A DNA stretch of 64,000 nucleotides from Vibrio navarrensis (GTDB taxonomy: Bacteria > Pseudomonadota > Gammaproteobacteria > Enterobacterales > Vibrionaceae), in contig NZ_CP065218.1 in the NCBI RefSeq assembly GCF_015767675.1, positions 868,001 through 932,000 of the forward strand, read 5' to 3'. Positions within the stretch are counted from its first letter, which is position 1. Each line of letters opens with the position of its first letter. Shown here piece after piece: positions 1 through 64,000 of the stretch. The notes below the pieces were generated by a model, which was not told the DNA's origin, ran no database searches, and saw only the letters and a list, made by a program, of their open reading frames with translations. The position numbers and the translations under genes were made by a program.

Positions 1-83
1 AGCCCGTAAACTGCGCTCATCCACTTAGCTCACCGCCAAGTGAGTGAAACAAGATTGAGCCAACCAATACGGGAATAGAGAAT

Positions 84-941
84 ATGAAAACAGTTATGAC
101 TTTAACCGCAACTTTACTGATGTCTGCAGGCGTTATGGCAAAACCGCTCACCTTAGAGGTGTACAACGCCGACGGTAACAGCTTCCACGTTAACTCAACA
201 CTGGTTTATGGCGACACCGAAGCCATGGTGGTTGACACGGGTTTCACCAAAGCCGATGCGCTGCGCATTGCGGCTAAGGTGCTGGACTCTGGCAAAACGC
301 TGAAAACCATTTTTATCAGCCAAGCGGACCCGGACTACTACTTTGGTGCCGAGGTGCTTAAGCAGCTCTTCCCACAAGCGGAAGTGGTCGCCACTCCCGC
401 TGTGCGAGCAAAAATTGCCGAAAAACTGCAAGGAAAACTGGCCTTCTGGGGGCCAAAAATGGGCGCGAATGCGCCAGTGAATCCGCTATTGCCAACCGCT
501 TATCAAGGCAAAACATTGAGCTTAGACGGCGAAACGATTGAAATTCGCGACAGCGAAGGAGAGTTGGCGCACCGTCCTTATCTGTGGATCCCGGCGAATC
601 GCGCGATTCTTGGTAACGTTGCGGTGTATGGCAATGTACACCTGTGGATGGCAGACGCGCAGTCGAATCAAGAGCGTCACGCTTGGGCTGAGCAGTTGCA
701 GCAGATGGCAGAGTTGAAACCACAAGTGGTGATCCCGGGTCACATGACGGCCAACACGGCGACCGACAGCAGCGCGATTCGTTTTTCACAAAGCTATTTA
801 ACTGCGTTTGACCACGCGAAAAGTAACAGCAAAGACAGTGCTGCGCTTATCCAAACCATGCTGGCGAGCTACCCAGATGCAGGTTTGCCAATGGCGCTGG
901 AGATTGGTGCGAAAGTGCACACAGGAGAGATGAAATGGTAA
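84..941 (+). CDS. Secreted MBL-fold hydrolase-like protein, metal site degenerate
   Basis: 285 residues with a cleavable signal peptide (about 1-19, ending VMA), so probably periplasmic. The middle has the look of the metallo-beta-lactamase fold: a VVDTG strand-loop near residue 50 and a late PGHM motif that normally supplies a metal-binding His. The defining HxHxDH motif is, however, replaced by SQADPDYY at residues 79-86, so the first two His and the last His are missing and only an Asp remains. The Asp-bearing strand that usually follows is also not obvious (ILGNVAV). It may be an inactive or binding-only relative of periplasmic MBL hydrolases. The ATG is preceded by a purine-rich stretch (GGAATAGAGAAT). 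It overlaps the next gene by 7 bases (ATGGTAA), so the two are translationally coupled. Confidence 0.75.
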   Translation: MKTVMTLTATLLMSAGVMAKPLTLEVYNADGNSFHVNSTLVYGDTEAMVVDTGFTKADALRIAAKVLDSGKTLKTIFISQADPDYYFGAEVLKQLFPQAEVVATPAVRAKIAEKLQGKLAFWGPKMGANAPVNPLLPTAYQGKTLSLDGETIEIRDSEGELAHRPYLWIPANRAILGNVAVYGNVHLWMADAQSNQERHAWAEQLQQMAELKPQVVIPGHMTANTATDSSAIRFSQSYLTAFDHAKSNSKDSAALIQTMLASYPDAGLPMALEIGAKVHTGEMKW

Positions 942-1561
942 AAGTTCACTATATTTTTGACCCAATGTGTGGGTGGTGCTTCGGCGCCACCTCATTGATG
1001 GCTGAGCTGGCATACCACCCTGAGATTGAACTGCTTCTGCACCCCGGCGGTATGATGCAGCGTGCGCCGATCAGCGTCAATTTTCGTCAGCACATTTTGC
1101 AGGCCGATCAGCGTATCACAGCGCAAACGGGGCAACCGTTTGGCGAGGCGTACTTAGAGCGTGTATCGAGTGGCGCGCCGCTGATTCTCGACTCTTACCA
1201 AACTGCGCAAGCGATCATCGCTGCTGAGCAAGTGGGGATTGCCGCTTTTGAGATGCTTAAAGCGATTCAAAAAGCGCACTACATTGATGGCAAACTGGTC
1301 GCCAGTGAAGAGACGTTGAGCGAGCTTGCGCTGCAGTTAGGCGCAGATCAAGACGCGTGGCAACAGGCGATGCAAGCGGCGAGCAGTAAGGTGGATAGCC
1401 AAGTCGCTAACACCCGCCGCCTAATGGAACAGTATGGTCAGGGCGGTTTTCCTTCCTTATTGGTTGAACAGCAAGGCCAAATGCGCAGCGTGCGCCCAAG
1501 CGATTTTTACGGGCAAAGTCAGCGTTGGAAATCCTTTTGGCAACAAGTGGTTAATCACTGA
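935..1561 (+). CDS. DsbA-family thioredoxin-fold oxidoreductase (FrnE-like)
   Basis: 208 residues with no signal peptide. A CGWC redox motif at residues 12-15 follows the first beta strand (HYIFDPMCGWCFGA), as in the cytoplasmic DsbA/FrnE branch, and there is an alpha-helical insertion followed by a C-terminal GGFPSLLVE segment that resembles the cis-proline strand of thioredoxin folds. The family makes or reshuffles disulfides or isomerises small thiol conjugates; the substrate here is unknown. An AGGAGAG ribosome-binding site lies inside the end of the preceding gene and the two reading frames overlap, so it is co-translated with the exported MBL-like protein. Confidence 0.8.
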   Translation: MVKVHYIFDPMCGWCFGATSLMAELAYHPEIELLLHPGGMMQRAPISVNFRQHILQADQRITAQTGQPFGEAYLERVSSGAPLILDSYQTAQAIIAAEQVGIAAFEMLKAIQKAHYIDGKLVASEETLSELALQLGADQDAWQQAMQAASSKVDSQVANTRRLMEQYGQGGFPSLLVEQQGQMRSVRPSDFYGQSQRWKSFWQQVVNH

Positions 1562-1619
1562 CAATTCAAGCGCAACAGGTTATCCTCAGGCACTTCATAT
1601 TGCTTAGAGGGTAACTTCC

Positions 1620-1979
1620 ATGCGTTTTGAATCGGTCCATCAGGACGTGATTTCTTTTGAACGTTTTGTTTGGCGCTGCGTTCGTTATGCTTTGATTGCG
1701 CTGTTGGTACTGCTCATCGGCCTTATGCCGGGCATCGGTGGCTTCGTCTGGATCACTGGCCTATCTGTCGAGCAAGCGCTGCTCAACGCTTTGTCCATGG
1801 TCAGTGGTTTGGAACTGCCTTATCCGGTGGCTGATTTGCTGGAATCCACGGCCACGCACCTCTTCTTGGCGCTTTACAGCCTGTTCATTGAAGGGGTATT
1901 TTTTGCCGCTTTAGCCACCTTATTTGCTCCGGCTATTCATCGCCTGTTTCACCGCCTGCATTGTGAACCCAGAGAGTAA
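1620..1979 (+). CDS. Small two-helix inner-membrane protein, function unknown
   Basis: 119 residues. Two strongly hydrophobic stretches are visible, about residues 22-48 (rich in Leu, Ile and Gly) and 80-105, joined by a short polar loop containing a LELPYPVADLLE segment. The termini are basic (C-terminal RLFHRLHC), which suggests both ends are cytoplasmic. An AGAGGGTAAC stretch lies ahead of the ATG. I do not recognise the family. It sits 58 bases after the DsbA-like gene and may be part of the same transcript. A short GGGAGA/TCTCCC hairpin follows near 1984-2000 but has no T-run, so termination there is uncertain. Confidence 0.6.
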   Translation: MRFESVHQDVISFERFVWRCVRYALIALLVLLIGLMPGIGGFVWITGLSVEQALLNALSMVSGLELPYPVADLLESTATHLFLALYSLFIEGVFFAALATLFAPAIHRLFHRLHCEPRE

Positions 1980-2108
1980 CCTTAGGGAGACAAGCTCTCC
2001 CGACATTTCCCTCATTGCCATTTAAATGGTGCTCCTCCTATTGGATTAAGCGTTTCTTAAGTTACCCAAGCTAATTTTGCTGACAGATTGAGCAAAAGGG
2101 GAACGCTT

Positions 2109-2711
2109 ATGTACAGCAGATACCAGCCATCATCGATTCAGCTTGAAGTGATTGACCAGAAGCATGCGCGCTGGTCTGAGGCGACACACTTGGTTCAAGA
2201 GCGTTACCAACAAGCCTTCGATGCTCACTTACATCACTTTATGCCCAGTTTTTTGGCCTTGCTCGACAACGGTGAGATGAAATCGGTGTGCGGCTATCGA
2301 GTGGCGAAGGATGAGCCGCTGTTTTTGGAACAGTATCTCGACGAGCCTGCGAACCAGATCCTCTCACGCCGTTTCGCTTGCGACGTCACCCGAGACTCAC
2401 TGATTGAGTTCGGTCAACTGGCCTCTTTTAGCCGAGGCTTATCGGGATTGCACTTTACCCTGATCGCCGAAAAGCTGGTTGGTCTTGGCTTTGAATGGTG
2501 CATCTTTACCGCCACCGATCCGCTGCATGCCTTGATGAAACGCTTTGGTTTAGAGCCGACCATGATCGCCAGTGCCGATGCCAAGCGCATCCCCAACGCG
2601 ACCCAGATCTATGGCAGTTACTATCAGCACTCGCCACGTATTCTCGCTGGTAATTTGCGCTTGGGTCTGGCCCATTTAAAGCAATTGGCGCTGCAGCAAA
2701 AACAGGCATAG
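2109..2711 (+). CDS. Thermostable hemolysin (delta-VPH) family protein
   Basis: 200 residues from the ATG at 2109, which is preceded by a well-placed AGGGGA; an in-frame TTG at 2088 lacks such a site. The sequence has the hallmarks of the Vibrio thermostable hemolysin family: an early HLVQERYQQAF-type helix, a central CGYRVAKDEPLFLEQYLDEP segment and an EFGQLASF stretch. The family name comes from a hemolytic phenotype reported in Vibrio, but the sequence also resembles acyltransferase-like (GNAT-type) folds, and no signal peptide or membrane helix is present, so direct pore formation is doubtful. It is the first gene of a six-to-seven gene operon with an acyl-adenylating enzyme 9 bases downstream, which suggests that it acts on an acyl intermediate. 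Confidence 0.8.
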   Translation: MYSRYQPSSIQLEVIDQKHARWSEATHLVQERYQQAFDAHLHHFMPSFLALLDNGEMKSVCGYRVAKDEPLFLEQYLDEPANQILSRRFACDVTRDSLIEFGQLASFSRGLSGLHFTLIAEKLVGLGFEWCIFTATDPLHALMKRFGLEPTMIASADAKRIPNATQIYGSYYQHSPRILAGNLRLGLAHLKQLALQQKQA

Positions 2712-2720
2712 GAGGGGAAG

Positions 2721-4226
2721 ATGAACACGATTTTGATCGCGCTTGAACAGCGCGCCCTCACTCGCCCCGAGCAGCTTGCTTTTATTGGTCACAACGCCAA
2801 AGGGCAAGCCATCTCGCTGAGCTATTTTGCCCTGTGGCAATCGGTGGTGGAAATCGCTGAACAGTTTATCGCCCTGGATGTGCAGCGCATTGCGCTCAGG
2901 GCAGAAAACAGCCTCGATTGGGTGGTGGTGGATCTCGCGGCGATGTTGGCCGATGTGGTAATTGTGCCCGTACCGATGTTTTTTTCCGCTGAGCAGGTGG
3001 CGCATCTCCTATCCCAATCTTGCCCAGATTTGCTGATAGGCGAATGGTTTTTTGGCGCTGATCAACGAATAGACGCGCTTGGCCAACTGCAATCGGCGGG
3101 TGAGCTAAGTAATCTGCCGATTTTCTCGCTCAGTAGCGCGCATTCGGCCAACTTGCTTAGGAACACACGCAAAATCACCTTTACCTCTGGGTCAACCGGA
3201 ACGCCGAAAGGGGTTTGTTTAAGTGATGACAACTTGGTGCGGGTCAGTGAAGCGATTGCCGCCGAGCTTGGCAGCGAGTTTCGTCAGCATTTGGTCGTGC
3301 TGCCGCTGTCCACCTTGCTGGAAAACATAACCGGTGTTTACGTGCCGATTTTACTCGGTGTCACCTCATTGATTTATGCCGGACGTGAAGTAGGGCTAAA
3401 CGGCTCAAGTCAATTTTCTCCCCACGCTTTCGCTGCTGCACTTGGTCGCTTACAGCCCTCGAGCTTGGTGCTGACCCCTGCGCTACTGATGGCGCTGATC
3501 GCCGTGGTGCAGCAAGCGCCATCACTGGCGAGCTCACTGCAATGGGTGGCGGTCGGCGGCGCACGGGTTGCTCCAGAGCTGATTGACAAAGCTCGCGAGC
3601 TCGGCATTCCTGCTTTTGAAGGTTACGGGTTGTCGGAGTGCGGCTCTGTGGTGAGCATGAACACCGCGACGCACAACAAACCGGGCAGTTGCGGCAAAGT
3701 GCTCAGCCACTTGCAGGTTAAAATCGCCGACGATGGCGAGCTGTGGGTCAAAGGCAATAGCGCGCTGGGCTATCTTGGTGAGCCGTTTGAGGATGTGTGG
3801 CTGGCAACGGGCGACATCGCTACCATCGATGACGAAGGATTTCTCACCATCTCTGGCCGTAAAAAGAATCTCATCATCAGCAGTTTTGGTCGCAATATCT
3901 CCCCCGAGTGGATCGAGTCGCAAGCCCAAGTATTTGTCCCTGGAGGTCAGTTTGTGGTCGTCGGCGATGGGCAAGCCTATCTGACGGCGGTGGTGAGCCC
4001 CCATTTTGACGACATTGCCCAACGCGTCGAGGCGTTAAATCGCACTATGCCCGACTACGCGCGTATTGCGCAGTTGCTGGTGGTTAAGAGCAGTGCCCAG
4101 TGGTGTGACTGGCTGACCGCCAACGGCAGACCAAAACGTGCGTTGATTGAACAACAAACCGCCGCCACCAGAGCGCAGTCAGACGCGGCGCTGATTCGCT
4201 GGCCACAAGATGCGCTGCCAGCGTAA
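2721..4226 (+). CDS. AMP-binding acyl-CoA/acyl-acid synthetase
   Basis: 501 residues of the ANL superfamily. The P-loop-like A3 motif TSGSTGTPKG lies at about residues 155-164, the substrate-pocket motif GYGLSECG at about 301-308, the ATP-ribose Asp motif ATGDIATID at about 362-370 and the hinge SGRKKNLI at about 378-385. A short C-terminal domain ends with NGRPKR, where the catalytic Lys is expected. These enzymes activate a carboxylic acid as the acyl-adenylate and pass it to CoA or a carrier. Long-chain fatty acid is the likely substrate class but this is inferred. It follows the hemolysin-family gene by 9 bases with a GGAGGGGAAG ribosome-binding site and precedes the diiron protein. Confidence 0.85.
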   Translation: MNTILIALEQRALTRPEQLAFIGHNAKGQAISLSYFALWQSVVEIAEQFIALDVQRIALRAENSLDWVVVDLAAMLADVVIVPVPMFFSAEQVAHLLSQSCPDLLIGEWFFGADQRIDALGQLQSAGELSNLPIFSLSSAHSANLLRNTRKITFTSGSTGTPKGVCLSDDNLVRVSEAIAAELGSEFRQHLVVLPLSTLLENITGVYVPILLGVTSLIYAGREVGLNGSSQFSPHAFAAALGRLQPSSLVLTPALLMALIAVVQQAPSLASSLQWVAVGGARVAPELIDKARELGIPAFEGYGLSECGSVVSMNTATHNKPGSCGKVLSHLQVKIADDGELWVKGNSALGYLGEPFEDVWLATGDIATIDDEGFLTISGRKKNLIISSFGRNISPEWIESQAQVFVPGGQFVVVGDGQAYLTAVVSPHFDDIAQRVEALNRTMPDYARIAQLLVVKSSAQWCDWLTANGRPKRALIEQQTAATRAQSDAALIRWPQDALPA

Positions 4227-4264
4227 CGCTTTAAATCAGGCGAATTATTTCAAGGAGATAGACC

Positions 4265-4948
4265 ATGACTTATTTTTTCCAAACACTACAAAATGAAACA
4301 TGCAGTGCTCAGCAGAGTATGCTGCAAGCGCCGGTGTTTGCGGCCTGTGCCAATGGCGATATCTCGCTTGAGATGTACCAACGTTTTCTGACTCAGGCTT
4401 ATCATCACGTTAAACACACAGTGCCGCTTCTTATGGCCTGTGGTGCGCGTCTGAGCGACGATTATGAGTGGGTCCGCGATGCCATCGCCGAATACATCGA
4501 CGAAGAAAAAGGCCATCAAGAGTGGATTTTAAATGATATCCACGCCAGTGGTGGCGACGCCGATGCGGTGCGTGCTAACCGTGCGCAAGGCCGAGTGGGT
4601 ACGCCGATTGAGCTGATGGTGGCTTATCTCTACCACCAAATTGACCGTCACAATCCACTCGCTCTGTTCGGCATGGTGTGGGTGTTGGAAGGCACTAGTG
4701 TGGGTGTCGGTGGCAACATTGCCCGTTTGGTAAAAACACAGCTTAATTTGCCTGCCGAGGCGATGACCTATCTCACCTCACACAGTGAACTGGATCAGCA
4801 GCACATCCGTTTTTTTGCTGCCTTGATGGATAAGATCACCGAGTCAAGCGATCAGCAGGCGATCATTGAATCGGCCAAAATGGTGTTTCACCTCTATGGG
4901 CAAATGCTGTGTGAACTCTACCCAAGCCCACTTGGCAAAGTGGCTTAG
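4265..4948 (+). CDS. Heme-oxygenase-like diiron protein (TenA/iron-containing redox family)
   Basis: 227 residues, all-helical, of the TenA/PqqC/heme-oxygenase-like superfamily. Candidate iron ligands of the heme-oxygenase-like diiron oxidases are visible: the DEEKGH segment around residues 79-84 (Glu and His on one helix), Glu in the VLEGTS segment near 138-143, and the HSELDQQHIRFF helix near 173-184 with Asp and His spaced as in the last ligand helix. Members with intact ligands oxidise or cleave acyl or amino acid substrates, whereas TenA itself hydrolyses thiamin pyrimidines. Placement between an acyl-adenylating enzyme and a dehydrogenase favours an oxidase on an acyl substrate. Ribosome-binding site AAGGAGAT, 8 bases before the ATG. 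Confidence 0.8.
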   Translation: MTYFFQTLQNETCSAQQSMLQAPVFAACANGDISLEMYQRFLTQAYHHVKHTVPLLMACGARLSDDYEWVRDAIAEYIDEEKGHQEWILNDIHASGGDADAVRANRAQGRVGTPIELMVAYLYHQIDRHNPLALFGMVWVLEGTSVGVGGNIARLVKTQLNLPAEAMTYLTSHSELDQQHIRFFAALMDKITESSDQQAIIESAKMVFHLYGQMLCELYPSPLGKVA

Positions 4949-4957
4949 GAGCGCTGT

Positions 4958-5755
4958 ATGAAAATTGAAGACAGCCATATTCTGCTCACCGGCGCTTCTG
5001 GCGGCATTGGGCGTAGCATCGCCAAGCTATTAGCTGAAAAAGGGGCGCGCCTGACCTTAGTTGGGCGTGATGGCGACAAGCTAAACGCGCTGCGTCAGTC
5101 GTTGGTCAATGCTGAAAAGCACAAGCTGATCTGTGCCGATTTGACTAGCGCGCAAGGGATTGCACAGATCCGCCGCGCCGCGCTGCAATGTATCCAGCAA
5201 GACGAGCGGATTGACGTGCTCATCAACAATGCGGGCTGCAATCAGTTTCGTCTATTGGCGAAACGCAGTGCCGAATCGATAGAGAGTGAGATTGCGCTAA
5301 ACCTGCTCACGCCGATCCACTTAACCCAATCGGCGCTAACTTGGCTGAACAAACCGGGGATCATTCTCAATATCGGTTCGACTTTTGGCTCGATAGGTTA
5401 CCCCGGTTACGCCACCTACTGCGCTGCAAAATCAGGTTTATTACGCTTTAGTGAAGCGATGAACCGAGAGTTGGAAGGCACGGGCATCAAGGTGCTTTAC
5501 TTGGCCCCGCGTGCCACCAACACCGAGCTCAATAGCGAGGCGGTTAAGCAGCTGAATCAGGCGCTTGGCAACCATAGTGATGAGCCGGAAGTGGTGGCGC
5601 AGCACGTGCTGACAACCTTAGAGCGCGAACACAATATGCGTTGGATAGGTTGGCCGGAGCGTCTGTTTGTGCGCATCAACCAGATCTTGCCGTTTTTGGT
5701 CTCGGGCGCGATTCGCAAGCAGCAATCGGTGATTCTTTCATTTCTTAATCGTTAA
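4958..5755 (+). CDS. Short-chain dehydrogenase/reductase
   Basis: 265 residues. The N-terminal nucleotide-binding TGASGGIG motif (about residues 12-19), the NNAG motif (LINNAGCN, near 91), a catalytic Ser in NIGSTFGS and the YCAAK catalytic Tyr/Lys pair (YxxxK, near 152-156) are all present, so it should be active. A hydrophobic C-terminal patch (INQILPFLVSGAI) could tether it to the membrane or to a lipid substrate. It starts 9 bases after the diiron protein gene (AGGAGCG site). In this operon it probably reduces or oxidises a keto/hydroxy group made by the upstream enzymes; cofactor preference cannot be read with confidence. Confidence 0.88.
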   Translation: MKIEDSHILLTGASGGIGRSIAKLLAEKGARLTLVGRDGDKLNALRQSLVNAEKHKLICADLTSAQGIAQIRRAALQCIQQDERIDVLINNAGCNQFRLLAKRSAESIESEIALNLLTPIHLTQSALTWLNKPGIILNIGSTFGSIGYPGYATYCAAKSGLLRFSEAMNRELEGTGIKVLYLAPRATNTELNSEAVKQLNQALGNHSDEPEVVAQHVLTTLEREHNMRWIGWPERLFVRINQILPFLVSGAIRKQQSVILSFLNR

Positions 5756-5781
5756 TCTTTATTTCTCAGGGAGAGGATGTC

Positions 5782-6414
5782 ATGAACACTCAAATTTCTC
5801 TTTTGGCTTTGGCGGCGGCCTCGCTGACCGCTTCGATACCTGCATATGCGATCACCCCGCTGGAAAAAATCCAAGCAGATTGGGCTCATTGCCAGTACCA
5901 AGTGATCGACAGCGATGAGCAAGAACGCTGTTTTGAAAATGTGATTGCACAAAATACCGTCGAAGTGAACATCGCCCCCGACAACGCGGAGCTAAAAGTC
6001 TGGCTTGCGATCAACAAATCGTCATTGGCGGGTGTGCGCGGCGGTTTAGGTGCTCTATCCTTAGTCAAGGAATCTAAGGCCTTGTTTGAAGAGGTGATTA
6101 AGCAAGCACCGCAAACACTGAACGGCTCGGCCTACACCAGCCTTGGCACACTCTATTACAAAGTGCCCGGTTGGCCGCTTGGTTTTGGTGATGATGACAA
6201 AGCCGAAGAGATGTTGAAGAAAGGGCTTGAAATTAACCCAAACGGCATTGACTCCAACTACTTTTATGCTGATTTTCTCGCCGAACAAGGCAAGAAAGCC
6301 GAAGCCAAGCAGTATCTCGCCCGCGCGCAGCAAGCACCCGCCAGAGCGAATCGCCCACTGGCCGATAAAGGGCGGCAAGGGGAAATCGCCCGTTTACTGG
6401 AGAAATTAAAATAA
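5782..6414 (+). CDS. Exported TPR-repeat protein
   Basis: 210 residues with a signal peptide (about 1-23, cleavage after AYA). Two or three tetratricopeptide-like helical pairs are visible: the KESKALFEEVIKQAP segment, the KAEEMLKKGLEINPNG segment with a typical TPR ending, and the AEQGKKAEAKQYLARAQQAP segment. The region before them has two Cys (CQYQVIDSDEQERC) that could form a disulfide in the periplasm. It likely serves as a protein-binding partner of the operon's sensor kinase or product machinery. An AGGGAGAGG site precedes the ATG. Only 3 bases separate it from the response-regulator gene, so it is firmly in the operon. Confidence 0.75.
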   Translation: MNTQISLLALAAASLTASIPAYAITPLEKIQADWAHCQYQVIDSDEQERCFENVIAQNTVEVNIAPDNAELKVWLAINKSSLAGVRGGLGALSLVKESKALFEEVIKQAPQTLNGSAYTSLGTLYYKVPGWPLGFGDDDKAEEMLKKGLEINPNGIDSNYFYADFLAEQGKKAEAKQYLARAQQAPARANRPLADKGRQGEIARLLEKLK

Positions 6415-6417
6415 TAT

Positions 6418-7077
6418 ATGCGCTTATTACTGGTTGAAGACGATACACAATTAGGCGAATCCATGCTCGCGGCGCTCAGTCGGCATGGATACACGGTGGA
6501 CTGGCTTGAGCGCGGTAGTGGTGTCACTACCGCGCTGAAAACCGAGCAGTTCACCGCCGTGATCCTCGATCTCACTTTGCCAGACATTGATGGCCTAGAA
6601 GTGCTGCGACAAATTCGCCGCGCCGGTTACACTTTGCCCGTGATGATCCTGACCGCACGCGATGACATCAGCGATCGAGTCAAAGGGCTTGATGGCGGCG
6701 CGGATGAGTACATCGGTAAACCATTCGCATTAGAAGAGTTGTTGGCGCGCCTTCGCCTCATCATTCGCCGCAGCAGTGGCAGTGCGGAAGAGCAGATTCA
6801 GGTCGGCGAACTGACGTTATCTCTCTCAAAACAAGAGATTTGTTGTCAGCAAACGCCACTGAAACTGACACGCAATGAGTATAAGATTTTGGCCACCATG
6901 ATGACCCAGACCGGGCGAGTATTGAGCAAAGAGCAGTTGCAGCAGGCGCTACACGGCTGGGACGAAGGCAGCAGCGACAATGCCATCGAAGTGCACATTC
7001 ACAATTTACGCAAAAAGCTACCGGATAACGTAATCAAGAATGTCCGCGGTGTGGGGTATCTAATTGAAAAGGCATAA
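6418..7077 (+). CDS. OmpR/PhoB-family response regulator
   Basis: 219 residues: receiver domain (1-115) with acidic pocket EDD at residues 7-9, phospho-acceptor Asp51 in ILDLTLPD, Thr in LTARDD and Lys101 in GKPF; then a winged-helix DNA-binding domain (about 125-217) with the LTRNEYKIL and NAIEVHIHNLRKKL segments typical of the OmpR class. It overlaps the kinase gene by 14 bases and follows the TPR gene by 3 bases. The arrangement implies that this pair controls the operon it sits in, though no operator could be picked out. Closest in style to QseB/PmrA-type regulators. Confidence 0.92.
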   Translation: MRLLLVEDDTQLGESMLAALSRHGYTVDWLERGSGVTTALKTEQFTAVILDLTLPDIDGLEVLRQIRRAGYTLPVMILTARDDISDRVKGLDGGADEYIGKPFALEELLARLRLIIRRSSGSAEEQIQVGELTLSLSKQEICCQQTPLKLTRNEYKILATMMTQTGRVLSKEQLQQALHGWDEGSSDNAIEVHIHNLRKKLPDNVIKNVRGVGYLIEKA

Positions 7078-8476
7078 AGTTTTCTCGATTAAACGCCGTT
7101 TAACCCTATCGGTGGTCCTGCTAAGTTGCGCACTTATCCTTTTGTCTCTCTACTTCAGTTTTTCTGCCGCACAAGATGAGGTTGAAGAAGTGTATGACGC
7201 GCGTTTGGGTCAAGCAGCGAAACAGCTTTTGATGGCAACTGCGCTGTCGGCGGAACATCTAGCACGAAAAGAGCAGCGTGAACATTTTGATGAGTGGATG
7301 GAGAATATTCAGCGCCTTTCTCACGCTCGGGATGATATCGCCACCGCTTTTGGTCACCCCTATGAACAGAATATTCTCTTCCAATTCTATCGTGACGATG
7401 AGCTAATATTCAGTTCTGACTCGCAACAAGCTGCGCTGAGCCTTGGTCGTGATCATCAAGGCTTTGGTGATGTACAGACTGAAGGACATTTCTGGCGCAT
7501 TTTTCAGCTCGCTCAACCGCACAGTCAGCGTGGCTATGAATACGTCTTAGTGGCGGAAAAGCAGCACATACGTGATGAAGCGATCAATGAAATTGCGCTC
7601 TCTACGGCGCTGCCACAGTTGGTGCTCATCCCTTGTTTAGTACTGCTGATGATTGTTCTCATCGATCGCAATTTCCGTCCGATTCACGAGCTAAAATCGG
7701 CCATCGCGGTGCGCAGCGTGCATAAACTCGATCGCATCTATGTGCGTGAACAAACCGCCGAATTGACCCCTTTGGTGGATACCTTAAATGAACTGCTCGA
7801 ACAACTTGAGCAAGCGTGGCAGCGGGAAAAACGTTTTACGCGTATGGCGGCGCATGAACTTAAAACGCCGCTGACGGTGCTGCGTTTAAATGCGGAGAAC
7901 GCCCTGCACAGCCAAAACCCAGAAGAGTTAAAACATGACTTGGGCATGATCCTCAAAGGGATTGACCGTACCGACCGTTTGATTCACCAACTGCTTACTT
8001 TAGCTAAAGTCGAAAGCCTAGCCGAGCTCACAACTCAGCAAGTTGAGCTGTCGGCTTTGATTCGGCAAGTTATCGCCAATCTCGCGCCATTGGCCATCAA
8101 GCAGCAGCAACAGTTGAGCTTTGAGGGGGAAAAATATTGGCTGCAAGGGGACGAGATTCTGCTGGGGGTGCTGTTTAAGAACTTGATCGACAATGCGATT
8201 CGCTATTCTGGCACGGGGAGTGAGATTGAAGTGCAACTCACGGTGGATGCCCATGGCGCGCAAGTGACGGTGGCAGACAGTGGGCAAGCGATCAAAGAAG
8301 AGGTGCGCGAGAAAATGTTCGACAACTTTTATCGCGCCAACACGGAAAAAGGCGATGGCGCTGGCTTAGGAATGTCGATTTGTCGTGATATTGCCCAGCG
8401 TCACGAGGCTAGCGTAGAGCTTTTAGCTAGAGAAGGTGAGCGTAATGTTTTTTGTGTGCGTTTTTCATCCTCATGA
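7064..8476 (+). CDS. Membrane sensor histidine kinase
   Basis: 470 residues. Transmembrane helix 1 is about residues 12-34 and helix 2 about 175-197, enclosing a periplasmic sensor of about 140 residues. A short linker without a clear HAMP leads to the H-box AAHELKTPLTVLRL, with the phosphorylated His at residue 264, then N-box NLIDNAIRYSG, G1 box DSGQAIKEE and G2 box GAGLGMSIC. The G1 box has Ala where the second conserved Gly is usual, although the rest of the ATP site looks complete. It pairs with the overlapping OmpR-type gene upstream. The sensor domain does not match a family I know, so the signal is unknown. Confidence 0.9.
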   Translation: MKRHKVFSIKRRLTLSVVLLSCALILLSLYFSFSAAQDEVEEVYDARLGQAAKQLLMATALSAEHLARKEQREHFDEWMENIQRLSHARDDIATAFGHPYEQNILFQFYRDDELIFSSDSQQAALSLGRDHQGFGDVQTEGHFWRIFQLAQPHSQRGYEYVLVAEKQHIRDEAINEIALSTALPQLVLIPCLVLLMIVLIDRNFRPIHELKSAIAVRSVHKLDRIYVREQTAELTPLVDTLNELLEQLEQAWQREKRFTRMAAHELKTPLTVLRLNAENALHSQNPEELKHDLGMILKGIDRTDRLIHQLLTLAKVESLAELTTQQVELSALIRQVIANLAPLAIKQQQQLSFEGEKYWLQGDEILLGVLFKNLIDNAIRYSGTGSEIEVQLTVDAHGAQVTVADSGQAIKEEVREKMFDNFYRANTEKGDGAGLGMSICRDIAQRHEASVELLAREGERNVFCVRFSSS

Positions 8477-8640
8477 TGACGAATGCAGAGACAGCGCCGC
8501 AGTGAAATGCTGTTGAAGGGGCTGGGATAGAGGTTGATTTCCAAATGATTGCTTTGGCTGAAGATTGCTATCAAAGCTTGAGATTAAGCGAAGCGGCATA
8601 AAGAGGCTTTTACTTAGAATATTTATTGGAAGCTGTTCGA

Positions 8641-8667
8641 TGAGGCGCTTTTGATGTCAGCGCCTCA
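8641..8667. terminator. Hairpin between convergent genes
   Basis: An 8-base-pair perfect stem TGAGGCGC / GCGCCTCA with an 11-base loop lies between the end of the sensor kinase gene and the end of the convergent pseudouridine synthase gene. No long T-run follows on either strand, so it is only a possible bidirectional terminator. Confidence 0.35.
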
Positions 8668-8683
8668 CACTGAAATGTGCGAA

Positions 8684-10381
8684 CTAAAACTCGGCATCCA
8701 CTTGAAAATGCATGCGCTCTTTGCGGTAAGGGTGGTCGAGCTCAAGCGACTCGGCGTGCAAGTGCAGTCGGTTTGCCTTCTCACCATATAAACCATCGCC
8801 CACCATCGGCATGTTCAAACCAAGGTGATGAGCGCAATGAACGCGAAGTTGGTGAGTGCGTCCCGTTCTTGGGTAGAGGTAAAGCTTGCTGCGACCATCG
8901 CGAATTTCAATCAACTGCCAATCAGTGTGCGCGGGTTTTCCGTGTTCAAAACAGACCAGTTGGCGCGGTCTGTCGTCTGGGTCGCCTCGCATGGGCAGGG
9001 TAATTTCCCCTTGGCTTTGCGACACGTCACCTTCCAATAGCGCCACATAACGCTTTTGTACGCCACGAGAAATAAACTGCTTTTGCAGGCTCTTGTTGGC
9101 GCGGCGGGTGAGGGCAAACACCAACAGTCCCGATGTCGCCATGTCTAAGCGGTGAATCACAAACGGCCCTTCCACGTCAGGGAATAGCGCTTGCAAACGG
9201 GTATAAGCGGAATCGGTAATGGTTTTGCCCGGCACCGATAACAGCCCAGAAGGTTTGTTGACCACGACCATTGCTTCGTCTTGATAGACGATTTCCAGCG
9301 CTTTGTCTTCTGCCCAGTTTTCTTCCAGCGGGTTCGGGTCCATGTTCAGCCCTTGCAGCATATGGCCCAAAATAGGGTGGCATTTACTGTGGCAGGAGGG
9401 GTAAAACTTTTTGTGTTGGCGCACTTCCGATTTCGGCGACACCCCCCACCAAAATTCCGCCATTGCCAGTGGCTTCAAGCCGTGGGTAAAAGCGTATTGC
9501 AGCAGTTTTGGTGCGGCACATTCGCCAGAGCCGGCTGGTGGTACAGGGCTGGTGGTCGGCGCGAAAATCGCGTTGAGATCGCTCGGCTCCCCGCGCCCAT
9601 TGAGGAAGCGATACTGAGCAAACAATTTGTGTTGCAAGGCGTTCGATAAGGTTTTGCGCTGCTCTTTGAGCGTGTCGAGTTGAGTAAGCAGCTCTTGTAA
9701 ACGTGCCTCTTCATTGGCGAGTTTTTCATCCCACTCCAGTTTGAGGTATTTGAGGACGTTTTTCTCAGCCACGCTTTGTTTGGCGAGATCATCCAACACC
9801 GCTTTGAGCGCATCGCCAGTGAGCGTTGCTTCCGCTTGTTCGCGCTGTTGCTTGCGTGCGGCGCGCCCTTCAATCATGGCTTGGCGCTGGGCTTGTTCTT
9901 GCGCTTGGTAAGCTTGGCGGTCAGCCTCAATTTGCTGGTGAAGTTGCATCAGTTCAGAGCTTTGCGACAGCTGTTTTACTTGATGGTTGATGTCGGTGAT
10001 TTCGGCAAACTCACGGTGGAAAAAGCTCTCTTTGGTCAACATGTCAAACACCGGCGGGACAAAACCCGGCAACAAATTTTGCTCCGCCACTTTGCCAGAA
10101 AAGGCACTTAAAAAACCGATTTCACCTTGTGGGTTTTGCACCAGCAACACGCCAAACATTTTGCCAATCGCGTGCTCATCGTCACTGACCACTTCGCCGT
10201 TCAACAAGCCAAAGTTGTGCTGCCACTCTTGCTGAGTGAGCAAATGGTGTTGCAACTGCTCAGCGGCCAACGCACACAGCGGGTGCGGTGTGTAGTAAAA
10301 CGGGAAGGTAAAGCGCTCGGGCAGGGCGTAGCCGTCGATAGCGGTGGTGAATGGCGTAAAGCAAGGGTCCGGCGTGTGCAT
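8684..10381 (-). CDS. RluA-family pseudouridine synthase with long N-terminal extension
   Basis: 565 residues from the ATG at 10381; an in-frame TTG at 10402 is possible but neither start has a strong ribosome-binding site. The C-terminal ~210 residues are a complete RluA domain: YQDEAMVVVNKPSGLLSVPG near its start, the catalytic Asp in the HRLDMATSGLLVFA signature and the RTGRTHQLRVH-type motif (PRTGRTHQLRVH). The N-terminal ~330 residues are not catalytic: a globular part, a charged coiled coil rich in Gln, Glu, Ala and Arg (about 140-260), then a Cys/His-containing module (GSGECAAPK and CHSKCHPILGHML) that could bind zinc. The family isomerises U to pseudouridine in rRNA or tRNA; the target is not evident. 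Confidence 0.88.
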   Translation of the reverse strand: MHTPDPCFTPFTTAIDGYALPERFTFPFYYTPHPLCALAAEQLQHHLLTQQEWQHNFGLLNGEVVSDDEHAIGKMFGVLLVQNPQGEIGFLSAFSGKVAEQNLLPGFVPPVFDMLTKESFFHREFAEITDINHQVKQLSQSSELMQLHQQIEADRQAYQAQEQAQRQAMIEGRAARKQQREQAEATLTGDALKAVLDDLAKQSVAEKNVLKYLKLEWDEKLANEEARLQELLTQLDTLKEQRKTLSNALQHKLFAQYRFLNGRGEPSDLNAIFAPTTSPVPPAGSGECAAPKLLQYAFTHGLKPLAMAEFWWGVSPKSEVRQHKKFYPSCHSKCHPILGHMLQGLNMDPNPLEENWAEDKALEIVYQDEAMVVVNKPSGLLSVPGKTITDSAYTRLQALFPDVEGPFVIHRLDMATSGLLVFALTRRANKSLQKQFISRGVQKRYVALLEGDVSQSQGEITLPMRGDPDDRPRQLVCFEHGKPAHTDWQLIEIRDGRSKLYLYPRTGRTHQLRVHCAHHLGLNMPMVGDGLYGEKANRLHLHAESLELDHPYRKERMHFQVDAEF

Positions 10382-10520
10382 GAGGGAGTCCGCGCAAGTC
10401 AAAAAAATCGAGCGAGGATTGTACCTATTTTACGCAGGATTGCACGGCGCAAAGGTTCGCTGTTGTCACTCGTTGCAATGAATTAGGCAATTTTTTGGCG
10501 CAATCAAAAATCCATGAATA

Positions 10521-10599
10521 TACTTTATGTGCATTAATGCATATCTGAGCAATAAGCCCATGCGGTATCGGGCAGCACATAACAAAAGTACATAAAGTA
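10521..10599. promoter_or_regulatory. Inverted repeat and palindrome upstream of the MNIO operon
   Basis: TACTTTATGTGC (10521-10532) is matched, 11 of 12 bases, by the inverted copy GTACATAAAGTA (10588-10599), which lies directly before the ribosome-binding site AGGAAG of the ferritin-like gene. A separate perfect 12-base palindrome TGCATTAATGCA sits at 10530-10541. The placement suggests a regulator binding two sites around the promoter; the regulator is unknown. Confidence 0.45.
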
Positions 10600-10611
10600 A
10601 AGGAAGCAAAT

Positions 10612-12687
10612 ATGGATTTTCAGCGTTTGGCCGGGTTGCAGTTAGAACGAAATCCGCGCTTATCGAACCGAGACATCAGCCATTTAGCAGCCGATGTGAA
10701 CGCCGTGCGTTGTCTGACTCAGGCCGCGATCAACGTCGAGCTGTTTACTATTCCGTTGTACATGACCACCATGTACTCGATATATGGCATGCACTCGATC
10801 ACAGGGAAAGACAATGCGCTCTATCTTGGTCGTCGTTGGCCGGGCATCACGCCGACTCCGAACCCGCAAACTGCCAATCAACAAGCGTGTAACTTGATTT
10901 TCAGTGTCTTTATCCAAGAGATGCTGCATCTGCAAATGGCGGCCAATATTCACAACGCGCTCAGTGCGACCGTGGCAGGTAGCCAAGCGGCCGCGGCCGA
11001 TTTCAACTCGCCACTGCTGGTGAATGAGAACAATGGCTGGATCTGCTACGGCCCGGACAAAACCACCATTCCGCATATTTTGGATCTCACCGACTTGTCA
11101 GAAGCACCCTATAACGCGGTGAAAGTTGCGCTGGGTGGCTTGGATGAAAACAGCATCAACCTATTTTTGTTGATTGAGGAGCCGTCGGATGTGCTCGCCA
11201 GCCGCATCAAAGCGACTGCGCACGATAAGTACATTGCAACTAATGGCAAAGGCGTCGAGAGCTGTGTGCCGTTTAAAGATTGGAGCGCGCAATCTACCGA
11301 AGCCGAGCTGCCGCAATTTGGCACCATTGCGACCATGTATGAATGTTTGGCCGCGTATTTGAATGTCACTTACAGTGACGGTAGCAGCCTGTTTAACAAT
11401 ATGTTTAATCCGGATTCGATTCAGCGCGACTTGTTCAATACCGAAGAGAGCGGCCACCCGCTGGCAGAGTTCCCACGCATGAAAACGGTGGTGGACGCTA
11501 AAGAGGCCAATCAAGCGAAAAGCCAGATTTTCCAGTTGATGAACGCGATTACCGATCAAGGCGAAGGCGCAACCATGAAAGTGGAAGCGCAAACCGTCTT
11601 GCCAGCCGGTTTGGTGGGGGCGCCAGTTGACCCAAGCTACCAGCCAAACTTCCAAGCACTTCAAGCCGATTACAAGCAGTATGACGAACAGGGCAACGAA
11701 CTGCCGATGTCTGGCGCAGCGCACGCCCGCTTCTTTGGTGGCGTGGTGGATCACTACGACCGTTTCCAGCAAGTGAAGGGGTTGTTGGAATCCGGCGAAA
11801 TCACCACCTGGGCCGATTGGCATGCCAACCCAGCCAATAAATGGCAGCCAGACGATCTGCAAACCGCAGAGTACCAACACAACCAATATGCGGGTGTGTT
11901 GCCTTCTGCTCAGGCGGTCTCCACGGCGCTCAATAACCTCAAAGCGGGTGGCGACGCCAGCTGGCAAGAGATGAGTCATGTGGCTGCTGGTGCGATTGCA
12001 GGCATTACCACTGTGCTCAATAAATACTGGACAGACAAAGGTGTCGACTTCCCGTTCCCGTCAATGTCAGGTTCTGGCGATCGTGTCTCCATCTGCTGGG
12101 CGGTGTTTGGCCAAGCACCGGATCTGTCGCTAGGAGAGTACCAGCGCATTCCTGAATCGCAGCGTGATTATCTCTATCACGCTTGCCAAGGGATGGCGCT
12201 GGAGCCAAACCCAAATGAAACGGGCAATAGCTGCGCGTCGAAAGAGATTTTCCACACCTGTCGCGGCTCGAACAGCTGTAAAGCGGAAGGGGGCTGTGGT
12301 TTTGTGCAAAAAACCTCTGGTGGCGGCTCGGGTTGTCGCAGTTTGAGTGCCACACCGAGCAATAAGAATGCGGTGCAAGCGGGTTGCGGCGCGCCGGAGC
12401 TCTACTCTCCGCCCGCCGATAACGCTTGTGGTGGCTTGGGCGGCTGTGCGGTGCCCATCTCCGCCTCACAGCTCTATCCCGATGGCGGCCTGATGCCCAT
12501 TTACCAATTGCGCGCTGGACAGCATCCAGAACAGGTTTCCGGTGAGGGGGTGCAGTTTGCCACCGGTGATGCGGTGTATGACATTGCTTGGCAGGCGTAC
12601 AGCAAAGCGCTGGCTGCTGAAGGAAAAACGGCGGGGGACAAGCCACAACCTTCTGACCTGCGTTTGGCCTTCCCACCATCAACGTAA
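10612..12687 (+). CDS. Ferritin-like (VioB-type) protein with cysteine-rich C-terminal region
   Basis: 691 residues, no signal peptide. The N-terminal half resembles the ferritin-like domain of iminophenyl-pyruvate dimer synthases (VioB/RebD type): a helix with the NVELFTIPLY Glu (about residue 43), a second helix with the FIQEMLHLQMA ExxH pair (about 103-113) and a later HYDRFQQV helix. Around residues 525-612 there are nine Cys in 88 residues (525, 541, 550, 556, 562, 575, 592, 606, 612) between Gly/Ser-rich spacers, including EGGCG at 559-563. Such motifs (EGKCG type) are modified by MNIO enzymes in known systems, and an MNIO gene follows. I infer that this region is the substrate of that enzyme or a metal-binding segment. 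Ribosome-binding site AGGAAG. Confidence 0.75.
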   Translation: MDFQRLAGLQLERNPRLSNRDISHLAADVNAVRCLTQAAINVELFTIPLYMTTMYSIYGMHSITGKDNALYLGRRWPGITPTPNPQTANQQACNLIFSVFIQEMLHLQMAANIHNALSATVAGSQAAAADFNSPLLVNENNGWICYGPDKTTIPHILDLTDLSEAPYNAVKVALGGLDENSINLFLLIEEPSDVLASRIKATAHDKYIATNGKGVESCVPFKDWSAQSTEAELPQFGTIATMYECLAAYLNVTYSDGSSLFNNMFNPDSIQRDLFNTEESGHPLAEFPRMKTVVDAKEANQAKSQIFQLMNAITDQGEGATMKVEAQTVLPAGLVGAPVDPSYQPNFQALQADYKQYDEQGNELPMSGAAHARFFGGVVDHYDRFQQVKGLLESGEITTWADWHANPANKWQPDDLQTAEYQHNQYAGVLPSAQAVSTALNNLKAGGDASWQEMSHVAAGAIAGITTVLNKYWTDKGVDFPFPSMSGSGDRVSICWAVFGQAPDLSLGEYQRIPESQRDYLYHACQGMALEPNPNETGNSCASKEIFHTCRGSNSCKAEGGCGFVQKTSGGGSGCRSLSATPSNKNAVQAGCGAPELYSPPADNACGGLGGCAVPISASQLYPDGGLMPIYQLRAGQHPEQVSGEGVQFATGDAVYDIAWQAYSKALAAEGKTAGDKPQPSDLRLAFPPST

Positions 12688-12784
12688 GAAAAATAACAGC
12701 TTGCCTATTTGCAATGCACTTCGCTCTGTCTGCCCTTTGGCAGACAGAGTTGTTATGACTACACATTCAGTTGAAAGGATGCCA

Positions 12785-13810
12785 ATGCGTTCCAAGTCAG
12801 ATCTGCCTAATTTCCCAGCATCGACACCGCCCCATTCTCATGCAGAGGACTCTCATGCACAGGACTCTCATGCCGAGCTTAGCGCTTCCATGGGGTTTGG
12901 TGTCGGGCTTCGCTCTTGCCATTTTGCTTGGCTTGAGCAACACCTACTACCAGAGCAAAGCGGCGTTGATTGGTTTGAAGCGATCAGCGAAAACTACCTC
13001 GACCACCATGGCTATGCGCGCCACTTACTCGTTAAGCTGCGTGAACACTATCCGATTGCCTTGCATGGCGTTTCGATGTCGATCGGCTCAAGCGATCCGT
13101 TGGATAAAGAGTACCTTGGCAAACTGCGGCTTTTGTGCCAAGAACTGGAGCCGAAGCTGGTCTCCGACCACCTTTGTTGGACAGGGATTCAAGGGATTAA
13201 CAGTCACGATCTGTTGCCGATGCCACTTACCGAAGAGAGCCTGACGCATGTTTGCGCGCGGGTGCAGCAGGTACAAGAGTTTCTGCAACGGCCGCTGGTG
13301 ATAGAAAACCCCAGCACCTATTTTGCTTTTCAGGAGAATCAATTCCATGAGTGGGATTTCCTTGCCCAGTTAGTTCAGCGCAGTGGCTGCCGCTTGCTGT
13401 TGGACGTCAACAACGTCTACGTGAGCGCGAAAAACCTCGGCTTCTCCGCTCATGACTACTTGGCGGGTATTCCGCTCGATGCGGTGGTGCAGTGTCATTT
13501 AGCCGGTCCGACCGATTGCGGAACCCATTTGATCGACACGCACGACAAGCCAGTGCCAACCGCTGTGTGGCAGCTCTATCAACAAATGATCGAACAGGCT
13601 GGTAGGCCGATTTCCACATTGCTCGAGTGGGATGCCAATATTCCGGATTTTCCCGAACTGGTCGGCGAACTGAACCTTGCCAAAGCGGTATTGCAAGGGC
13701 AAATTCCACAACGCGAGCCGTTAAGACAGAGCGAGAATGCACCACTCTCGACGCCGATTGCCGATGCGCTTGGCCGCAAGCAGTTCGTCTCTGCGCAGGA
13801 GGTCGAATGA
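12785..13810 (+). CDS. DUF692 multinuclear non-heme iron oxidase (MNIO, BufB/HvfB-like)
   Basis: 341 residues from the ATG at 12785 (AAAGGA five bases upstream); ATGs at 12755 and 12779 are alternatives, and the open frame extends back into the previous gene without a start signal. The TIM-barrel MNIO motifs are all seen in order: GVGLRSCHF, FEAISENYLD, LHGVSMSIGS, VSDHLCW, LLPMPLTEE, VIENPSTYF, LLLDVNNVYVSAKN, CHLAGP, LIDTHDKPV and LLEWDANIP, so the His/Asp/Glu ligands of the iron cluster appear intact. MNIOs oxidise Cys, Asp or Asn residues of ribosomally made peptides. The ~35-residue N-terminal extension contains three SHAED-like repeats. It overlaps the next gene by 4 bases (ATGA). Confidence 0.88.
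   Translation: MRSKSDLPNFPASTPPHSHAEDSHAQDSHAELSASMGFGVGLRSCHFAWLEQHLLPEQSGVDWFEAISENYLDHHGYARHLLVKLREHYPIALHGVSMSIGSSDPLDKEYLGKLRLLCQELEPKLVSDHLCWTGIQGINSHDLLPMPLTEESLTHVCARVQQVQEFLQRPLVIENPSTYFAFQENQFHEWDFLAQLVQRSGCRLLLDVNNVYVSAKNLGFSAHDYLAGIPLDAVVQCHLAGPTDCGTHLIDTHDKPVPTAVWQLYQQMIEQAGRPISTLLEWDANIPDFPELVGELNLAKAVLQGQIPQREPLRQSENAPLSTPIADALGRKQFVSAQEVE
12836..12877 (+). repeat. 15-base tandem repeat inside the MNIO gene
   Basis: Three copies of TCTCATGCAGAGGAC-like units (12836, 12851, and a partial one at 12866) encode SHAED, SHAQD and SHAEL in the N-terminal extension of the MNIO protein. The unit length keeps the frame, so copy number could vary without breaking the gene. The His/Asp/Glu content could bind metal, which is inference. 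Confidence 0.7.
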
Positions 13811-14667
13811 GCTCATCTAATGAGTTAGCCGCGCGTCAGCAGTGGTTGCTTGAGTCGATTCTACAAGGCCCCAAAGCCAGCCAAATGGCCAGCGAGTTTA
13901 TTGTCGGCTCGGCGCAAATGTCAGCGGCAGCACGTCTGGCCATATATCAGGACGGCTATCGGCTGCGTCTGCTTGAATGCATGGCGGCGGAGTTTCCGGC
14001 ATTGCAGCACTACCTCGGCGAACCGCTGTTTCGTTTATTCAGCTTAGGTTATCTGCAACAGCAGCCTTCCCGTCACTACAGTTTGTATCAATTGGGTGAG
14101 GGATTTGCCGAGTTTCTCGCCGCAACGCGCCCGAGTGAACAGAACGTGCAGCCACAATGGGCAGCAGGGCTTAAGATTCCAGAGCAACTCGCGAGATTCG
14201 AGAGGGCGCGGGCAAATGCGCTCCGCGCTGCGGGGGCGCAGCCGCAGAGCACGCCGGAGTTAGGTTGTCTGTTTCACTTTCCAGCGCTGGCCTTGCCTCA
14301 AAGCAGTACATTAGTCGAGCACGATTTTGCGCTGCATGACTATGTACTCGCCGCTGATCGCCACGCACTGGCGCTTGAACAAGGTCAGAGTGCTGAAAAG
14401 CCCGCCATGCCTGCAGCACAGCCCGAGTCTCTGCTGGTCTATCGCCATCAATTTCGCGTCAAAGTGGTCAAACTTGAAGCTTGGCAGGCCGATGTGCTGC
14501 GCGTACTAAGTGCCACGACGCACAGAGCACAAAAGGGCAAAGCCATGCAAGCGGATTGGCAAACCTTGCTTGAGCACAACCGACTCGCTGAAAGCGAACT
14601 GCTGATGAAACTCAACCTGTGGCTGCCACAGGCTTTAAAAGAAAATCAGCTTACGCTTGCCGAATAA
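13807..14667 (+). CDS. DUF2063/HvfC-type partner of the MNIO enzyme
   Basis: 286 residues from the ATG at 13807, which overlaps the MNIO stop codon (ATGA) and has a strong AGGAGGT site. The N-terminal ~95 residues match the DUF2063 (HvfC/BufC N-terminal) domain: LAARQQWLLESILQG, the ARLAIYQDGYRLRLLECMAAEFPAL-type helix pair and the GEPLFRLFSLGYLQQQPSRHYSL segment. In known MNIO systems this protein binds the enzyme and recruits the peptide substrate. The rest has a middle beta-rich part and a C-terminal winged-helix-like part (LLEHNRLAESELLMKLNLWLPQAL). No membrane helix. The tight coupling implies a 1:1 complex with the MNIO. Confidence 0.85.
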   Translation: MSSSNELAARQQWLLESILQGPKASQMASEFIVGSAQMSAAARLAIYQDGYRLRLLECMAAEFPALQHYLGEPLFRLFSLGYLQQQPSRHYSLYQLGEGFAEFLAATRPSEQNVQPQWAAGLKIPEQLARFERARANALRAAGAQPQSTPELGCLFHFPALALPQSSTLVEHDFALHDYVLAADRHALALEQGQSAEKPAMPAAQPESLLVYRHQFRVKVVKLEAWQADVLRVLSATTHRAQKGKAMQADWQTLLEHNRLAESELLMKLNLWLPQALKENQLTLAE

Positions 14668-14747
14668 CGTTGTTTGAAAGCGTAGGCAGGGCGCTTCTTC
14701 GGTTTGCAACGGTGAAAAGCGTGCGCAGCGCGGCACGTCCCAAGGCA

Positions 14748-15539
14748 TTAATCCAACTGAGGCGAGGTGGTCGCCGCTGGCGAGTTTACCGTGGGTAGGT
14801 TGCGATTAAAAATGCTGAGCAAGGCAGGGCTATCTTGGCGCTGTTTCGGGAAGAGTAAGTAGTTGCTGTTGGTGAGAAAAGGCACAGGATGGTGGGTTAT
14901 CCGTTGTCTCAAATGAGGGATCTCTTTATTAATCAGATAGTAGCCTATGTGTTTCTCTTCGGGGACAATTTCAACTCGTCCTTTGGCTAATTTTTCTAGG
15001 TTTTTAGCCGCCAAGCCATCACGTTCCATGTAGAGAACGCCACTCTCAATCAGCGCATCCATCTGCTGTCCATAGCTGTATGCAATCACACCACCCAGTT
15101 TGTACGGGGCCAGATCGCTAAGGGATTGCCACTCAAAAGGTTTTGCACTGGGGTAGAAAAAGACAAACTCTTCTTGGCTCACTGGTTGGCTATAGTAAAA
15201 ATCGTTCTCCCGCTCCGCGCTGTGCATCCAAATCGCCGTCGCATGGTAAAGCCCCCTCTGTGTTTCGGCGTACGCTCTTGCCCAAGGGAGAAAGTGGAAC
15301 TGAACTTGATACCCTTCAGCCGCGAAGGCGGTTGAGATGATTTCGGCAACGAAACCATAATTGTTTAAATCACTGCCGATAAAAGGAGGCCATTCGCCCG
15401 AAGCGATATGGATGATGTTATCTGCGCTAGCGATGCTTTTCTCGATACGCTTTTCTGTAGCGTAAACCTTGACTCCCCAACTGCACAGAGCAAGTAAGCA
15501 TAGGCCCCACTGAATGTGTTTAAAAAAGGCAGATTTCAA
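14748..15539 (-). CDS. Periplasmic solute-binding protein (SBP_bac_3 type), lone
   Basis: 263 residues with a signal peptide (about 1-27, ending VYA). The body matches family-3 amino-acid-type binding proteins: ASGEWPPFIGSDLNNYGFVAEII near the start, then FLPWARAYAETQRG and a VIAYSYGQQMDALIESG hinge segment. No permease or ATPase gene is adjacent. Many Vibrio proteins of this kind stand alone and feed sensors or have lost transport partners. It runs opposite to the MNIO operon and ends 80 bases from it; its start faces the phytase-like gene across a 229-base divergent spacer. Confidence 0.8.
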   Translation of the reverse strand: MKSAFFKHIQWGLCLLALCSWGVKVYATEKRIEKSIASADNIIHIASGEWPPFIGSDLNNYGFVAEIISTAFAAEGYQVQFHFLPWARAYAETQRGLYHATAIWMHSAERENDFYYSQPVSQEEFVFFYPSAKPFEWQSLSDLAPYKLGGVIAYSYGQQMDALIESGVLYMERDGLAAKNLEKLAKGRVEIVPEEKHIGYYLINKEIPHLRQRITHHPVPFLTNSNYLLFPKQRQDSPALLSIFNRNLPTVNSPAATTSPQLD

Positions 15540-15713
15540 CAGCGGAACTCCTTTGTTGTCATTGCGTCATGACTTGATGATGGGCGCAGACGATACCGAC
15601 TGTCAATTTATCGAACAATTATCCATGAGAAGAGTCGCGCCTTGGCCATCCACAAAGGCGCAACTTGTGACGGGCGCAGCATGTCATACAAGTAACACCC
15701 GTTTCTCATCGCC

Positions 15714-15730
15714 TTGTCACAATCGGTCAC
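15714..15730 (+). promoter_or_regulatory. Possible Pho-box-like direct repeat
   Basis: TTGTCAC (15714) and CGGTCAC (15724) form a direct repeat ahead of the phytase-like gene. PhoB boxes are CTGTCAT-like repeats with an 11-base period; the period here is 10, so the match is imperfect. The idea rests mainly on the neighbour's possible role in phosphate-ester use. Confidence 0.25.
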
Positions 15731-15768
15731 TAGCTTGTTCGGATCTATGAACAATAAGGAAGTTTTAA

Positions 15769-17955
15769 ATGCTTATCTCCCATTTTCGTCTGGGTGCGCT
15801 GGCGCTCATCTTGGCCAGTTCTTCTTTTGCCAGTTCCGCCGACTCGTTCAAACGTATCGCCAGTTTTCCGGTGGCCGACAATGTGCCCCATGGTATGGAC
15901 AGCAAAAAGCCGACTTCGGCAGAGATCATCACCGCCACAGAAGATGGCAACATACTGATTTATTCCGACAGTCCACTCGGCGGGATCGGTTTTATCGACA
16001 TCAAGCAGCCCCATATGCCGCAAGCCGCCGGGTTTCTCTCGCTGAATGGCGAACCCACCTCGGTAGCCGCGTATGATAAATGGGTGTTGGCGGCGGTGAA
16101 CACATCGAAAAACTATACCCAGCCTTCGGGATATCTGGCGATTGTGTCGGCGACTGGGCGCAAAGTCGTCGATAAATGCGAACTGGGCGGCCAACCAGAC
16201 TCGGTCGCCGTCTCTAAAGATGGTCGCTACATCGCGGTGGCGATAGAAAACGAGCGCGATGAGAGCCTTAATGACGGCGAACTGCCGCAGTTGCCAGCGG
16301 GTTTTCTGGTGATCATTGCAGCGCAAAAAGGCAAAGCCGACTGTTCCACGGCCAGACGTGTGACGTTGACTGGATTGGCGCAGATCGCCCCCGACGATCC
16401 TGAGCCGGAGTTCGTCGCATTCAATACCGCCAATCAAATTGCGCTGACTTTACAGGAAAACAACCACATTGTGATTGTTGATGCCGCCAGTGCGAAAGTG
16501 GTCAATCACTTCTCGGCAGGTCGTGTGGACTTGCAGCAGATTGATGTGAAAAAAGATGGCGCGCTGCTGTTTACTGGCGAGCAGAAAGGCGTTTTGCGCG
16601 AACCGGATGCGGTGAAATGGCTCGATAATGAACGTCTGGTGATCGCCAATGAAGGTGACTATCACGGCGGCGCACGGGGTTTTACCATTTTCAGTAAGCA
16701 GGGATCGGTGCTGTTTGAAAGCGGCGCGTCATTTGAGCATCAGATCGTGCGCGCCGGGCACTATCCAGAAAAACGCTCGGGCAAAAAAGGAGCAGAACCG
16801 GAAGGGCTGGAAGTCGCGACTTTCAACGGTCAGCAGTACATTTTTGTTTTGTCGGAGCGAGGCTCGGCGGTCGGCGTGTATCAAGACCATCGGGCGAATC
16901 CGCGCTGGATGCAACTGCTGCCTTCGGGCATTGCGCCAGAATCGGCGGTTGCCATCCCCCAGCGTAATTTGCTGGCAACAGCCAACGAAGCCGATCTCAT
17001 TGCTGAAGGCGGTGCACGTTCTCATGTGATGATTTATCAGCTGAGTTCAGGTGAGCCGACCTATCCGCAAATCGTCTCGGAGAATGACGAACACGGCGCG
17101 CCGATTGGTTGGGGGGCGCTTTCTGGCCTTGCTAGCGACGGTAAAACGCTCGGCAAATTGTATGCAGTGAATGACAGCTTTTATTCTTCACAGCCGACGA
17201 TTTTCACTATCGACGCAAGCAAAACGCCTGCGGTAATTAAGAGCGCTCTTACGGTCACCCGCGACGGAAAAGCAGCGAAAAAGCTGGATCTGGAAGGTAT
17301 TACGACCGATGGCAAAGGCGGCTTTTGGCTTGCCTCGGAAGGCAACGCCGCCAAAGAGGTGCCGCACGCGCTTTATCATGTCAACGCCAAAGGCGAAATC
17401 CAACAAACGGTTGAATTTCCAAAAGAGTTGTTGCAATACGAAACTCGTTTTGGTGCAGAAGGGGTGACGTTAGTCGATGATACTTTGTGGGTTGCGGTGC
17501 AAAGACCGTGGAAAGATGACCCAAGTGATCTGGTCAAATTGCTCGCGTACCACATTCCGTCGGATACGTGGCGCGCGGTGCACTACCCGCTTGAACAGAC
17601 AGAAAAAGGTTGGGTCGGTTTGTCGGAGATCACCGCATTCCAAGACAATCTCTACCTGTTGGAGCGCGACAATCAACTGGGCAAATCAGCCAAAATCAAA
17701 CGCTTGTACAAAGTCTCGCTTAAGCAAATTTCGCCTGTCGCGCTTGGGCAAACCTTGCCTGTGGTGCAAAAAGAGCTGGCGTATGATTTCTTGCCAGAAC
17801 TTAAGGCAGGCAATGGGTATGTGGTCGATAAAATTGAAGGTTTCACCATCGACCCGCAAGGCCGTGGCTACGCGGTGACCGATAACGACGGCGTCGATGA
17901 CAGCAGCGGCGAAACCTTGTTCTTCAAACTCAAACTGGATTTTCTTGATCGTTAA
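15769..17955 (+). CDS. Exported phytase-like esterase / beta-propeller protein
   Basis: 728 residues with a signal peptide (about 1-23, SSFASSA). Residues ~30-330 form repeated propeller-like strands with the motifs PDSVAVSKDGRYIAVAIEN and EPEGLEVATFNGQQYIFVLSERGS. The C-terminal ~330 residues match the 'esterase-like activity of phytase' family, with LSGLASDGKTLGKLYAVNDSF, LDLEGITTDGKGGFWLASEGN, FGAEGVTLVDDTLWVAVQ and IEGFTIDPQGRGYAVTDNDG segments supplying conserved acidic residues. It probably cleaves phosphate or carboxylic esters outside the cytoplasm or binds calcium; the substrate is not known. Ribosome-binding site AAGGAAG (15758-15764), five bases before the ATG. A GC-rich hairpin follows the stop. 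Confidence 0.85.
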   Translation: MLISHFRLGALALILASSSFASSADSFKRIASFPVADNVPHGMDSKKPTSAEIITATEDGNILIYSDSPLGGIGFIDIKQPHMPQAAGFLSLNGEPTSVAAYDKWVLAAVNTSKNYTQPSGYLAIVSATGRKVVDKCELGGQPDSVAVSKDGRYIAVAIENERDESLNDGELPQLPAGFLVIIAAQKGKADCSTARRVTLTGLAQIAPDDPEPEFVAFNTANQIALTLQENNHIVIVDAASAKVVNHFSAGRVDLQQIDVKKDGALLFTGEQKGVLREPDAVKWLDNERLVIANEGDYHGGARGFTIFSKQGSVLFESGASFEHQIVRAGHYPEKRSGKKGAEPEGLEVATFNGQQYIFVLSERGSAVGVYQDHRANPRWMQLLPSGIAPESAVAIPQRNLLATANEADLIAEGGARSHVMIYQLSSGEPTYPQIVSENDEHGAPIGWGALSGLASDGKTLGKLYAVNDSFYSSQPTIFTIDASKTPAVIKSALTVTRDGKAAKKLDLEGITTDGKGGFWLASEGNAAKEVPHALYHVNAKGEIQQTVEFPKELLQYETRFGAEGVTLVDDTLWVAVQRPWKDDPSDLVKLLAYHIPSDTWRAVHYPLEQTEKGWVGLSEITAFQDNLYLLERDNQLGKSAKIKRLYKVSLKQISPVALGQTLPVVQKELAYDFLPELKAGNGYVVDKIEGFTIDPQGRGYAVTDNDGVDDSSGETLFFKLKLDFLDR

Positions 17956-17963
17956 TTCTGTTT

Positions 17964-17992
17964 CCCCCGGTTTTCGGCGTGAAAGCCGGGGG
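17964..17992 (+). terminator. GC-rich hairpin after the phytase-like gene
   Basis: CCCCCGG (17964-17970) pairs with CCGGGGG (17986-17992), and the stem can be extended inward by TTTTC/GAAA pairs. It lies 8 bases after the stop codon. Only a mixed T-rich stretch follows (TGTTTCGCTT), so it is a moderate-quality terminator that may also serve the convergent small gene. Confidence 0.55.
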
Positions 17993-18005
17993 TGTTTCGC
18001 TTAAG

Positions 18006-18179
18006 TTACGCGTGTTTTAAACAATCCCTCACTAATTTGTAGCGCTTTTGTAACCAATTCTCTACCAACAAGACATCGTTCGTTCCATGCTGGCGCAGTT
18101 TTTCGTTTTCCAAGTTGACCCGCACACGCTCATCACAGGCACCTATGATCCCGCTTTGGCGCAGCTTTCCGTCCTGCAT
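18006..18179 (-). CDS. 57-residue protein of unknown function
   Basis: A short minus-strand gene: the ATG at 18179 is preceded by an almost perfect AAAGGAGG ribosome-binding site, placed close (2 bases) to the start, and the frame is closed by TGA just upstream, so no longer start exists. The product is hydrophilic and mostly helical, beginning MQDGKLRQSG, with a central VNLENEKLRQHG segment and a basic end (NWLQKRYKLVRDCLKHA); it has two Cys and no signal or membrane segment. I do not recognise it. It follows the ACT-domain gene by 48 bases on the same strand and could be its operon partner. Confidence 0.55.
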   Translation of the reverse strand: MQDGKLRQSGIIGACDERVRVNLENEKLRQHGTNDVLLVENWLQKRYKLVRDCLKHA

Positions 18180-18227
18180 GGCCTCCTTTCACTGCGTCAC
18201 TATGGCAGCCTAACGGGGCTGCTTGTC

Positions 18228-18623
18228 TCACTCTGCCAACGATTCTAGCGCTTGGATTGCCGCGTGCGCTTTCTCTTGTGGGACAAAAATGTGGTCATGG
18301 TAATAACCAGCAACCACATTGGCGCTGATGCCATGCTCGGCGAGCTGGCTCGCAAACGCCGCCGTTAAGCCAACGGCTTGCAAACTGGAATGCACCGTTA
18401 ACGTAATCAGGCAAAAGATGCCATCAAATGTCAGGCCGCCAAGCTCGGCTTTGTCGCGTGGTACAACCAAGGTCAGCCCTTCTTGCTCACGAAAGGTCGC
18501 CATCGGCTCTAGGTGCAAATAGTCGGCTAATGGACCATCGACGCAGCAGAAAACATACTCACCGTCGAGCAGTTTGGGTGACATGGATTTTAGCAGCAGG
18601 TCTAAATCGGTAATCGCGCTCAT
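18228..18623 (-). CDS. ACT-domain protein
   Basis: 131 residues made of two ACT-like beta-alpha-beta units: the first spans roughly residues 22-60 (GEYVFCCVDGP, GLTLVVPRDKA) and the second 68-130 (FCLITLTVHSSLQAVGLTAAFASQLAEHGISANVVAGYYHDHIFV, shown here as separate landmarks ITLTVHSSLQAVG and AEHGISANVVAG). This layout is that of the stand-alone ACT proteins widespread in proteobacteria. ACT domains bind amino acids and small ligands and regulate partner enzymes; no partner is fused here. An AAGGAGTTATT site precedes the ATG. The MocR-type regulator lies upstream on the same strand, 80 bases away. Confidence 0.85.
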   Translation of the reverse strand: MSAITDLDLLLKSMSPKLLDGEYVFCCVDGPLADYLHLEPMATFREQEGLTLVVPRDKAELGGLTFDGIFCLITLTVHSSLQAVGLTAAFASQLAEHGISANVVAGYYHDHIFVPQEKAHAAIQALESLAE

Positions 18624-18703
18624 AATAACTCCTTGTAAAGTGGCTTGGCCGCAAGCTTACGCGGCGATTTGGCCGAAGTACACCGTATGATATTAATCCA
18701 TGA

Positions 18704-20104
18704 TTAGCTGCGCTTATCGCTTTGTCGGCACTGGTGAATCAGGGCGAGCAGCGTGTCGAGCTGCGCTTTGGCCTCATCTTGTAAGGGATACCCTGCGTTG
18801 ATGCGCAGACAATCTTGATACAAATCCAACGTGGTGAAGAGTTGCCCTAAACGTACATCCAACCGCTGCTCCTGTGCCTGTTTTGCAAAGGCATCTGCAT
18901 CAAGAGCAGGGATCTGTAGCCAGATAACCATGCCGCCTTGCGGCTGGCTGATTTTCACCTCTGCGGGTAGATGGGCGCTGAGATACTGGAGATATTCGCG
19001 CTTAAGCTGCGCCAATTTCTGTCGCCGCTTTTTGACCTGACGAGCATAGTGCCCCGAGGCGATATAGTCGGCGACGGCGAGCTGCATGGGGGTTGCTACG
19101 CCGTAGCTGCTGACCGAAAAGCGGCGTTGGTACGTCTCAAGATAGCGCCCGGGTAGGCACCACCCCAACCGATAACCGGGGGAGAGGCTTTTCGACACCG
19201 ATCCGCACCACAGCACATAGCCATCGGTGTCGTAACATTTTGCCGGTAGCGGCGTTGTTTCTTCGTGGCTCAACTCCAGATACACGTCGTCTTCAATCAC
19301 TGGGATCTGGTATTGGTTGGCCAACTTTGCCAAGGCCTGTTTCTGTTTGACCGACATAGTCATGCCCTGCGGATTCATGTGCGAGGTGCAGAAGATCGCT
19401 GCGGTGACCACGCCTTGCTGGAAATGGGTCTCCAACTGAGCGAGATCAACTCCGTCATCCAGTGAGGGAATTTCGACGATGTTGCGTGACATCTCGCCAA
19501 GGAGCTGCAAAATGCCGTTAAAACAAGGGGAACTGATGGCGATGGCATCCCCCGGCTGTGTGCAAGCTTCCAACGCGGTTTTGATTGCCGACATGCATCC
19601 TGATGTCACCACAACCTCGTCAGGAGAAAAATGCAGCCCGAGCGGCGTAAAGTGATCGCTCAGCGCGGTGCGTAGTGAAAGTTCGCCACGGCTGTCTGGA
19701 TAGCGATTGAGTCTGTCCCCCATGCGCTTGACCGCACGGCGAAAACTGCGTTCCAGTTCAATCACATCCGCCGCTTCACTGTGCGTGCTGGAAACCCCAA
19801 GCGGTCCATTAAAGGCGGCAGGCAACTGGTGATTGGGTTTCGCCGCAGAGATTTGGCTGACAAACTGCGTCCATTCTGGGGTGGCGTGAGAAACCGCACT
19901 GGCCGAAACAAAATAGCCCGCTTGCGGCCGGGCGTGAATTCGCCCTTGGGATTCCAGCTCCTGATAACAGCTGATAGCGGTCGACAGACTCACCGCTTGC
20001 TGTTTGGCAAGTTGGCGCAGTGACGGCAGGCGGCTGCCGGGTTTGCGTCGGCCTTGTTCAATGTCGCTAACAAACTGCTGTGCCAGTTCTTGATAACGGC
20101 TCAT
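18704..20104 (-). CDS. MocR-type regulator (GntR HTH fused to aminotransferase fold)
   Basis: 466 residues from the ATG at 20104 (AAGGGGG site upstream; the longer open frame before it has no start signal). The N-terminal ~70 residues are a GntR winged helix (SRLPSLRQLAKQQAVSLSTAISCYQELESQG spread over residues 24-54). The rest is a fold-type-I PLP aminotransferase-like domain with the PLP Lys in the CGSVSKSLSPGYRLGW segment and VIEDDVYLEL for the ring-binding Asp. MocR proteins use PLP-amino acid adducts as signals. It is divergent from an EamA-type exporter 112 bases away, with three AATTGTA repeats between, so it probably controls that exporter. Confidence 0.92.
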   Translation of the reverse strand: MSRYQELAQQFVSDIEQGRRKPGSRLPSLRQLAKQQAVSLSTAISCYQELESQGRIHARPQAGYFVSASAVSHATPEWTQFVSQISAAKPNHQLPAAFNGPLGVSSTHSEAADVIELERSFRRAVKRMGDRLNRYPDSRGELSLRTALSDHFTPLGLHFSPDEVVVTSGCMSAIKTALEACTQPGDAIAISSPCFNGILQLLGEMSRNIVEIPSLDDGVDLAQLETHFQQGVVTAAIFCTSHMNPQGMTMSVKQKQALAKLANQYQIPVIEDDVYLELSHEETTPLPAKCYDTDGYVLWCGSVSKSLSPGYRLGWCLPGRYLETYQRRFSVSSYGVATPMQLAVADYIASGHYARQVKKRRQKLAQLKREYLQYLSAHLPAEVKISQPQGGMVIWLQIPALDADAFAKQAQEQRLDVRLGQLFTTLDLYQDCLRINAGYPLQDEAKAQLDTLLALIHQCRQSDKRS

Positions 20105-20119
20105 CTTGCGCCCCCTTAA

Positions 20120-20150
20120 AATTGTACTGGTTTTAATTGTAAAAATTGTA
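20120..20150. promoter_or_regulatory. Three AATTGTA direct repeats in a divergent promoter
   Basis: Copies start at 20120, 20135 and 20144, between the MocR regulator and the exporter gene, 16 bases from the regulator's start codon. MocR/PdxR-type proteins are known to bind direct repeats in divergent promoters, so this is the natural candidate operator. Confidence 0.5.
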
Positions 20151-20216
20151 TCTGTATCCCTTTTCTTGCTCAAGCCATACTCCGCCTGTCGATGATTGGC
20201 GTAGAAGGGAGAGAGT

Positions 20217-21110
20217 ATGAAAAGAGAAGATCTGCTGTTGGCGGTTGCGGTGATGGCGATATGGGGTTTTAACTTCTCGATGATCAAGTTAGGGGTGAGC
20301 GAAGTGCATCCGCTTTTGGCGACGGCGGCCCGTTTTACCTTGGCCGTGTTTCCGGCGATATTTTTTATCGCGCGGCCCAAAGTCGCTTGGCGCTATTTGG
20401 CGGCGTATGGATTGGTGTTTGGTGTGGGCATCTGGGGCATGGCCTCTTGGTCGATCACCGCTGGCCTGTCGTCGGGAATGTCCTCGATCTTGCTCTCGAC
20501 CAACGTGCTGTTTGGCATGCTGATGGGGCTGGTGGTGTTCAAAGAGCGTTTGTCACGTCGCAAATTACTCGGCGCGGGCTGCGCACTGGTGGCGCTACTG
20601 ATTTTGGTGTTTGCCACCCAAGGCAATATTACGCTCAGCGGCTTGGTGCTGATTTTAACCGCTGCGATGAGTTGGACCGTGATGGGCGTGATCGTCAAAG
20701 CGTCGAAAACCACCCAAGCCTTTGCCTTTAACGTGTGGGGAATGTTGTTTGCTCCGCTGCCACTGGTGCTGTTTGCGTTGGCGCTACACGGGCCAAATAT
20801 CCTGTGGCAAGCGGCGGAAAAATGGAGCGCGTTCACTACCATAGCGGTGGTGTTTCAGGCCTATCCAACGACGTTGTTCGGCTATTGGGTGTGGAACAAA
20901 ATGCTGATTAGGTATCCGTTAAGTACCGCTGCACCCCTGACGCTGTTGGTGCCGATCTTTGCGTTAGTTAGTGGTTTCTTTATGTTTGCAGAAACCCTGA
21001 CACTGGCGCAGATCATCGCTTGCGCGCTGTTTTTGCTTGGCATTGGTTTGATTGTTAAACCAGCCAAACCCAAGCCGTCGCTTGCTCAAGCAGAGGTGCT
21101 GGTACGCTAG
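20217..21110 (+). CDS. EamA-family exporter (DMT superfamily)
   Basis: 297 residues with ten predicted membrane helices in two EamA repeats (about 1-135 and 142-285). The start (LLLAVAVMAIWGFNFSMIKLG, and VFPAIFFIARPKV near residue 45) strongly resembles E. coli EamA/YdeD, an exporter of O-acetylserine and cysteine, so export of an amino acid or metabolite is likely. AGGGAGAG precedes the ATG. Control by the divergent MocR-type regulator fits, because such regulators often sense an amino acid that the exporter then removes. Confidence 0.9.
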   Translation: MKREDLLLAVAVMAIWGFNFSMIKLGVSEVHPLLATAARFTLAVFPAIFFIARPKVAWRYLAAYGLVFGVGIWGMASWSITAGLSSGMSSILLSTNVLFGMLMGLVVFKERLSRRKLLGAGCALVALLILVFATQGNITLSGLVLILTAAMSWTVMGVIVKASKTTQAFAFNVWGMLFAPLPLVLFALALHGPNILWQAAEKWSAFTTIAVVFQAYPTTLFGYWVWNKMLIRYPLSTAAPLTLLVPIFALVSGFFMFAETLTLAQIIACALFLLGIGLIVKPAKPKPSLAQAEVLVR

Positions 21111-21221
21111 TCACCTCGAAAAGTCGTGAATAAAATAGCGGTATCAGCGTCGAGGCAGGATGGTTTTTGTCTAACGACTTCTTATGCTAGGATTTCTCCG
21201 CATCCATCATCAGAGAATCCT

Positions 21222-22388
21222 ATGCTGACCGCTTTAGCGATTAATAATTACCGTTCCATTCTTGATCTGGTCATCCCGCTTGGGCCGTTGAATGTGATCA
21301 AAGGGGCGAACGGGACGGGCAAGTCCAACCTCTATAAAGCGCTGCGCTTGCTGGCTGAAACGGCGCAAGGCGGTGTGGTTTCTGCCTTGGCGGCCGAGGG
21401 CGGCTTAGACTCTACCTTTTGGGCTGGCCCGGAAAAAATCACGGCGGCCATGCGGCGCGGCGATCAACCCGTTGAGCAAAGCGTGCGGCAGGAGGTGAAG
21501 CGGCTGAGGCTTGGCTTTTCGACCGATCACTTTAGCTACGCCATCTCGCTTGGCTTGCCAACGCCGACGATCTCCATGTTTGGGTGCGATCCCGAGGTAA
21601 AGCGCGAGTGTATTTGGAACGGGCCAGTTTATCGTCCGGCGAGCGCCTTGATTGACCGCACTGGTGCAATGATAAAGTCACGTGAGGGTCGAAGCTGGCA
21701 GGTGGTTTCCCAGCATATTGCGACATACCACAGCATGTTTGATCAAATCGCCGATCCCATGGCTACCCCTGAAGCGTTTACTTTGCGTGAAATCATTCGC
21801 GGGTGGCGTTTTTACGACCACTTTCGCACCGATAAAGAGGCGCCAGCACGTCAGCCGCAATTAGGCACAAGAACGCCAGTGCTGCATCATGATGGGCGAG
21901 ATCTCGCTGCCGCATTGCAGACCATCATTGAAATTGGTGATAAAGAGACGCTGTTCAAGGCGATTGATTACGCTTTTCCCGGTGCGACCATTCGTATTCT
22001 CAACCACAGTGATGGCCGTTTTTCGTTGGAGTTTAAGCAGCATGGGCTTTTGCGACCACTAAGCGGAGCAGAACTGTCTGATGGCACTTTGCGTTACTTG
22101 CTGTGGGTCGCCGCGCTATTAACGCCTCGTCCACCGAGCCTGATGGTGCTCAATGAGCCAGAAACTAGCCTGCATCCTGATCTGCTGCCCGCTTTAGCGC
22201 GGCTGATCCTTCACGCCAGTGCCCATACTCAAGTGTGGGTCGTGTCGCACGCGCCTCGATTAATCGCCGCGCTGCAAGCCCACCCTGAATGTAACGCTAT
22301 CGAGTTAGATAAGGATTTTGCTCAGACTGTGGTGCCGGGCATGGATATTCTTTCCACCCCCAATTGGCGCTGGCCGGATATGGGATAG
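21222..22388 (+). CDS. Lone AAA/ABC-type ATPase (AAA_21, RecF/OLD-like)
   Basis: 388 residues from the ATG at 21222, where similarity to the family begins (LTALAINNYRSILDLVIPLG); an upstream in-frame start at 21126 would add a 32-residue tail of no clear type. Walker A is GANGTGKS (residues ~31-38), the signature-like segment is LSGAELSDGTLRY (about 282-294) and Walker B with the D-loop is LMVLNEPETSLHPDLLP (about 309-325), followed by VVSHAPRLI with the switch His. Proteins of this class act alone or with nuclease partners in DNA repair or phage defence, but no partner gene is adjacent here. It lies 111 bases after the exporter on the same strand. Confidence 0.85.
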   Translation: MLTALAINNYRSILDLVIPLGPLNVIKGANGTGKSNLYKALRLLAETAQGGVVSALAAEGGLDSTFWAGPEKITAAMRRGDQPVEQSVRQEVKRLRLGFSTDHFSYAISLGLPTPTISMFGCDPEVKRECIWNGPVYRPASALIDRTGAMIKSREGRSWQVVSQHIATYHSMFDQIADPMATPEAFTLREIIRGWRFYDHFRTDKEAPARQPQLGTRTPVLHHDGRDLAAALQTIIEIGDKETLFKAIDYAFPGATIRILNHSDGRFSLEFKQHGLLRPLSGAELSDGTLRYLLWVAALLTPRPPSLMVLNEPETSLHPDLLPALARLILHASAHTQVWVVSHAPRLIAALQAHPECNAIELDKDFAQTVVPGMDILSTPNWRWPDMG

Positions 22389-22512
22389 GTAGAAATTCGG
22401 TATCGGCAACGTATCATTATATGTTGGTGTTGTGCTGTTTGTGTTGACAGCACAAGGTCACATATAAAGAGGCGACCGCGCATTTCTGCACTATCGCCTA
22501 AGTTTGTCTGGT

Positions 22513-23208
22513 CTAGGGTAAATCAAACACCAATGCGGTGACGGTTTCACTGCCTGAGCTGCGCAGTTCAATCGTGGTTTGATCCACCACTTTGGCGCCA
22601 TCCCCCGGCTGAAGTATGGTGCTATCAAGCGATAGCGTGCCACTAACTAGATGCACATACACCTTGCGTCCGGCTTGCACTGCTAAGCTGAATGACTCAC
22701 CGGATGCTAAGATCAACTGTGATAAGGTCGCATCTTGCTTAATGTGCAGTGTGCCTTCTCGGCCATCAGGTGTGGCGATGGGCGTCAGTCCCGGTTCTCG
22801 ACCAAAATCTTTCTGCTGATAGCCGGGCTGGCCGCCGAGGCTGTTGGGCTCAATCCAGATTTGCAGAAAACGTAAATCATCTGCTTTGGATGCATTGAAC
22901 TCACTGTGGTAGATGCCTTTGCCTGCCGACATCAATTGGAACTCACCCGCAGGCAATGTTTGTACGTTGCCCTCGCTGTCTTTGTGCGCAATGGTGCCGC
23001 TGAGCACATAACTGATGATTTCCATATCGCGATGACCGTGGGTCTCAAACCCTGCGCCGGGGATAACCTTGTCATCGTTGATCACACGCAGTGCGGAAAA
23101 GCCCATATGCTGTGGATCGTAGTAACTGCCAAACGAGAAAGTGTGTTTACTGTCGAGCCAGCCAAAGTTGGCGCGCCCGCGCTCTTGTGCTTGTCTTACG
23201 CTGATCAT
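22513..23208 (-). CDS. Pirin-family bicupin (YhhW-like)
   Basis: 231 residues. The N-terminal cupin has the metal-binding pattern FETHGHRDMEIISYVLSG (His, His, Glu) near residues 55-72, with a further His in KGIYHSEFNAS (near 101); the start (RERGRANFGWLDSKHTFSFG-like) is typical of pirins. The E. coli homologue YhhW has quercetinase activity in vitro, but the natural role is uncertain, often oxidative-stress related. GGAGACATC precedes the ATG. A DoxX-family gene lies 30 bases upstream on the same strand, a common pairing, so the two probably form one stress-related operon. Confidence 0.92.
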   Translation of the reverse strand: MISVRQAQERGRANFGWLDSKHTFSFGSYYDPQHMGFSALRVINDDKVIPGAGFETHGHRDMEIISYVLSGTIAHKDSEGNVQTLPAGEFQLMSAGKGIYHSEFNASKADDLRFLQIWIEPNSLGGQPGYQQKDFGREPGLTPIATPDGREGTLHIKQDATLSQLILASGESFSLAVQAGRKVYVHLVSGTLSLDSTILQPGDGAKVVDQTTIELRSSGSETVTALVFDLP

Positions 23209-23238
23209 GATGTCTCCTCCGAACTCTGTGAGAGTGGA

Positions 23239-23694
23239 TTATTTTCCAGCCAGTTTTTGGCTAAGAAGGCTATCTAGGCCCAGTTTTCCTGCTCCTGAAG
23301 AAGCCAGTGATACGCTTGCGGCCAGCAGAGCCAAACCAAATTCGTAACCGTTGTTGGCCATAAACAAGCCATTCTCAAGGTGTACAGAAATAATCGCCAC
23401 CAGCATGGTAAAGGCAAGTGCAAAGGCAGCGGGGCGAGTCAGCAAGCCGAGCAAAATGGCCAATCCGCCAAAAAACTCGGCACTGCCTGCTAGGCCAGCC
23501 ATCAACATGCCAGGGCCAAGGCCGATGGAATCCATCCATTGTCCGGTTCCTGCAAGGCCATAGCCGCCAAACCAACCAAACAGTTTCTGCGCACCGTGAG
23601 CCATAAAAATAATGCCGATTGGCAAACGAAGGGCCAGCGCGCCGTAACCTGCTTTCGATTCAGCTAAGCTTTTGATTAGTGATTTCATCTTCAT
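23239..23694 (-). CDS. DoxX-family membrane protein
   Basis: 151 residues with four membrane helices. The DoxX pattern is clear: RLPIGIIFMAHGAQKLFGWFGG near residues 25-46, then a GLGPGMLMAGLAGSAEFFGGLAILLGLLTRPAA block (landmarks AEFFGGLAIL and TRPAAFALAF) and a NGYEFGLALLAASVSLA stretch. Such proteins are linked to thiol and redox stress in several bacteria. It is the first gene of the DoxX-pirin pair and faces the alpha-amylase gene across a 380-base spacer. Confidence 0.9.
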   Translation of the reverse strand: MKMKSLIKSLAESKAGYGALALRLPIGIIFMAHGAQKLFGWFGGYGLAGTGQWMDSIGLGPGMLMAGLAGSAEFFGGLAILLGLLTRPAAFALAFTMLVAIISVHLENGLFMANNGYEFGLALLAASVSLASSGAGKLGLDSLLSQKLAGK

Positions 23695-24074
23695 ATCCTC
23701 AATAATTTTTAATGTCTTTTTGTTTTGAGAGAGGCTTTATCTCTCAAGCGTTGAAGCAAGTTTAGAGCGAAAAGTCGCTTGCAGTAATCACTAGTTTGTG
23801 ATTGAGACGTTCAATTATTTCGAATGAGTTTGGTGGAGCTTCTTAAGGGTTGCTACTGCCACGCTCGCCGTTTAGGTATGTGCTAGCGATTGATAGCCGC
23901 GTTTCGTTTACCTTCGAGCAGGTGAACGAGCGAATATTCATCGCCTACGCCCTTGATTGGCGAACTTGTGATAGGGGTTAAATTTTAGGGCGTAGTGGCG
24001 GTGAATGATGTCCGTTGCCACAGAGTTTTTTACCATGCACGGTGAACAAAACTATTCTAACAACGGACTGAACG
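23695..24074. other. Intergenic region between doxX-type gene and malS
   Basis: 380 bases holding the divergent promoters of the DoxX-pirin pair and of malS. A long-range inverted repeat (separate entry) occupies 23936-24006. I see no open reading frame with a ribosome-binding site and no recognisable MalT or CRP site that I could defend by eye. Confidence 0.6.
23936..24006 (+). promoter_or_regulatory. Long inverted repeat upstream of malS
   Basis: ATTCATCGCCTACGCCCT (23936-23953) is matched by the inverted copy AGGGCGTAGTGGCGGTGAAT (23987-24006) with one mismatch and a two-base bulge; the loop is 33 bases. It ends 68 bases before the malS start codon. It could be an operator pair or a hairpin in the 5' untranslated RNA. 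Confidence 0.45.
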
Positions 24075-26138
24075 ATGAAACTCAATGCCATTACCCTGAC
24101 TTTATTGCTCAGCTCGGCCGCTGCGGTCGCTGAGCCCAATTTGACCATTTCAACCACCACCAACAGCCGCGACTTTCCACTCAGCGCTGAGCAGCCGTTA
24201 GTGGTGCCGCTCGTCAAAGATACCTACACCTTGAAAGTGACCGGGCTTGAGGGGAACTGCCAAGCGCAGGACGACCAGCGCATCAAGTTTAACCAACCGA
24301 TTTCGCTAAACTGTGGCAAAGCCACCGAATTACCGTTGAAAATCCTCTTTAGCGGCGATTACGCTTTTGATTTTGATGCAAGTGCAAATACCTTGACCTT
24401 TAAGCGTGAACCGAAAAAGGTCGCCAAAAGCGAGTTTAAGCGCCCCGTGCCGCAAGTCGAATGTGAAGTGTACGCTGGCGGGGAAGTGAGTGTGAACCTT
24501 GGTGACACCTTTGCCGACGGCACTGAACTGCGCGACGCGTACAGCGGCCAAACCGTGACAGTGAAAAATGGTGCCGTGTCGCTAACCCCAGCGGCGCGCT
24601 CTGGCGGTCTGCTGCTGCTTGAACCGGTGACCCCGGCCAAGTCAGATGCTGGTTTTGATTACCGCAACGCCAACATCTACTTTGTCATGGTTGATCGTTT
24701 CCACAACGCCGATCCGAGTAACGACAACAGCTACGGGCGCAAAAAAGATGGCAAAGAGGAAGTGGGGACGTTTCATGGCGGTGATTTGCAAGGTGTGATT
24801 GCAAAGCTTGACTACATTCAAAGCCTTGGCACGGATGCAATTTGGCTTTCGCCGATTGTCGAGCAAGTGCATGGCTTTGTTGGCGGCGGCGACAGCGGTT
24901 CGTTTCCTTTTTATGCGTATCACGGCTACTGGACGCGCGATTTCACCAAAATTGACCAGAACTTTGGCAACGACGCCGACCTAAAAACCTTGGTTGATGA
25001 AGCGCACAAACGTGGCATCAAAGTCTTGCTTGATGCGGTGATCAACCATTCCGGCTATTCGACCTTGGCTGACTTACAGTTTGATGGCTTAAACGTCATC
25101 AAACCCGAGGGGCAACTGCCGCCCAAATGGGCCGATTGGCAGCCACAAGCAGGTCAGAACTGGCACAGTTACCATCAAGCGATTGATTACCAAAGCCAAA
25201 ACTGGCGGCAATGGTGGGGGCCAGATTGGGTGAGAACGGGGCTGCCCGGCTATCAGGCTCCGGGTAGCAGCGATATCACCATGTCGTTGGCCGGTCTACC
25301 CGATTTCATCACTGAATCGACCAAAGCTGTGACGCCGCCCGCTTGGCTGCTCAACAATCCCGGTACGCGTGTGGTGGCGAGAGAAAACTACAGCGTGGCC
25401 GATTATCTGATTGAATGGCAAAGCGATTGGGTGAAACGTTTTGGTATCGACGGTTATCGCGTTGATACAGTGAAGCACGTTGAAGGCGAGGTGTGGCAAC
25501 GGTTGAAAAAAGCCGGCAGCGAACGCCTTGAAGAGTGGCGTAAAGCCAACGGAAAAACCGGTGAACCCTTCTGGATGATGGGCGAAGTCTGGGGCCATTC
25601 GGCGTATCGCAGCCCCTATTTTGATGATGGCTTTGATGCTTTGATCAACTTCGACATGCAGAAAAAACTGGATAAAGGCGCGGCTTGTTTTAGTCAAATG
25701 GCGGATACTTATCAGGATTACGCGAATACCATCGCCAAAGAGAAAGATTTTAATCCGGTCAGTTACATGTCTTCTCACGACACGGAGCTGTTTTTCAGCC
25801 GCTTCAAAGACGATGCGATGCAGCGTAACGCCGCCAATGCATTGTTGCTGAGCCCCGGAGCAGTACAGGTTTATTACGGCGATGAGATCGGCCGCAACAT
25901 TGGCCCGTATGCCGACGATTTCCATCAGGGAACGCGCTCAGATATGGTCTGGACGCTCAATGACGAGCAGCAAGGCTTGTTGAAACACTGGCAGACCGTC
26001 GCCAAATTCAGACAAGCTCACCCGGCGATTGGTGCTGGAGTGCATCAGGTGATAGAGCAAGAGGGTGTGTATGTTTTCTCTCGCACCAAAGGCGATGACA
26101 AGGTGGTGGTCGCTTTTGTCGGCCGAACGGAAAAATAG
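24075..26138 (+). CDS. malS: Periplasmic alpha-amylase MalS
   Basis: 687 residues with a signal peptide (about 1-19, AAAVA) and the same order of segments as E. coli MalS (676 residues): an N-terminal beta domain (about 20-190), then a GH13 barrel starting NANIYFVMVDRFHNADPSND, with GTFHGGDLQGV, the nucleophile Asp in GIDGYRVDTVKHV, the acid/base Glu in MMGEVWGH and the transition-state Asp in SSHDTELFF. It hydrolyses maltodextrins in the periplasm, releasing mainly maltohexaose in E. coli. No other mal gene is adjacent. A clean rho-independent terminator follows. The spacer upstream has an unusual inverted repeat. Confidence 0.9.
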   Translation: MKLNAITLTLLLSSAAAVAEPNLTISTTTNSRDFPLSAEQPLVVPLVKDTYTLKVTGLEGNCQAQDDQRIKFNQPISLNCGKATELPLKILFSGDYAFDFDASANTLTFKREPKKVAKSEFKRPVPQVECEVYAGGEVSVNLGDTFADGTELRDAYSGQTVTVKNGAVSLTPAARSGGLLLLEPVTPAKSDAGFDYRNANIYFVMVDRFHNADPSNDNSYGRKKDGKEEVGTFHGGDLQGVIAKLDYIQSLGTDAIWLSPIVEQVHGFVGGGDSGSFPFYAYHGYWTRDFTKIDQNFGNDADLKTLVDEAHKRGIKVLLDAVINHSGYSTLADLQFDGLNVIKPEGQLPPKWADWQPQAGQNWHSYHQAIDYQSQNWRQWWGPDWVRTGLPGYQAPGSSDITMSLAGLPDFITESTKAVTPPAWLLNNPGTRVVARENYSVADYLIEWQSDWVKRFGIDGYRVDTVKHVEGEVWQRLKKAGSERLEEWRKANGKTGEPFWMMGEVWGHSAYRSPYFDDGFDALINFDMQKKLDKGAACFSQMADTYQDYANTIAKEKDFNPVSYMSSHDTELFFSRFKDDAMQRNAANALLLSPGAVQVYYGDEIGRNIGPYADDFHQGTRSDMVWTLNDEQQGLLKHWQTVAKFRQAHPAIGAGVHQVIEQEGVYVFSRTKGDDKVVVAFVGRTEK

Positions 26139-26160
26139 TCAGCATAGACCTCACCCATTT

Positions 26161-26192
26161 AATCCCTCGACAAAGTTCGAGGGATTTTTTTA
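26161..26192 (+). terminator. Rho-independent terminator of malS
   Basis: AATCCCTCGA pairs with TCGAGGGATT around a short loop, followed by a run of seven T. It is a textbook terminator 23 bases after the malS stop. Confidence 0.9.
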
Positions 26193-26350
26193 ACTTTTTC
26201 CTGTATTACCCGTCGCAAGCAGATGCGCTTGATTGCAACCGAGGCAAATAAAAACAGCAAAAACGGGTCAAGATCACAGCGAAAAAGATCTCGACCGCCA
26301 GCGTTTAACTCGGCATAATGCATTAAAACCACTTACGTAATTTTAAGTTT

Positions 26351-27118
26351 ATGACGCAAGAAGAGCGCCTGATTCACTTACAAATGCTGATTAAGCAGCA
26401 GGGGAAAATGACCCTGACTGATATCTGTGACCAATTTGGCGTATCGCGTGATTCCGCGCGGCGCGATCTGGTGAAGCTCACCCAGTTGCCGGGCATTCAG
26501 CGCATTCGTGGCGGTGCGATGCTGGCGCCAGTGTCGCCGAAAAGCGAGCCGTTCTCGGCCAAAACCGTCAGCGCGAGCAAGCACGCGTTGGCGCAGTGCG
26601 CGGCATCCATGGTGGATGCGCAGGATTATATTGTGCTCGATACCAGCACCACCTTGGCGCTGGTCCCCGGTTATCTGGCGGCACCCGCGACCATCGTGAC
26701 CAACTCGGTTAACACACTGGCTCAGGTTGAAGAGGGCTGTTCGCATTCGGTCCATTTGCTGGGCGGTCATTTCGATCCGTACAGCCGCGCTATTTTAGGC
26801 GCGCAGGCTGAACAGCAAATGGCTGGCTATCATGTCAACAAGGCGTTTATTGGCGTGTGCGCGCTGTCTGAGCGCGGCCTGACCACCAATTATGAGCAAG
26901 AAGCGTCGATGAAACGCGCGATGATGGCGCAAGCGCAGCAGATCATTTTGGTGTGCGAACAGCGCAAAATGGGCAGCGAGAATTTTCATCACGTGTGTGA
27001 TGTGGCGGCGATCGACATGGTGATCACCGACGCGCCCCCCGCGCCAGCACTGCAAGAATTATTTGACCGTCACGACATTCAGTGTGTTGTGGCGACCGCA
27101 CCAGAAGGACAGTTTTGA
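26351..27118 (+). CDS. DeoR-family transcriptional repressor
   Basis: 255 residues: N-terminal DeoR helix-turn-helix (RLIHLQMLIKQQGKMTLTDI then FGVSRDSARRDLVKL, about residues 6-45), then the DeoR C-terminal sensor domain of the ribose-5-phosphate isomerase-like fold with DYIVLDTSTTLALVPGYL, TNSVNTLAQVEEG, LLGGHFDPYSRAILG and the CEQRKMGSENFHHV segment. Such regulators sense sugar phosphates. It is one base from the Gfo/Idh/MocA oxidoreductase gene, which in turn overlaps the UPF0303 gene, so it likely controls this three-gene operon. The start ATG has only a weak ribosome-binding site. Confidence 0.9.
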   Translation: MTQEERLIHLQMLIKQQGKMTLTDICDQFGVSRDSARRDLVKLTQLPGIQRIRGGAMLAPVSPKSEPFSAKTVSASKHALAQCAASMVDAQDYIVLDTSTTLALVPGYLAAPATIVTNSVNTLAQVEEGCSHSVHLLGGHFDPYSRAILGAQAEQQMAGYHVNKAFIGVCALSERGLTTNYEQEASMKRAMMAQAQQIILVCEQRKMGSENFHHVCDVAAIDMVITDAPPAPALQELFDRHDIQCVVATAPEGQF

Positions 27119-27119
27119 T

Positions 27120-28160
27120 ATGACTTACGCTCCGGTAAAAACCGCCGTGATCGGCTACGGCTATTCGGCGAAAACCTTTCACTTGCCTTTCATCAACGCG
27201 CTGCCCGAGCTGACGCTGAGTGCGATCAGTTCCAGCCAGCAAGCCGCAGTCGCGGCCGATTGGCCGAGCGCGCAATGGTTTGGCGATGCGAATGATCTGC
27301 TGGACAACAGCGATGCGGAGCTGGTGATCATCACCGCGCCGAACGATGTGCATTACCCGCTGGCCAAACGCGCGCTGCAAAATGGCAAGCACGTGATCGT
27401 TGAAAAGCCGTTCGTGACACGCATTGAAGATGGCGAAGAGCTGATTGCGTTGGCAGCGGAAAAAGGCCTAACGCTGAGCGTGTTCCATAACCGTCGTTGG
27501 GATGGCGATTTCCTCACCCTGCAAAAGCTGATGGCACAAGGGCGTTTGGGCGACATCAAACTGTTTGAATCCCACTTTGACCGCTACCGTCCACAAATTC
27601 GTCAGCGCTGGCGTGAACTGGCGCAAGACGGTGGCGGTATTTTGTTTGATTTGGCGCCGCACCTGCTGGACCAAGCGCTGGCTCTGTTTGGCTTGCCACA
27701 AGCGATCAATGCTCAGTGCCGCATGATGCGCCCGGGCGCGACCACCATCGATTACTACAACCTGATCCTGCACTACCCAAATCACTTGGTGCACCTGCAT
27801 TCGAACCTCTACAGCCCAGAGCCGAATCTGCGCTACAAAGTGCTGGGTAGCCTGGCGAAGTATGAGAAATACGGCCTCGATCCGCAGGAAAGCTACCTCA
27901 AAGAAGGCAAGCAGCCGGACAGCCCGCAGTGGTCACAAGAAGAGGCGTCGCTGTATGGTCAGCTGTACAGCGAAACGGGATCACAAACCATTCCGACGGA
28001 ATTGGGCGGCTACCAGCTCTATTTCAAAGGCGTGGCGGATGCGATTCGTCTCGGCACCGCCAACCCGGTGCCGCCAGAGCAGGCGCTGCAAAACATCGCG
28101 CTGATTGAAATGGCGCTGGAGAGCAGCAAAACAGGTCAAACGTTGCAGGTGAACTTATGA
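27120..28160 (+). CDS. Gfo/Idh/MocA-family NAD(P)-dependent oxidoreductase
   Basis: 346 residues from the ATG at 27120 (AAGGA site in the end of the repressor gene). The N-terminal Rossmann motif AVIGYGYSAKTFH (residues ~8-20), the catalytic-domain EKPF motif (IVEKPFVTR, the Lys near 95) and a C-terminal domain with GGGILFDLAPHLLDQAL (the His near 183) are typical of the YdgJ/YhhX-like branch. It should oxidise or reduce a sugar or inositol-type substrate. Its gene is coupled by ATGA overlap to the UPF0303 protein, a pairing also seen for E. coli-type relatives, where the substrate is unknown. Confidence 0.92.
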   Translation: MTYAPVKTAVIGYGYSAKTFHLPFINALPELTLSAISSSQQAAVAADWPSAQWFGDANDLLDNSDAELVIITAPNDVHYPLAKRALQNGKHVIVEKPFVTRIEDGEELIALAAEKGLTLSVFHNRRWDGDFLTLQKLMAQGRLGDIKLFESHFDRYRPQIRQRWRELAQDGGGILFDLAPHLLDQALALFGLPQAINAQCRMMRPGATTIDYYNLILHYPNHLVHLHSNLYSPEPNLRYKVLGSLAKYEKYGLDPQESYLKEGKQPDSPQWSQEEASLYGQLYSETGSQTIPTELGGYQLYFKGVADAIRLGTANPVPPEQALQNIALIEMALESSKTGQTLQVNL

Positions 28161-28627
28161 GCCTGACACTGGTCGAGATTGCGCAGCAAGAAGAGGCGCT
28201 GCAACTGAACCATTTTAACCACGATGTGGCATGGCAACTGGGCTGCGCGCTCAAACAGATGGCGGAAAGTCAGCAAGCTGCGGTGGCGATCGAAGTGTAT
28301 GGTTTTGGCCAAACACTGTTCCAATACGCCATGCCGGGCACGTGCGCGGATCATCTCGATTGGCTGCGCCGTAAACGCAATTCGGTACTGCGATATGGCC
28401 GCAGTTCTTACTACCTGTCGCTGTACAACGCGCAAAAGCAGCGCGAGTTTGAAACTCAGCCGCACATTGATGCCGCAGAATATTGCGCTCATGGCGGCTC
28501 GTTTCCGATTCGTATTGCCGGTTCTGGATTGGTGGGGGCGGTGACGGTTTCTGGTCTGCCTTCTTTGCACGATCACAATTTGGTCACGCAGGCACTTGCT
28601 CAGGTGATGGCTGAGAGCGAAAAATGA
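28157..28627 (+). CDS. UPF0303/heme-degrading-domain (HbpS/GlcG-like) protein
   Basis: 156 residues, alpha-beta-alpha fold of the HbpS/GlcG superfamily. Visible family landmarks are LNHFNHDVAWQLG near residue 20, AAVAIEVYGFGQTLFQYAMPG (residues ~41-61 in part), the WLRRKRNSVLRYGRSSYYL block and the end motif IRIAGSGLVGAVTVSGLP. Some relatives bind heme, cobalamin or other cofactors; others bind small metabolites. It is coupled to the oxidoreductase upstream by a 4-base overlap and is followed by a clear terminator. Confidence 0.85.
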   Translation: MSLTLVEIAQQEEALQLNHFNHDVAWQLGCALKQMAESQQAAVAIEVYGFGQTLFQYAMPGTCADHLDWLRRKRNSVLRYGRSSYYLSLYNAQKQREFETQPHIDAAEYCAHGGSFPIRIAGSGLVGAVTVSGLPSLHDHNLVTQALAQVMAESEK

Positions 28628-28652
28628 GAAAAGCCCGTGCTGGGCTTTTCTT
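28628..28652 (+). terminator. Rho-independent terminator of the DeoR operon
   Basis: GAAAAGCCC and GGGCTTTTC form a 9-base-pair stem with a 5-base loop, immediately after the stop codon, followed by TT. The A/T flanks allow function on both strands. Confidence 0.8.
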
Positions 28653-28700
28653 AGTTTGGCGTCATTCACAAGGTTTTGAGGCTTTGTTTACAGTGTAAAT

Positions 28701-29963
28701 TTAGCTCAGTTTGATCAGCGCAAAATGCTTTTTACCGCGTTGCAGCAGGTAGTAGCGATCGAACAGCGCAAAGCTCTGGCTCAAATCGGCGCTGGCCATT
28801 TTTTCCCCGTTGACGCGAATGGCGCCGCCAGCTAACCATTCACGCGCCTGACGTTTTGAGCTGGCGAGTTGCGATGCGATCAGCAGTTCAACCACATCAT
28901 CTGCGGTGCTAACGGTGGTGCGTGGCAGCCCATCCAACTCTAGTTGTGCCAGTTCATCTAGGCTGAGCTGTGCAACTGCGCCACTGAACAGAGCGTCACT
29001 GATGCGCTGCGCGCTCGCTAAGCCCGCTTCACCATGCACAAACGCAGTGATGTTTTCGGCCAGAATTTGCTGCGCTTGCGGCTTGCCGCTTCGCGCGGCA
29101 TCTTCGGCTTCAATGCGTGCAATCTCGTCCACCGAGAGGAAGGTGTAGTAACGCAGAAAACGGTACACATCGGCATCATCGCTGTTCAACCAGAACTGAT
29201 AGAACGCGTAGGGTGAGGTTTTGCTTGCGTCCAGCCAAACGGCGCCACTTTCGGTTTTGCCAAATTTGCTGCCGTCGGATTTGGTGACGAGTGGCAGCGT
29301 TAAACCGTGCACGGTTTGGTTGTTCAAGCGACGCGTGAGGTCGATGCCACTGACGATGTTGCCCCATTGATCGTTGCCGCCAATTTGCAGGCGACACTGA
29401 TGTTCGCGGTTTAAATGGGCAAAGTCGAACGATTGCAGCAGCGAGTAGCTAAATTCGGTGAACGAAATGCCTTGGTCCGGGCGAGCCAGACGCTGTTTCA
29501 CCGATTCGCGGTTGATCATCGCATTGACTGAAAAGTGTTTGCCGATGTCGCGGAAGAAGTCGATCACATTCACTTGGCCTGTCCAGTCGGCGTTATTGAC
29601 ACACCGCAGTGGCTGGGTGAGATGCGGCGTCATGGTGCGCGTGATCTGCTGGCGTAAATCGTCCACCCATTGCTGCACGGTCTGCGCTGAGTTGAGTGTG
29701 CGTTCGGTGGCTTTAAAGCTTGGGTCGCCAATCATGCCCGTCGCGCCGCCAATCAGCGCAATGGCTTGGTGCCCCGCATCCTGAAAACGTTTGAGCATCA
29801 ACAGCGGCACCAAGTGACCAATGTGCAGGCTGCCCGCGGTTGGATCAAAGCCGCAGTACAGGGTTTGCGGTTCAGAGAATAGGGCGGCGAGTTCATCGAG
29901 CGATGTGCTTTGCGCGATCAGGCCGCGCGCGGTTAAATCATGAAATAGGGTTTGGGAATTCAT
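28701..29963 (-). CDS. tyrS: Tyrosyl-tRNA synthetase
   Basis: 420 residues, full length for the bacterial TyrS type (E. coli 424). Class I motifs are present: [16 protein letters not shown] near residues 36-51 (HIGH as HIGH), the tyrosine-binding [11 protein letters not shown] segment and the KMSKS-equivalent KFGKTE near residues 229-234. A C-terminal S4-like RNA-binding domain is seen in [21 protein letters not shown]. It charges tRNA-Tyr with tyrosine. Some Vibrio carry two tyrosyl-tRNA synthetases, and this window does not show whether this is the only copy. Its neighbours are unrelated to translation. Confidence 0.95.
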
Positions 29964-30049
29964 ACAGCCTCCAAGATGTCTTGCAGGCAGAGTAACGGAA
30001 AGGGCTTTGTGTCGGCGATGTCCCTAAAGGGATAATCGCGGTGATTTTT

Positions 30050-30892
30050 TCAGGCGCGTGGTGAATGGTTGGGTGCGCCAATCAAGTGATTTAAAAACAG
30101 CTGAAACAGTTCACTGAGCGAGGCGACATGGAGCTGCGCGTAGATGCGCTTGCGATGATTTTTGACCGTGCCGTGTGTGATGCCCAGTTGCGTCGCGATC
30201 TCTTGCGAATCCAACCCTTGTACCAGCAAGGCGGTAATTTGCTGCTCGCGTGGGCTCAGCAGTTGGGTGCCAAAACTGGCCAGCGCGCGTTCCACCCAGC
30301 GGCGCATGTCGGGCGTGTGGTTGGTCTCGTTCTCTAGCGCGGTGTCATCGCTGTGAGCCAGCAGCAGCGCATTGGCGCTCCAATGTTGGCGGCAGAGCGG
30401 CGCCAGCGTGTGGAATCGGCTTTTGAGCGCTTGCCGGTCCTGCGCGGAAAAACTGCGTCCGACAGCAAGTTTGCCAAGGTAGAGTAAAATCCAGCGCTCA
30501 TGGTCGAGTTGCACCGCCAGGCTCATTTCATCCTGCCAGCCGGTTTGCGGATAAAACTGCTGCTGGTAATGGCTTTGCTGATAACTGTGCGGCGCACCGC
30601 TCATCTCGCTGAGATGAAACACGCCTTCTTGTTGCGTATCGGCCACCAAACGATAGAACGGATCGTGCTGATATGACTCAGTCAGGTAGCGTTGAAACAG
30701 CAGTTCGCGGTTATCCGGAATCGAATCGTAGAGATAAATCGGGTGTTTGTTGTGGCGGTAGCCGAGCATCACCGCGCAGTCAAAATCGACAATCTCGCGC
30801 AGCAGCGCCACATAGCGCGAAGTAAAGGCGGGCGTATTGAGCGAGATAATCGCATCACCCAAGGCGTGATATTCCAAGAGACTGACTTGCAT
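30050..30892 (-). CDS. LuxR-family (FixJ-type HTH) transcriptional regulator
   Basis: 280 residues. The C-terminal ~65 residues are a LuxR helix-turn-helix: LSPREQQITALLVQGLDSQEIA then LGITHGTVKNHRKRIYAQL. The N-terminal ~190 residues are an uncharacterised sensor with FDCAVMLGYRHNKHPIYLYDSI and SYQHDPFYRLVADTQQEG segments; it lacks the acyl-homoserine-lactone residues of LuxR/LasR and has no phosphorylation site. This architecture is common in Vibrio orphans whose ligand is unknown. It stands alone between tyrS and a rhodanese gene on the same strand. Confidence 0.88.
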   Translation of the reverse strand: MQVSLLEYHALGDAIISLNTPAFTSRYVALLREIVDFDCAVMLGYRHNKHPIYLYDSIPDNRELLFQRYLTESYQHDPFYRLVADTQQEGVFHLSEMSGAPHSYQQSHYQQQFYPQTGWQDEMSLAVQLDHERWILLYLGKLAVGRSFSAQDRQALKSRFHTLAPLCRQHWSANALLLAHSDDTALENETNHTPDMRRWVERALASFGTQLLSPREQQITALLVQGLDSQEIATQLGITHGTVKNHRKRIYAQLHVASLSELFQLFLNHLIGAPNHSPRA

Positions 30893-30979
30893 AATCCTAA
30901 CCGAGCGAAAAGCACAGCTGACAGTATGCCGACTCTGCTGGGTTTGGTCGAGTCCCTTGGTTTTACTAAGATGGAAAGC

Positions 30980-31354
30980 TCAGTTAAGTGGCGGCATTTC
31001 CAGTTGAGTTTGCTGCATTTCACTCAGGCCACCACCATTGTGCACATTGGTGAAACCTTGTTTCATCAGCGCTTGCATGGCGATGGACGAGCGGTTGCCG
31101 CTGCGGCAATAGACCACGATCGGCTGGCTTTTATCAATCGAGCGAAAGCCGGTGGCAACCTCGCTAAGAGGGATATTACGCGCGTGTTCGAGATGCCCAC
31201 TGGCGAACTCTTCGGCAGTGCGCACATCGATCAGCAGCGCGCCGCTTTCTACCCATTCCCATGCCATTTCTGAGCGCTCAGAGGCGAGAAGTGGCCCGCA
31301 AGGTGCGAGAAGCAATAACGTCAGACAGGCTGATTTCCAGTTAAGTTTTGGCAT
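30980..31354 (-). CDS. Exported single-domain rhodanese (PspE-like)
   Basis: 124 residues with a signal peptide (about 1-24, ending LLASE), so periplasmic. The rhodanese domain shows LLIDVRTAEEFASGHLEHARNIPL and the active-site loop VYCRSGNRSSIAMQAL, where the Cys carries the persulfide. It transfers sulfane sulfur from thiosulfate to cyanide or thiols in vitro. Length and topology match E. coli PspE. The LysR-type regulator gene lies 51 bases upstream in the same direction. Confidence 0.9.
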   Translation of the reverse strand: MPKLNWKSACLTLLLLAPCGPLLASERSEMAWEWVESGALLIDVRTAEEFASGHLEHARNIPLSEVATGFRSIDKSQPIVVYCRSGNRSSIAMQALMKQGFTNVHNGGGLSEMQQTQLEMPPLN

Positions 31355-31405
31355 GTTGTTCTCCAGTTCGTCGTGTCATCAAAACCAATAGATGAAGGTT
31401 CAAGG

Positions 31406-32239
31406 CTAACAAACAAACTCATTTTCGAGCTGTTTCAGCAGTTGTTGACTGAGCAAAGGGTGTGGTTTAGCGGCGACTGCCAACACAATATCCACCTTAG
31501 GTAGGGGAGGCATATCGGCCAATATTTGCACTTTATTACCAGCGCTGAGGCGTCCCATGGCGCCAATCGCTAAACCCTGATCGACCAAAGCGCGCTGCGC
31601 CGAGGCGGTATTGCAACAGGCCAAAAGGTGAAAAGCGATACCACGCTTGGTCAAGCCATCAATCGCAGCCGCGTGATATTTGCAGTCGGTTTGAAACAGC
31701 GCCAGAGTAAGCGGCTTTTGGTGGTCGGCTTGATAGTGCGGCGATGCGATCCACACGCCCTGATCGGAGGTAAGCCAGTAGCCTTCCTCGCTATCGGGCG
31801 CGCGGGTAAGAATCGCGCAGTCCAGCTCGCCCGCGTCTAATTGGCGACGCAAATCGACACTGGGCAAGCTGTAAATTTGTATCGAGCAGGTGGGTTGTAA
31901 CTGTTGCAGCTTGGCCACTAACGTCGGCAGCACGGTTTGATTGTAATCTTCCGGGCAGCCAAGGCGCAGCGGTCGTTTATCCTGAAAATGCTGCAGTTGA
32001 GACAAGGATTCATCATGCTGCGTCACCAGATTTCGCGCATGAGTGGTGAGGCGCACTCCAGCATCGCTAAGGACCAAATAGCGCCCCTCTTTGATAAACA
32101 GCGAAGCGCCAATCTCTTCCTCCAATTTGCGCATTTGCGCACTGAAAGCCGATTGTGTGCGGCTGATCTGTTTTGCCGCCCGGGTAAAACTGCCCGTTTC
32201 GACAAAAGCAAGAAAACTGCGTAAAGCTTCAATGTCCAT
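31406..32239 (-). CDS. LysR-family transcriptional regulator
   Basis: 277 residues from the ATG at 32239; the open frame upstream is without start signals and crosses the divergent promoter. The winged helix-turn-helix (MDIEALRSFLAFVETGSFT, then AAKQISRTQSAFSAQMRKLEEEIG) occupies residues 1-60. The effector domain begins with LRLGCPEDYNQTVLPTLVA. It is divergent from a glutathione-transferase gene 110 bases away; LysR proteins usually control the divergent neighbour, so the transferase is the likely target. An ATAG-N12-CTAT element lies between them (32267-32286). Confidence 0.9.
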   Translation of the reverse strand: MDIEALRSFLAFVETGSFTRAAKQISRTQSAFSAQMRKLEEEIGASLFIKEGRYLVLSDAGVRLTTHARNLVTQHDESLSQLQHFQDKRPLRLGCPEDYNQTVLPTLVAKLQQLQPTCSIQIYSLPSVDLRRQLDAGELDCAILTRAPDSEEGYWLTSDQGVWIASPHYQADHQKPLTLALFQTDCKYHAAAIDGLTKRGIAFHLLACCNTASAQRALVDQGLAIGAMGRLSAGNKVQILADMPPLPKVDIVLAVAAKPHPLLSQQLLKQLENEFVC

Positions 32240-32349
32240 TGTTTGCCTCATCCATCGTAATTTTGAATAGGTTATATAAAAACTATCCGTTAGTCGCGCA
32301 GAAAAACTTGCCCTATTGTTTTGCGATATCAACTGAAAAAGGAATGACA

Positions 32350-33003
32350 ATGAAGCTCTACATAGGAAATCAAAACTACTCTAGTTGGTCACTACGCGCA
32401 TGGTTGGGGTTTGCTCAAAACGGACTGGAGGTCGAAATTGAAAAGCTCAAGTTGTTTACCCCTGAGTTTTACCAAACATTACAGGGAGTTACGCCTACAG
32501 GGAAAGTGCCTGCTTTAGTTGATGGTGAGCGGGTGGTGTGGGATTCCTTGGCGATTTTGGAGTACCTCAACGAAGTGAAATTAGGCGGAAAAGCGTGGCC
32601 TAGCGATGTGCGAGAAAGAGCCAAAGCGCGCGCCATCGCTTGTGAAATGCATTCAGGGTTTAGCGCATTACGCAATGAGTTACCAATGAACTGCCGCGCG
32701 AGGCGTAAAGTGGCACTTTCTGAACAGGCACGTCTCGATGTCGCCCGTATTGATGCCATTTGGAGTGAACAGATGGCGCAGTACCCGCAGCAATGGCTGT
32801 TTGGTGCCTGGTCGATTGCCGATGCCATGTACGCTCCGGTGGTTTTGCGTTTTATCACTTATCAGATCCCGCTGTCAGAGCAAGCCGCGCTCTATCGAGA
32901 CAAAGTACTGCAAAGCGCCGCGATGCAGCGTTGGTTGGCGGAAGCGGCTCAAGAGAGCGATATTGTTAGCGAAGACGAAACGGGTGAAGAGGTTTCAATC
33001 TAA
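32350..33003 (+). CDS. Glutathione S-transferase family protein
   Basis: 217 residues from the ATG at 32350, which has AAAAGGA six bases upstream; an ATG at 32344 is too close to it. The N-terminal thioredoxin-like domain starts KLYIGNQNYSSWSLRAWLGF, with candidate catalytic Ser residues, then VPALVDGERVVWDSLAILEYL, which holds the glutathione-binding Asp-Ser pair. The C-terminal helical domain has the WLFGAWSIADAMYAPVVLRF motif with the folding Asp. It conjugates or transfers glutathione; the substrate is unknown. Probably under control of the divergent LysR gene. Confidence 0.9.
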   Translation: MKLYIGNQNYSSWSLRAWLGFAQNGLEVEIEKLKLFTPEFYQTLQGVTPTGKVPALVDGERVVWDSLAILEYLNEVKLGGKAWPSDVRERAKARAIACEMHSGFSALRNELPMNCRARRKVALSEQARLDVARIDAIWSEQMAQYPQQWLFGAWSIADAMYAPVVLRFITYQIPLSEQAALYRDKVLQSAAMQRWLAEAAQESDIVSEDETGEEVSI

Positions 33004-33015
33004 CGGCTTCTCACC

Positions 33016-33047
33016 TTGTCGCTGAGGTCAGTATACCTTAGCGACAA
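33016..33047 (+). terminator. Strong hairpin after the glutathione transferase gene
   Basis: TTGTCGCTGAGGT pairs with ACCTTAGCGACAA (13 pairs with one G-T wobble) around a 6-base loop, 12 bases after the stop. It lacks a T-run, so it may be a transcript-stabilising end or a weak terminator. Confidence 0.5.
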
Positions 33048-33175
33048 TCTGTCTCCACGTTATTATGATTTCTATCAAAAAGTGACAAAAAAAAACCTTA
33101 GCCCGGCATCGTATCGCTTATAGTTACTGACATGTAATCATAGCTGTATAGTCATCTATCCAGAGGGGCGAGACA

Positions 33176-33250
33176 ATGTTGGTGCAATCTTTGCAAGTCC
33201 TTCTTGTCCTGTATGAGCGTGTCTCAATGGCTGGAGGATCGTATGGATAA
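33176..33250 (+). CDS. 24-residue leader ORF overlapping the cyclase start
   Basis: An ATG at 33176 with AGAGGGGCG upstream opens a 24-codon frame (starting MLVQSLQVLLVLYERVS) whose TAA at 33248-33250 overlaps the ATG of the diguanylate cyclase gene. The layout would couple translation of the two. It is too short for the usual gene finders and may be only a regulatory leader. Confidence 0.35.
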   Translation: MLVQSLQVLLVLYERVSMAGGSYG

Positions 33251-35258
33251 ATGGGCTCTACAGCGGGGGCGTTCTTTAGCGCTGAGTTTGGTGGTCATGG
33301 TGATCTTGACCACGTCATTGGTCATCGCCAGTTACGCCTTTCACACCTACCAACAGCGCATTGAGATGCTGGAAGAAGAGCTCCTTGGTCAAGCCCAAGA
33401 GAGCGCAGAGCGGCTAAGCCGTGCGATTACTACCGATTTGCAAACCGGTCATCTTGCTGATTATTCGCTCTTGGTGCAAACAGAAATGAAAACCGAGAAT
33501 CATAAAGCGCTGCTGGCCATCTTGCTGGAAGCTTCTTGGTTAGAATCCGCCTCTGAACCGCCTTTCTCTGCCGTCGGTTTGATTAAAATGCCAACAGGTG
33601 AAGTGCGTGAGTTTATACCTAGCCAAGATGAGCACTTGCTCGCTTCTTCACTGTTTTTCCAGCAGCGAGAAATTAAAAACGCGGAGGGTACACTGCTTGG
33701 CTATGTCAAAGTGTATGGCAGTGGTGAAGAACTACAGCAGGAAAAAAGAAGCCTATTGCTGAACTCGTTACTCACGGCCCTTGGCCTGCTGCTAATGCAA
33801 ACCGTGATCTCGGCAACCCTGATACGATGGATTTTGACCCGTCCGCTACAACGAATTACCAATACCTTAGTTGAGCGAGATGCCGATGGCTTACCCACCG
33901 CACAGGTTCATTCCTCTTCTTATACCGAACTTTCCTTATTGACCGACACCGTCAACGAGATGTTAGACGTAATTTGCAAAACACGAGATACATTGCGCGC
34001 GCAAACTGAGCGGCTGGAAAACGTGATCGAGGGGACCGATGCAGGCACTTGGTATTGGAATATTCAGACAGGTAAGACCGAGTTTAACCCGCGCTGGGCG
34101 GAAATTATTGGTTATCAGTTGCATGAACTAGGGCCTATTTCTATCCAAACTTGGCTTGCACTCCTTCATCCCGACGATGTAAAAAAATCAGAGAAAAAGC
34201 TGCAAGCGCATTTTGCTGGTGAGCAGGAGTACTACCAGTGTGAGGTGAGGATGCGTCACCGAGACGGACATTGGGTGTGGGTGATGGATCGGGGCAAAGT
34301 GGCGCTGTGGGATGAAAGTGGTAAACCGCTAGAGATGTTTGGCACTCACATTGACATCAGTGAAGATAAAGCGCGAGAGCAGCAGCTGGCACTCGCCGCC
34401 GATGTGTACAAATATGTTCACGAGGGAATTTTGATTGCCAATAGTCGCGGTTTGATTGTGGATGTTAACCGGGCGTTTAGCCAAATCACGGGTTACAGTC
34501 GAGAAGAGGTGATTGGTCAGTCGCCGAAAATGCTCAAATCCGGTATTCACGACCGAGCGTTTTATCACAATATTTGGAAGACCTTACACCTTGAAGGGTG
34601 TTGGCGCGGCGAGATCTGGAATAAACGTAAAAACGGCGAAATCTATCCTGAATTGCTAACCATTAGCCGGGTCAGCGATCCGGTAGAGGATGTTCGCTAT
34701 GTCGCGCTGTTTTCTGATATTTCCGCGCTCAAAGAGCACGAGTACCACTTAGAAAAAATTGCCCATTACGACGCCTTAACCAAACTTCCTAATCGTCTTT
34801 TGCTGCAAGAGCGTCTGAATACGTCGATGCTGAATGCGAAAAAATATGGCCGCGCCATTGCACTGCTGTTTATTGATTTAGATGGCTTTAAAGATGTGAA
34901 CGATCAATATGGGCACACGGCGGGTGATGAAGTGCTGTGCGTGATGGCACAGCGGATGAAAACCATTACCCGAGAAGAAGATACTTTAGCGCGCTTTGGT
35001 GGCGATGAGTTTATTGTGATTCTGTCGGATATTGATGATAAACACCGCACGACTCAGATCGTAACCCGTTTACTCAGCTCTATCGCTAAACCTCTGCATG
35101 TCTCAGGGTATGAAATGAGCTTGTCGGCCAGTATTGGTATCAGTCTATATCCAGAAAATCGTGATATCAGCGCTGAAAGGCTGATACAGCAAGCCGATGA
35201 AGCCATGTATCAAGCCAAACTGGCGGGGAAAAATGGCTACTATTTTTACCAAGCTTAA
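33243..35258 (+). CDS. Membrane PAS-PAS-GGDEF diguanylate cyclase
   Basis: 671 residues from the ATG at 33243, which has GGAGG five bases upstream; frame starts at 33204 (TTG) and 33213 (ATG) lack one. Helix 1 (about 10-35) and helix 2 (about 175-200) enclose a periplasmic sensor, followed by a HAMP-like linker, a PAS_3-type domain (WYWNIQTGKTEFNPRWAEIIGY region), a second PAS (ILIANSRGLIVDVNRAFSQI) and a GGDEF domain with intact RFGGDEF and an upstream inhibitory RxxD (REED) site. It should make cyclic di-GMP and be product-inhibited. No EAL domain. It stands as its own transcription unit. Confidence 0.92.
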   Translation: MDKWALQRGRSLALSLVVMVILTTSLVIASYAFHTYQQRIEMLEEELLGQAQESAERLSRAITTDLQTGHLADYSLLVQTEMKTENHKALLAILLEASWLESASEPPFSAVGLIKMPTGEVREFIPSQDEHLLASSLFFQQREIKNAEGTLLGYVKVYGSGEELQQEKRSLLLNSLLTALGLLLMQTVISATLIRWILTRPLQRITNTLVERDADGLPTAQVHSSSYTELSLLTDTVNEMLDVICKTRDTLRAQTERLENVIEGTDAGTWYWNIQTGKTEFNPRWAEIIGYQLHELGPISIQTWLALLHPDDVKKSEKKLQAHFAGEQEYYQCEVRMRHRDGHWVWVMDRGKVALWDESGKPLEMFGTHIDISEDKAREQQLALAADVYKYVHEGILIANSRGLIVDVNRAFSQITGYSREEVIGQSPKMLKSGIHDRAFYHNIWKTLHLEGCWRGEIWNKRKNGEIYPELLTISRVSDPVEDVRYVALFSDISALKEHEYHLEKIAHYDALTKLPNRLLLQERLNTSMLNAKKYGRAIALLFIDLDGFKDVNDQYGHTAGDEVLCVMAQRMKTITREEDTLARFGGDEFIVILSDIDDKHRTTQIVTRLLSSIAKPLHVSGYEMSLSASIGISLYPENRDISAERLIQQADEAMYQAKLAGKNGYYFYQA

Positions 35259-35317
35259 CTGCGTCAATAGTGGCGCTGGGGGCATCTTAAGTGTTGTCAT
35301 TGTTTTGTCGATACTTG

Positions 35318-37078
35318 TTAGCTCAGCATCCCCAAACTCTTAAGTTTGCGATAAATGGTGTTGCGGCTTATGCCAAGCAAACGCGAGGTTTTGCTGATGT
35401 TGCCTTGTGTCGCTTGGTAGGTTTTCAGCAAAGATTCATCGACAGTCGATTTGATGTCTTTGACCGCCGCTTCTTCCTCATAGTGAGGTTGCGGTTGGCC
35501 CAGTTTGCCAGCAAGGTGATTCGGCAGATGGCTGAGCGTCAGCAGCGCTTCACCTTGTGCCATCAGCGCGGACACTTTAAGCAGGCTATCGAGTTCGCGT
35601 AAATTGCCCGGCCAGTGGTAATCGAGCAACAGCGCCATTAGATGAGGGCAAATCGATTGATCGCTCTCGGCATAACGGCGGTGAATTTGCTCTATCAGCG
35701 TTTGTTTGTCGCTGCGCTGTTGCAAGCTCGGCAGTTCGATGATGAGGCCATTGAGGCGGTAGTAGAGATCCTGACGAAACTCGCCCTGCGCCACTAACTG
35801 TTCAAGATTTTTGTGCGTAGCGGCGATGATTTGTGTATCCACTTGCACACTCTGGTTCGAGCCAATCGGCAGAACAGTTTTATCTTGCAGTACGTGCAGC
35901 AGTCGGCTTTGCGCCGCTAAAGGCAGATCGGCAATCTCATCTAAAAACAAAATCCCTTTGTCGGCTTGGCGCACCTTACCCAGATAGCCCTTGTTACTCG
36001 CGCCAGTAAAAGCGCCCGCCTGATAGCCAAACAGCTCCGATTCAATCAGATCTTTTGGTAGTGCGCCGCAGTTAACCGCAACCAATGGCCCGTTTTTGCG
36101 CGCGCTGTTTTTGTGTAGCGCTTTTACAAACTCATTTTTACCCACCCCGGTTTCTCCGAGGATCAGCAAACGGATATCTTTGTCGATGACGCGGTTCGCT
36201 TGTTGCCAGCAATGCTCGACTCTGCTGTCGCCAAAGTGAAGATCGTTTGAGGCGCAAATCGCGCGGCTGCGGCGCTTTTTCTCGCCCAAGGTTTGGGTGG
36301 CAAACACCAGCGGATGCTGGGATGAACGCTGATGCAAAATGCTCTCCAGCGGCTGGCCGATCACCTTGTCTCGCGCTAACAACTGCTTGGCTACTTGGTT
36401 GTGCGCCAAAATTGTTCCCGCCTCATCGGCGATGATCACGCCTTGCCAGCCACTGTGCAGCAGGGAGGTTTCACAGGCCAAGTCGACCCGAATATGACTA
36501 TCTGGGATCTGGTTTAGCAACTGATTTTCTACCTGCTGCACCATGTTTTGCACCAGCACTTGGGTGGAAAAATCATGCTTTTGCTCTTCGCTGGTGATGT
36601 CCAAAATACCGATCAACTGCCCATTGTGATCAAAGAGTGGGCTGGCAGAACAGCTGATAAAGCGGTGATGCTGTATAAAATGTTGATCGCCAATCACCGA
36701 GATGGGTTTGGCTTCGATTAAGGCAGTGCCAATCGCGTTGGTGCCTTTGAGCTTTTCCTGCCAGCAGGCTCCGGAACTTAGGGCGATTTCGGTCAGTCTT
36801 TCACGAAATTTCGGTTGTCCCCAACTGCCGATAATTACCCCTTCTGCATCGGTGAGAATCAAACGGCTGTCACTGTGCGCAAACAACTGATTAAAAAGGG
36901 GCAACGCATATTGACTGACGCTGTCAATCAGTACGCTGTTTTGCTGGCGACGATCTTTGAGCAGTGCAGCAGTTAAACGCACATCTTCTGGGCGTCGGCG
37001 CTGCTTTAGGCCGGCCTGTTCACTGCGATTCCAAGAGCTGGAAAGCCAATTGGGGTTAGTAACCTGTTGAAGTTGCAT
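35318..37078 (-). CDS. AcoR-like sigma-54-dependent activator
   Basis: 586 residues: N-terminal GAF-like sensor (about 1-190, including LTDAEGVIIGSWG and the FISCSASPLFDHNGQLIGIL block), a PAS-like segment (GVIIADEAGTILAHNQVAKQ), an AAA+ domain (about 290-510) with Walker A GETGVGKN, the sigma-54 loop GAFTGA and Walker B ILFLDEIADL, and a C-terminal Fis helix-turn-helix (GNISKTSRLLGISRNTIYRKL). AcoR/ExaA-type activators respond to acetoin, ethanol or similar. It is divergent from an aldehyde dehydrogenase with a sigma-54 promoter, its likely target. Confidence 0.93.
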   Translation of the reverse strand: MQLQQVTNPNWLSSSWNRSEQAGLKQRRRPEDVRLTAALLKDRRQQNSVLIDSVSQYALPLFNQLFAHSDSRLILTDAEGVIIGSWGQPKFRERLTEIALSSGACWQEKLKGTNAIGTALIEAKPISVIGDQHFIQHHRFISCSASPLFDHNGQLIGILDITSEEQKHDFSTQVLVQNMVQQVENQLLNQIPDSHIRVDLACETSLLHSGWQGVIIADEAGTILAHNQVAKQLLARDKVIGQPLESILHQRSSQHPLVFATQTLGEKKRRSRAICASNDLHFGDSRVEHCWQQANRVIDKDIRLLILGETGVGKNEFVKALHKNSARKNGPLVAVNCGALPKDLIESELFGYQAGAFTGASNKGYLGKVRQADKGILFLDEIADLPLAAQSRLLHVLQDKTVLPIGSNQSVQVDTQIIAATHKNLEQLVAQGEFRQDLYYRLNGLIIELPSLQQRSDKQTLIEQIHRRYAESDQSICPHLMALLLDYHWPGNLRELDSLLKVSALMAQGEALLTLSHLPNHLAGKLGQPQPHYEEEAAVKDIKSTVDESLLKTYQATQGNISKTSRLLGISRNTIYRKLKSLGMLS

Positions 37079-37081
37079 GAC

Positions 37082-37123
37082 TGTACCATTTTGTCACAGT
37101 GAGAGTGTGCCATTTTGTAGCAC
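37082..37123. promoter_or_regulatory. Paired upstream activator sites
   Basis: Two copies of a TGTRCCATTTTGTMRCA-like element (37082-37098 and 37106-37123, 24 bases apart) lie just upstream of the activator gene and about 110-150 bases before the sigma-54 promoter of the aldehyde dehydrogenase gene. The second is an imperfect palindrome (GTGC...GCAC). The position fits enhancer sites for the divergent sigma-54 activator. Confidence 0.65.
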
Positions 37124-37230
37124 TTGAACACTGGTGAACACACCATACTTCTGCTCAATCTGAACTCACCCAAGTTGTTATCGTTTGGTAATCATAGTTT
37201 TACATTTGTTTAACAACAAGCTTGTTGTTG

Positions 37231-37246
37231 TTGGCCTGTGACTTGC
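37231..37246 (+). promoter_or_regulatory. Sigma-54 (-24/-12) promoter of the aldehyde dehydrogenase gene
   Basis: TTGGCCTGTGACTTGC has the required GG and GC dinucleotides 10 bases apart (consensus TGGCAC-N5-TTGC), 68 bases before the start codon of the dehydrogenase. A predicted start of transcription is near 37257. Confidence 0.75.
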
Positions 37247-37313
37247 GTTGTTGAGTTGGACAACAGTGCGTTTCGACACTGTCAACACTGAACGAGAAAC
37301 AAAAGGACGAGTT

Positions 37314-38834
37314 ATGATCTATGCACAACCAGGCAGTGAAAATGCCATCGTTAGCTTCAAATCTCACTATGACAATTACATTGGCGGAGAGTGGGTGAAA
37401 CCGGTCGGCGGTGACTATTTCGACAACATTTCTCCGGTCAACGGTCAGGCGTACTGCAAAGTCGCTCGCTCAGGAGAAGCGGACATCAATCTCGCGCTGG
37501 ATGCTGCGCACAATGTCAGAGCGCAGTGGGCGAAAACCAGTGTTACAGAACGCTCCAATATCTTACTGAAAATCGCCGATCGCATTGAAGCGCATCTGGA
37601 AGAGCTGGCGGTGGCCGAAACGTGGGAAAATGGTAAGCCTGTGCGCGAAACATTGGCGGCAGATTTACCGCTGGTGGTTGACCACTTCCGCTATTTTGCT
37701 GGTTGTATCCGCGCGCAGGAAGGCAGCGCGGCGGAGCTTGATGCCAATACCGCGAGCTATCACTTCCCTGAACCGATTGGCGTGGTCGGACAGATCATTC
37801 CGTGGAACTTCCCGATGCTGATGGCGGCGTGGAAACTGGCACCCGCGCTGGCGGCAGGCTGTTGTGTGGTTCTGAAACCGGCAGAGCAGACGCCAACGTC
37901 GATCTTAGTTCTGATGGAAAAAATCGGCGATTTGATCCCGGCGGGTGTTATCAATGTGGTCAACGGATTTGGCGCTGAAGCCGGTCAAGCGCTCGCGACC
38001 AGTAACCGCATCGCCAAATTGGCCTTTACTGGCTCAACGCAAGTGGGCAACCACATCTTGCGCTGTGCAGCCGATAACTTAATTCCATCCACCGTGGAGT
38101 TGGGCGGTAAGTCACCGAACATCTATTTCCCAGACGTGTTTGACCACGAAGATGAGTATCTGAACAAGTGTATTGAAGGCACCTTGCTGGCGTTTTTCAA
38201 CCAAGGTGAAGTGTGTACCTGTCCGTCACGCGTGCTGGTGCATGAATCCATCTACGATAAGTTTATTGCCAAAGTGGCCGAGCGGGCGAAAACCATCAAG
38301 CAAGGCAACCCGCTGGATACCGATTGTCAAGTGGGCGCGCAAGCCTCGCAAGAGCAGTTTGACAAGATCCTTAGCTATCTTGAAATCGGTCGTCAGGAAG
38401 GTGCAAAAGTGATTTTCGGCGGTGAAATCGCCCAGCAAGAAGATGCGTTGTCGCAAGGCTACTACATTCAGCCAACCCTACTGCAAGGTCACAACAAAAT
38501 GCGCGTATTCCAAGAGGAGATCTTTGGCCCGGTGATCGCGGTGACCACTTTTAAAGATGAAGCAGAGGCCTTGGCGATCGCCAACGACACCGAATATGGC
38601 CTCGGCGCTGGGGTGTGGACGCGTGACCAGAACCTCGCTTATCGCATGGGACGTAATATCGAAGCGGGGCGGATCTGGATCAACTGCTATCACGCCTATC
38701 CCGCCCATGCGGCATTTGGCGGCTACAAAAAATCGGGCATTGGCCGTGAAACGCACAAAATGATGCTCAATCACTATCAAAACACCAAAAACCTGCTGAT
38801 CAGTTACGATGTCAATCCACTTGGCTTCTTCTAA
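37314..38834 (+). CDS. NAD(P)+ aldehyde dehydrogenase (AldB/AcoD type)
   Basis: 506 residues from the ATG at 37314 (AAAAGGA upstream); it aligns from end to end with E. coli AldB (512 residues), including the [15 protein letters not shown] start and a C-terminal [10 protein letters not shown]. The nucleotide motif FTGSTQVGN, the general base Glu in ELGGKSPN and the catalytic Cys in [11 protein letters not shown] are all present. It oxidises acetaldehyde or another short aldehyde, as the AcoD/ExaC enzymes of acetoin and ethanol catabolism do. Transcription is probably sigma-54-dependent from 37231 under the divergent activator. A strong terminator follows. Confidence 0.93.
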
Positions 38835-39142
38835 GTTGGCAGGTTAAATAAACCGACAGGTTAAACTTCACTCTAAGCCCTGAAACCTCAGGGCTTTTTT
38901 TATGGCTTGACTGGGGTTTTCTCACCTATCTGGTGCAAGTGCTGCAACTTAAAGGCGCATCTGCACGCAAATAGTGCAAAAAAATAAATTCATCAAATCA
39001 AAAGCTTAAGTTTCATTCACTGACCTTTAGCCAAAATGCCAGTGGGGTTTTTGGGAGCGAGTTCAAATTTCAGTATATCGTCTGGTTTTCTTATTTCTGC
39101 AACAGTTGTGGAATAAGGGTTGCACAGCTTTTGTGAATAAAA
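38835..39142. other. Intergenic region after the aldehyde dehydrogenase gene
   Basis: About 308 bases: the first 70 hold the dehydrogenase terminator, the rest is A+T-rich promoter-type sequence for the chemoreceptor gene. No open frame with a ribosome-binding site is seen, and a proper sigma-28 flagellar promoter could not be identified. Confidence 0.5.
38875..38901 (+). terminator. Rho-independent terminator of the aldehyde dehydrogenase gene
   Basis: AGCCCTGA pairs with TCAGGGCT around AACC, followed by a run of six to seven T. Confidence 0.9.
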
Positions 39143-41287
39143 ATGAGAAATGGTGGTTTATCTATGCATTTAACGTCGGAAGAACAACGCTGGCTGCCTT
39201 GGCTGGGGAAAACAGGCAAATTGGCGATGGGTAAAGCGTGCTTTATTAATCGCAACCGCAAGCACGCTTTGGAGCAAACTTTTGAAAATATTGCCAATAC
39301 GCGGGTGCAAATTTTAACCACGTGGGCGAACAATCAATGGTCATTTTTGCAAGATGCCGCGCTCTACCTCTCCTCCAAAGCGCCCAATGAATATCACGAA
39401 ACGCTGCAAAGGTTGCTCAAACGGGGCACGGATTTTTCCGAGCTGTTTATCGTAGAGCCCAATGGCACCATTGTGGAATCGACTTACTCTGGGCAAAAAA
39501 CGCGTCAAGTGGCCGCAAAAGCGGCGCTAAAAAACGGCTTGCAACAACCATTTCTGCACGGTCCGTATGTCGATAAAATCACGTTGGCGATAGGCGCCTC
39601 GAGTTCCACTTTTCACGACCAAGTGACCCTGATGTTTTATCAACCGCTGCGCCAAGAGGGCAAGTTGCTTGGCTGTCTCTGCGGGCGAGTGCCGAATGAT
39701 GTGATTGGCGATCTAATTCAGCGCGAAGCCGGGCACATTTACAGCGAATCGGGCGATAACTACCTGTTTATGGTGCAGTCAAATTTTGACCCTGCGATAG
39801 CCCCTGGCGTAGCACTCTCGCGCTCGCGCTTTGAAGATAACCGTTTTTCGCATGGGGAAAATTTGAAATCTGGCGTGCATACCAAGTGGGGCGTGGTCAA
39901 AGTGCAGCACCATACTGAATTTGAGATTGTGTTTAATGATCCGAAAACGGGCAAGCTGCATCCCGGTGTGCGTGAAACCATCAAAAACGGCGCCAATTTG
40001 TATGTGCAATACCCTGGCTATTCCGATTACCGGCACATCCCGGTGATTGGTAAAGGGGTGACTTTCACCATGCCTGGCTCTTTGGATAAATGGGGCATGA
40101 TGTGTGAAGCGGATCTGGAAGAGGTGTATCGCCATCGCTCTGTGGCGCAAAAACTGAATCAGCAGTTTGCATTGAGTATTTTTGCCCCGATGCTGCTGCC
40201 GTTTGCAGTCAGCTCTCTTTACCCGCTGAGCGAGTGGCAACTGCTGCTGTTCTCTCTGTTGATGGGCACTGTGGCGGTAACGCTGTTTCATCTTCTCACC
40301 GCGAAGCCACTGGCGAGGCATCTTGCTAGCATGACGCAAGTGATGCAAGTTTTGGCTGAGGGGGATGGCAACTTGACTCGGCGTCTCGATGCCAGTCGTT
40401 TTAAAGCCGATGAAACGGGCGATCTTGGCCGCTGGACCAACAGTTTTATCGACAGTTTGCAGGGGGTGGTCAAAGAGCTGGTGTTTGCCAGCAAAGAGGT
40501 GCAGAGCGTATCGCAGTCGATGTTTCGTCGTAGCCAGATGTTGCTGTCCAGCAGCGACTCGACCGCCACATCGCTCACCGACATGCTGACGTTAGCGGGG
40601 ATTCAAAGCCAAGAGATTGCAGGGGCCAACGACACTGCCATCGAGATGAATGGCTTGATGCAGGACGCGGTACACGCCGCGCAGCAGGAATATCACAATG
40701 CTGCGCAAAGTGCCGAGCAGATCAAAACCATTGTCCAATCCTCGGCGCAGACGGTGGAAGAAGTGAACCGCGAAATGCAAAAGATCGGTGGCATTGTCGA
40801 TCTCATCACGGAGATCACTTCGCAAACCAATCTCTTAGCCCTGAATGCGGCGATCGAGGCTGCGCGCGCGGGCGAGCACGGGCGAGGGTTCTCGGTAGTT
40901 GCCGACGAGGTGCGTGTTTTAGCCAACAAAACCTCGCAGGCGGCCAATAACATCGGCGAGCTGATGAAAGCGCTGCACAGCCAGTCCGAACTGGCGGTCA
41001 GCTACATGCAAGAGGGCATTGCCAATGTAGAAAGTAACACGCAGGTGGTCGACCAATCGGCGCAAAGTGAGCGCTTGCAAACCTCAGTTAGTGGCCTCTT
41101 CAAACGGATCCAAGATATCGCTCGCAACAGTGAAGAACACCGCCAAACCGCCGACGCCACCTCACACACCGTGGCGGAGCTTCAAGAAGCTTCTGGCCAG
41201 TTAGCGCGTCGAACGGCGTTGATGCAAAACTCATTGCAACGTTTGGATCAATTGGTCGGTCGCTTTGATGTTGGCAAAGCGTCTTAA
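39143..41287 (+). CDS. Methyl-accepting chemotaxis protein with unusual N-terminus
   Basis: 714 residues (a second ATG at 39164 would remove seven residues). The C-terminal signalling domain is clear: [38 protein letters not shown] is covered here by the landmarks [16 protein letters not shown] and FSVVADEVR. The N-terminal ~335 residues are Cache-like ([40 protein letters not shown]). The only membrane helices are two close together at about 340-362 and 366-388, followed by a HAMP-like segment. No signal peptide or N-terminal helix is seen, so the sensor may face the cytoplasm. Confidence 0.88.
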
Positions 41288-41324
41288 CCAAATGCCGCAG
41301 CAAAGTGTCTTAACAAATGTCTTA

Positions 41325-41358
41325 AAAAAGGGGAGGCACGCAGTGTGCCTCCCTTTTG
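41325..41358 (+). terminator. Rho-independent terminator of the chemoreceptor gene
   Basis: AAAAGGGGAGGCAC and GTGCCTCCCTTTT form a long stem with one bulge around a 4-base loop, followed by GTT. The A-run before it lets it act for the convergent acetyltransferase gene as well. Confidence 0.85.
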
Positions 41359-41398
41359 TTATTAGCATTACCGAGTGGTTAGTAAGTGACCACTAGGT

Positions 41399-41848
41399 TT
41401 ATACATATTGATTGTCTGAGCTATTAAACGAGAACATGCGGATTTCATCTCGCGCTTGCCACCCCGATTTTAGGTAGAAATCCTGCGCCGAGAGATTGTT
41501 ACTCAGAACGAAAAGGTGGGTTTTGGCTATGCCTTGCTGCGCGAGGGCTTCGGTTGCGCTTTGCACCAAACGCTGAGCAATTTTCTGTCCGCGGTAGTGC
41601 AGATCGACTGCCAAATGTTGTAAGTAACCACGGCGGCCATCGGTGCCAACCAGCACGGCGCCAACCATGTGCTGCCCGCCAATCTGTTGTCCGTCAATCG
41701 CAACGAAGCTCAGCCCGGGGTTTTTGGCTAAATAGGCGGCGATGCTCGCGCGGGAGTCGGCGTCTTTAAGCGATAAGTTTTCTGTTTGTCCCCACAGCGT
41801 CATCACTGAGTCGTAGTCTGAAATGTCCATTTGACGAATTGTAATCAC
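41399..41848 (-). CDS. GNAT-family N-acetyltransferase
   Basis: 149 residues from a GTG at 41848, which has GGAG five bases upstream and begins at the first family strand (ITIRQMDISDYDSVMTLW); another GTG at 41917 would add 23 residues of low-complexity sequence. The acetyl-CoA-binding motif is YLQHLAVDLHYRGQKIAQRLVQ, which gives the RGQKIA pyrophosphate loop, followed by FVLSNNLSAQDFYLKSGW. It is like the YpeA/RimI-type branch with an unknown acceptor. It lies in the opposite direction to the chemoreceptor gene. Confidence 0.85.
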   Translation of the reverse strand: MITIRQMDISDYDSVMTLWGQTENLSLKDADSRASIAAYLAKNPGLSFVAIDGQQIGGQHMVGAVLVGTDGRRGYLQHLAVDLHYRGQKIAQRLVQSATEALAQQGIAKTHLFVLSNNLSAQDFYLKSGWQARDEIRMFSFNSSDNQYV

Positions 41849-41989
41849 ATCTTCTCCATTGCCTTCGGCAGCATTTGTTTTAGTGCGCTTTTCGCCGATA
41901 TCATGCGGCCAATTCACTCATAAAGACAAGTAGCAATTGCTTGCCACTGGACAAGATGGCTCAGTGAGAGCCATCTTGTCCGTCCGCAG

Positions 41990-43522
<1,533 letters not shown>

Positions 43523-43664
43523 TTATAAAATCAACAAAATTTAGAACAGAAATTCGTTTTATGTTAATTATTTGTTATTGCTATGCTTGTCATGATTTAT
43601 TGGCAGAAAATTATCAATAACGGCGGGAATGAGTAGCAGCACGTGAACAGCTTAGGTGGGAAGA

Positions 43665-43707
43665 TTCTCTGCTAAAGGATCAGCAGAGAAGTGGCTTCTC
43701 TGCTGAT
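43665..43707. repeat. Three-arm hairpin after the helicase gene
   Basis: ATCAGCAGAGAA (43679-43690) and TTCTCTGCTGAT (43696-43707) form a perfect 12-base-pair hairpin with a 5-base loop. A third copy of the arm, TTCTCTGCT, sits at 43665-43673, so two alternative hairpins are possible. It lies just downstream of the RhlE-like gene, without a clear T-run. Confidence 0.6.
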
Positions 43708-43729
43708 AAGGTACTAAACAAACAAGGTT

Positions 43730-45202
43730 TTACGCTTTGGCTGCTTGTTGTGGTTTCGCTCTGCGACGCGTGGAGGAAGGATTGCCACCATTTGGCTTGG
43801 CATTGCCTGATTTGCCAGCGTTTGCTTTAGGCTTACCTTGTTGATTGTTTGGTTTGGCGTTGCCGCTTTGCTTCGCGCGCGGTGAATTGCCTTTGTTTTC
43901 TTGGCCAGATTTCGGCTGGCTAAACTGACGTTTAGGCTTTTTCTGCCCGTTATCCGCAGAGTTTGCTGGGCGACGCTCACCGCCTTCAGCGTTTGTTTGT
44001 GGTTGCTTCGGTTTTTTCGGCTTTTTCGCTTTGATTGGGCGAGTATCGAGTTTGGACTCTGGCACTTCGTTGCTCGGTTTGAAGCCTTGCAGCTCATGGC
44101 GAGGCAAGAGCTCTTGGATCAAACGCTCAATTGCGAACAGTTCAGGCGCTTCCAAGGCGCACACCAGTGAGATGGCTTTGCCCGTTTCGCCTGCACGACC
44201 TGTACGGCCAATGCGGTGCACATAGTCTTCTGCCACTTTCGGCAGCTCAAAGTTAACCACTTGTGGCAACTGAGGAATGTCGATACCACGAGCGGCGATA
44301 TCCGTCGCTACCAGCACACGAATGTCACCCGATTTAAAATCCGCCAGCGCTTTGGTTCGCGCACCTTGGCTCTTATTGCCGTGAATCGCCGCTGCTGAAA
44401 TGCGGTTGTCATTGAGGAAAGCGGCAAGACGGTTTGCGCCGTGCTTGGTGCGGGTAAACACCAGCACTTGCTGCCAGTTACCGTCTTGGATCAGTTTCGC
44501 CAACATGTCTGGCTTTTTCTTCACATCGGATGGGTAAATACACTGCTCAACGGTGCGAGCAGTCGAGTTTGCCGGGCTAACCGAGATCTCCACCGGATTG
44601 TTTACCAGCCCTTTGGCCAGCGCGCGGATCTCTTCTGAGAAGGTGGCCGAAAACAGCAAGTTTTGACGTTTTGCCGGCAAAATCTGCAGAATTTTACGAA
44701 TGTCGCGGATAAAACCCATGTCGAGCATGCGGTCCGCTTCATCCAGCACCAGTACTTCTAACTGATCAAACTTCACTGCGTTTTGCTGGTAAAGATCCAT
44801 CAGACGCCCTGGGGTCGCGACTAAGACGTCGGCCCCTTTACGCAGGCGCAGCATTTGCGGGTTGATTTTTACCCCACCAAATACCACTGCACTGCTCAGT
44901 GGCAAGTGACGGCTGTACATAAACACGTTCTCTTGCACTTGCGCCGCAAGTTCACGCGTTGGCGTTAGGATCAAGGCGCGAACTTGGTTACTACGCACAC
45001 GTGGGCCGTTGGACAATCTTTCAAGGATCGGCAGAGTAAAGCCTGCGGTTTTCCCCGTACCTGTCTGCGCGGCGGCCATCACGTCCTTGCCTTGTAAAAT
45101 CGCAGGAATTGCCTGCATTTGAATTGGCGATGGCGTGTCGTAGCCTTTCTCCTGAATAGCTTTAAGGATTGGTGCAGACAGACCTAACGAGGTAAAACCC
45201 AT
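43730..45202 (-). CDS. rhlE: DEAD-box RNA helicase, RhlE type
   Basis: 490 residues. The helicase core (1-~370) has Q motif [26 protein letters not shown] in part, Walker [20 protein letters not shown], the DEAD box [12 protein letters not shown] ([10 protein letters not shown]), and [10 protein letters not shown]. The C-terminal ~110 residues are a low-complexity basic tail rich in Lys, Asn, Gln, Gly and Pro, typical of RNA-tethering tails. The family unwinds short RNA duplexes in ribosome assembly and RNA decay. The 5' flank contains about 235 bases before the next gene, consistent with a cold-shock type leader, which is inferred only. Confidence 0.93.
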
Positions 45203-45438
45203 ATGTGATTCTCAATATAAATGGTAGGAAGCGTCGCCCATTTTTCAGGCGGCGAAAAGTGCGACATTCTGAGGCTTTTACCCGTCTACTTCAACCGATA
45301 ATTGTCTCTTTTCAATTCAAGTGCAGAGTCGTGGCTTTTGTGAAGCACTTCTCGCTTTTGCTCATCAGGGCCCATTTCCTCTTTACCTCAACTTAACTTG
45401 GGGTTTTAGCCTGCATCTAGGGTTTAAAAAACAAGGAG
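45203..45438. other. Intergenic region upstream of the helicase gene
   Basis: 236 bases between the helicase start and the VOC remnant. It carries the helicase promoter and 5' leader on the minus strand. I see no supported gene or clear structural element here. Confidence 0.4.
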
Positions 45439-45617
45439 ATGATGATGAGAAGTTATGTTGAACACGCCAACATGTCGGTGGTGGACCACAAAAAACCATC
45501 CACTTTTTGACCAGTGCTGACGTGCACTTACGCAATGACTACACAATAACGATAGGCAGGCCATCTCACGGCGCAGTTCAGCGAGCTGACTGCGCGTCAG
45601 GGGAAGGCTATAACTAA
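45439..45617 (+). pseudogene. Broken, truncated VOC/glyoxalase-like gene
   Basis: An AAGGAG site directly before an ATG opens a frame that reads MRSYVEHANMSVVDHKK after two Met codons, the typical start of a VOC-family protein, then shifts and stops after 23 codons. If the run of six A at 45490-45495 had seven, the frame would continue TIHFLTSADVHLRND and run to a stop at 45617 (59 residues), still far short of a ~120-residue VOC domain. So both a frameshift and an internal deletion or truncation are implied. A complete VOC gene follows 360 bases later. Confidence 0.5.
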
Positions 45618-45636
45618 TGACAAAAAGAGGCGAGCA

Positions 45637-45966
45637 ATGAAAACCTACAATGTGTTCTATTCGGTCAAGCAAGGCGTGAGTTGTAAGCAGGTGAGTAAAC
45701 TGACCGATGAATTTGTCGCCCAGTTACGCACTCATGAGTTGATTGAATCGGCAATGAGTCAGCGCATCGTCAACAAAGGTAACTTTCCGGAGATGGCGGA
45801 TTTTCATTTGGCGGTGAACTTTAAAGATCAAGCGCAGATGGATGCGTCGTTTCACACCATTCGGCTATCTTTAATGACAACTTATCCGCATGCCGACTTG
45901 ATGCGTTCAGTGGCGGATTTTAAAGTGACGTTTAGCGAGTCGCTGAGCGATTTACCCGTGGCTTAA
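45637..45966 (+). CDS. Small conserved protein of unknown function
   Basis: 109 residues, no signal or membrane segment, with a ferredoxin-like alpha-beta look: strands at MKTYNVFYSVKQG, FHLAVNFKDQAQMD and VADFKVTFSES, helices between. An AGAGGCGAGCA site precedes the ATG. It precedes a VOC-family gene by 12 bases and was probably also next to the broken VOC gene, so it may take part in the same reaction or its detoxification. I do not recognise the family with confidence. Confidence 0.65.
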   Translation: MKTYNVFYSVKQGVSCKQVSKLTDEFVAQLRTHELIESAMSQRIVNKGNFPEMADFHLAVNFKDQAQMDASFHTIRLSLMTTYPHADLMRSVADFKVTFSESLSDLPVA

Positions 45967-45978
45967 AATGAGGATGTT

Positions 45979-46398
45979 ATGCAAAAGCAAAACCCAATTG
46001 AACTGCAAGCGATCGATCACCTTGTGCTGCGCGTGAGCGATCTGCCGCGCATGCTGCACTTTTACTGTGAGGTGTTGGGCTGCCAAGTAGAACGTGAATT
46101 AGCGGAGTTTGGCTTAACGCAACTTCGCGCTGGCAGTGCCTTGATTGATCTGGTGACCATTGAGGGCAAACTTGGTCAACAAGGTGGCCGTGCGCCGGGC
46201 AAAGAAGGGCGCAATATGGAGCATTTTTGTTTGCAAATTACTCCGGCGGATGAAGAGCAACTGCTGGAGTACTTTGCTTCACATCAAGTGACCGTGGACG
46301 AGTTTGTTGAACGTTATGGCGCACAAGGCTTTGGCCGCTCTGTGTATATTCGCGATCCAGAAGGCAATACGGTGGAGCTTAAACCGCAGGTGCGCTAA
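45979..46398 (+). CDS. VOC-family (glyoxalase-like) protein
   Basis: 139 residues forming the paired beta-alpha-beta-beta-beta fold: IDHLVLRVSDLPRMLHFYCEVLG at the start, MEHFCLQI in the middle and YIRDPEGNTVELKPQ at the end. The His in IDHLVLRV, His in MEHFCLQ and Glu in VELKPQ are the usual metal ligands and are present. Members include glyoxalase I, dioxygenases and antibiotic-binding proteins; the substrate is unknown. It forms a two-gene operon with the 109-residue protein upstream (12 bases apart). Confidence 0.88.
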   Translation: MQKQNPIELQAIDHLVLRVSDLPRMLHFYCEVLGCQVERELAEFGLTQLRAGSALIDLVTIEGKLGQQGGRAPGKEGRNMEHFCLQITPADEEQLLEYFASHQVTVDEFVERYGAQGFGRSVYIRDPEGNTVELKPQVR

Positions 46399-46524
46399 AG
46401 CACCGAAACAAAAAGAGCAGCGTGTGGGCTGCTCTCTGTTTCGCAAAGACGGCACTTTAGTCGGCTTGGCTTGGTGCTCGCCACCATAAAGGGAAGCACT
46501 GGCGCGGCTAAGCCATTACGCTTC

Positions 46525-46566
46525 CGTTCAAACTCATCGTGCTACCGCTCAAACTCATCACGCTAC
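46525..46566. repeat. Tandem 21-base direct repeat
   Basis: Two copies of CGYTCAAACTCATCRYGCTAC (46525-46545 and 46546-46566) differ at three positions. They lie in the 193-base spacer between two convergent genes, which otherwise shows nothing I can name. Confidence 0.7.
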
Positions 46567-46591
46567 CGCTAAAAGCAACGTCTAATTAACG

Positions 46592-47509
46592 TTACCCGAT
46601 TTTCTGGCAGATCGCCTCGGCCAGTTGGTGGCTGGCGATATTGCGCTCAATGACCGCATCCGGCACTCGGCCTTGTTCAATCACGCCAATCCAATCTTCG
46701 ATCATGCTAGCAAAGCCTTTGCTGGCAAGCATCGGCGTCCAGTCGGCGAGGTGAAGTGTGCTTTGTTGCCCTTGTTGCCACAGGGTACCTTGGACAAAAG
46801 AGTCAAATTCCACGGCGCGGTTTTGATAGCTCGCGCTGACTCGCTCGCAAGTGATGCCAAACTGGCGGTTCATTGAGGCGTGCAGCAGCGTTTCGCCACT
46901 TTGCCACTGCACATCGACTCTGGCGAGCTTGCCATCGGCCATTTGATGGGTGAGGTAGACATCGCGCAAATCCGCTTTGGCATTGAGGTTAACGCTATCG
47001 AGTGGGTGAATGAAATCGTCAAAAAGGAAAGTGCGAACATCGCCAGGTAAATTGAGACGATGCTTTTCCCAGCGTAGAGAGCGCAGCTCTGCGCTCTCGC
47101 CATGCGCTAGTTCTGGAATATGCTGGTTAAACAGTGGGATATGGCGGCGATTGAATCCGACATACAAAGGCTGTTGCTGACGAATGGCTAACTCGTAGAG
47201 CGCTTCGACCTCTTTGGCATTATCAGCCAAGGGTTTATCCACAAATGTGGCGATGCCGTGCTGAAGGAAAAACGCGGCAATTTCGTAGTGAATCTGCGTG
47301 TCCGCGTGGATCATCACCGCATCCACCTTCATCTCCAGCAGTTGGCGATAATCCTGACACACTTCAGTCACGCGATACTGCTGTGCTAACTGCGCTAAAG
47401 TTTGCGCGTTGCGGGTGCAAAACACCAGTTCAATCCCAGCTCTTTGGCAAATCACAGGTAGGTAAGCTTTCTGCGCGATGTCGCCCAGCCCAATGATGGC
47501 TATTTTCAT
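46592..47509 (-). CDS. Gfo/Idh/MocA-family oxidoreductase
   Basis: 305 residues, with the Rossmann motif AIIGLGDIAQKAYLPVI at residues 3-19 and the dehydrogenase motif FVDKPLADNAKEVEALY with the conserved Lys near residue 94. The C-terminal domain (about 120-300) is short for the family but has the FLFDDFIHPLDSVN segment with a likely catalytic His. It resembles the virulence-factor MviM-like group. It is a lone gene; an A+T-rich spacer of 175 bases separates it from the ABC operon upstream. Confidence 0.85.
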   Translation of the reverse strand: MKIAIIGLGDIAQKAYLPVICQRAGIELVFCTRNAQTLAQLAQQYRVTEVCQDYRQLLEMKVDAVMIHADTQIHYEIAAFFLQHGIATFVDKPLADNAKEVEALYELAIRQQQPLYVGFNRRHIPLFNQHIPELAHGESAELRSLRWEKHRLNLPGDVRTFLFDDFIHPLDSVNLNAKADLRDVYLTHQMADGKLARVDVQWQSGETLLHASMNRQFGITCERVSASYQNRAVEFDSFVQGTLWQQGQQSTLHLADWTPMLASKGFASMIEDWIGVIEQGRVPDAVIERNIASHQLAEAICQKIG

Positions 47510-47652
47510 ATTTTCCCCAGCGCTATTCAGCGATTGATGCTTCTATCGGTAAGATGAGCAACGTAATGAATGGGTTGGCATTCGGTCAACAATTCTCTAC
47601 CAAGCTTGTGCAGCGAATCGCTTTGTTTAGCCTGTTGCTCATTTTGTATAGT

Positions 47653-47678
47653 AAAAACCAGCCCCAAAGCGGGGCTGG
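47653..47678 (-). terminator. Rho-independent terminator of the ABC operon
   Basis: On the minus strand, CCAGCCCC pairs with GGGGCTGG around a 5-base loop and is followed by TTTTTA, directly after the ABC permease gene. Confidence 0.9.
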
Positions 47679-47684
47679 ATAGGT

Positions 47685-48782
47685 TCAGTCGAGGGATTTT
47701 TTAAACCTGAAAGACGCGAGAATCAGGCCAAATAGGGTGAAACCAATCATCCAGATGGTGTCGCGCCATAGGTCGAATAAATCCGCGCCGCGCAGCACAA
47801 TGCCGCGGATCATTCGCATAAAGTGGGTAGCGGGCAGCACTTCAGCAATCCATTGCGCCGCGACGGGCATCCCCTCGTAGGGGAACATGAAGCCTGAGAG
47901 CAAAATCGAGGGCAGCAGGATAAACACCGTCATCTGCATGGCTTGTAATTGGGTAGTGGCGATGGTGGAGATCACCAAACCGAGCGTCAAACTGGCGGAA
48001 ATAAACAGCAGTGTCCCGAGCAAGATCTGGCTGACCGCGCCATTAATGGGCACGCCGAAAATAAAGTGACCCAAACCCAAAATGATGAACACCTGAATCA
48101 GGCCGACAAAAATATACGGCACAATTTTCGCCACCATCAGCTCAAATGAGCGCACGGGCGTGGTGATGAGCAGCTCCAAATTGCCTCGTTCGCGCTCACG
48201 CACAATCGCCGCGCTGGTGAACAAAATCATCGTCATGGTGAGGATCACCCCAAGCAAACCCGGCACGATATTGACCGCAGAGCGGCGACTCGGGTTGTAA
48301 TAAAGCGCCACTTCAAAGGTTTTCTGCACTTTGGGCCTGAGCTCAAAATCAAAGTCGGTCAACGGCATATTTTGCAAACCAAGGATCGCCGAGCTGATCA
48401 TGGTATCGGAGCCATCGACAATCCACTGCCCGAGCTCGCGCCCCTGCGCCATACGTTGTGTCAGATCAGGCGGCAAGATCAGCGCCGCGCGCACAATACC
48501 GTCTTGAATCGCCTGCTCAGCTTGCTCTGCGGTGGCGTAGTGCTGGGTAACGTTCACCACTTGTGTCACCCTGACTGATTGGGTCAAGAGGCGTCCTGCG
48601 GTACTTTCGCTTTGATCGACCACTGCCACGGGAATATCGCGAATATCGGTGTTGATCGCATAACCAAAGAGCAGCAACTGGATAAGCGGGATCATCACCA
48701 CCATGCCAAAGGTGATGCGATCACGAGATAACTGACGAAGCTCTTTAACCACAATCGCTTTCATGCGAAACAGCGCGTTCAT
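47685..48782 (-). CDS. ABC-2 type transporter permease (YbhS/YhhJ-like)
   Basis: 365 residues from the ATG at 48782, which overlaps the ATPase gene's stop codon by 4 bases and has a strong GGGGAGGG site; the open frame upstream has no start signal. One N-terminal helix (about 20-42), a ~140-residue periplasmic domain (IPVAVVDQSESTAGRLL, then DGIVRAALILPPDL) and five C-terminal helices with the ABC-2 motif RERERGNLELLITTPV make this a typical efflux permease of the YbhFSR kind. It works with the ATPase and the HlyD-type lipoprotein encoded upstream, exporting drugs or lipids; substrate unknown. Confidence 0.9.
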   Translation of the reverse strand: MNALFRMKAIVVKELRQLSRDRITFGMVVMIPLIQLLLFGYAINTDIRDIPVAVVDQSESTAGRLLTQSVRVTQVVNVTQHYATAEQAEQAIQDGIVRAALILPPDLTQRMAQGRELGQWIVDGSDTMISSAILGLQNMPLTDFDFELRPKVQKTFEVALYYNPSRRSAVNIVPGLLGVILTMTMILFTSAAIVRERERGNLELLITTPVRSFELMVAKIVPYIFVGLIQVFIILGLGHFIFGVPINGAVSQILLGTLLFISASLTLGLVISTIATTQLQAMQMTVFILLPSILLSGFMFPYEGMPVAAQWIAEVLPATHFMRMIRGIVLRGADLFDLWRDTIWMIGFTLFGLILASFRFKKSLD

Positions 48783-49720
48783 TGGCGACCCTCCCCAGTG
48801 ACAGAAACAAACACATCTTCCAAACTGGGTCGGGCCAGATTCATTTCCGCTTGTTGCAGATGAGGAAATTGGCTTTTCAACCACGCGATTGGATCGGGCA
48901 CGCTTTGGTCAATCAGCACCCGCAAACGAATACCGAGCTGAGCGGCGGAGCGCACTTGCGGCAGTGGCAACAGGGCTTCTTTTAGGGCGCGCAACTGGTT
49001 TGCTTTTACTTCAACAATCTTGACCCCCATTTGCGCCATCAGCTCTTCAGGCGCGCCATCGGCGCGGATCAGGCCCGCTTCCATAATCGCTAAACGGTGG
49101 CAGCGTTCGGCTTCGTCCATGTAGTGAGTGGTCACCAAAATGGTGGTGCCTTGATCGGAAAGATCGAACAACTGCTCCCAAAAATCGCGGCGATTTTCTG
49201 GGTCAACCGCCGAAGTCGGTTCATCTAAAAACAACAGCTCAGGATTGTGCATGGTGGCCGCTGCCAAAGAAAGACGCTGTTTTTGTCCGCCGCTCATGCC
49301 AGAAACCCGCTGTTTGCGGCGCTGATCCAGCCCATAGGTGGCGAGCTGCTCGTCCACGCGCTGCTTGAGCGCTTTACGATCCATACCGAAGATCTGCCCG
49401 ATAAATTGCAGGTTCTCTTGCACGGTTAAGTCGTCGTACAGGGAGAACTTCTGCGTCATGTAGCCAATTTTAAGTCGCAGTTGTTCCGATTGACGCGGTA
49501 TCTGCAATCCGAGCACATCCACCTTACCTTCGGTTGGGCTCAGTAGCCCGGTCAGTACGCGGATGGTGGTCGATTTACCACAGCCGTTTGGCCCGAGAAA
49601 ACCGTAAATGCTGCCCTTGGGAACGTTAAGCGTGATGCTATCTATGGCGGTAAACTCGCCAAATTTCTTCACTACATTTTCGGCTTGAATCGCGTAATCG
49701 CCGCAGTTGATTTGATTCAT
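48779..49720 (-). CDS. ABC transporter ATP-binding protein
   Basis: 313 residues. Walker A GPNGCGKST (about residues 43-51), the Q-loop YMTQKFSLYDDLTV, signature VSGMSGGQKQR, Walker B LLFLDEPTSAVDPENR and the switch VTTHYMDEAERC are complete. The C-terminal extension of about 80 residues is the regulatory tail found in YbhF/CcmA-like exporters. It binds the permease downstream (4-base overlap) and lies 2 bases after the HlyD-type gene, so the three form a tight operon transcribed from 50670. Confidence 0.93.
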   Translation of the reverse strand: MNQINCGDYAIQAENVVKKFGEFTAIDSITLNVPKGSIYGFLGPNGCGKSTTIRVLTGLLSPTEGKVDVLGLQIPRQSEQLRLKIGYMTQKFSLYDDLTVQENLQFIGQIFGMDRKALKQRVDEQLATYGLDQRRKQRVSGMSGGQKQRLSLAAATMHNPELLFLDEPTSAVDPENRRDFWEQLFDLSDQGTTILVTTHYMDEAERCHRLAIMEAGLIRADGAPEELMAQMGVKIVEVKANQLRALKEALLPLPQVRSAAQLGIRLRVLIDQSVPDPIAWLKSQFPHLQQAEMNLARPSLEDVFVSVTGEGRQ

Positions 49721-49722
49721 GC

Positions 49723-50670
49723 TCAGTCTCCCAAATCGATCTGCGCGGGCACGCCGGAAGGGAGCGATTGGGCAGCTGCGTCGAGATCCACCTCGGCGAG
49801 ATACATCAAACGTGAACGCTCCTCTTCTGTCAGAGCAAAATAGGGGGTGAATGACGGCTCGTCAGAGACCCAACGCACGTTGCCACTGAGCGGGTTGTCC
49901 ACACCATCGACGTGCACCGTGACCTGCTTACCGGGCACAAAATCGACGCGATATTTAGCGGGTACGTAGACGCGCGCATAAGGAATGCGGTTGGCCTGAA
50001 TCACCGCGACCATGCCATTGACAGGAACGCGCTCACCCAAGTTATACGGAAGATTATCGAGAATGCCGTCACGGGTAGCGACGATGGTCAACTCGGCCAA
50101 TTTTTGCTCTTGCAGCGCGACATCGGCATCGGCAACCGCCAGTTGCGCTTTGGCTTGCTCAATGTCTTCCGGACGTGCACCCGAAGTCAATTTACTGAAC
50201 TCTTCGTTGGCCGAGTCAAGTTCGGCTCTGGCGGAATCACGCGCGGCGAGAGCGGTGTCTTTCTCGGATTGACTGATGAGTTTTTTCGCCACCAGCTCGG
50301 ATTTGCGCTTGTAGGTTTTCTGCGCTTCGATCAACTGCGCTTCGGCTCGTGCCACCCGCGCTTGCGCCGCAGCGATGTCTTCAGGGCGCTCGCCGTTGGT
50401 CAGCTTGAGTAAAGAAGCCTGCGCTTTGGCTTTTTCGGCCAGCGCACGCGCTAACATGGCTTGCTGATTTTTACTGTCCAAACGAACCAGAACATCGCCT
50501 TGCGCTACTGCGCTGCCCTCTTTAACGGGCAACTCTCGAATGATTTCATTGGCGGTAGCGGTAAAGGTCACCCTATCGCGCTCAAGCGTGCCGAGTGCTT
50601 GGGGTTTGGAATCGCTGGTGCAAGCGGTAAGGGCGGTTAAAACCAGTGTTGCAAATAGCAGATGTCTCAT
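49723..50670 (-). CDS. HlyD-family periplasmic adaptor lipoprotein
   Basis: 315 residues with a lipoprotein signal (VLTALTAC, Cys near residue 18). After it come a biotinyl-lipoyl half (about 30-75: IIRELPVKEGSAVAQGDVLVRLD), a long coiled-coil hairpin rich in Ala, Glu and Lys with two GERPEDIAAAQA-like repeats (about 76-185), the second lipoyl half and a beta-barrel part. This is the adaptor of an ABC-type efflux system (YbhG/YhiI-like). It links the inner-membrane pump with an outer-membrane factor. First gene of the operon. Confidence 0.92.
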   Translation of the reverse strand: MRHLLFATLVLTALTACTSDSKPQALGTLERDRVTFTATANEIIRELPVKEGSAVAQGDVLVRLDSKNQQAMLARALAEKAKAQASLLKLTNGERPEDIAAAQARVARAEAQLIEAQKTYKRKSELVAKKLISQSEKDTALAARDSARAELDSANEEFSKLTSGARPEDIEQAKAQLAVADADVALQEQKLAELTIVATRDGILDNLPYNLGERVPVNGMVAVIQANRIPYARVYVPAKYRVDFVPGKQVTVHVDGVDNPLSGNVRWVSDEPSFTPYFALTEEERSRLMYLAEVDLDAAAQSLPSGVPAQIDLGD

Positions 50671-51066
50671 TGTTTTGTCCTGGTTAATTCAGCAGTGATG
50701 ATTTAAGCACAGTGTAGCCTCGCCGAGTGAAAGAGCGAAAGTGGCATAATTCTGCAAATATTACGCAAGTGATGAATTTGCGTGACTAACACCTTGAGTA
50801 TAGTAACTTACTGATTAAGCGTTATTTGTTGCATGTGGTACGGGATCAAGATCGCGCGAAATACTCTGTGTGGAGGCGAGTATGGTGAGCAACTGCTTTC
50901 CCGATCGCGGGTATTTGTTAAGAGGAAGTTGCATGAAAAGTGGCACAATTAGAGGCGTGTTTTGATTGAATTTAGACTCACCTCAAATTAATTCTGCCCT
51001 TTAAAACGGATTGCTTTGCTATATTGCGTGGCAGGTATGGATTGCAGAGAAAATGAAGGAATAACA
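50671..51066. other. Intergenic region between the ABC operon and the lipoprotein gene
   Basis: 396 bases with both divergent promoters. It contains an inverted repeat at 50763-50783 (separate entry) and an ATG at 50933 with a good AGAGGAAG site that opens only 10 codons, which I do not call as a gene. The last 60 bases, A+T-rich, hold the lipoprotein promoter. Confidence 0.5.
50763..50783. promoter_or_regulatory. Inverted repeat ACGCAA-N9-TTGCGT
   Basis: The arms extend to 7 of 8 matches (TTACGCAA against TTGCGTGA). It lies about 93 bases upstream of the adaptor gene's start, in the divergent spacer. Possible operator of a regulator outside the window. Confidence 0.35.
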
Positions 51067-51870
51067 ATGAGTAAACGCACATGCGTTTTGACGACCGCAA
51101 TGTTGCTGGTGGGTTGTGGTGGCGGTGGTGGAAGCGCGACGCCAAGCGAGCAAGGTTCCGCGAATAACAGCAACTGCGGCAATATGCCAGAGATGGCGTG
51201 TACCTATCCCTTAGAAAAATTAACCACCAAAGTGACTTTTTCGCATAGTTCATCCTCTCTAGAGGACGTCTATACGCTGTATATCCGAATGGAGGGGAAT
51301 AACGGACAGACCTCAACGCCGATTCAAATTCTCAATGATCACAAGTTTGAATTGACTATCGGAGGTGTCTCTTTTCCGCTCAAAGCAGGTAACGGTGGGG
51401 AGGTGCTAACCGCTCATAACTTGCCGATAAACGGGCAGATTTATGAGCTGTACTGGTATAAAGGCGACGATTTGATCGAAAGAAACGCCGTGCAATCGCT
51501 GGCTGAGCCAGTCAAAGTCAATTTGTACACAGATGCTTCTGATAATGCGCAAATTGAGGTCAGCAATTGGCAGCCGGACAATTATCAATACCGTGTTGAT
51601 CTGTTTAATTTGTCTTGCGACAACCTGCTTGGGGAAAAACAAACCTATGTTCCCAAAGGGACGGGCTATTTTACACTCGAAGAGCCGGTTGCTTTTATCT
51701 CCTTTTCCGACAAGTATGGCGTAAGCTATCAGCAGTTGGTCGAAGGTAACCAGAGTTGTGAGTTTATGGTTAATGTCGATGCTGAAAAGAAGCTGACGCC
51801 AACCGATGCAGTGAATAAGTTGAGCTTTAGTAGCTACTCCCACACAACTGAAAGCAAAAAACTGTTTTAA
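51067..51870 (+). CDS. Lipoprotein of unknown function
   Basis: 267 residues from the ATG at 51067 (AAGGAA site upstream; the extra upstream frame is not coding). The signal ends in the lipobox LLVGC with the acylated Cys at residue 17, followed by a run of five Gly and a Ser/Asn-rich linker. The mature part (about 45-267) is beta-rich, with IQILNDHKFELTIGGVSFPL and YELYWYKGDDLIERN-like strands and four further Cys, two in the C-terminal half (LSCDNLL and NQSCEFM). I do not recognise the fold; immunoglobulin-like beta-sandwich is a guess. It stands alone. Confidence 0.7.
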   Translation: MSKRTCVLTTAMLLVGCGGGGGSATPSEQGSANNSNCGNMPEMACTYPLEKLTTKVTFSHSSSSLEDVYTLYIRMEGNNGQTSTPIQILNDHKFELTIGGVSFPLKAGNGGEVLTAHNLPINGQIYELYWYKGDDLIERNAVQSLAEPVKVNLYTDASDNAQIEVSNWQPDNYQYRVDLFNLSCDNLLGEKQTYVPKGTGYFTLEEPVAFISFSDKYGVSYQQLVEGNQSCEFMVNVDAEKKLTPTDAVNKLSFSSYSHTTESKKLF

Positions 51871-51952
51871 GCGTATTGGCCTAGAGCCGTTGACACAACA
51901 TTTCGCTCATTAACGTCCAGTGTATTCCACTGGACGTTAATGTTTATAGGGC

Positions 51953-52816
51953 TTAATCCCCCAGCGGCTGCCTCTCTTCACCGCCTCGGTGGGAATCTAA
52001 CGCCACTTTCAAGCGACGCAGTTTATCTCGTGAGCGGCGTTTGTTTTTCACCGCCAGCGCCATGGCGAGTACATCGATCAAAGCCAGCATTGCGTAGCGG
52101 GATGCGGAGGGTTTGTAAATAAAATCGGTCTCATGGTGCTGGATGGGCAGCAGCAAATCTGCTTTCTGTGCCAAAGGGGTGCGCGGCGGACAAATCACGA
52201 TGACTTTTAGCCCATACTCGCGCGCCAGTTGCGCACTTTCCAGCAGATCCGGTGTGTAGCCAGACGCCGAAAGCATCAGCATCACATCGCTGCGCTCCGC
52301 GGTTGCCGCAACCATGCGCGTTAGCAAACCATCGTGATAGGTCACCACGGCAAAACCGAGGCGAAATAACCGATGTTGTAGCTCTTGCGCGGCGATGGTT
52401 GAGCCGCCGCCCATGCCGACACTGATGATCTGCCGTGCGCTATTGAGCCACTCTACCGCTTGGTCGATCGCTTGTTCGTTTATTAAGCGACGGTTTTGTT
52501 CCAACGTCTGTTTGATCGATTGGTAAACCATCTGATAACTGCTCGGCTCGGGTGATTCGAGAATAAATCGCTGGCCGATGGTTAACGATTGGGCCAGTTT
52601 GATTTTCATCTCACGCACATTCTTGCAGCCAATCGCCTTGGCAAAACGGGTCACGCTCGCCTCACTCACCTGCGCGCTTTGGGCAATGTCGCTAATGCTG
52701 GCATTGGCGGCGGCGCTGACCTCATCCATCACCCATTGGGCGACTTTTTTCTCCGCGTCACGCAGAGTGCTGAAACGCTCGTTGATTTGCGAAAGGATGT
52801 CGACATCTAAGTTCAC
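51953..52816 (-). CDS. MurR/RpiR-family transcriptional regulator
   Basis: 287 residues: N-terminal RpiR helix-turn-helix (about 1-77; SISDIAQSAQVSEASVTRFAKAIG) and a sugar-isomerase (SIS) ligand domain (about 120-260; SARQIISVGMGGGSTIAAQEL, LMLSASGYTPDLLESAQLARE and LLLPIQHHETDFIYKPSASR). Such regulators sense sugar phosphates or amino sugars. It is encoded 34 bases after the PLP deaminase gene on the same strand and faces the deacylase operon across the divergent promoter, so it most likely controls this whole cluster through the inverted repeats at 54150-54200. Confidence 0.92.
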   Translation of the reverse strand: MNLDVDILSQINERFSTLRDAEKKVAQWVMDEVSAAANASISDIAQSAQVSEASVTRFAKAIGCKNVREMKIKLAQSLTIGQRFILESPEPSSYQMVYQSIKQTLEQNRRLINEQAIDQAVEWLNSARQIISVGMGGGSTIAAQELQHRLFRLGFAVVTYHDGLLTRMVAATAERSDVMLMLSASGYTPDLLESAQLAREYGLKVIVICPPRTPLAQKADLLLPIQHHETDFIYKPSASRYAMLALIDVLAMALAVKNKRRSRDKLRRLKVALDSHRGGEERQPLGD

Positions 52817-52850
52817 AAGAAGATCCTGTACTGCTTACTGTGGGAGGAAA

Positions 52851-54116
52851 CTAGAAACGGGTTTCTAACCACTGGGTTACTTGATATTGCTCATCTCGCA
52901 GGGCCAGAGCGCGCCATTTATCGAACGTCAGGCATGGGTGTGAGGTGGAAAACACCAAAATGTCCCCCACATCCAGCGAGCAGTCAGCGGGAATTTCGAC
53001 AAAGGTGTGCTGGTCCATAATCGCTACCGCTTGGCTGTGCTGTGGCAGCGCGAGCGGCTCACCATCGCGAAATGCCAGTTGTAAAGTCGGCAGCCCTGCG
53101 TCGAAAGCCACGTCACGTTTGCCCATACCGACCAGAAGGCGAGTGGGCTCAGGGCGAGAAATCACGTGCGCCCAGATTTCCAGCGCGGAGATGAGATCGC
53201 CGCCTAACTCACACGCCGCGCCCTGATGCGGTTTGGCGCGCGCCATCACTTGTTGCTGCGCCATTTGGTAAATTCCGGTGTCATGGGTAACGTAGCAGCC
53301 GGGGCGGATCATCGTCTCAATGCCGTCGAGCTCGGCGAAGGTTTTTGCTACCACGTCATACCACGCCGAGCCTGCGCCTGTGAGCAGGGGTTTAGCTGGC
53401 AATAGCCCGGCGGTTTGCAACTGGCGCGTCAGCTCACAGGCAGTGTGGAGAAATGTGCGGATCTCGCTTTCGGCATTGTCGCCGTGGATCACCCCTTCAT
53501 AGACTTCAATGCCCGCCAGTTTCAGGTTCGGTTGCCTAGCAATGTGCGTCGCCAAGGCGTGCACTTGTTGCAGCGTGCGGCACCCGCAGCGACCGCCCGC
53601 CACGCCGTATTCGATCAAGACGTTGAGCGTCAGTTGCTGCGCTGCGAAAAACTCCGCCAACGCATCGACGTTGCGTGTTGAATCCACGCAGCAGTAAAAC
53701 TCAATCGGTTGTTCACTAAGCAGCTTGGCGATGATCGCCATATTGCCTTTGCCCACCAATTGATTCGCCATTATGACCCGTTTGGCACCCGCCATAACCG
53801 CCACTTGCGCTTGAGCAGGGCTGGCCACGGTGATGCCCCAAGCGCCATGCTGCAGTTGCTGGCGAAACAGTTCTGGTGTCATCGAGGTTTTACCATGGGG
53901 AGCGAGTTTGACCTGATGACGATCGGCAAAGTCTTGCATCCAACGCAAGTTGTTTTCCAGCGCGCTGTGGTTTAACACGGCGGCTGGCAGGCTGATCTCG
54001 TCATGAGCAAGAGAAGGGAGATGAGCATGAAGCGCTTGCCCTTTTTCACCTTCGGCAGGGAAATTGTCTGCGTGCTTCTGATAGTTTTTATCAGGTAAGT
54101 CCTTTATTTTGCTCAT
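52851..54116 (-). CDS. PLP-dependent deaminase (DSD1/D-glucosaminate dehydratase-like)
   Basis: 421 residues of the fold-type III D-threonine aldolase / D-serine dehydratase-like family. The PLP Lys lies in KLAPHGKTSMTPELF (about residue 75); further landmarks are VLIEYGVAGGRCGCRT, the LTGAGSAWYDVV segment and the C-terminal zinc-type SHPCLTFDKW motif with two ligand residues (His and Cys). Relatives include D-threonine aldolase, metal-dependent D-serine dehydratase and D-glucosaminate dehydratase. Given the neighbours (deacylase, RidA, KDG-type kinase, hexosaminidase), conversion of D-glucosaminate to 2-keto-3-deoxygluconate plus ammonia is the best inference; a D-amino acid deaminase role is the alternative. 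Confidence 0.85.
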   Translation of the reverse strand: MSKIKDLPDKNYQKHADNFPAEGEKGQALHAHLPSLAHDEISLPAAVLNHSALENNLRWMQDFADRHQVKLAPHGKTSMTPELFRQQLQHGAWGITVASPAQAQVAVMAGAKRVIMANQLVGKGNMAIIAKLLSEQPIEFYCCVDSTRNVDALAEFFAAQQLTLNVLIEYGVAGGRCGCRTLQQVHALATHIARQPNLKLAGIEVYEGVIHGDNAESEIRTFLHTACELTRQLQTAGLLPAKPLLTGAGSAWYDVVAKTFAELDGIETMIRPGCYVTHDTGIYQMAQQQVMARAKPHQGAACELGGDLISALEIWAHVISRPEPTRLLVGMGKRDVAFDAGLPTLQLAFRDGEPLALPQHSQAVAIMDQHTFVEIPADCSLDVGDILVFSTSHPCLTFDKWRALALRDEQYQVTQWLETRF

Positions 54117-54149
54117 AATCTTCCGCTCCTAACATGATTTAATTAATTG

Positions 54150-54168
54150 AAAAATAATACTTATTTTT
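54150..54168. promoter_or_regulatory. Inverted repeat AAAAATAA-TAC-TTATTTTT
   Basis: A perfect 8-base-arm inverted repeat (9 of 10 with flanking bases) in the divergent promoter between the deaminase and deacylase genes. A+T-rich palindromes of this size are typical RpiR-type operators. A second, TGATAG-AAA-CTATCA, follows at 54186. Confidence 0.5.
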
Positions 54169-54185
54169 GATAATGCTAAGCGTCG

Positions 54186-54200
54186 TGATAGAAACTATCA
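54186..54200. promoter_or_regulatory. Inverted repeat TGATAG-AAA-CTATCA
   Basis: Perfect 6-base arms separated by AAA, 95 bases before the deacylase start and about 70 bases upstream of the deaminase start, in the shared regulatory spacer. Candidate second operator for the RpiR-type regulator, or part of a promoter. Confidence 0.45.
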
Positions 54201-54294
54201 AACTTTGCTCGATGCTTTGCGGGAGACATCACTGATTCGAAATGACCAAGCTTTAAGATCACTTCCTCTTATTTTGGCATGGACGCAAACCCGC

Positions 54295-55749
54295 ATGCAG
54301 TTCGATACCCTCATCAAACAGGCAGAGATTTACGACGGCACAGGCGCGACGCCATTTATTGCCGATGTCGCGATAAAGCAAGATCGCATAGTCCAGCTTG
54401 GACAGCTCGCGAACGCTTCGGCGCAGCAAGTGATTGAAGGACAAGGTCTAGCGCTAGCGCCCGGATTTATCGATGTGCATACTCATGACGACACCAATGT
54501 GATCCGCTTCCCACACTGTTTGGCCAAAATTAGCCAAGGTGTCACCACTGTGATTGTGGGCAACTGCGGCATCAGCGCCAGCCCTGCGGTGCTGAGCGGT
54601 GAACCGCCGGATCCGATGAATTTGCTTGGTGAGCAGAGTGATTTCGTTTATCCCACATTTGCTCACTATGCCGCGTCGGTCGAGCAGGCCAAGCCAGCAG
54701 TGAATGTTGCAGCGCTGGTTGGCCATACCACGCTGCGCAATAACCTGATGGACCATTTGCAGCGCCCAGCCACGCAAGCGGAAATCGAGCAGATGCGCGC
54801 GGCACTGACAGAAGCGATGGAGCAGGGCGCACTGGGGCTCAGCTCGGGTCTGGCGTACGCCAGTGCCAAACAAGCCACCGCCGAAGAGGTGGTGCAACTG
54901 GCTAAGGTGTTGGCCGGGTATCAAGGCATTTACACCACGCATATGCGCAGCGAGTTTGCGGAGATCCTCACCGCGATGGAAGAAGCGTTTGCGACGGGCA
55001 GACAAGCGCGGGTGCCTGTGGTGATCTCCCATTTGAAATGTGCGGGCGCGGGAAACTGGGGACGCAGTGTGCAAGTACTGGAGCGGATGGAGAGCGCAGC
55101 AGCCCTGCAAGAGGTCAGCTGCGATTGCTACCCATATTCGGCCAGCTCCTCAACCCTAGATTTAGCGCAAGTGAATGACGAAATTGATATTTTTATTACC
55201 TGGTCAAAAGGATTGCCACAGCAGGCGGGCAAAACCCTCAAACAGATCGCAGAGGATTTACAGTTGCCGTTGCTGCAGGCCGCAAAAGCACTGCTGCCTG
55301 CCGGCGCTGTCTACCACTGCATGGCAGAGCAAGATGTTAAACGAGTGCTCAAATACCCGTTAACTATGGTGGGATCCGATGGTTTACCCAACGACCCGCA
55401 TCCCCACCCGCGTTTGTGGGGCGCTTTTCCCCGAGTGCTTGGACACTACTGCCGCGAGGAGAAACTCTTCTCCCTTGCCGAGGCGATTTTTAAGATGACC
55501 GGAATGTCGGCGCAGCGTTTCAAACTGGCGGATCGCGGCGTGATTCGGCTGGGCGCTTTTGCCGACTTGGTACTGTTTAACCCGCACACCATCAAAGATA
55601 CCGCGACCTTTGCCAACCCAATTTCAGCCGCGCAAGGCATTGAAGCGGTGTTTGTCAACGGGCACCTCTCTTATCACGCTGGCGAAGTATCGCCGACTCG
55701 AACGGGTAGGTTTCTCTATCGAAGTCAATTTAAACCAGAAACCGTGTGA
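54295..55749 (+). CDS. N-acyl-D-amino acid deacylase-family amidohydrolase
   Basis: 484 residues from the ATG at 54295; no strong ribosome-binding site is seen, and the open frame continues to a TTG at 54205, so the start is the weakest point. The amidohydrolase metal motif FIDVHTHDDTNVI (HxH near residues 68-70), VGNCGISASP, GHTTLRNNL, the SGLAYASAKQATAEEVVQLAK segment, YTTHMRSE, SHLKCAGAGNWG and GSDGLPNDPHPHPRLWG match D-aminoacylases end to end. The family deacylates N-acyl-D-amino acids. In this cluster I infer N-acetyl-D-glucosaminate as substrate. It heads a plus-strand operon of six genes to 61138. Confidence 0.88.
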   Translation: MQFDTLIKQAEIYDGTGATPFIADVAIKQDRIVQLGQLANASAQQVIEGQGLALAPGFIDVHTHDDTNVIRFPHCLAKISQGVTTVIVGNCGISASPAVLSGEPPDPMNLLGEQSDFVYPTFAHYAASVEQAKPAVNVAALVGHTTLRNNLMDHLQRPATQAEIEQMRAALTEAMEQGALGLSSGLAYASAKQATAEEVVQLAKVLAGYQGIYTTHMRSEFAEILTAMEEAFATGRQARVPVVISHLKCAGAGNWGRSVQVLERMESAAALQEVSCDCYPYSASSSTLDLAQVNDEIDIFITWSKGLPQQAGKTLKQIAEDLQLPLLQAAKALLPAGAVYHCMAEQDVKRVLKYPLTMVGSDGLPNDPHPHPRLWGAFPRVLGHYCREEKLFSLAEAIFKMTGMSAQRFKLADRGVIRLGAFADLVLFNPHTIKDTATFANPISAAQGIEAVFVNGHLSYHAGEVSPTRTGRFLYRSQFKPETV

Positions 55750-55797
55750 ATCGCCGCTGGGCAGACAACGGGTTTCTCTAACAAAAGGACAATAACA

Positions 55798-56190
55798 ATG
55801 ACGATAAAACGATACGGCGTGGAAGGTGGCGTAGGAACGGGTGGACAGCATTTGCCCTTTGCCCGTGCCACCGAAGCGGGCGGCTTTTTGTATGTTTCGG
55901 GGCAAACCCCGATGAGAGAGGGTGAAGTGGTCGAAGGCGGGATCGTCGAGCAATCGCGTCTCGCGCTGCAAAACTGTGTCGATATCATGCACGAGGCCGG
56001 TTACACGCTGGAAGATGTGGTGCATGTGAAAGTGATCCTTACCGATGCGCGCTATTTTCAGTCGTTCAATAAAGTGTTTAGCGAATTTTTCGCCGCTCAT
56101 CCACCGGCGCGCATCTGTATGGTGTGTGACTTGGTGGTGGATGTAAAAGTGGAAGTGGACGTCACCTGCTACCGTGCGGATCGCGTATGA
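55798..56190 (+). CDS. RidA-family enamine/imine deaminase
   Basis: 130 residues with the RidA/YjgF signature segments LYVSGQTPMREG, IVEQSRLALQNCVDIMHEAGYTLEDVVHVKVILTD (landmarks QSRLALQNCV and DVVHVKVILTD) and PPARICMVCDLVVDVKVEVDVTCYR near the C-terminus. The catalytic Arg position is PPARICMV. The family hydrolyses reactive 2-aminoacrylate-type imines produced by PLP dehydratases, which fits the divergent deaminase gene. It follows the deacylase by 48 bases and overlaps the kinase gene by 4 bases. Confidence 0.9.
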   Translation: MTIKRYGVEGGVGTGGQHLPFARATEAGGFLYVSGQTPMREGEVVEGGIVEQSRLALQNCVDIMHEAGYTLEDVVHVKVILTDARYFQSFNKVFSEFFAAHPPARICMVCDLVVDVKVEVDVTCYRADRV

Positions 56191-57143
56191 GCGCCAGCAA
56201 GCTTAAGGTTGGCTTTTTCGGCGAATGCATGCTTGAACTGAGCGGCCAGCCGCTCAAACAACGTTTTGGTGGCGACACGCTCAACAGCGCGCTTTATCTT
56301 GCTCGACTATGCCAAGATAGCCCGATAGCGGTTTATTACGCGACTGGGCTGGGAGACGATGACCTGTCGCAACAACTGCTCTTGGCTTGGCAAGCAGAAG
56401 GCATTGATACCTCGCTCGTGACGCGCCATGCAGGGCGGCTGCCCGGGCTGTATCTGGTGAGCAATGATGCCTCTGGTGAGCGCCGTTTCCACTATTGGCG
56501 TGACAGCGCCGCCGCTAAATTTTATTTTTCCGAAGTGCAGCTAAGCCCGCTGGAGCGTGCATTGCAAGCCGGGGAACTCGATTGGCTTTACTTGAGTGGT
56601 ATCAGCCTCGCGATTTTACCTGACGCTGACAAAGCGCGGCTGATTGACAAGTTACGCGCTTTCTCGCTAGCGGGAGGCAAAGTGGCGTTTGACAACAATT
56701 TTCGTCCTCAGCTTTGGTCGGCGCAGCAGGCGCGGCACTGGTATGGGGAATTACTGCCTTGGGTCGATCTCGCTTTCATCACGCAAGAGGATGACGAGCA
56801 AATATGGGGGCAAGAGCGGCCTTTGTATGAGCGATACCAACAATGGGACTGCCCTGAAGTAGTGATAAAACGTGGCGCGCAGCCTTGCCAGTTGCTTTTG
56901 CGTCAGCAGGGGGAAGTGCAATCGTTGAGTGTGGCGGCCGAAGAAGTTGCTCATGTTGTCGATACCTGCGCCGCGGGTGACGCATTCGCTGCCGGGTATC
57001 TGGTTGGGCGATTCACCGGGAGTGGGCCACAGGCATCGGCTGAGCTTGCTCACCGTTTGGCTGCGCTGGTTATTCAGTATTCAGGCGCAATCATTCCGGC
57101 TCAGAGCATGCGTCATCTACAGCTTGAGTCTGGCGAGGTTTAG
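56187..57143 (+). CDS. PfkB-family sugar kinase, 2-keto-3-deoxygluconate kinase-like
   Basis: 318 residues of the ribokinase family. The N-terminal KVGFFGECMLELSG and FGGDTLNSALYLARL segments match KdgK proteins, which bind 2-keto-3-deoxygluconate; the second PfkB signature DTCAAGDAFAAGYLVG near residues 253-268 contains the catalytic Asp and the anion hole. It would phosphorylate KDG to KDPG for the Entner-Doudoroff aldolase, encoded elsewhere. It is coupled to the RidA gene by an ATGA overlap. Confidence 0.88.
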   Translation: MSASKLKVGFFGECMLELSGQPLKQRFGGDTLNSALYLARLCQDSPIAVYYATGLGDDDLSQQLLLAWQAEGIDTSLVTRHAGRLPGLYLVSNDASGERRFHYWRDSAAAKFYFSEVQLSPLERALQAGELDWLYLSGISLAILPDADKARLIDKLRAFSLAGGKVAFDNNFRPQLWSAQQARHWYGELLPWVDLAFITQEDDEQIWGQERPLYERYQQWDCPEVVIKRGAQPCQLLLRQQGEVQSLSVAAEEVAHVVDTCAAGDAFAAGYLVGRFTGSGPQASAELAHRLAALVIQYSGAIIPAQSMRHLQLESGEV

Positions 57144-57185
57144 CGCTGCTCGCGCAGAGTTCTATTTCTTATTTTAGGAGGCAGC

Positions 57186-59585
57186 ATGGCGGCCAACCGT
57201 GAACTTAATCTCATGCCCTATCCGCAGCAAGTGCAGCTCCTTTCTGGGCGAATTGCTATCGATGCCGACTTCAGCATGCTGCTTAAAGGTTATCGATGCA
57301 ACGCGGTGGTGAAAAAACTCAAGCGCACATTGGAGCGCCTCTATCGGCAAACGGGCGTGCCGATGTTGCACTGGCAAGCCTCGTCGCAGCAAAGCGCGAC
57401 GTTAGTGGTGGATATCGCGAGTGCGCCGCCAAGCGATGTGCCGAATCTGGGTTGGGATGAGTCTTATCATTTGCACGCCGCAGAGGGGCAAGTGGTGATC
57501 CGCGCGCCGCAGCCAGTGGGGGCCTTGCATGCGCTGGAAACCTTCTTGCAACTGATTGAAAGCGATGCTCAGGGCTACTACCTACCAGCGCTGTCTATCA
57601 CGGATGCGCCGAGATTTGGCTGGCGCGGCGTTTCCTATGACACGGCCCGCCGCTACATTGAGCTACCCGTTATTTTGCGCCAACTTGATGCGATGGCCGC
57701 CGCCAAACTCAACGTATTCCACTGGCACTTTTGGGACGATCAAGGCATTCGTATTCAGTTCGAAAGCTACCCCAAACTGTGGCAGCACAGTGCTGATGGC
57801 GATGTGTACAGCAAAGCCGAGGTGTCGCAGGTGATCGAATATGCTCGCGCGCTGGGGATACGGGTGATACCGGAGATCTCCTTGCCCGGCCACGCCTCTG
57901 CGGTGGCGCATGCCTATCCGCATCTGATGTCTGGCCCCAGCGGGCAAACCTACCCACAGCAACGTGGATGGGGCGTGTTTGCGCCGCTGATGGACCCAAC
58001 CAATCCCGAGCTGTTGAGCTTTCTGGCGAGCATTTTTCACGAAGTGGTGGCGCTTTTCCCCGACCAGTACGTGCATATTGGTGGGGACGAACCCGACTAC
58101 CAACAGTGGCGCGATAATCCACGCATTCAGCGTTTTATCCAAGAGCATCAGCTCGATGGTGAACGCGGTTTGCAGTCTTACCTCAATACCCAAGTAGAGA
58201 GTATGCTGGCGGCGGATGGGCGTAAAATCATTGGTTGGGACGAAGTGTGGCACCAAGATCTGCCGACGTCGGTGGTCATCCAAAGCTGGCAAGGGCACGA
58301 CAGCATCGGCCGTGCGGCTAAGCAGGGTTATCAAGGGATTTTATCCACGGGTTACTATCTTGATCAGCCGCAACCCACCAGTTATCACTATCGCAACGAT
58401 CCCATGCCGCAAGGTTTAGCAGTGGATGATCAGTTGGCAACTGGCGACAAGTTTGTCTGTTACACGTGGCATAAGCCGCGGCCTAAAGGTGAGGCGCTAA
58501 GTGGCAATCTGATCATTATTGAAAGTGCGCAAGGGCAGGTACGCGCTTTTAGCGATTACCACGGCCGATCTCGTCAGGCAGTCACCGTGTTGGAATATCT
58601 TCCCGGCGTGCGTTTTCGCGGTCATCTCGACACCTTTATGTCCTACACGGAATTCCACTACCAGTTTGCTGGCGAGCAGCTTGCTAACGGCAGTTATCAA
58701 CGGATTGGCAATGTGCGTTATCCCGTTACTGGCGTGTTAAGTGCCAGCAGTGATTGGCCGCAAAACACACTGCCAGAGGCAAAGGGCGGCTACCCCGCTG
58801 AACTTAGTGAAAAAGAGCGCGCGTTGATCCTCGGTGGTGAAATCACCATCTGGGGAGAACTGGTCGACTCAATGACGATCGAATCGCGTTTGTGGCCGCG
58901 CAGTTTCGCTATCGCAGAACGTTTTTGGTCGAGTGTTGAGCAGCGCGATGAGCAGAGCATGTATCGCCGTATGCAGGTTATCGATACTTGGTCGCAGCTT
59001 TCACTCGGTTTACGCCATCAGGCCGACGCGCAACTGGGCTTAATGCGGCTGGCGATGGGCTTTGACAGTACGCCGCTGGCGGTGCTCGCCCAGTACACAG
59101 AGCCTGGGCAATACTACGCAAGGCATTGGCAAAAGTGGCAGGCAACGCCGACTTGTGGCGAACGTTACAATCAATATGAGCGACTCAACCGTTTTGTTGA
59201 TGCGTTGGCGGTGGAAAGCCTTGCCGTCTATCAGATGGAACAACTGCTCCGCGACGTGGATTTCGGCCAGAGAGCAGAGTGCCAAGTGATTCTCGCCTCA
59301 TTAACCAGCCATTATCAGACGGCAAAATGGGCCGCCACGCAGTCGCTTGAACTGCTGGCACGAAGCGTCTCTGGGGCGCAGAGTGTACCACTGGCACAAG
59401 CGACCATTGAGGTGGCCGATTTGGCCTTGATCTTATTGGAGAAAGTGTCCGAGAACGCCACAATAAGCGCAGATCAATACTACGCTTACCAAGCCGTGTT
59501 GGATGAGAACTCGGCGCTATTTGATGAGGCGATTGTGGCGCTTGTCAGGCCGACAGAGCAACTGCTTCACAAATTTGCGCACTGA
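57186..59585 (+). CDS. GH20 beta-N-acetylhexosaminidase
   Basis: 799 residues with a strong TAGGAGGCAGC site before the ATG and no signal peptide, so probably cytoplasmic. An N-terminal domain (about 1-130) with YHLHAAEGQVVIRAP precedes the GH20 barrel: RGVSYDTARRYIEL, FHWHFWDDQGIRI, EISLPGHASAVA and the catalytic Asp-Glu pair in HIGGDEPDYQQW (near residues 299-310), then IGWDEVWHQ and a WGELVDSMTIESRLWPR segment in place of the usual substrate-binding Trp motif. It removes terminal GlcNAc from chitooligosaccharides. It follows the kinase by 42 bases in the operon. Confidence 0.92.
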   Translation: MAANRELNLMPYPQQVQLLSGRIAIDADFSMLLKGYRCNAVVKKLKRTLERLYRQTGVPMLHWQASSQQSATLVVDIASAPPSDVPNLGWDESYHLHAAEGQVVIRAPQPVGALHALETFLQLIESDAQGYYLPALSITDAPRFGWRGVSYDTARRYIELPVILRQLDAMAAAKLNVFHWHFWDDQGIRIQFESYPKLWQHSADGDVYSKAEVSQVIEYARALGIRVIPEISLPGHASAVAHAYPHLMSGPSGQTYPQQRGWGVFAPLMDPTNPELLSFLASIFHEVVALFPDQYVHIGGDEPDYQQWRDNPRIQRFIQEHQLDGERGLQSYLNTQVESMLAADGRKIIGWDEVWHQDLPTSVVIQSWQGHDSIGRAAKQGYQGILSTGYYLDQPQPTSYHYRNDPMPQGLAVDDQLATGDKFVCYTWHKPRPKGEALSGNLIIIESAQGQVRAFSDYHGRSRQAVTVLEYLPGVRFRGHLDTFMSYTEFHYQFAGEQLANGSYQRIGNVRYPVTGVLSASSDWPQNTLPEAKGGYPAELSEKERALILGGEITIWGELVDSMTIESRLWPRSFAIAERFWSSVEQRDEQSMYRRMQVIDTWSQLSLGLRHQADAQLGLMRLAMGFDSTPLAVLAQYTEPGQYYARHWQKWQATPTCGERYNQYERLNRFVDALAVESLAVYQMEQLLRDVDFGQRAECQVILASLTSHYQTAKWAATQSLELLARSVSGAQSVPLAQATIEVADLALILLEKVSENATISADQYYAYQAVLDENSALFDEAIVALVRPTEQLLHKFAH

Positions 59586-59662
59586 TTAGCAAAAGCCGTT
59601 GCCGCCTGCGCCGACAGGCGGCAAGGTAGAGAGATAACGAGAAGCAATGGAAGCAAATTCCC

Positions 59663-60700
59663 ATGACGACAGGCAATTTACATTTTTATCTTGGCACTTA
59701 TACCGATCAACCCAGCATCAGCGAAGGCGTCGCGCAACTGGAATTAAATAGCGAAACGGGTGAGTTGATCCCGTTCAATGAGTTGGTGGTGTTAGCCAAT
59801 CCCTCTTACCTCACCCAAACTGCACGCGGTTTATACACGTTCAATGAAGTGGCGCAGTCGCAAGCACCGCAACTGGTGTGGCTTGGCTGCCACGATACGG
59901 CGCAAATTGAGATCGAAGGCGATTACCCGTGTCATCTCGATATTGACGGTGAGCAGCAGTTTTGCGCGGTGGCCAGTTACGGCTCCGGCAACACTTCAAT
60001 CTTCAAGTTGGATGAAACCGGTAAGCCGATTGGCAAACTGACAGAGCTGTTTGTTGATGGCAGTGGGCCAAATCAGGCGAGACAAACCGCGCCGCACGCG
60101 CATCAGGCTATCTTCCTGCGTCACAGCCCGTATTTGATGGTGGTCGATCTGGGCACGGATCGTCTCAATATTTTTGCCATCGATAGACAAAATGAGACCT
60201 TCCGCCTGCATCAATCTCTGTCATTGCCGCCGGGTTGCGGCCCTCGTCATCTGGTATTGACGCAACAGGAAGATCGCATTTATCTGGTCGCAGAGCTTTT
60301 TGAAACCTTGATGGTGATTGAGCGCCGCGGCGAACAGTGGCATCTCTGCTCGCAGCAACCGTTGCTCCCGGGCGAGAGCAACGGCGAAGCCGCCTCGGCG
60401 ATTCGCTTGTCCCCAGATGAGCGATTTCTTTACGTCTCGTGTCGCAGGCAGAATAAAATCGCCATTTTTGCACTCAGCCACGCCCAGCCTGAATGGATTG
60501 GCGCTGTTGACACTGGCGGCCAGTTTCCACGCGATTTTGTGCTGTCGCGTGATGGTAAATGGTTGCTTGTTGCCAATCAGCACTCGCATAATGTGGTCAG
60601 TTTTCGCCGCGACAGGCAAACGGGGTTACTGAGCCCAAGTGGGTTTAGTTGCCAAGTGGGTAGCCCGGTCTGTTTACTGGAACATCAAGGGGCATGTTAA
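59663..60700 (+). CDS. Lactonase-family seven-bladed beta-propeller protein
   Basis: 345 residues. The start NLHFYLGTYTDQPSISEGV and the regular blade motifs SGPNQARQTAPHAHQAIF, GCGPRHLVLTQQED and FPRDFVLSRDGKWLLVANQHS match the Pgl/YbhE 6-phosphogluconolactonase family. The conserved His and Arg near HAHQ and GPRH line the putative active site. In this operon a lactonase is what C1-oxidised N-acetylglucosamine lactone would need for opening to the aldonic acid. Its position between hexosaminidase and the second RidA gene supports that use, which is inference. Confidence 0.88.
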   Translation: MTTGNLHFYLGTYTDQPSISEGVAQLELNSETGELIPFNELVVLANPSYLTQTARGLYTFNEVAQSQAPQLVWLGCHDTAQIEIEGDYPCHLDIDGEQQFCAVASYGSGNTSIFKLDETGKPIGKLTELFVDGSGPNQARQTAPHAHQAIFLRHSPYLMVVDLGTDRLNIFAIDRQNETFRLHQSLSLPPGCGPRHLVLTQQEDRIYLVAELFETLMVIERRGEQWHLCSQQPLLPGESNGEAASAIRLSPDERFLYVSCRRQNKIAIFALSHAQPEWIGAVDTGGQFPRDFVLSRDGKWLLVANQHSHNVVSFRRDRQTGLLSPSGFSCQVGSPVCLLEHQGAC

Positions 60701-60775
60701 CGCCTCTTGGCTGGAAAGCCTGATGATAACTTGAGATACTTCTGCGCTTGGTTTGAAGTCAAAGAGAAAATAAGC

Positions 60776-61138
60776 ATGACAATTCATCGCATTAACCCCG
60801 GCAATCGCTGGTCAGATATTACCGTTTTTAACGGCATCGCCCATTTTGTTGAAGTGGCGGACAGTGATACTTCGGCAGATATGAAAGGCCAAGTGGAACA
60901 AATTTTGTCTCAGGCAGAAGTGCAGCTTGCGAAGATTGGTAGCGACCGCTCTCGCGTTCTTTCGGTGACCATCTACGTGACCGATTTCGCCCATTTTGAT
61001 GCATTAAACCAAGTGTGGGACAACTGGTTCCCACAAGGTTGTGCGCCGAGCCGCGCGTGTGTCAAAGCTGAACTAGCCGATCCGAACTATTTGGTTGAGA
61101 TGGCGTTTGTCGCCGCTGCGGGTGCAGAGTTTCAATAG
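60776..61138 (+). CDS. Second RidA-family protein
   Basis: 120 residues from the ATG at 60776; the upstream open frame is not coding. It differs clearly from the first RidA: WSDITVFNGIAHFVEVADS at the start, SQAEVQLAKIGSDRSRVLSVTIYVTDFAHFDALNQVWDNWF in the middle (landmarks RVLSVTIYVTDF and NQVWDNWFP), then APSRACVKAELADPNYLVEM at the C-terminus with the conserved Arg in PSRACV. It is of the YoaB/RutC-like branch. It closes the plus-strand operon and a hairpin follows. Confidence 0.88.
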   Translation: MTIHRINPGNRWSDITVFNGIAHFVEVADSDTSADMKGQVEQILSQAEVQLAKIGSDRSRVLSVTIYVTDFAHFDALNQVWDNWFPQGCAPSRACVKAELADPNYLVEMAFVAAAGAEFQ

Positions 61139-61168
61139 CTGCAGACACCATGTAGACGTAATCATTCA

Positions 61169-61191
61169 CAAAGGGGCCGTTTGCCCCTTTG
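61169..61191 (+). terminator. Hairpin at the end of the deacylase operon
   Basis: CAAAGGGG and CCCCTTTG form an 8-base-pair stem with a 7-base loop between the second RidA gene and the convergent HAD gene. The stem's own A/T ends substitute for a T-run on either strand, so it may be bidirectional. Confidence 0.6.
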
Positions 61192-61207
61192 ATGTTAGTA
61201 CTGGTTG

Positions 61208-61858
61208 CTAATGTTGACCGCTGAGCTGAGCCAATACGTCAGTCAGCGAAGGGAAGATGTGGTGGCCAAAGCGTTTCACTTCGGCGCAAGGTTCAACCAA
61301 ATCGGGAATTTGGTAGGTGATCATCTGCGCTGCCACCGCCGCACGTACGCCGTTGTTGGAATCTTCAAAAGCCAAACAGCGTTCTGGTGCGATCTTGAGT
61401 CGGCTGGCGGCGAGTAAGTAGATTTCTGGGTCGGGCTTGCCGTGGCTTACTTCGCACCCGGTGGTGATGCTGTCGAAGTAGTGATCCAGCCCGGCGAGCT
61501 TGAGTTTGACTGACGCGACCTCTTTTTGCGTCGAGGTGGCCACCGCCGTTGGGATCTGCTGAGCTTTTAGCCACTGTAACAGTTCGATCACGCCAGCTTT
61601 GACCGGAATAGCCTCATGAAATACAACCTGGTTGTAACGCTGGCGCCACTCGGCGTGCAGGCGGTCGAGGTCATCCCCATACGCTTCGCGCAGCACCGCT
61701 TCAATGCCCGCGGCATTACGGCCAATCACCGAGAGGTAAGTCTCTTTGTAAAAAGGTAGGTTTTGCGCATGACAGGCTTGTTCGAAAACCTGCATACAGA
61801 CACGTTCGGTGTCGAGTAGAAGTCCATCCATATCGAAGATGGCGGCAGCAAAATTCAT
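61208..61858 (-). CDS. HAD-superfamily hydrolase (beta-phosphoglucomutase-like)
   Basis: 216 residues. HAD motif I AAIFDMDGLLLDTE (nucleophile Asp at residue 9, general acid Asp at 11), motif II ATSTQKEV, motif III Lys in HGKPDPEIYL and motif IV FEDSNNGVRAA are all present with a C1 helical cap. It resembles sugar-phosphate phosphatases of the YniC/HxpB kind. It converges on the deacylase operon and has no evident partner. Its start is preceded by a weak site (AAGCTGTCACT). Confidence 0.92.
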   Translation of the reverse strand: MNFAAAIFDMDGLLLDTERVCMQVFEQACHAQNLPFYKETYLSVIGRNAAGIEAVLREAYGDDLDRLHAEWRQRYNQVVFHEAIPVKAGVIELLQWLKAQQIPTAVATSTQKEVASVKLKLAGLDHYFDSITTGCEVSHGKPDPEIYLLAASRLKIAPERCLAFEDSNNGVRAAVAAQMITYQIPDLVEPCAEVKRFGHHIFPSLTDVLAQLSGQH

Positions 61859-62022
61859 AGTGACAGCTTGTTTTTATCTCAATAGGTTGGCGCCATTCTG
61901 ACATAAAGCGGCGCAATTGGGGAAGGGATATGGTCGCGAGCGCGGTTTTTCAGTTATCATGTGCGGCGCGAAATCGATAACAAGTTGATTGAAATTGATA
62001 ACAACGTCATTGGGGAGAAAGA

Positions 62023-62898
62023 ATGGAAGTCAAAACAGTTGCCTTTATTGGATTGGGAGTCATGGGCTACCCAATGGCAGGCTATTTGAGCAAAGCGGGC
62101 TACCAAACGCGGGTTTACAACCGTACATTTGCCAAAGCAGAAAAATGGTCCCAGCAGCATCAAGGGCAAGCGTTTGAAACCCCACGTGAGGCCGCGCTTG
62201 GTTGTGATGTGGTGTTTGTTTGTGTCGGCAATGATGACGATGTACGCAGCGTGGTATACGGTGAAAATGGGGTACTGGCTGGGCTAAAAGCGGGCGCGAC
62301 CTTGGTTGATCACACCACGACCTCCGCTGAGCTGGCGATTGAGCTGGCCGCCGCATGTCAAAAAGTGGCGGTGAACTTCATTGATGCGCCTGTCTCTGGC
62401 GGCCAAGCCGGAGCCGAAAATGGCGTGCTAACCATCATGTGTGGTGGTGATGCCGAAGTGTTTGCTAACGTCTCGCCGGTGATGGATGTCTACGCCAAAC
62501 AGATCACATTGCTGGGTGAAAATGGCCAAGGACAACGCTGCAAAATGGTGAACCAGATTTGTATCGCTGGCGTGCTGCAAGGGCTGAGTGAAGCGCTGCT
62601 GCTGGCGCAAAAATCGGGCTTAGATATCGAGCAGGTTGTCAACACGCTAAAACACGGCGCGGCAGGTTCTTGGCAGATGGAAAATCGCGCCCAGACCATG
62701 GCACAAGGCAAGTTTGATTTTGGCTTTGCCATCGATTGGATGCGTAAAGACCTCGGCTTCTGTCTGCAAGAAGCGGAACGCGTTGGTTTAACGCTGCCAC
62801 TGACTGAGCAAGTCGACGCTCAGTACGCCAAGCTGCAGCAGCAGGGGTTAGGACGAATGGATACCTCAGTGCTGATCAAAGCGGTAGCAAAAGAGTAA
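62023..62898 (+). CDS. NAD(P)-dependent 3-hydroxyacid dehydrogenase (GarR/HIBADH type)
   Basis: 291 residues. The Rossmann motif FIGLGVMGYPMAGYL, the substrate-binding DAPVSGGQAGAENGVLTIMCGG block (in landmarks DAPVSGGQAGAENG) and the catalytic Lys in GQRCKMVNQI (near residue 170) match 3-hydroxyisobutyrate dehydrogenases and tartronate-semialdehyde reductases. The substrate is an unassigned 3-hydroxyacid. A GGGGAGAAAGA site precedes the ATG. It is divergent from the HAD gene and stands alone, closed by a strong terminator. Confidence 0.9.
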   Translation: MEVKTVAFIGLGVMGYPMAGYLSKAGYQTRVYNRTFAKAEKWSQQHQGQAFETPREAALGCDVVFVCVGNDDDVRSVVYGENGVLAGLKAGATLVDHTTTSAELAIELAAACQKVAVNFIDAPVSGGQAGAENGVLTIMCGGDAEVFANVSPVMDVYAKQITLLGENGQGQRCKMVNQICIAGVLQGLSEALLLAQKSGLDIEQVVNTLKHGAAGSWQMENRAQTMAQGKFDFGFAIDWMRKDLGFCLQEAERVGLTLPLTEQVDAQYAKLQQQGLGRMDTSVLIKAVAKE

Positions 62899-62906
62899 AA
62901 ATAATC

Positions 62907-62942
62907 CTCAGCCGAAAACCTTAATTTTCGGCTGAGTTTCTT
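62907..62942 (+). terminator. Rho-independent terminator
   Basis: CTCAGCCGAAAA pairs perfectly with TTTTCGGCTGAG around a 6-base loop, followed by TTTCTT, nine bases after the dehydrogenase stop. It may also serve the convergent acetyltransferase gene. Confidence 0.88.
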
Positions 62943-63480
62943 ATTGGCAGGCGTGTTTGTGTAGGCCATAAATGGCATGATCCAGCACTCTATCTTGCAC
63001 CTTCTCATTACGAGTGATGATGCCTTCGAGCGTCATACCAAGGCGCTCCGCCACCGCCCGGCTGGCAAGGTTCTCTTTTGCTGCTTGCAATTGCACTTTC
63101 TCTAAACCTAGCGTGTCAAACGCATGCTTAATCAGCGTCTGCGCCGCACGCGTGACGATGCCTTTGCCTTTATGCGATTCAGCCAGCCAATAGCCGATAC
63201 AAGTGCGGCCAAGCTCCGGATTAATTTCATGCAGGCCAATATTGCCGACCAGATCTCCATGGTAAAAAATCGCGCAGGTGAGTGATTTTCCATCGGCGTA
63301 ATCGTGCAGCGAACGGTGCACAAACAGGCGAAAATCTTGCTCTGAGGAGCAGAAGTCAGGCCACGCGAGCCATTGAGAGAGGTAGGCTTTATGCTCGGCC
63401 ACCAATTCCACGTACAAAGGGGCAAAAGATTCTTGCACCAAAGCCAACTCAATCTCGTTATCGACGTTTAAAGTAAACAT
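62941..63480 (-). CDS. RimJ/RimL-type GNAT acetyltransferase
   Basis: 179 residues of the ribosomal-protein serine acetyltransferase group: FTLNVDNEIELALVQESFAP at the start, FYHGDLVGNIGLHEI and the GYWLAESHKGKGIVTRAAQTL acetyl-CoA motif, then LQAAKENLASRAVAERLGM and a C-terminal LDHAIYGL. The substrate may be a ribosomal protein or a small molecule. A perfect 18-base palindrome lies 29 bases upstream of the start codon, so expression may be under a dimeric repressor. Confidence 0.9.
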   Translation of the reverse strand: MFTLNVDNEIELALVQESFAPLYVELVAEHKAYLSQWLAWPDFCSSEQDFRLFVHRSLHDYADGKSLTCAIFYHGDLVGNIGLHEINPELGRTCIGYWLAESHKGKGIVTRAAQTLIKHAFDTLGLEKVQLQAAKENLASRAVAERLGMTLEGIITRNEKVQDRVLDHAIYGLHKHACQ

Positions 63481-63508
63481 AGCAGGTCCATCAGGTAGGT
63501 GTATTTCT

Positions 63509-63526
63509 ATAATAGATATCTATTAT
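63509..63526. promoter_or_regulatory. Perfect 18-base palindrome ATAATAGATATCTATTAT
   Basis: It is centred upstream of the acetyltransferase gene start (63480), where a repressor or the -10 region would sit. Size and A+T content fit MarR- or TetR-type operators. The rest of the spacer to 63705 shows no supported gene. Confidence 0.55.
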
Positions 63527-63705
63527 TTAATTTTATCAATAAGTTATTTCTTGTTTGGTCACTAAGACCACTCAAAGCCATGAAACGCTATTTCACGCTA
63601 TTCGTCCACTCTGCCTGCCTAAGTTGAGCAGAAATAGTCAGGAAAGAAATAGATACAGCTGGCTAATGGGCTTACCTTTTCTGCTGCGTGCTTATGTCGT
63701 ATTCG

Positions 63706-64000
<295 letters not shown>

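Follow-up and report, generated by a model that had tools for sequence, protein, structure and literature searches.

A ferritin-like protein carrying a putative MNIO substrate domain in Vibrio navarrensis and related loci

MNIO proteins are known mainly for making small peptides, which bind metals or are modified otherwise. In the stretch of the Vibrio navarrensis genome analysed here (64,000 nucleotides of contig NZ_CP065218.1, called the window), the gene preceding an MNIO gene is not a small precursor; it encodes a ferritin-like protein (FLP) of 691 amino acids. What does this MNIO modify? The original prediction named a cysteine-rich segment fused to FLP itself.

Gene organization and protein families

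The genes for FLP, MNIO and the partner protein (PME) form a tight unit on the forward strand at 10612-14667 of the window. The observed combination of ferritin-like, MNIO and DUF2063 genes is real: the ORFs are present and match Pfam families PF12902, PF05114 and PF09836, respectively. The features are as follows.

10495..10524, forward: promoter-like site TTGGCG-18-TATACT upstream of the FLP gene (consensus scan; weak)
10612..12687, forward: FLP gene, 691 aa, ATG start; ferritin-like protein with a substrate-like, Cys-rich domain at the C-terminus (ORF, Pfam, alignments)
10720..11583, forward: ferritin-like domain PF12902, FLP residues 37-324 (Pfam E 8e-21)
12172..12486, forward: Cys-rich tail domain, residues about 521-625 (conserved Cys in alignments; homologous to the stand-alone protein of split loci)
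12259..12297, forward: C-x5-C-x5-C core CRGSNSCKAEGGC with C550, C556 and C562 (alignments)
12487..12684, forward: conserved stretch C-terminal to the Cys motifs, with the end RLAFPPST (alignment, hhalign)
12723..12750, forward: RNA hairpin between the FLP and MNIO genes, 12 pairs, loop of 4 (z-score -5.68; 0 of 200 shuffles as stable)
12785..13810, forward: MNIO gene, DUF692, PF05114, BufB-type (Pfam, NCBIfam, structure-sequence alignments)
13807..14667, forward: PME-type 1 partner gene, DUF2063 and a probable RRE-like part (Pfam, NCBIfam)

Tight coupling had been claimed for all three genes. It holds for MNIO and PME, whose stop and start overlap in the ATGA at 13807-13810. FLP and MNIO, by contrast, are separated by 97 bases with the strong hairpin inside. 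This distance is counted from 12785, one of three possible ATG starts of MNIO (12755, 12779 and 12785) and the one whose ribosome-binding site looks best by eye. At the equivalent place in V. neptunius there is also a hairpin, differing in sequence (z -4.90), and in four other loci it is weaker or absent (z -2.70, -2.21, -1.31 and -0.06). A conserved attenuator was rejected, since the hairpin is strong in two Vibrio operons only. Sites of the promoter consensus scan were no commoner than in shuffles; by eye, the stretch TATACTTTATGTG of the promoter-like site is also present ahead of the operon in V. neptunius.

The ferritin-like domain scored 75.4 bits against a gathering cut-off of 22.3. E43, E103, H106, E189 and E318, together with H381 just outside the domain, are putative metal-binding residues. 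They are kept in 23, 24, 26, 23, 22 and 26 (E43 to H381) of 26 aligned rows, which include tail-less PF12902 proteins and three badly placed rows (the wrong part was excised for L142 and L143, and L199 was translated in a wrong frame). The nearest named family is VioB, a distant one. FLP had no NCBIfam match at E 0.1, TIGR04492 (VioB) and TIGR04222 included, and an FLP from a split locus reached 19 bits versus 1250 against the TIGR04492 VioB equivalog. VioB and the iminophenyl-pyruvate dimer synthases share the PF12902 domain with FLP. Unlike FLP, the VioB-size examples L142 and L143 have no Cys-rich tail, and their flanking stretches hold no MNIO.

By a crude measure, the hydropathy of the window FLP is 0.98, versus 1.94-2.30 in three signal-bearing precursors. 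Among the proteins listed, values above 1.6 occurred in 0/120 stand-alone Cys-rich proteins, 16/120 window-type FLPs and 2/120 proteins of a second fused type (L123, below). FLP thus seems to lack a Sec signal and is apparently cytosolic.

The window MNIO matches PF05114 (E 2.7e-102) and the NCBIfam model NF050167, "MNIO family bufferin maturase" BufB (349 bits, cut-off 310). It can be aligned to the solved MNIOs 3bww, 8hci and 7dz9. As predicted for a DUF692 oxidase, all seven window motifs (HGVS, SDHLCW, IENPST, LLDVNN, HLAG, IDTH and LLEWD), which we take to hold the iron ligands, lie within the aligned stretches, some of them being missing in some of these structures. The partner had been described as DUF2063/HvfC-type. 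The DUF2063 part is confirmed (PF09836, E 4.7e-20), but the protein stays below the NCBIfam HvfC cut-off (32 versus 142 bits).

The cysteine-rich tail and its stand-alone relatives

Three alignments, of 23, 71 and 52 sequences, all keep six tail cysteines without exception: C525, C550, C556, C562, C606 and C612. C575 never varies in the alignment of 23 and is conserved to at least 90% in the other two; C541 reaches at least 90% in those of 23 and 52 sequences and falls below that in the one of 71. C541, C575 and the GGG preceding C575 are lost in some lineages. Judged from these alignments, conservation of the segment is far above chance. The tail profile found it in all 80 related loci fetched, which rules out a gene-call artefact or a one-off fusion, and the tail model matched 120/120 listed FLP homologues (772 found).

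Six other loci are split: they encode a tail-less FLP, a separate Cys-rich protein (about 175-216 aa) whose gene precedes MNIO, the MNIO and the PME. For L139 and L199 the start of this stand-alone protein was assigned by hand, one codon before an ATG. Tail and stand-alone profiles are homologous (hhalign 97.9%, E 4.2e-13, in a one-model comparison), and the tail model matched all six stand-alone proteins (E 2.9e-7 to 2.4e-3). By hhalign, part of the segment at 12487..12684 also aligned with the C-terminal region of the stand-alone protein. The stand-alone proteins share the C-x5-C-x5-C spacing, as does a small precursor resembling BufA2 (L213). All four stand-alone proteins scanned showed weak similarity to BufA2 (E 9.7e-5 to 1.6e-3), all under the BufA2 cut-off, while 0 of 52 tails matched BufA2 or other bufferin models. 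A direct bufferin match of the tail was therefore rejected, and the link between tail and bufferins runs via the stand-alone proteins.

Two samples of 296 genomes, with at most 11 candidates scored per genome, gave the full-length stand-alone protein in six genomes, each time beside a split FLP and an MNIO; a plasmid search gave none.

That no small precursor accompanies the operon also stood up. No conserved small Cys-rich ORF was found near the unit in the 78 loci examined. In 59 of them, one or more ORFs of 35-260 aa with 4 or more Cys lie on the same strand within 2.5 kb, but these ORFs form no conserved family; the largest groups (7 and 6 members, comparing the first 70 residues of each) came all from Janthinobacterium loci. 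A separate precursor near the operon was rejected on this ground.

Distribution, co-occurrence and neighbouring genes

A search for the three-gene neighbourhood across genomes, as proposed with the prediction, showed that the unit is conserved. The order FLP-MNIO-PME on one strand was found in 77/80 loci from five phyla; in the other three (L042, L069 and L072) the contig ends before the missing gene could appear. These are the best 80 of 165 loci found, so the set is biased to near relatives. Hosts range over Vibrio, Mucilaginibacter, Saccharothrix, Acidobacteria and Ignavibacteria, and a Pseudoalteromonas megaplasmid has the identical order. It means that the unit is a widespread, conserved system and not a single oddity.

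Among 47 sampled PF12902 loci, an MNIO was nearby in 10, and the Cys-rich domain, fused or separate, was present in exactly those 10 (10/10 with MNIO versus 0/37 without; Fisher p 1.9e-10). Of the 37 loci without MNIO, six are on contigs of 3.2-8.6 kb (L117, L124, L188, L193, L201, L202) and four others match Pfam weakly and in part (L126, L127, L128, L186); with these ten removed the result was 10/10 versus 0/27 (p about 3e-9). About 7-10 kb per side was seen for the others. The sample leaves out 15 Actinomycetota matches under 30 bits, includes five loci (L139-L143) from genomes chosen for holding a fused FLP, and contains L199 in a wrong frame. The domain was found by profile; a regular expression had missed L123 and L191 of the ten, and 20 of the 80 tails. 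Given the split loci, the homology of tail and stand-alone protein and this strict co-occurrence with MNIO, the tail is very probably the substrate of MNIO and PME, as the comparison of sequences suggests. The predicted fusion of a Cys-rich substrate-like segment to FLP is well matched with the stand-alone homologue and the co-occurrence.

L123 represents a second fused family, with the Cys-rich domain in 118/120 listed relatives. In trees this family clusters with the split forms, and fused forms lie on two branches; the fusion of FLP and tail may have happened more than once. The trees carry long-branch warnings; the FLP tree was made by a quick method, and in it the rows P0322 and P0330 count as split solely because they lack the tail. 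The two Actinomycetota split MNIOs came out next to the fused clade, at weak support (89/73), so that fusion may have preceded splitting or the reverse. A plasmid search for further L123-type loci gave 70 matching records, none with 80% query cover, and among 20 genomes related to that of L123 a search found only L123 itself and one weak ferritin-like match.

Genes around the unit were compared by Pfam on same-strand frames, 46 on the upstream and 46 on the downstream side, leaving out 11 near-duplicate loci and 3/49 upstream frames longer than 2400 aa; no family turned up in more than 3 of the upstream or 2 of the downstream frames. The widest neighbour clusters, by eye, were receiver-domain regulators (8 genera) and ABC-transporter ATPases (7 genera), both at scattered positions. 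A further conserved partner gene was therefore rejected, none being found across the family. Directly upstream of the unit, the Bacteroidota loci L022, L023 and L034 have a same-strand gene for heavy-metal efflux of the CusA/CzcA type (916.8 bits, cut-off 701), and L025 has a 98%-identical piece of it; by eye, L022 also has a two-component pair and other pump parts upstream. Beyond L022 and L025, no metal-efflux family was among the listed families of those frames (25/26 and 25/28; 46 upstream and 46 downstream). This neighbour is limited to one near-identical group, and neighbours elsewhere are unrelated to metals.

Comparison with known systems and possible roles

The unit resembles the bufferin/captophorin system BufABC (PME1-dependent MNIO, 5-thiooxazole) in its BufB-type MNIO, the DUF2063 partner downstream, the substrate-like gene directly upstream of MNIO and the weak BufA2 matches of the stand-alone relatives. 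Unlike in BufABC, the putative substrate forms the C-terminal domain of a ferritin-like protein that apparently has no signal peptide, and the window unit has no DoxX or sigma genes. The original prediction suggested a new architecture here. The principle of a fused substrate is already in print, as bufferin-type domains joined to cytochrome c/FGE-sulfatase (Buf1), MerC and EF-hand (Buf_EGKC) proteins (PMC12452194), while the fusion to a ferritin-like enzyme appears new, with no earlier report in the literature searched, supplements aside. The Buf1/Buf2 fusions are described as a few instances, and the MerC and EF-hand ones are membrane-linked (PMC12452194), whereas the FLP fusion is conserved across phyla and looks cytosolic with an oxidase-like partner. 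TIGR04222 proteins are also large, with a C-terminal Cys-rich segment and a place before MNIO, but they are membrane proteins with PME-type 2 partners (PMC12452194), and FLP lacks such a match. The stand-alone protein fits the Adjamnio-I family (122-293 aa, 8-21 Cys, no signal peptide; PMC12452194, Table 2) in size, Cys number and place before MNIO; Adjamnio-I is described with PME-type 2, and the main text gives no ferritin-like link. A Caulobacter copper-stress paper (PMC8224329) was rejected as precedent: its ferritin match is a reference, and the DUF692 genes in it, 03000 and 03364, belong to different loci, the second with a DUF2282 gene beside it.

Our main reading is a ferritin-like enzyme with its own MNIO substrate, the modified tail being a built-in metal or redox site; we give it a probability of about 50%. 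FLP would be translated with the Cys-rich domain at its C-terminus, kin to the stand-alone protein and more distantly to BufA2-type bufferins. PME would hold this domain for MNIO, which would oxidise at least one conserved Cys (candidates C550, C556, C562, C606 and C612). The product would most likely be 5-thiooxazole (-4 Da each), by analogy with PME1-dependent MNIOs elsewhere, and thiooxazole chemistry on the tail is reasonably likely. The modified domain would most likely bind copper or another soft metal, and would form a metal/redox site beside the ferritin-like Glu/His centre, in the same chain (fused) or in the partner chain (split). That the enzyme uses it as a built-in cofactor or metal site is tentative, a little short of even odds. 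It is more doubtful that MNIO and PME build a thiooxazole-type metal-binding cofactor into a ferritin-like oxygenase or oxidase, by RiPP-type chemistry in five phyla and apparently by repeated fusion.

Other roles of FLP are conceivable. It might be a second tailoring enzyme, with FLP and MNIO both modifying the tail and a modified peptide or domain as product. Borosin precursors carry a methyltransferase that modifies their own C-terminal core (PMC7878506), so the substrate is likewise at the enzyme's C-terminus, although in this unit a separate gene encodes MNIO, the likely modifying enzyme. That FLP, Cys-rich protein, MNIO and PME stay together in the split loci is what a pair of enzymes with a single substrate would lead one to expect. 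Natural products diversify, whereas the tail motifs are near-invariant across phyla, and no recurring protease family was found among the scanned neighbours, except serralysin-type C-terminal domains in 3/46 upstream frames; we regard this role as unlikely. A cytosolic buffer for copper or other metal, in which the tail sequesters metal and the ferritin-like part is a scaffold or gives ferroxidase-like detoxification, would agree with copper binding by related MNIO products (PMC12452194, PMC13097082) and with the efflux gene before three Bacteroidota units. It is quite unlikely, as that neighbourhood belongs to one near-identical group without counterpart among the other listed neighbour families, and the PF12902 relatives include the biosynthetic family VioB.

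Cys-rich tails are often structural, and the tail might be an ordinary structural or Fe-S/zinc domain, with MNIO and PME acting on something else. This is improbable in view of the 10/10 versus 0/37 distribution in the 47-locus sample, the stand-alone gene before MNIO in six loci and the lack of another conserved candidate substrate. That the true substrate is a small precursor from another part of the genome is very improbable: such precursors can be encoded away from the MNIO gene (PMC12452194), but the two other MNIO operons of this genome each have their own precursor, MNIO and partner.

In the main reading, then, a likely MNIO substrate is part of a ferritin-like protein or, in the sampled genomes, always beside one, and the natural split and fused forms are ready test pairs. 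Published PME-type 1 systems accompany exported precursors with signal peptides (PMC12452194); a modified FLP tail would be an exception to this correlation. If the tail is modified, MNIO chemistry would serve enzyme maturation, and a thiooxazole could be a protein-derived cofactor.

Composition and distribution of the unit

The unit and the structure inside it had the following features:

10612-12687, + strand: gene of the ferritin-like protein (FLP), 691 aa, Pfam PF12902 (Ferritin-like)
12723-12750, between the FLP and MNIO genes: very stable RNA hairpin, z -5.68
12785 (probable start) to 13810, + strand: gene of the DUF692 oxidase (MNIO), BufB-type, Pfam PF05114, exceeding the NCBIfam BufB cut-off
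13807-14667, + strand: partner gene (PME), Pfam PF09836 (DUF2063)

The open reading frames (10612-14667) and Pfam identities bore out the original observation of three coupled genes, with MNIO and PME overlapping as ATGA. The FLP showed 97% identity to an FLP named from Vibrio navarrensis, and its profile had one solved relative, 3hl1, named just "Ferritin like protein" (E 9.8e-10). The His/Asp/Glu motifs of the MNIO were covered by alignment with solved MNIOs. V. neptunius had a hairpin of unlike sequence at the same FLP-MNIO place (z -4.90), and the hairpin was weaker or absent in four other loci checked. In the two Vibrio species it could lower the level of MNIO relative to FLP. A phytase-like / choice-of-anchor I type protein (15769-17955) adjoins the unit but lies outside it.

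Genome contigs were scanned and yielded 165 relatives, of which the best 80 were kept. The tail model matched all 80, and FLP was followed on the same strand by MNIO and a homologous DUF2063-type partner in 77 of them, which is the conserved three-gene neighbourhood that had been proposed as a check. At the three exceptions the contig stops after MNIO (L042) or just past FLP (L069, L072). By record titles and tree labels the unit occurs in Pseudomonadota, Bacteroidota, Actinomycetota, Acidobacteriota and Ignavibacteriota, and a Pseudoalteromonas piscicida megaplasmid has all three genes. It is rare among relatives of the genome (2 of 61 genomes, own genome counted). Phyla were intermixed in the MNIO tree, with the Vibrio copies amid Pokkaliibacter, Marinomonas, Motilimonas and Ferrimonas, which suggests that the unit spreads horizontally as a whole.

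The Cys-rich tail and its separate counterpart

Seven Cys of the FLP tail (C525, C550, C556, C562, C575, C606, C612) were invariant and C541 nearly so in an alignment of 23 sequences. The motifs H-x-C-x-G-S-N-x-C-x3-G-G-C-G and N-x-C-x3-G-G-C-A were retained in alignments of 71 and 52 sequences, with C575 present in at least 90%; among the 71 sequences C541 was under 90%. GTN replaces GSN in a few distant members (L085, L194), and the protein ends with a conserved RLAFPPST. The candidate ligands E43, E103, H106, E189, E318 and H381 are shared by PF12902 proteins that lack the tail (22-26 of 26 rows), so the enzyme-like site of FLP looks intact.

PF12902 proteins were sampled in four sets of genomes: 299 of Pseudomonadota (matches in 15), 296 of Bacteroidota (9), 385 from the class of G307 (9) and 296 of Actinomycetota (26). 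Eight further genomes reached via fetched loci were added, and 47 places were examined with their surroundings. MNIO and PME were close by at ten. Three of these are fused as in V. navarrensis (L125, L191, L194). Six (L139, L180, L181, L182, L184, L199) are split, having a tail-less FLP and a separate Cys-rich protein of about 175-216 aa encoded before MNIO; in L139 and L199 the FLP is placed after PME, not first. In the last, L123, a split-type FLP and a split-type Cys-rich protein are fused in a single 744-aa frame. The tail model, built from fused FLPs, matched 10/10 MNIO loci and 0/37 others (Fisher p 1.9e-10), the latter including ten on short contigs (3.2-8.6 kb) or with weak partial Pfam matches. 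Just upstream of the split FLP of L180 there is a thiamine-diphosphate-dependent decarboxylase-like gene by eye (6777-8594), and one scanned downstream frame has TPP-enzyme domains; these neighbours are a possible hint to an FLP substrate in those lineages.

Profile-profile comparison matched the tail to the separate protein with 97.9% probability (E 4.2e-13) over 109 columns, which take in the Cys motifs and some of the C-terminal segment. The two have in common C-x5-C-x5-C with GG ahead of the last Cys. Searching the 296 Actinomycetota and 296 Bacteroidota, with at most 11 candidates scored per genome so that weak stand-alone proteins may escape, gave the full-length separate protein in six genomes (G351, G1099, G456, G523, G531, G559), and these are also the six with split FLP and MNIO. 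What else matched was the tail in two fused FLPs and one 99-aa precursor. The latter (L213 1366-2591, a Bacteroidota genome) is signal-bearing and BufA2-like, below the NCBIfam cut-off, has two C-x5-C-x5-C units and lies directly before its own MNIO.

A second large family consists of L123 relatives (628 proteins at E 1e-3), and 118 of 120 listed had the Cys-rich domain. These FLPs (P0241-P0360) join another ferritin-like subfamily to the same domain, and their named hosts are Sphingomonas, Collimonas, Crocosphaera, Tahibacter, Acidovorax and Myxococcota; their MNIO neighbourhood was seen at one locus, L123. In the MNIO tree, window-type MNIOs formed one clade (99/92) and L123 was nested in a split clade (100/96). 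In the FLP tree, made by a quick method, window-type FLPs also formed one clade and L123-type FLPs grouped with split forms; both trees gave long-branch warnings. These placements mean that the two parts either came together on more than one occasion or were fused early and later separated repeatedly. Under either history, FLP and the Cys-rich domain evidently belong together.

Relation to known MNIO systems

The genome had three MNIO genes, including that of the FLP unit. The other two operons were:

L001 1137-3546 (G000:C1 near 3451226): ordinary Buf1 (DUF2282) bufferin operon with precursor, MNIO, partner and, by eye, a DoxX-like gene
L003 2292-2606 (G000:C2 near 831578-832354), - strand: MNIO operon with a CAAGKC precursor behind a metallo-beta-lactamase-like gene (by eye)

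The L003 precursor resembles the "CxxxxC" family described in PMC12452194, and its MNIO is on a long branch. No conserved small precursor was found near the FLP unit, in agreement with its predicted absence there. None of 52 FLP tails scanned matched any bufferin model, and all four separate proteins scanned gave weak matches to NCBIfam BufA2 that stay under its cut-off (E 9.7e-5 to 1.6e-3). So the kinship of the tail to bufferins appears distant and indirect.

Literature search found no link of MNIO/DUF692 to ferritin-like or PF12902 proteins. Ferritin with DUF692 gave an unrelated match only, judged from two passages, and ferritin with MNIO and peptide gave nanoparticles, cancer, ferroptosis or drugs, by title or start of abstract. 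The MNIO landscape paper (PMC12452194) does not use the word "ferritin" in its main text; its supplements may list it. Its adjamnio-I family may be the separate protein of split loci. The same paper reports other bufferin fusions and proposes MNIOs as possible protein modifiers. The fused substrate had been proposed as a new architecture; this appears to hold for the ferritin-like fusion, which had no match in the literature searched, but not for bufferin fusion as such.

Possible function

According to PMC13097082, formation of 5-thiooxazole is widespread among PME1-dependent MNIOs; each Cys loses 4 H, and absorbance at about 305 nm and copper binding go with it. For oxazolin, another group reported an oxazolone thioamide instead (PMC12452194). 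By analogy, the V. navarrensis MNIO would act on the FLP tail, which should be its target.

No widely shared neighbour family was found among the scanned neighbours, and the unit is self-contained. At three loci, L022, L023 and L034, from Mucilaginibacter and a related Bacteroidota MAG, a heavy-metal efflux gene of the CusA/CzcA type (TIGR00914, 916.8 bits against a cut-off of 701) lies ahead of FLP on the same strand, with about 200 bases between its end and FLP. In L022 (128-7777) the genes before it encode, by eye, a two-component pair, then an outer-membrane factor and also a membrane-fusion protein, and L025 carries part of the pump at 98% identity. These near-identical loci were counted as one case, which points to a metal in the function of the unit.

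A crude hydropathy test detected no signal peptide on FLP. This and the near-invariance of the tail across phyla speak more for an enzyme or metal protein that stays resident than for a peptide that is released. Two other explanations are live rivals: that FLP tailors its own tail in cis, and that it is a cytosolic metal buffer. On the argument for a resident protein we favour a built-in metal or redox site, in which the modified tail would cooperate with the ferritin-like centre.
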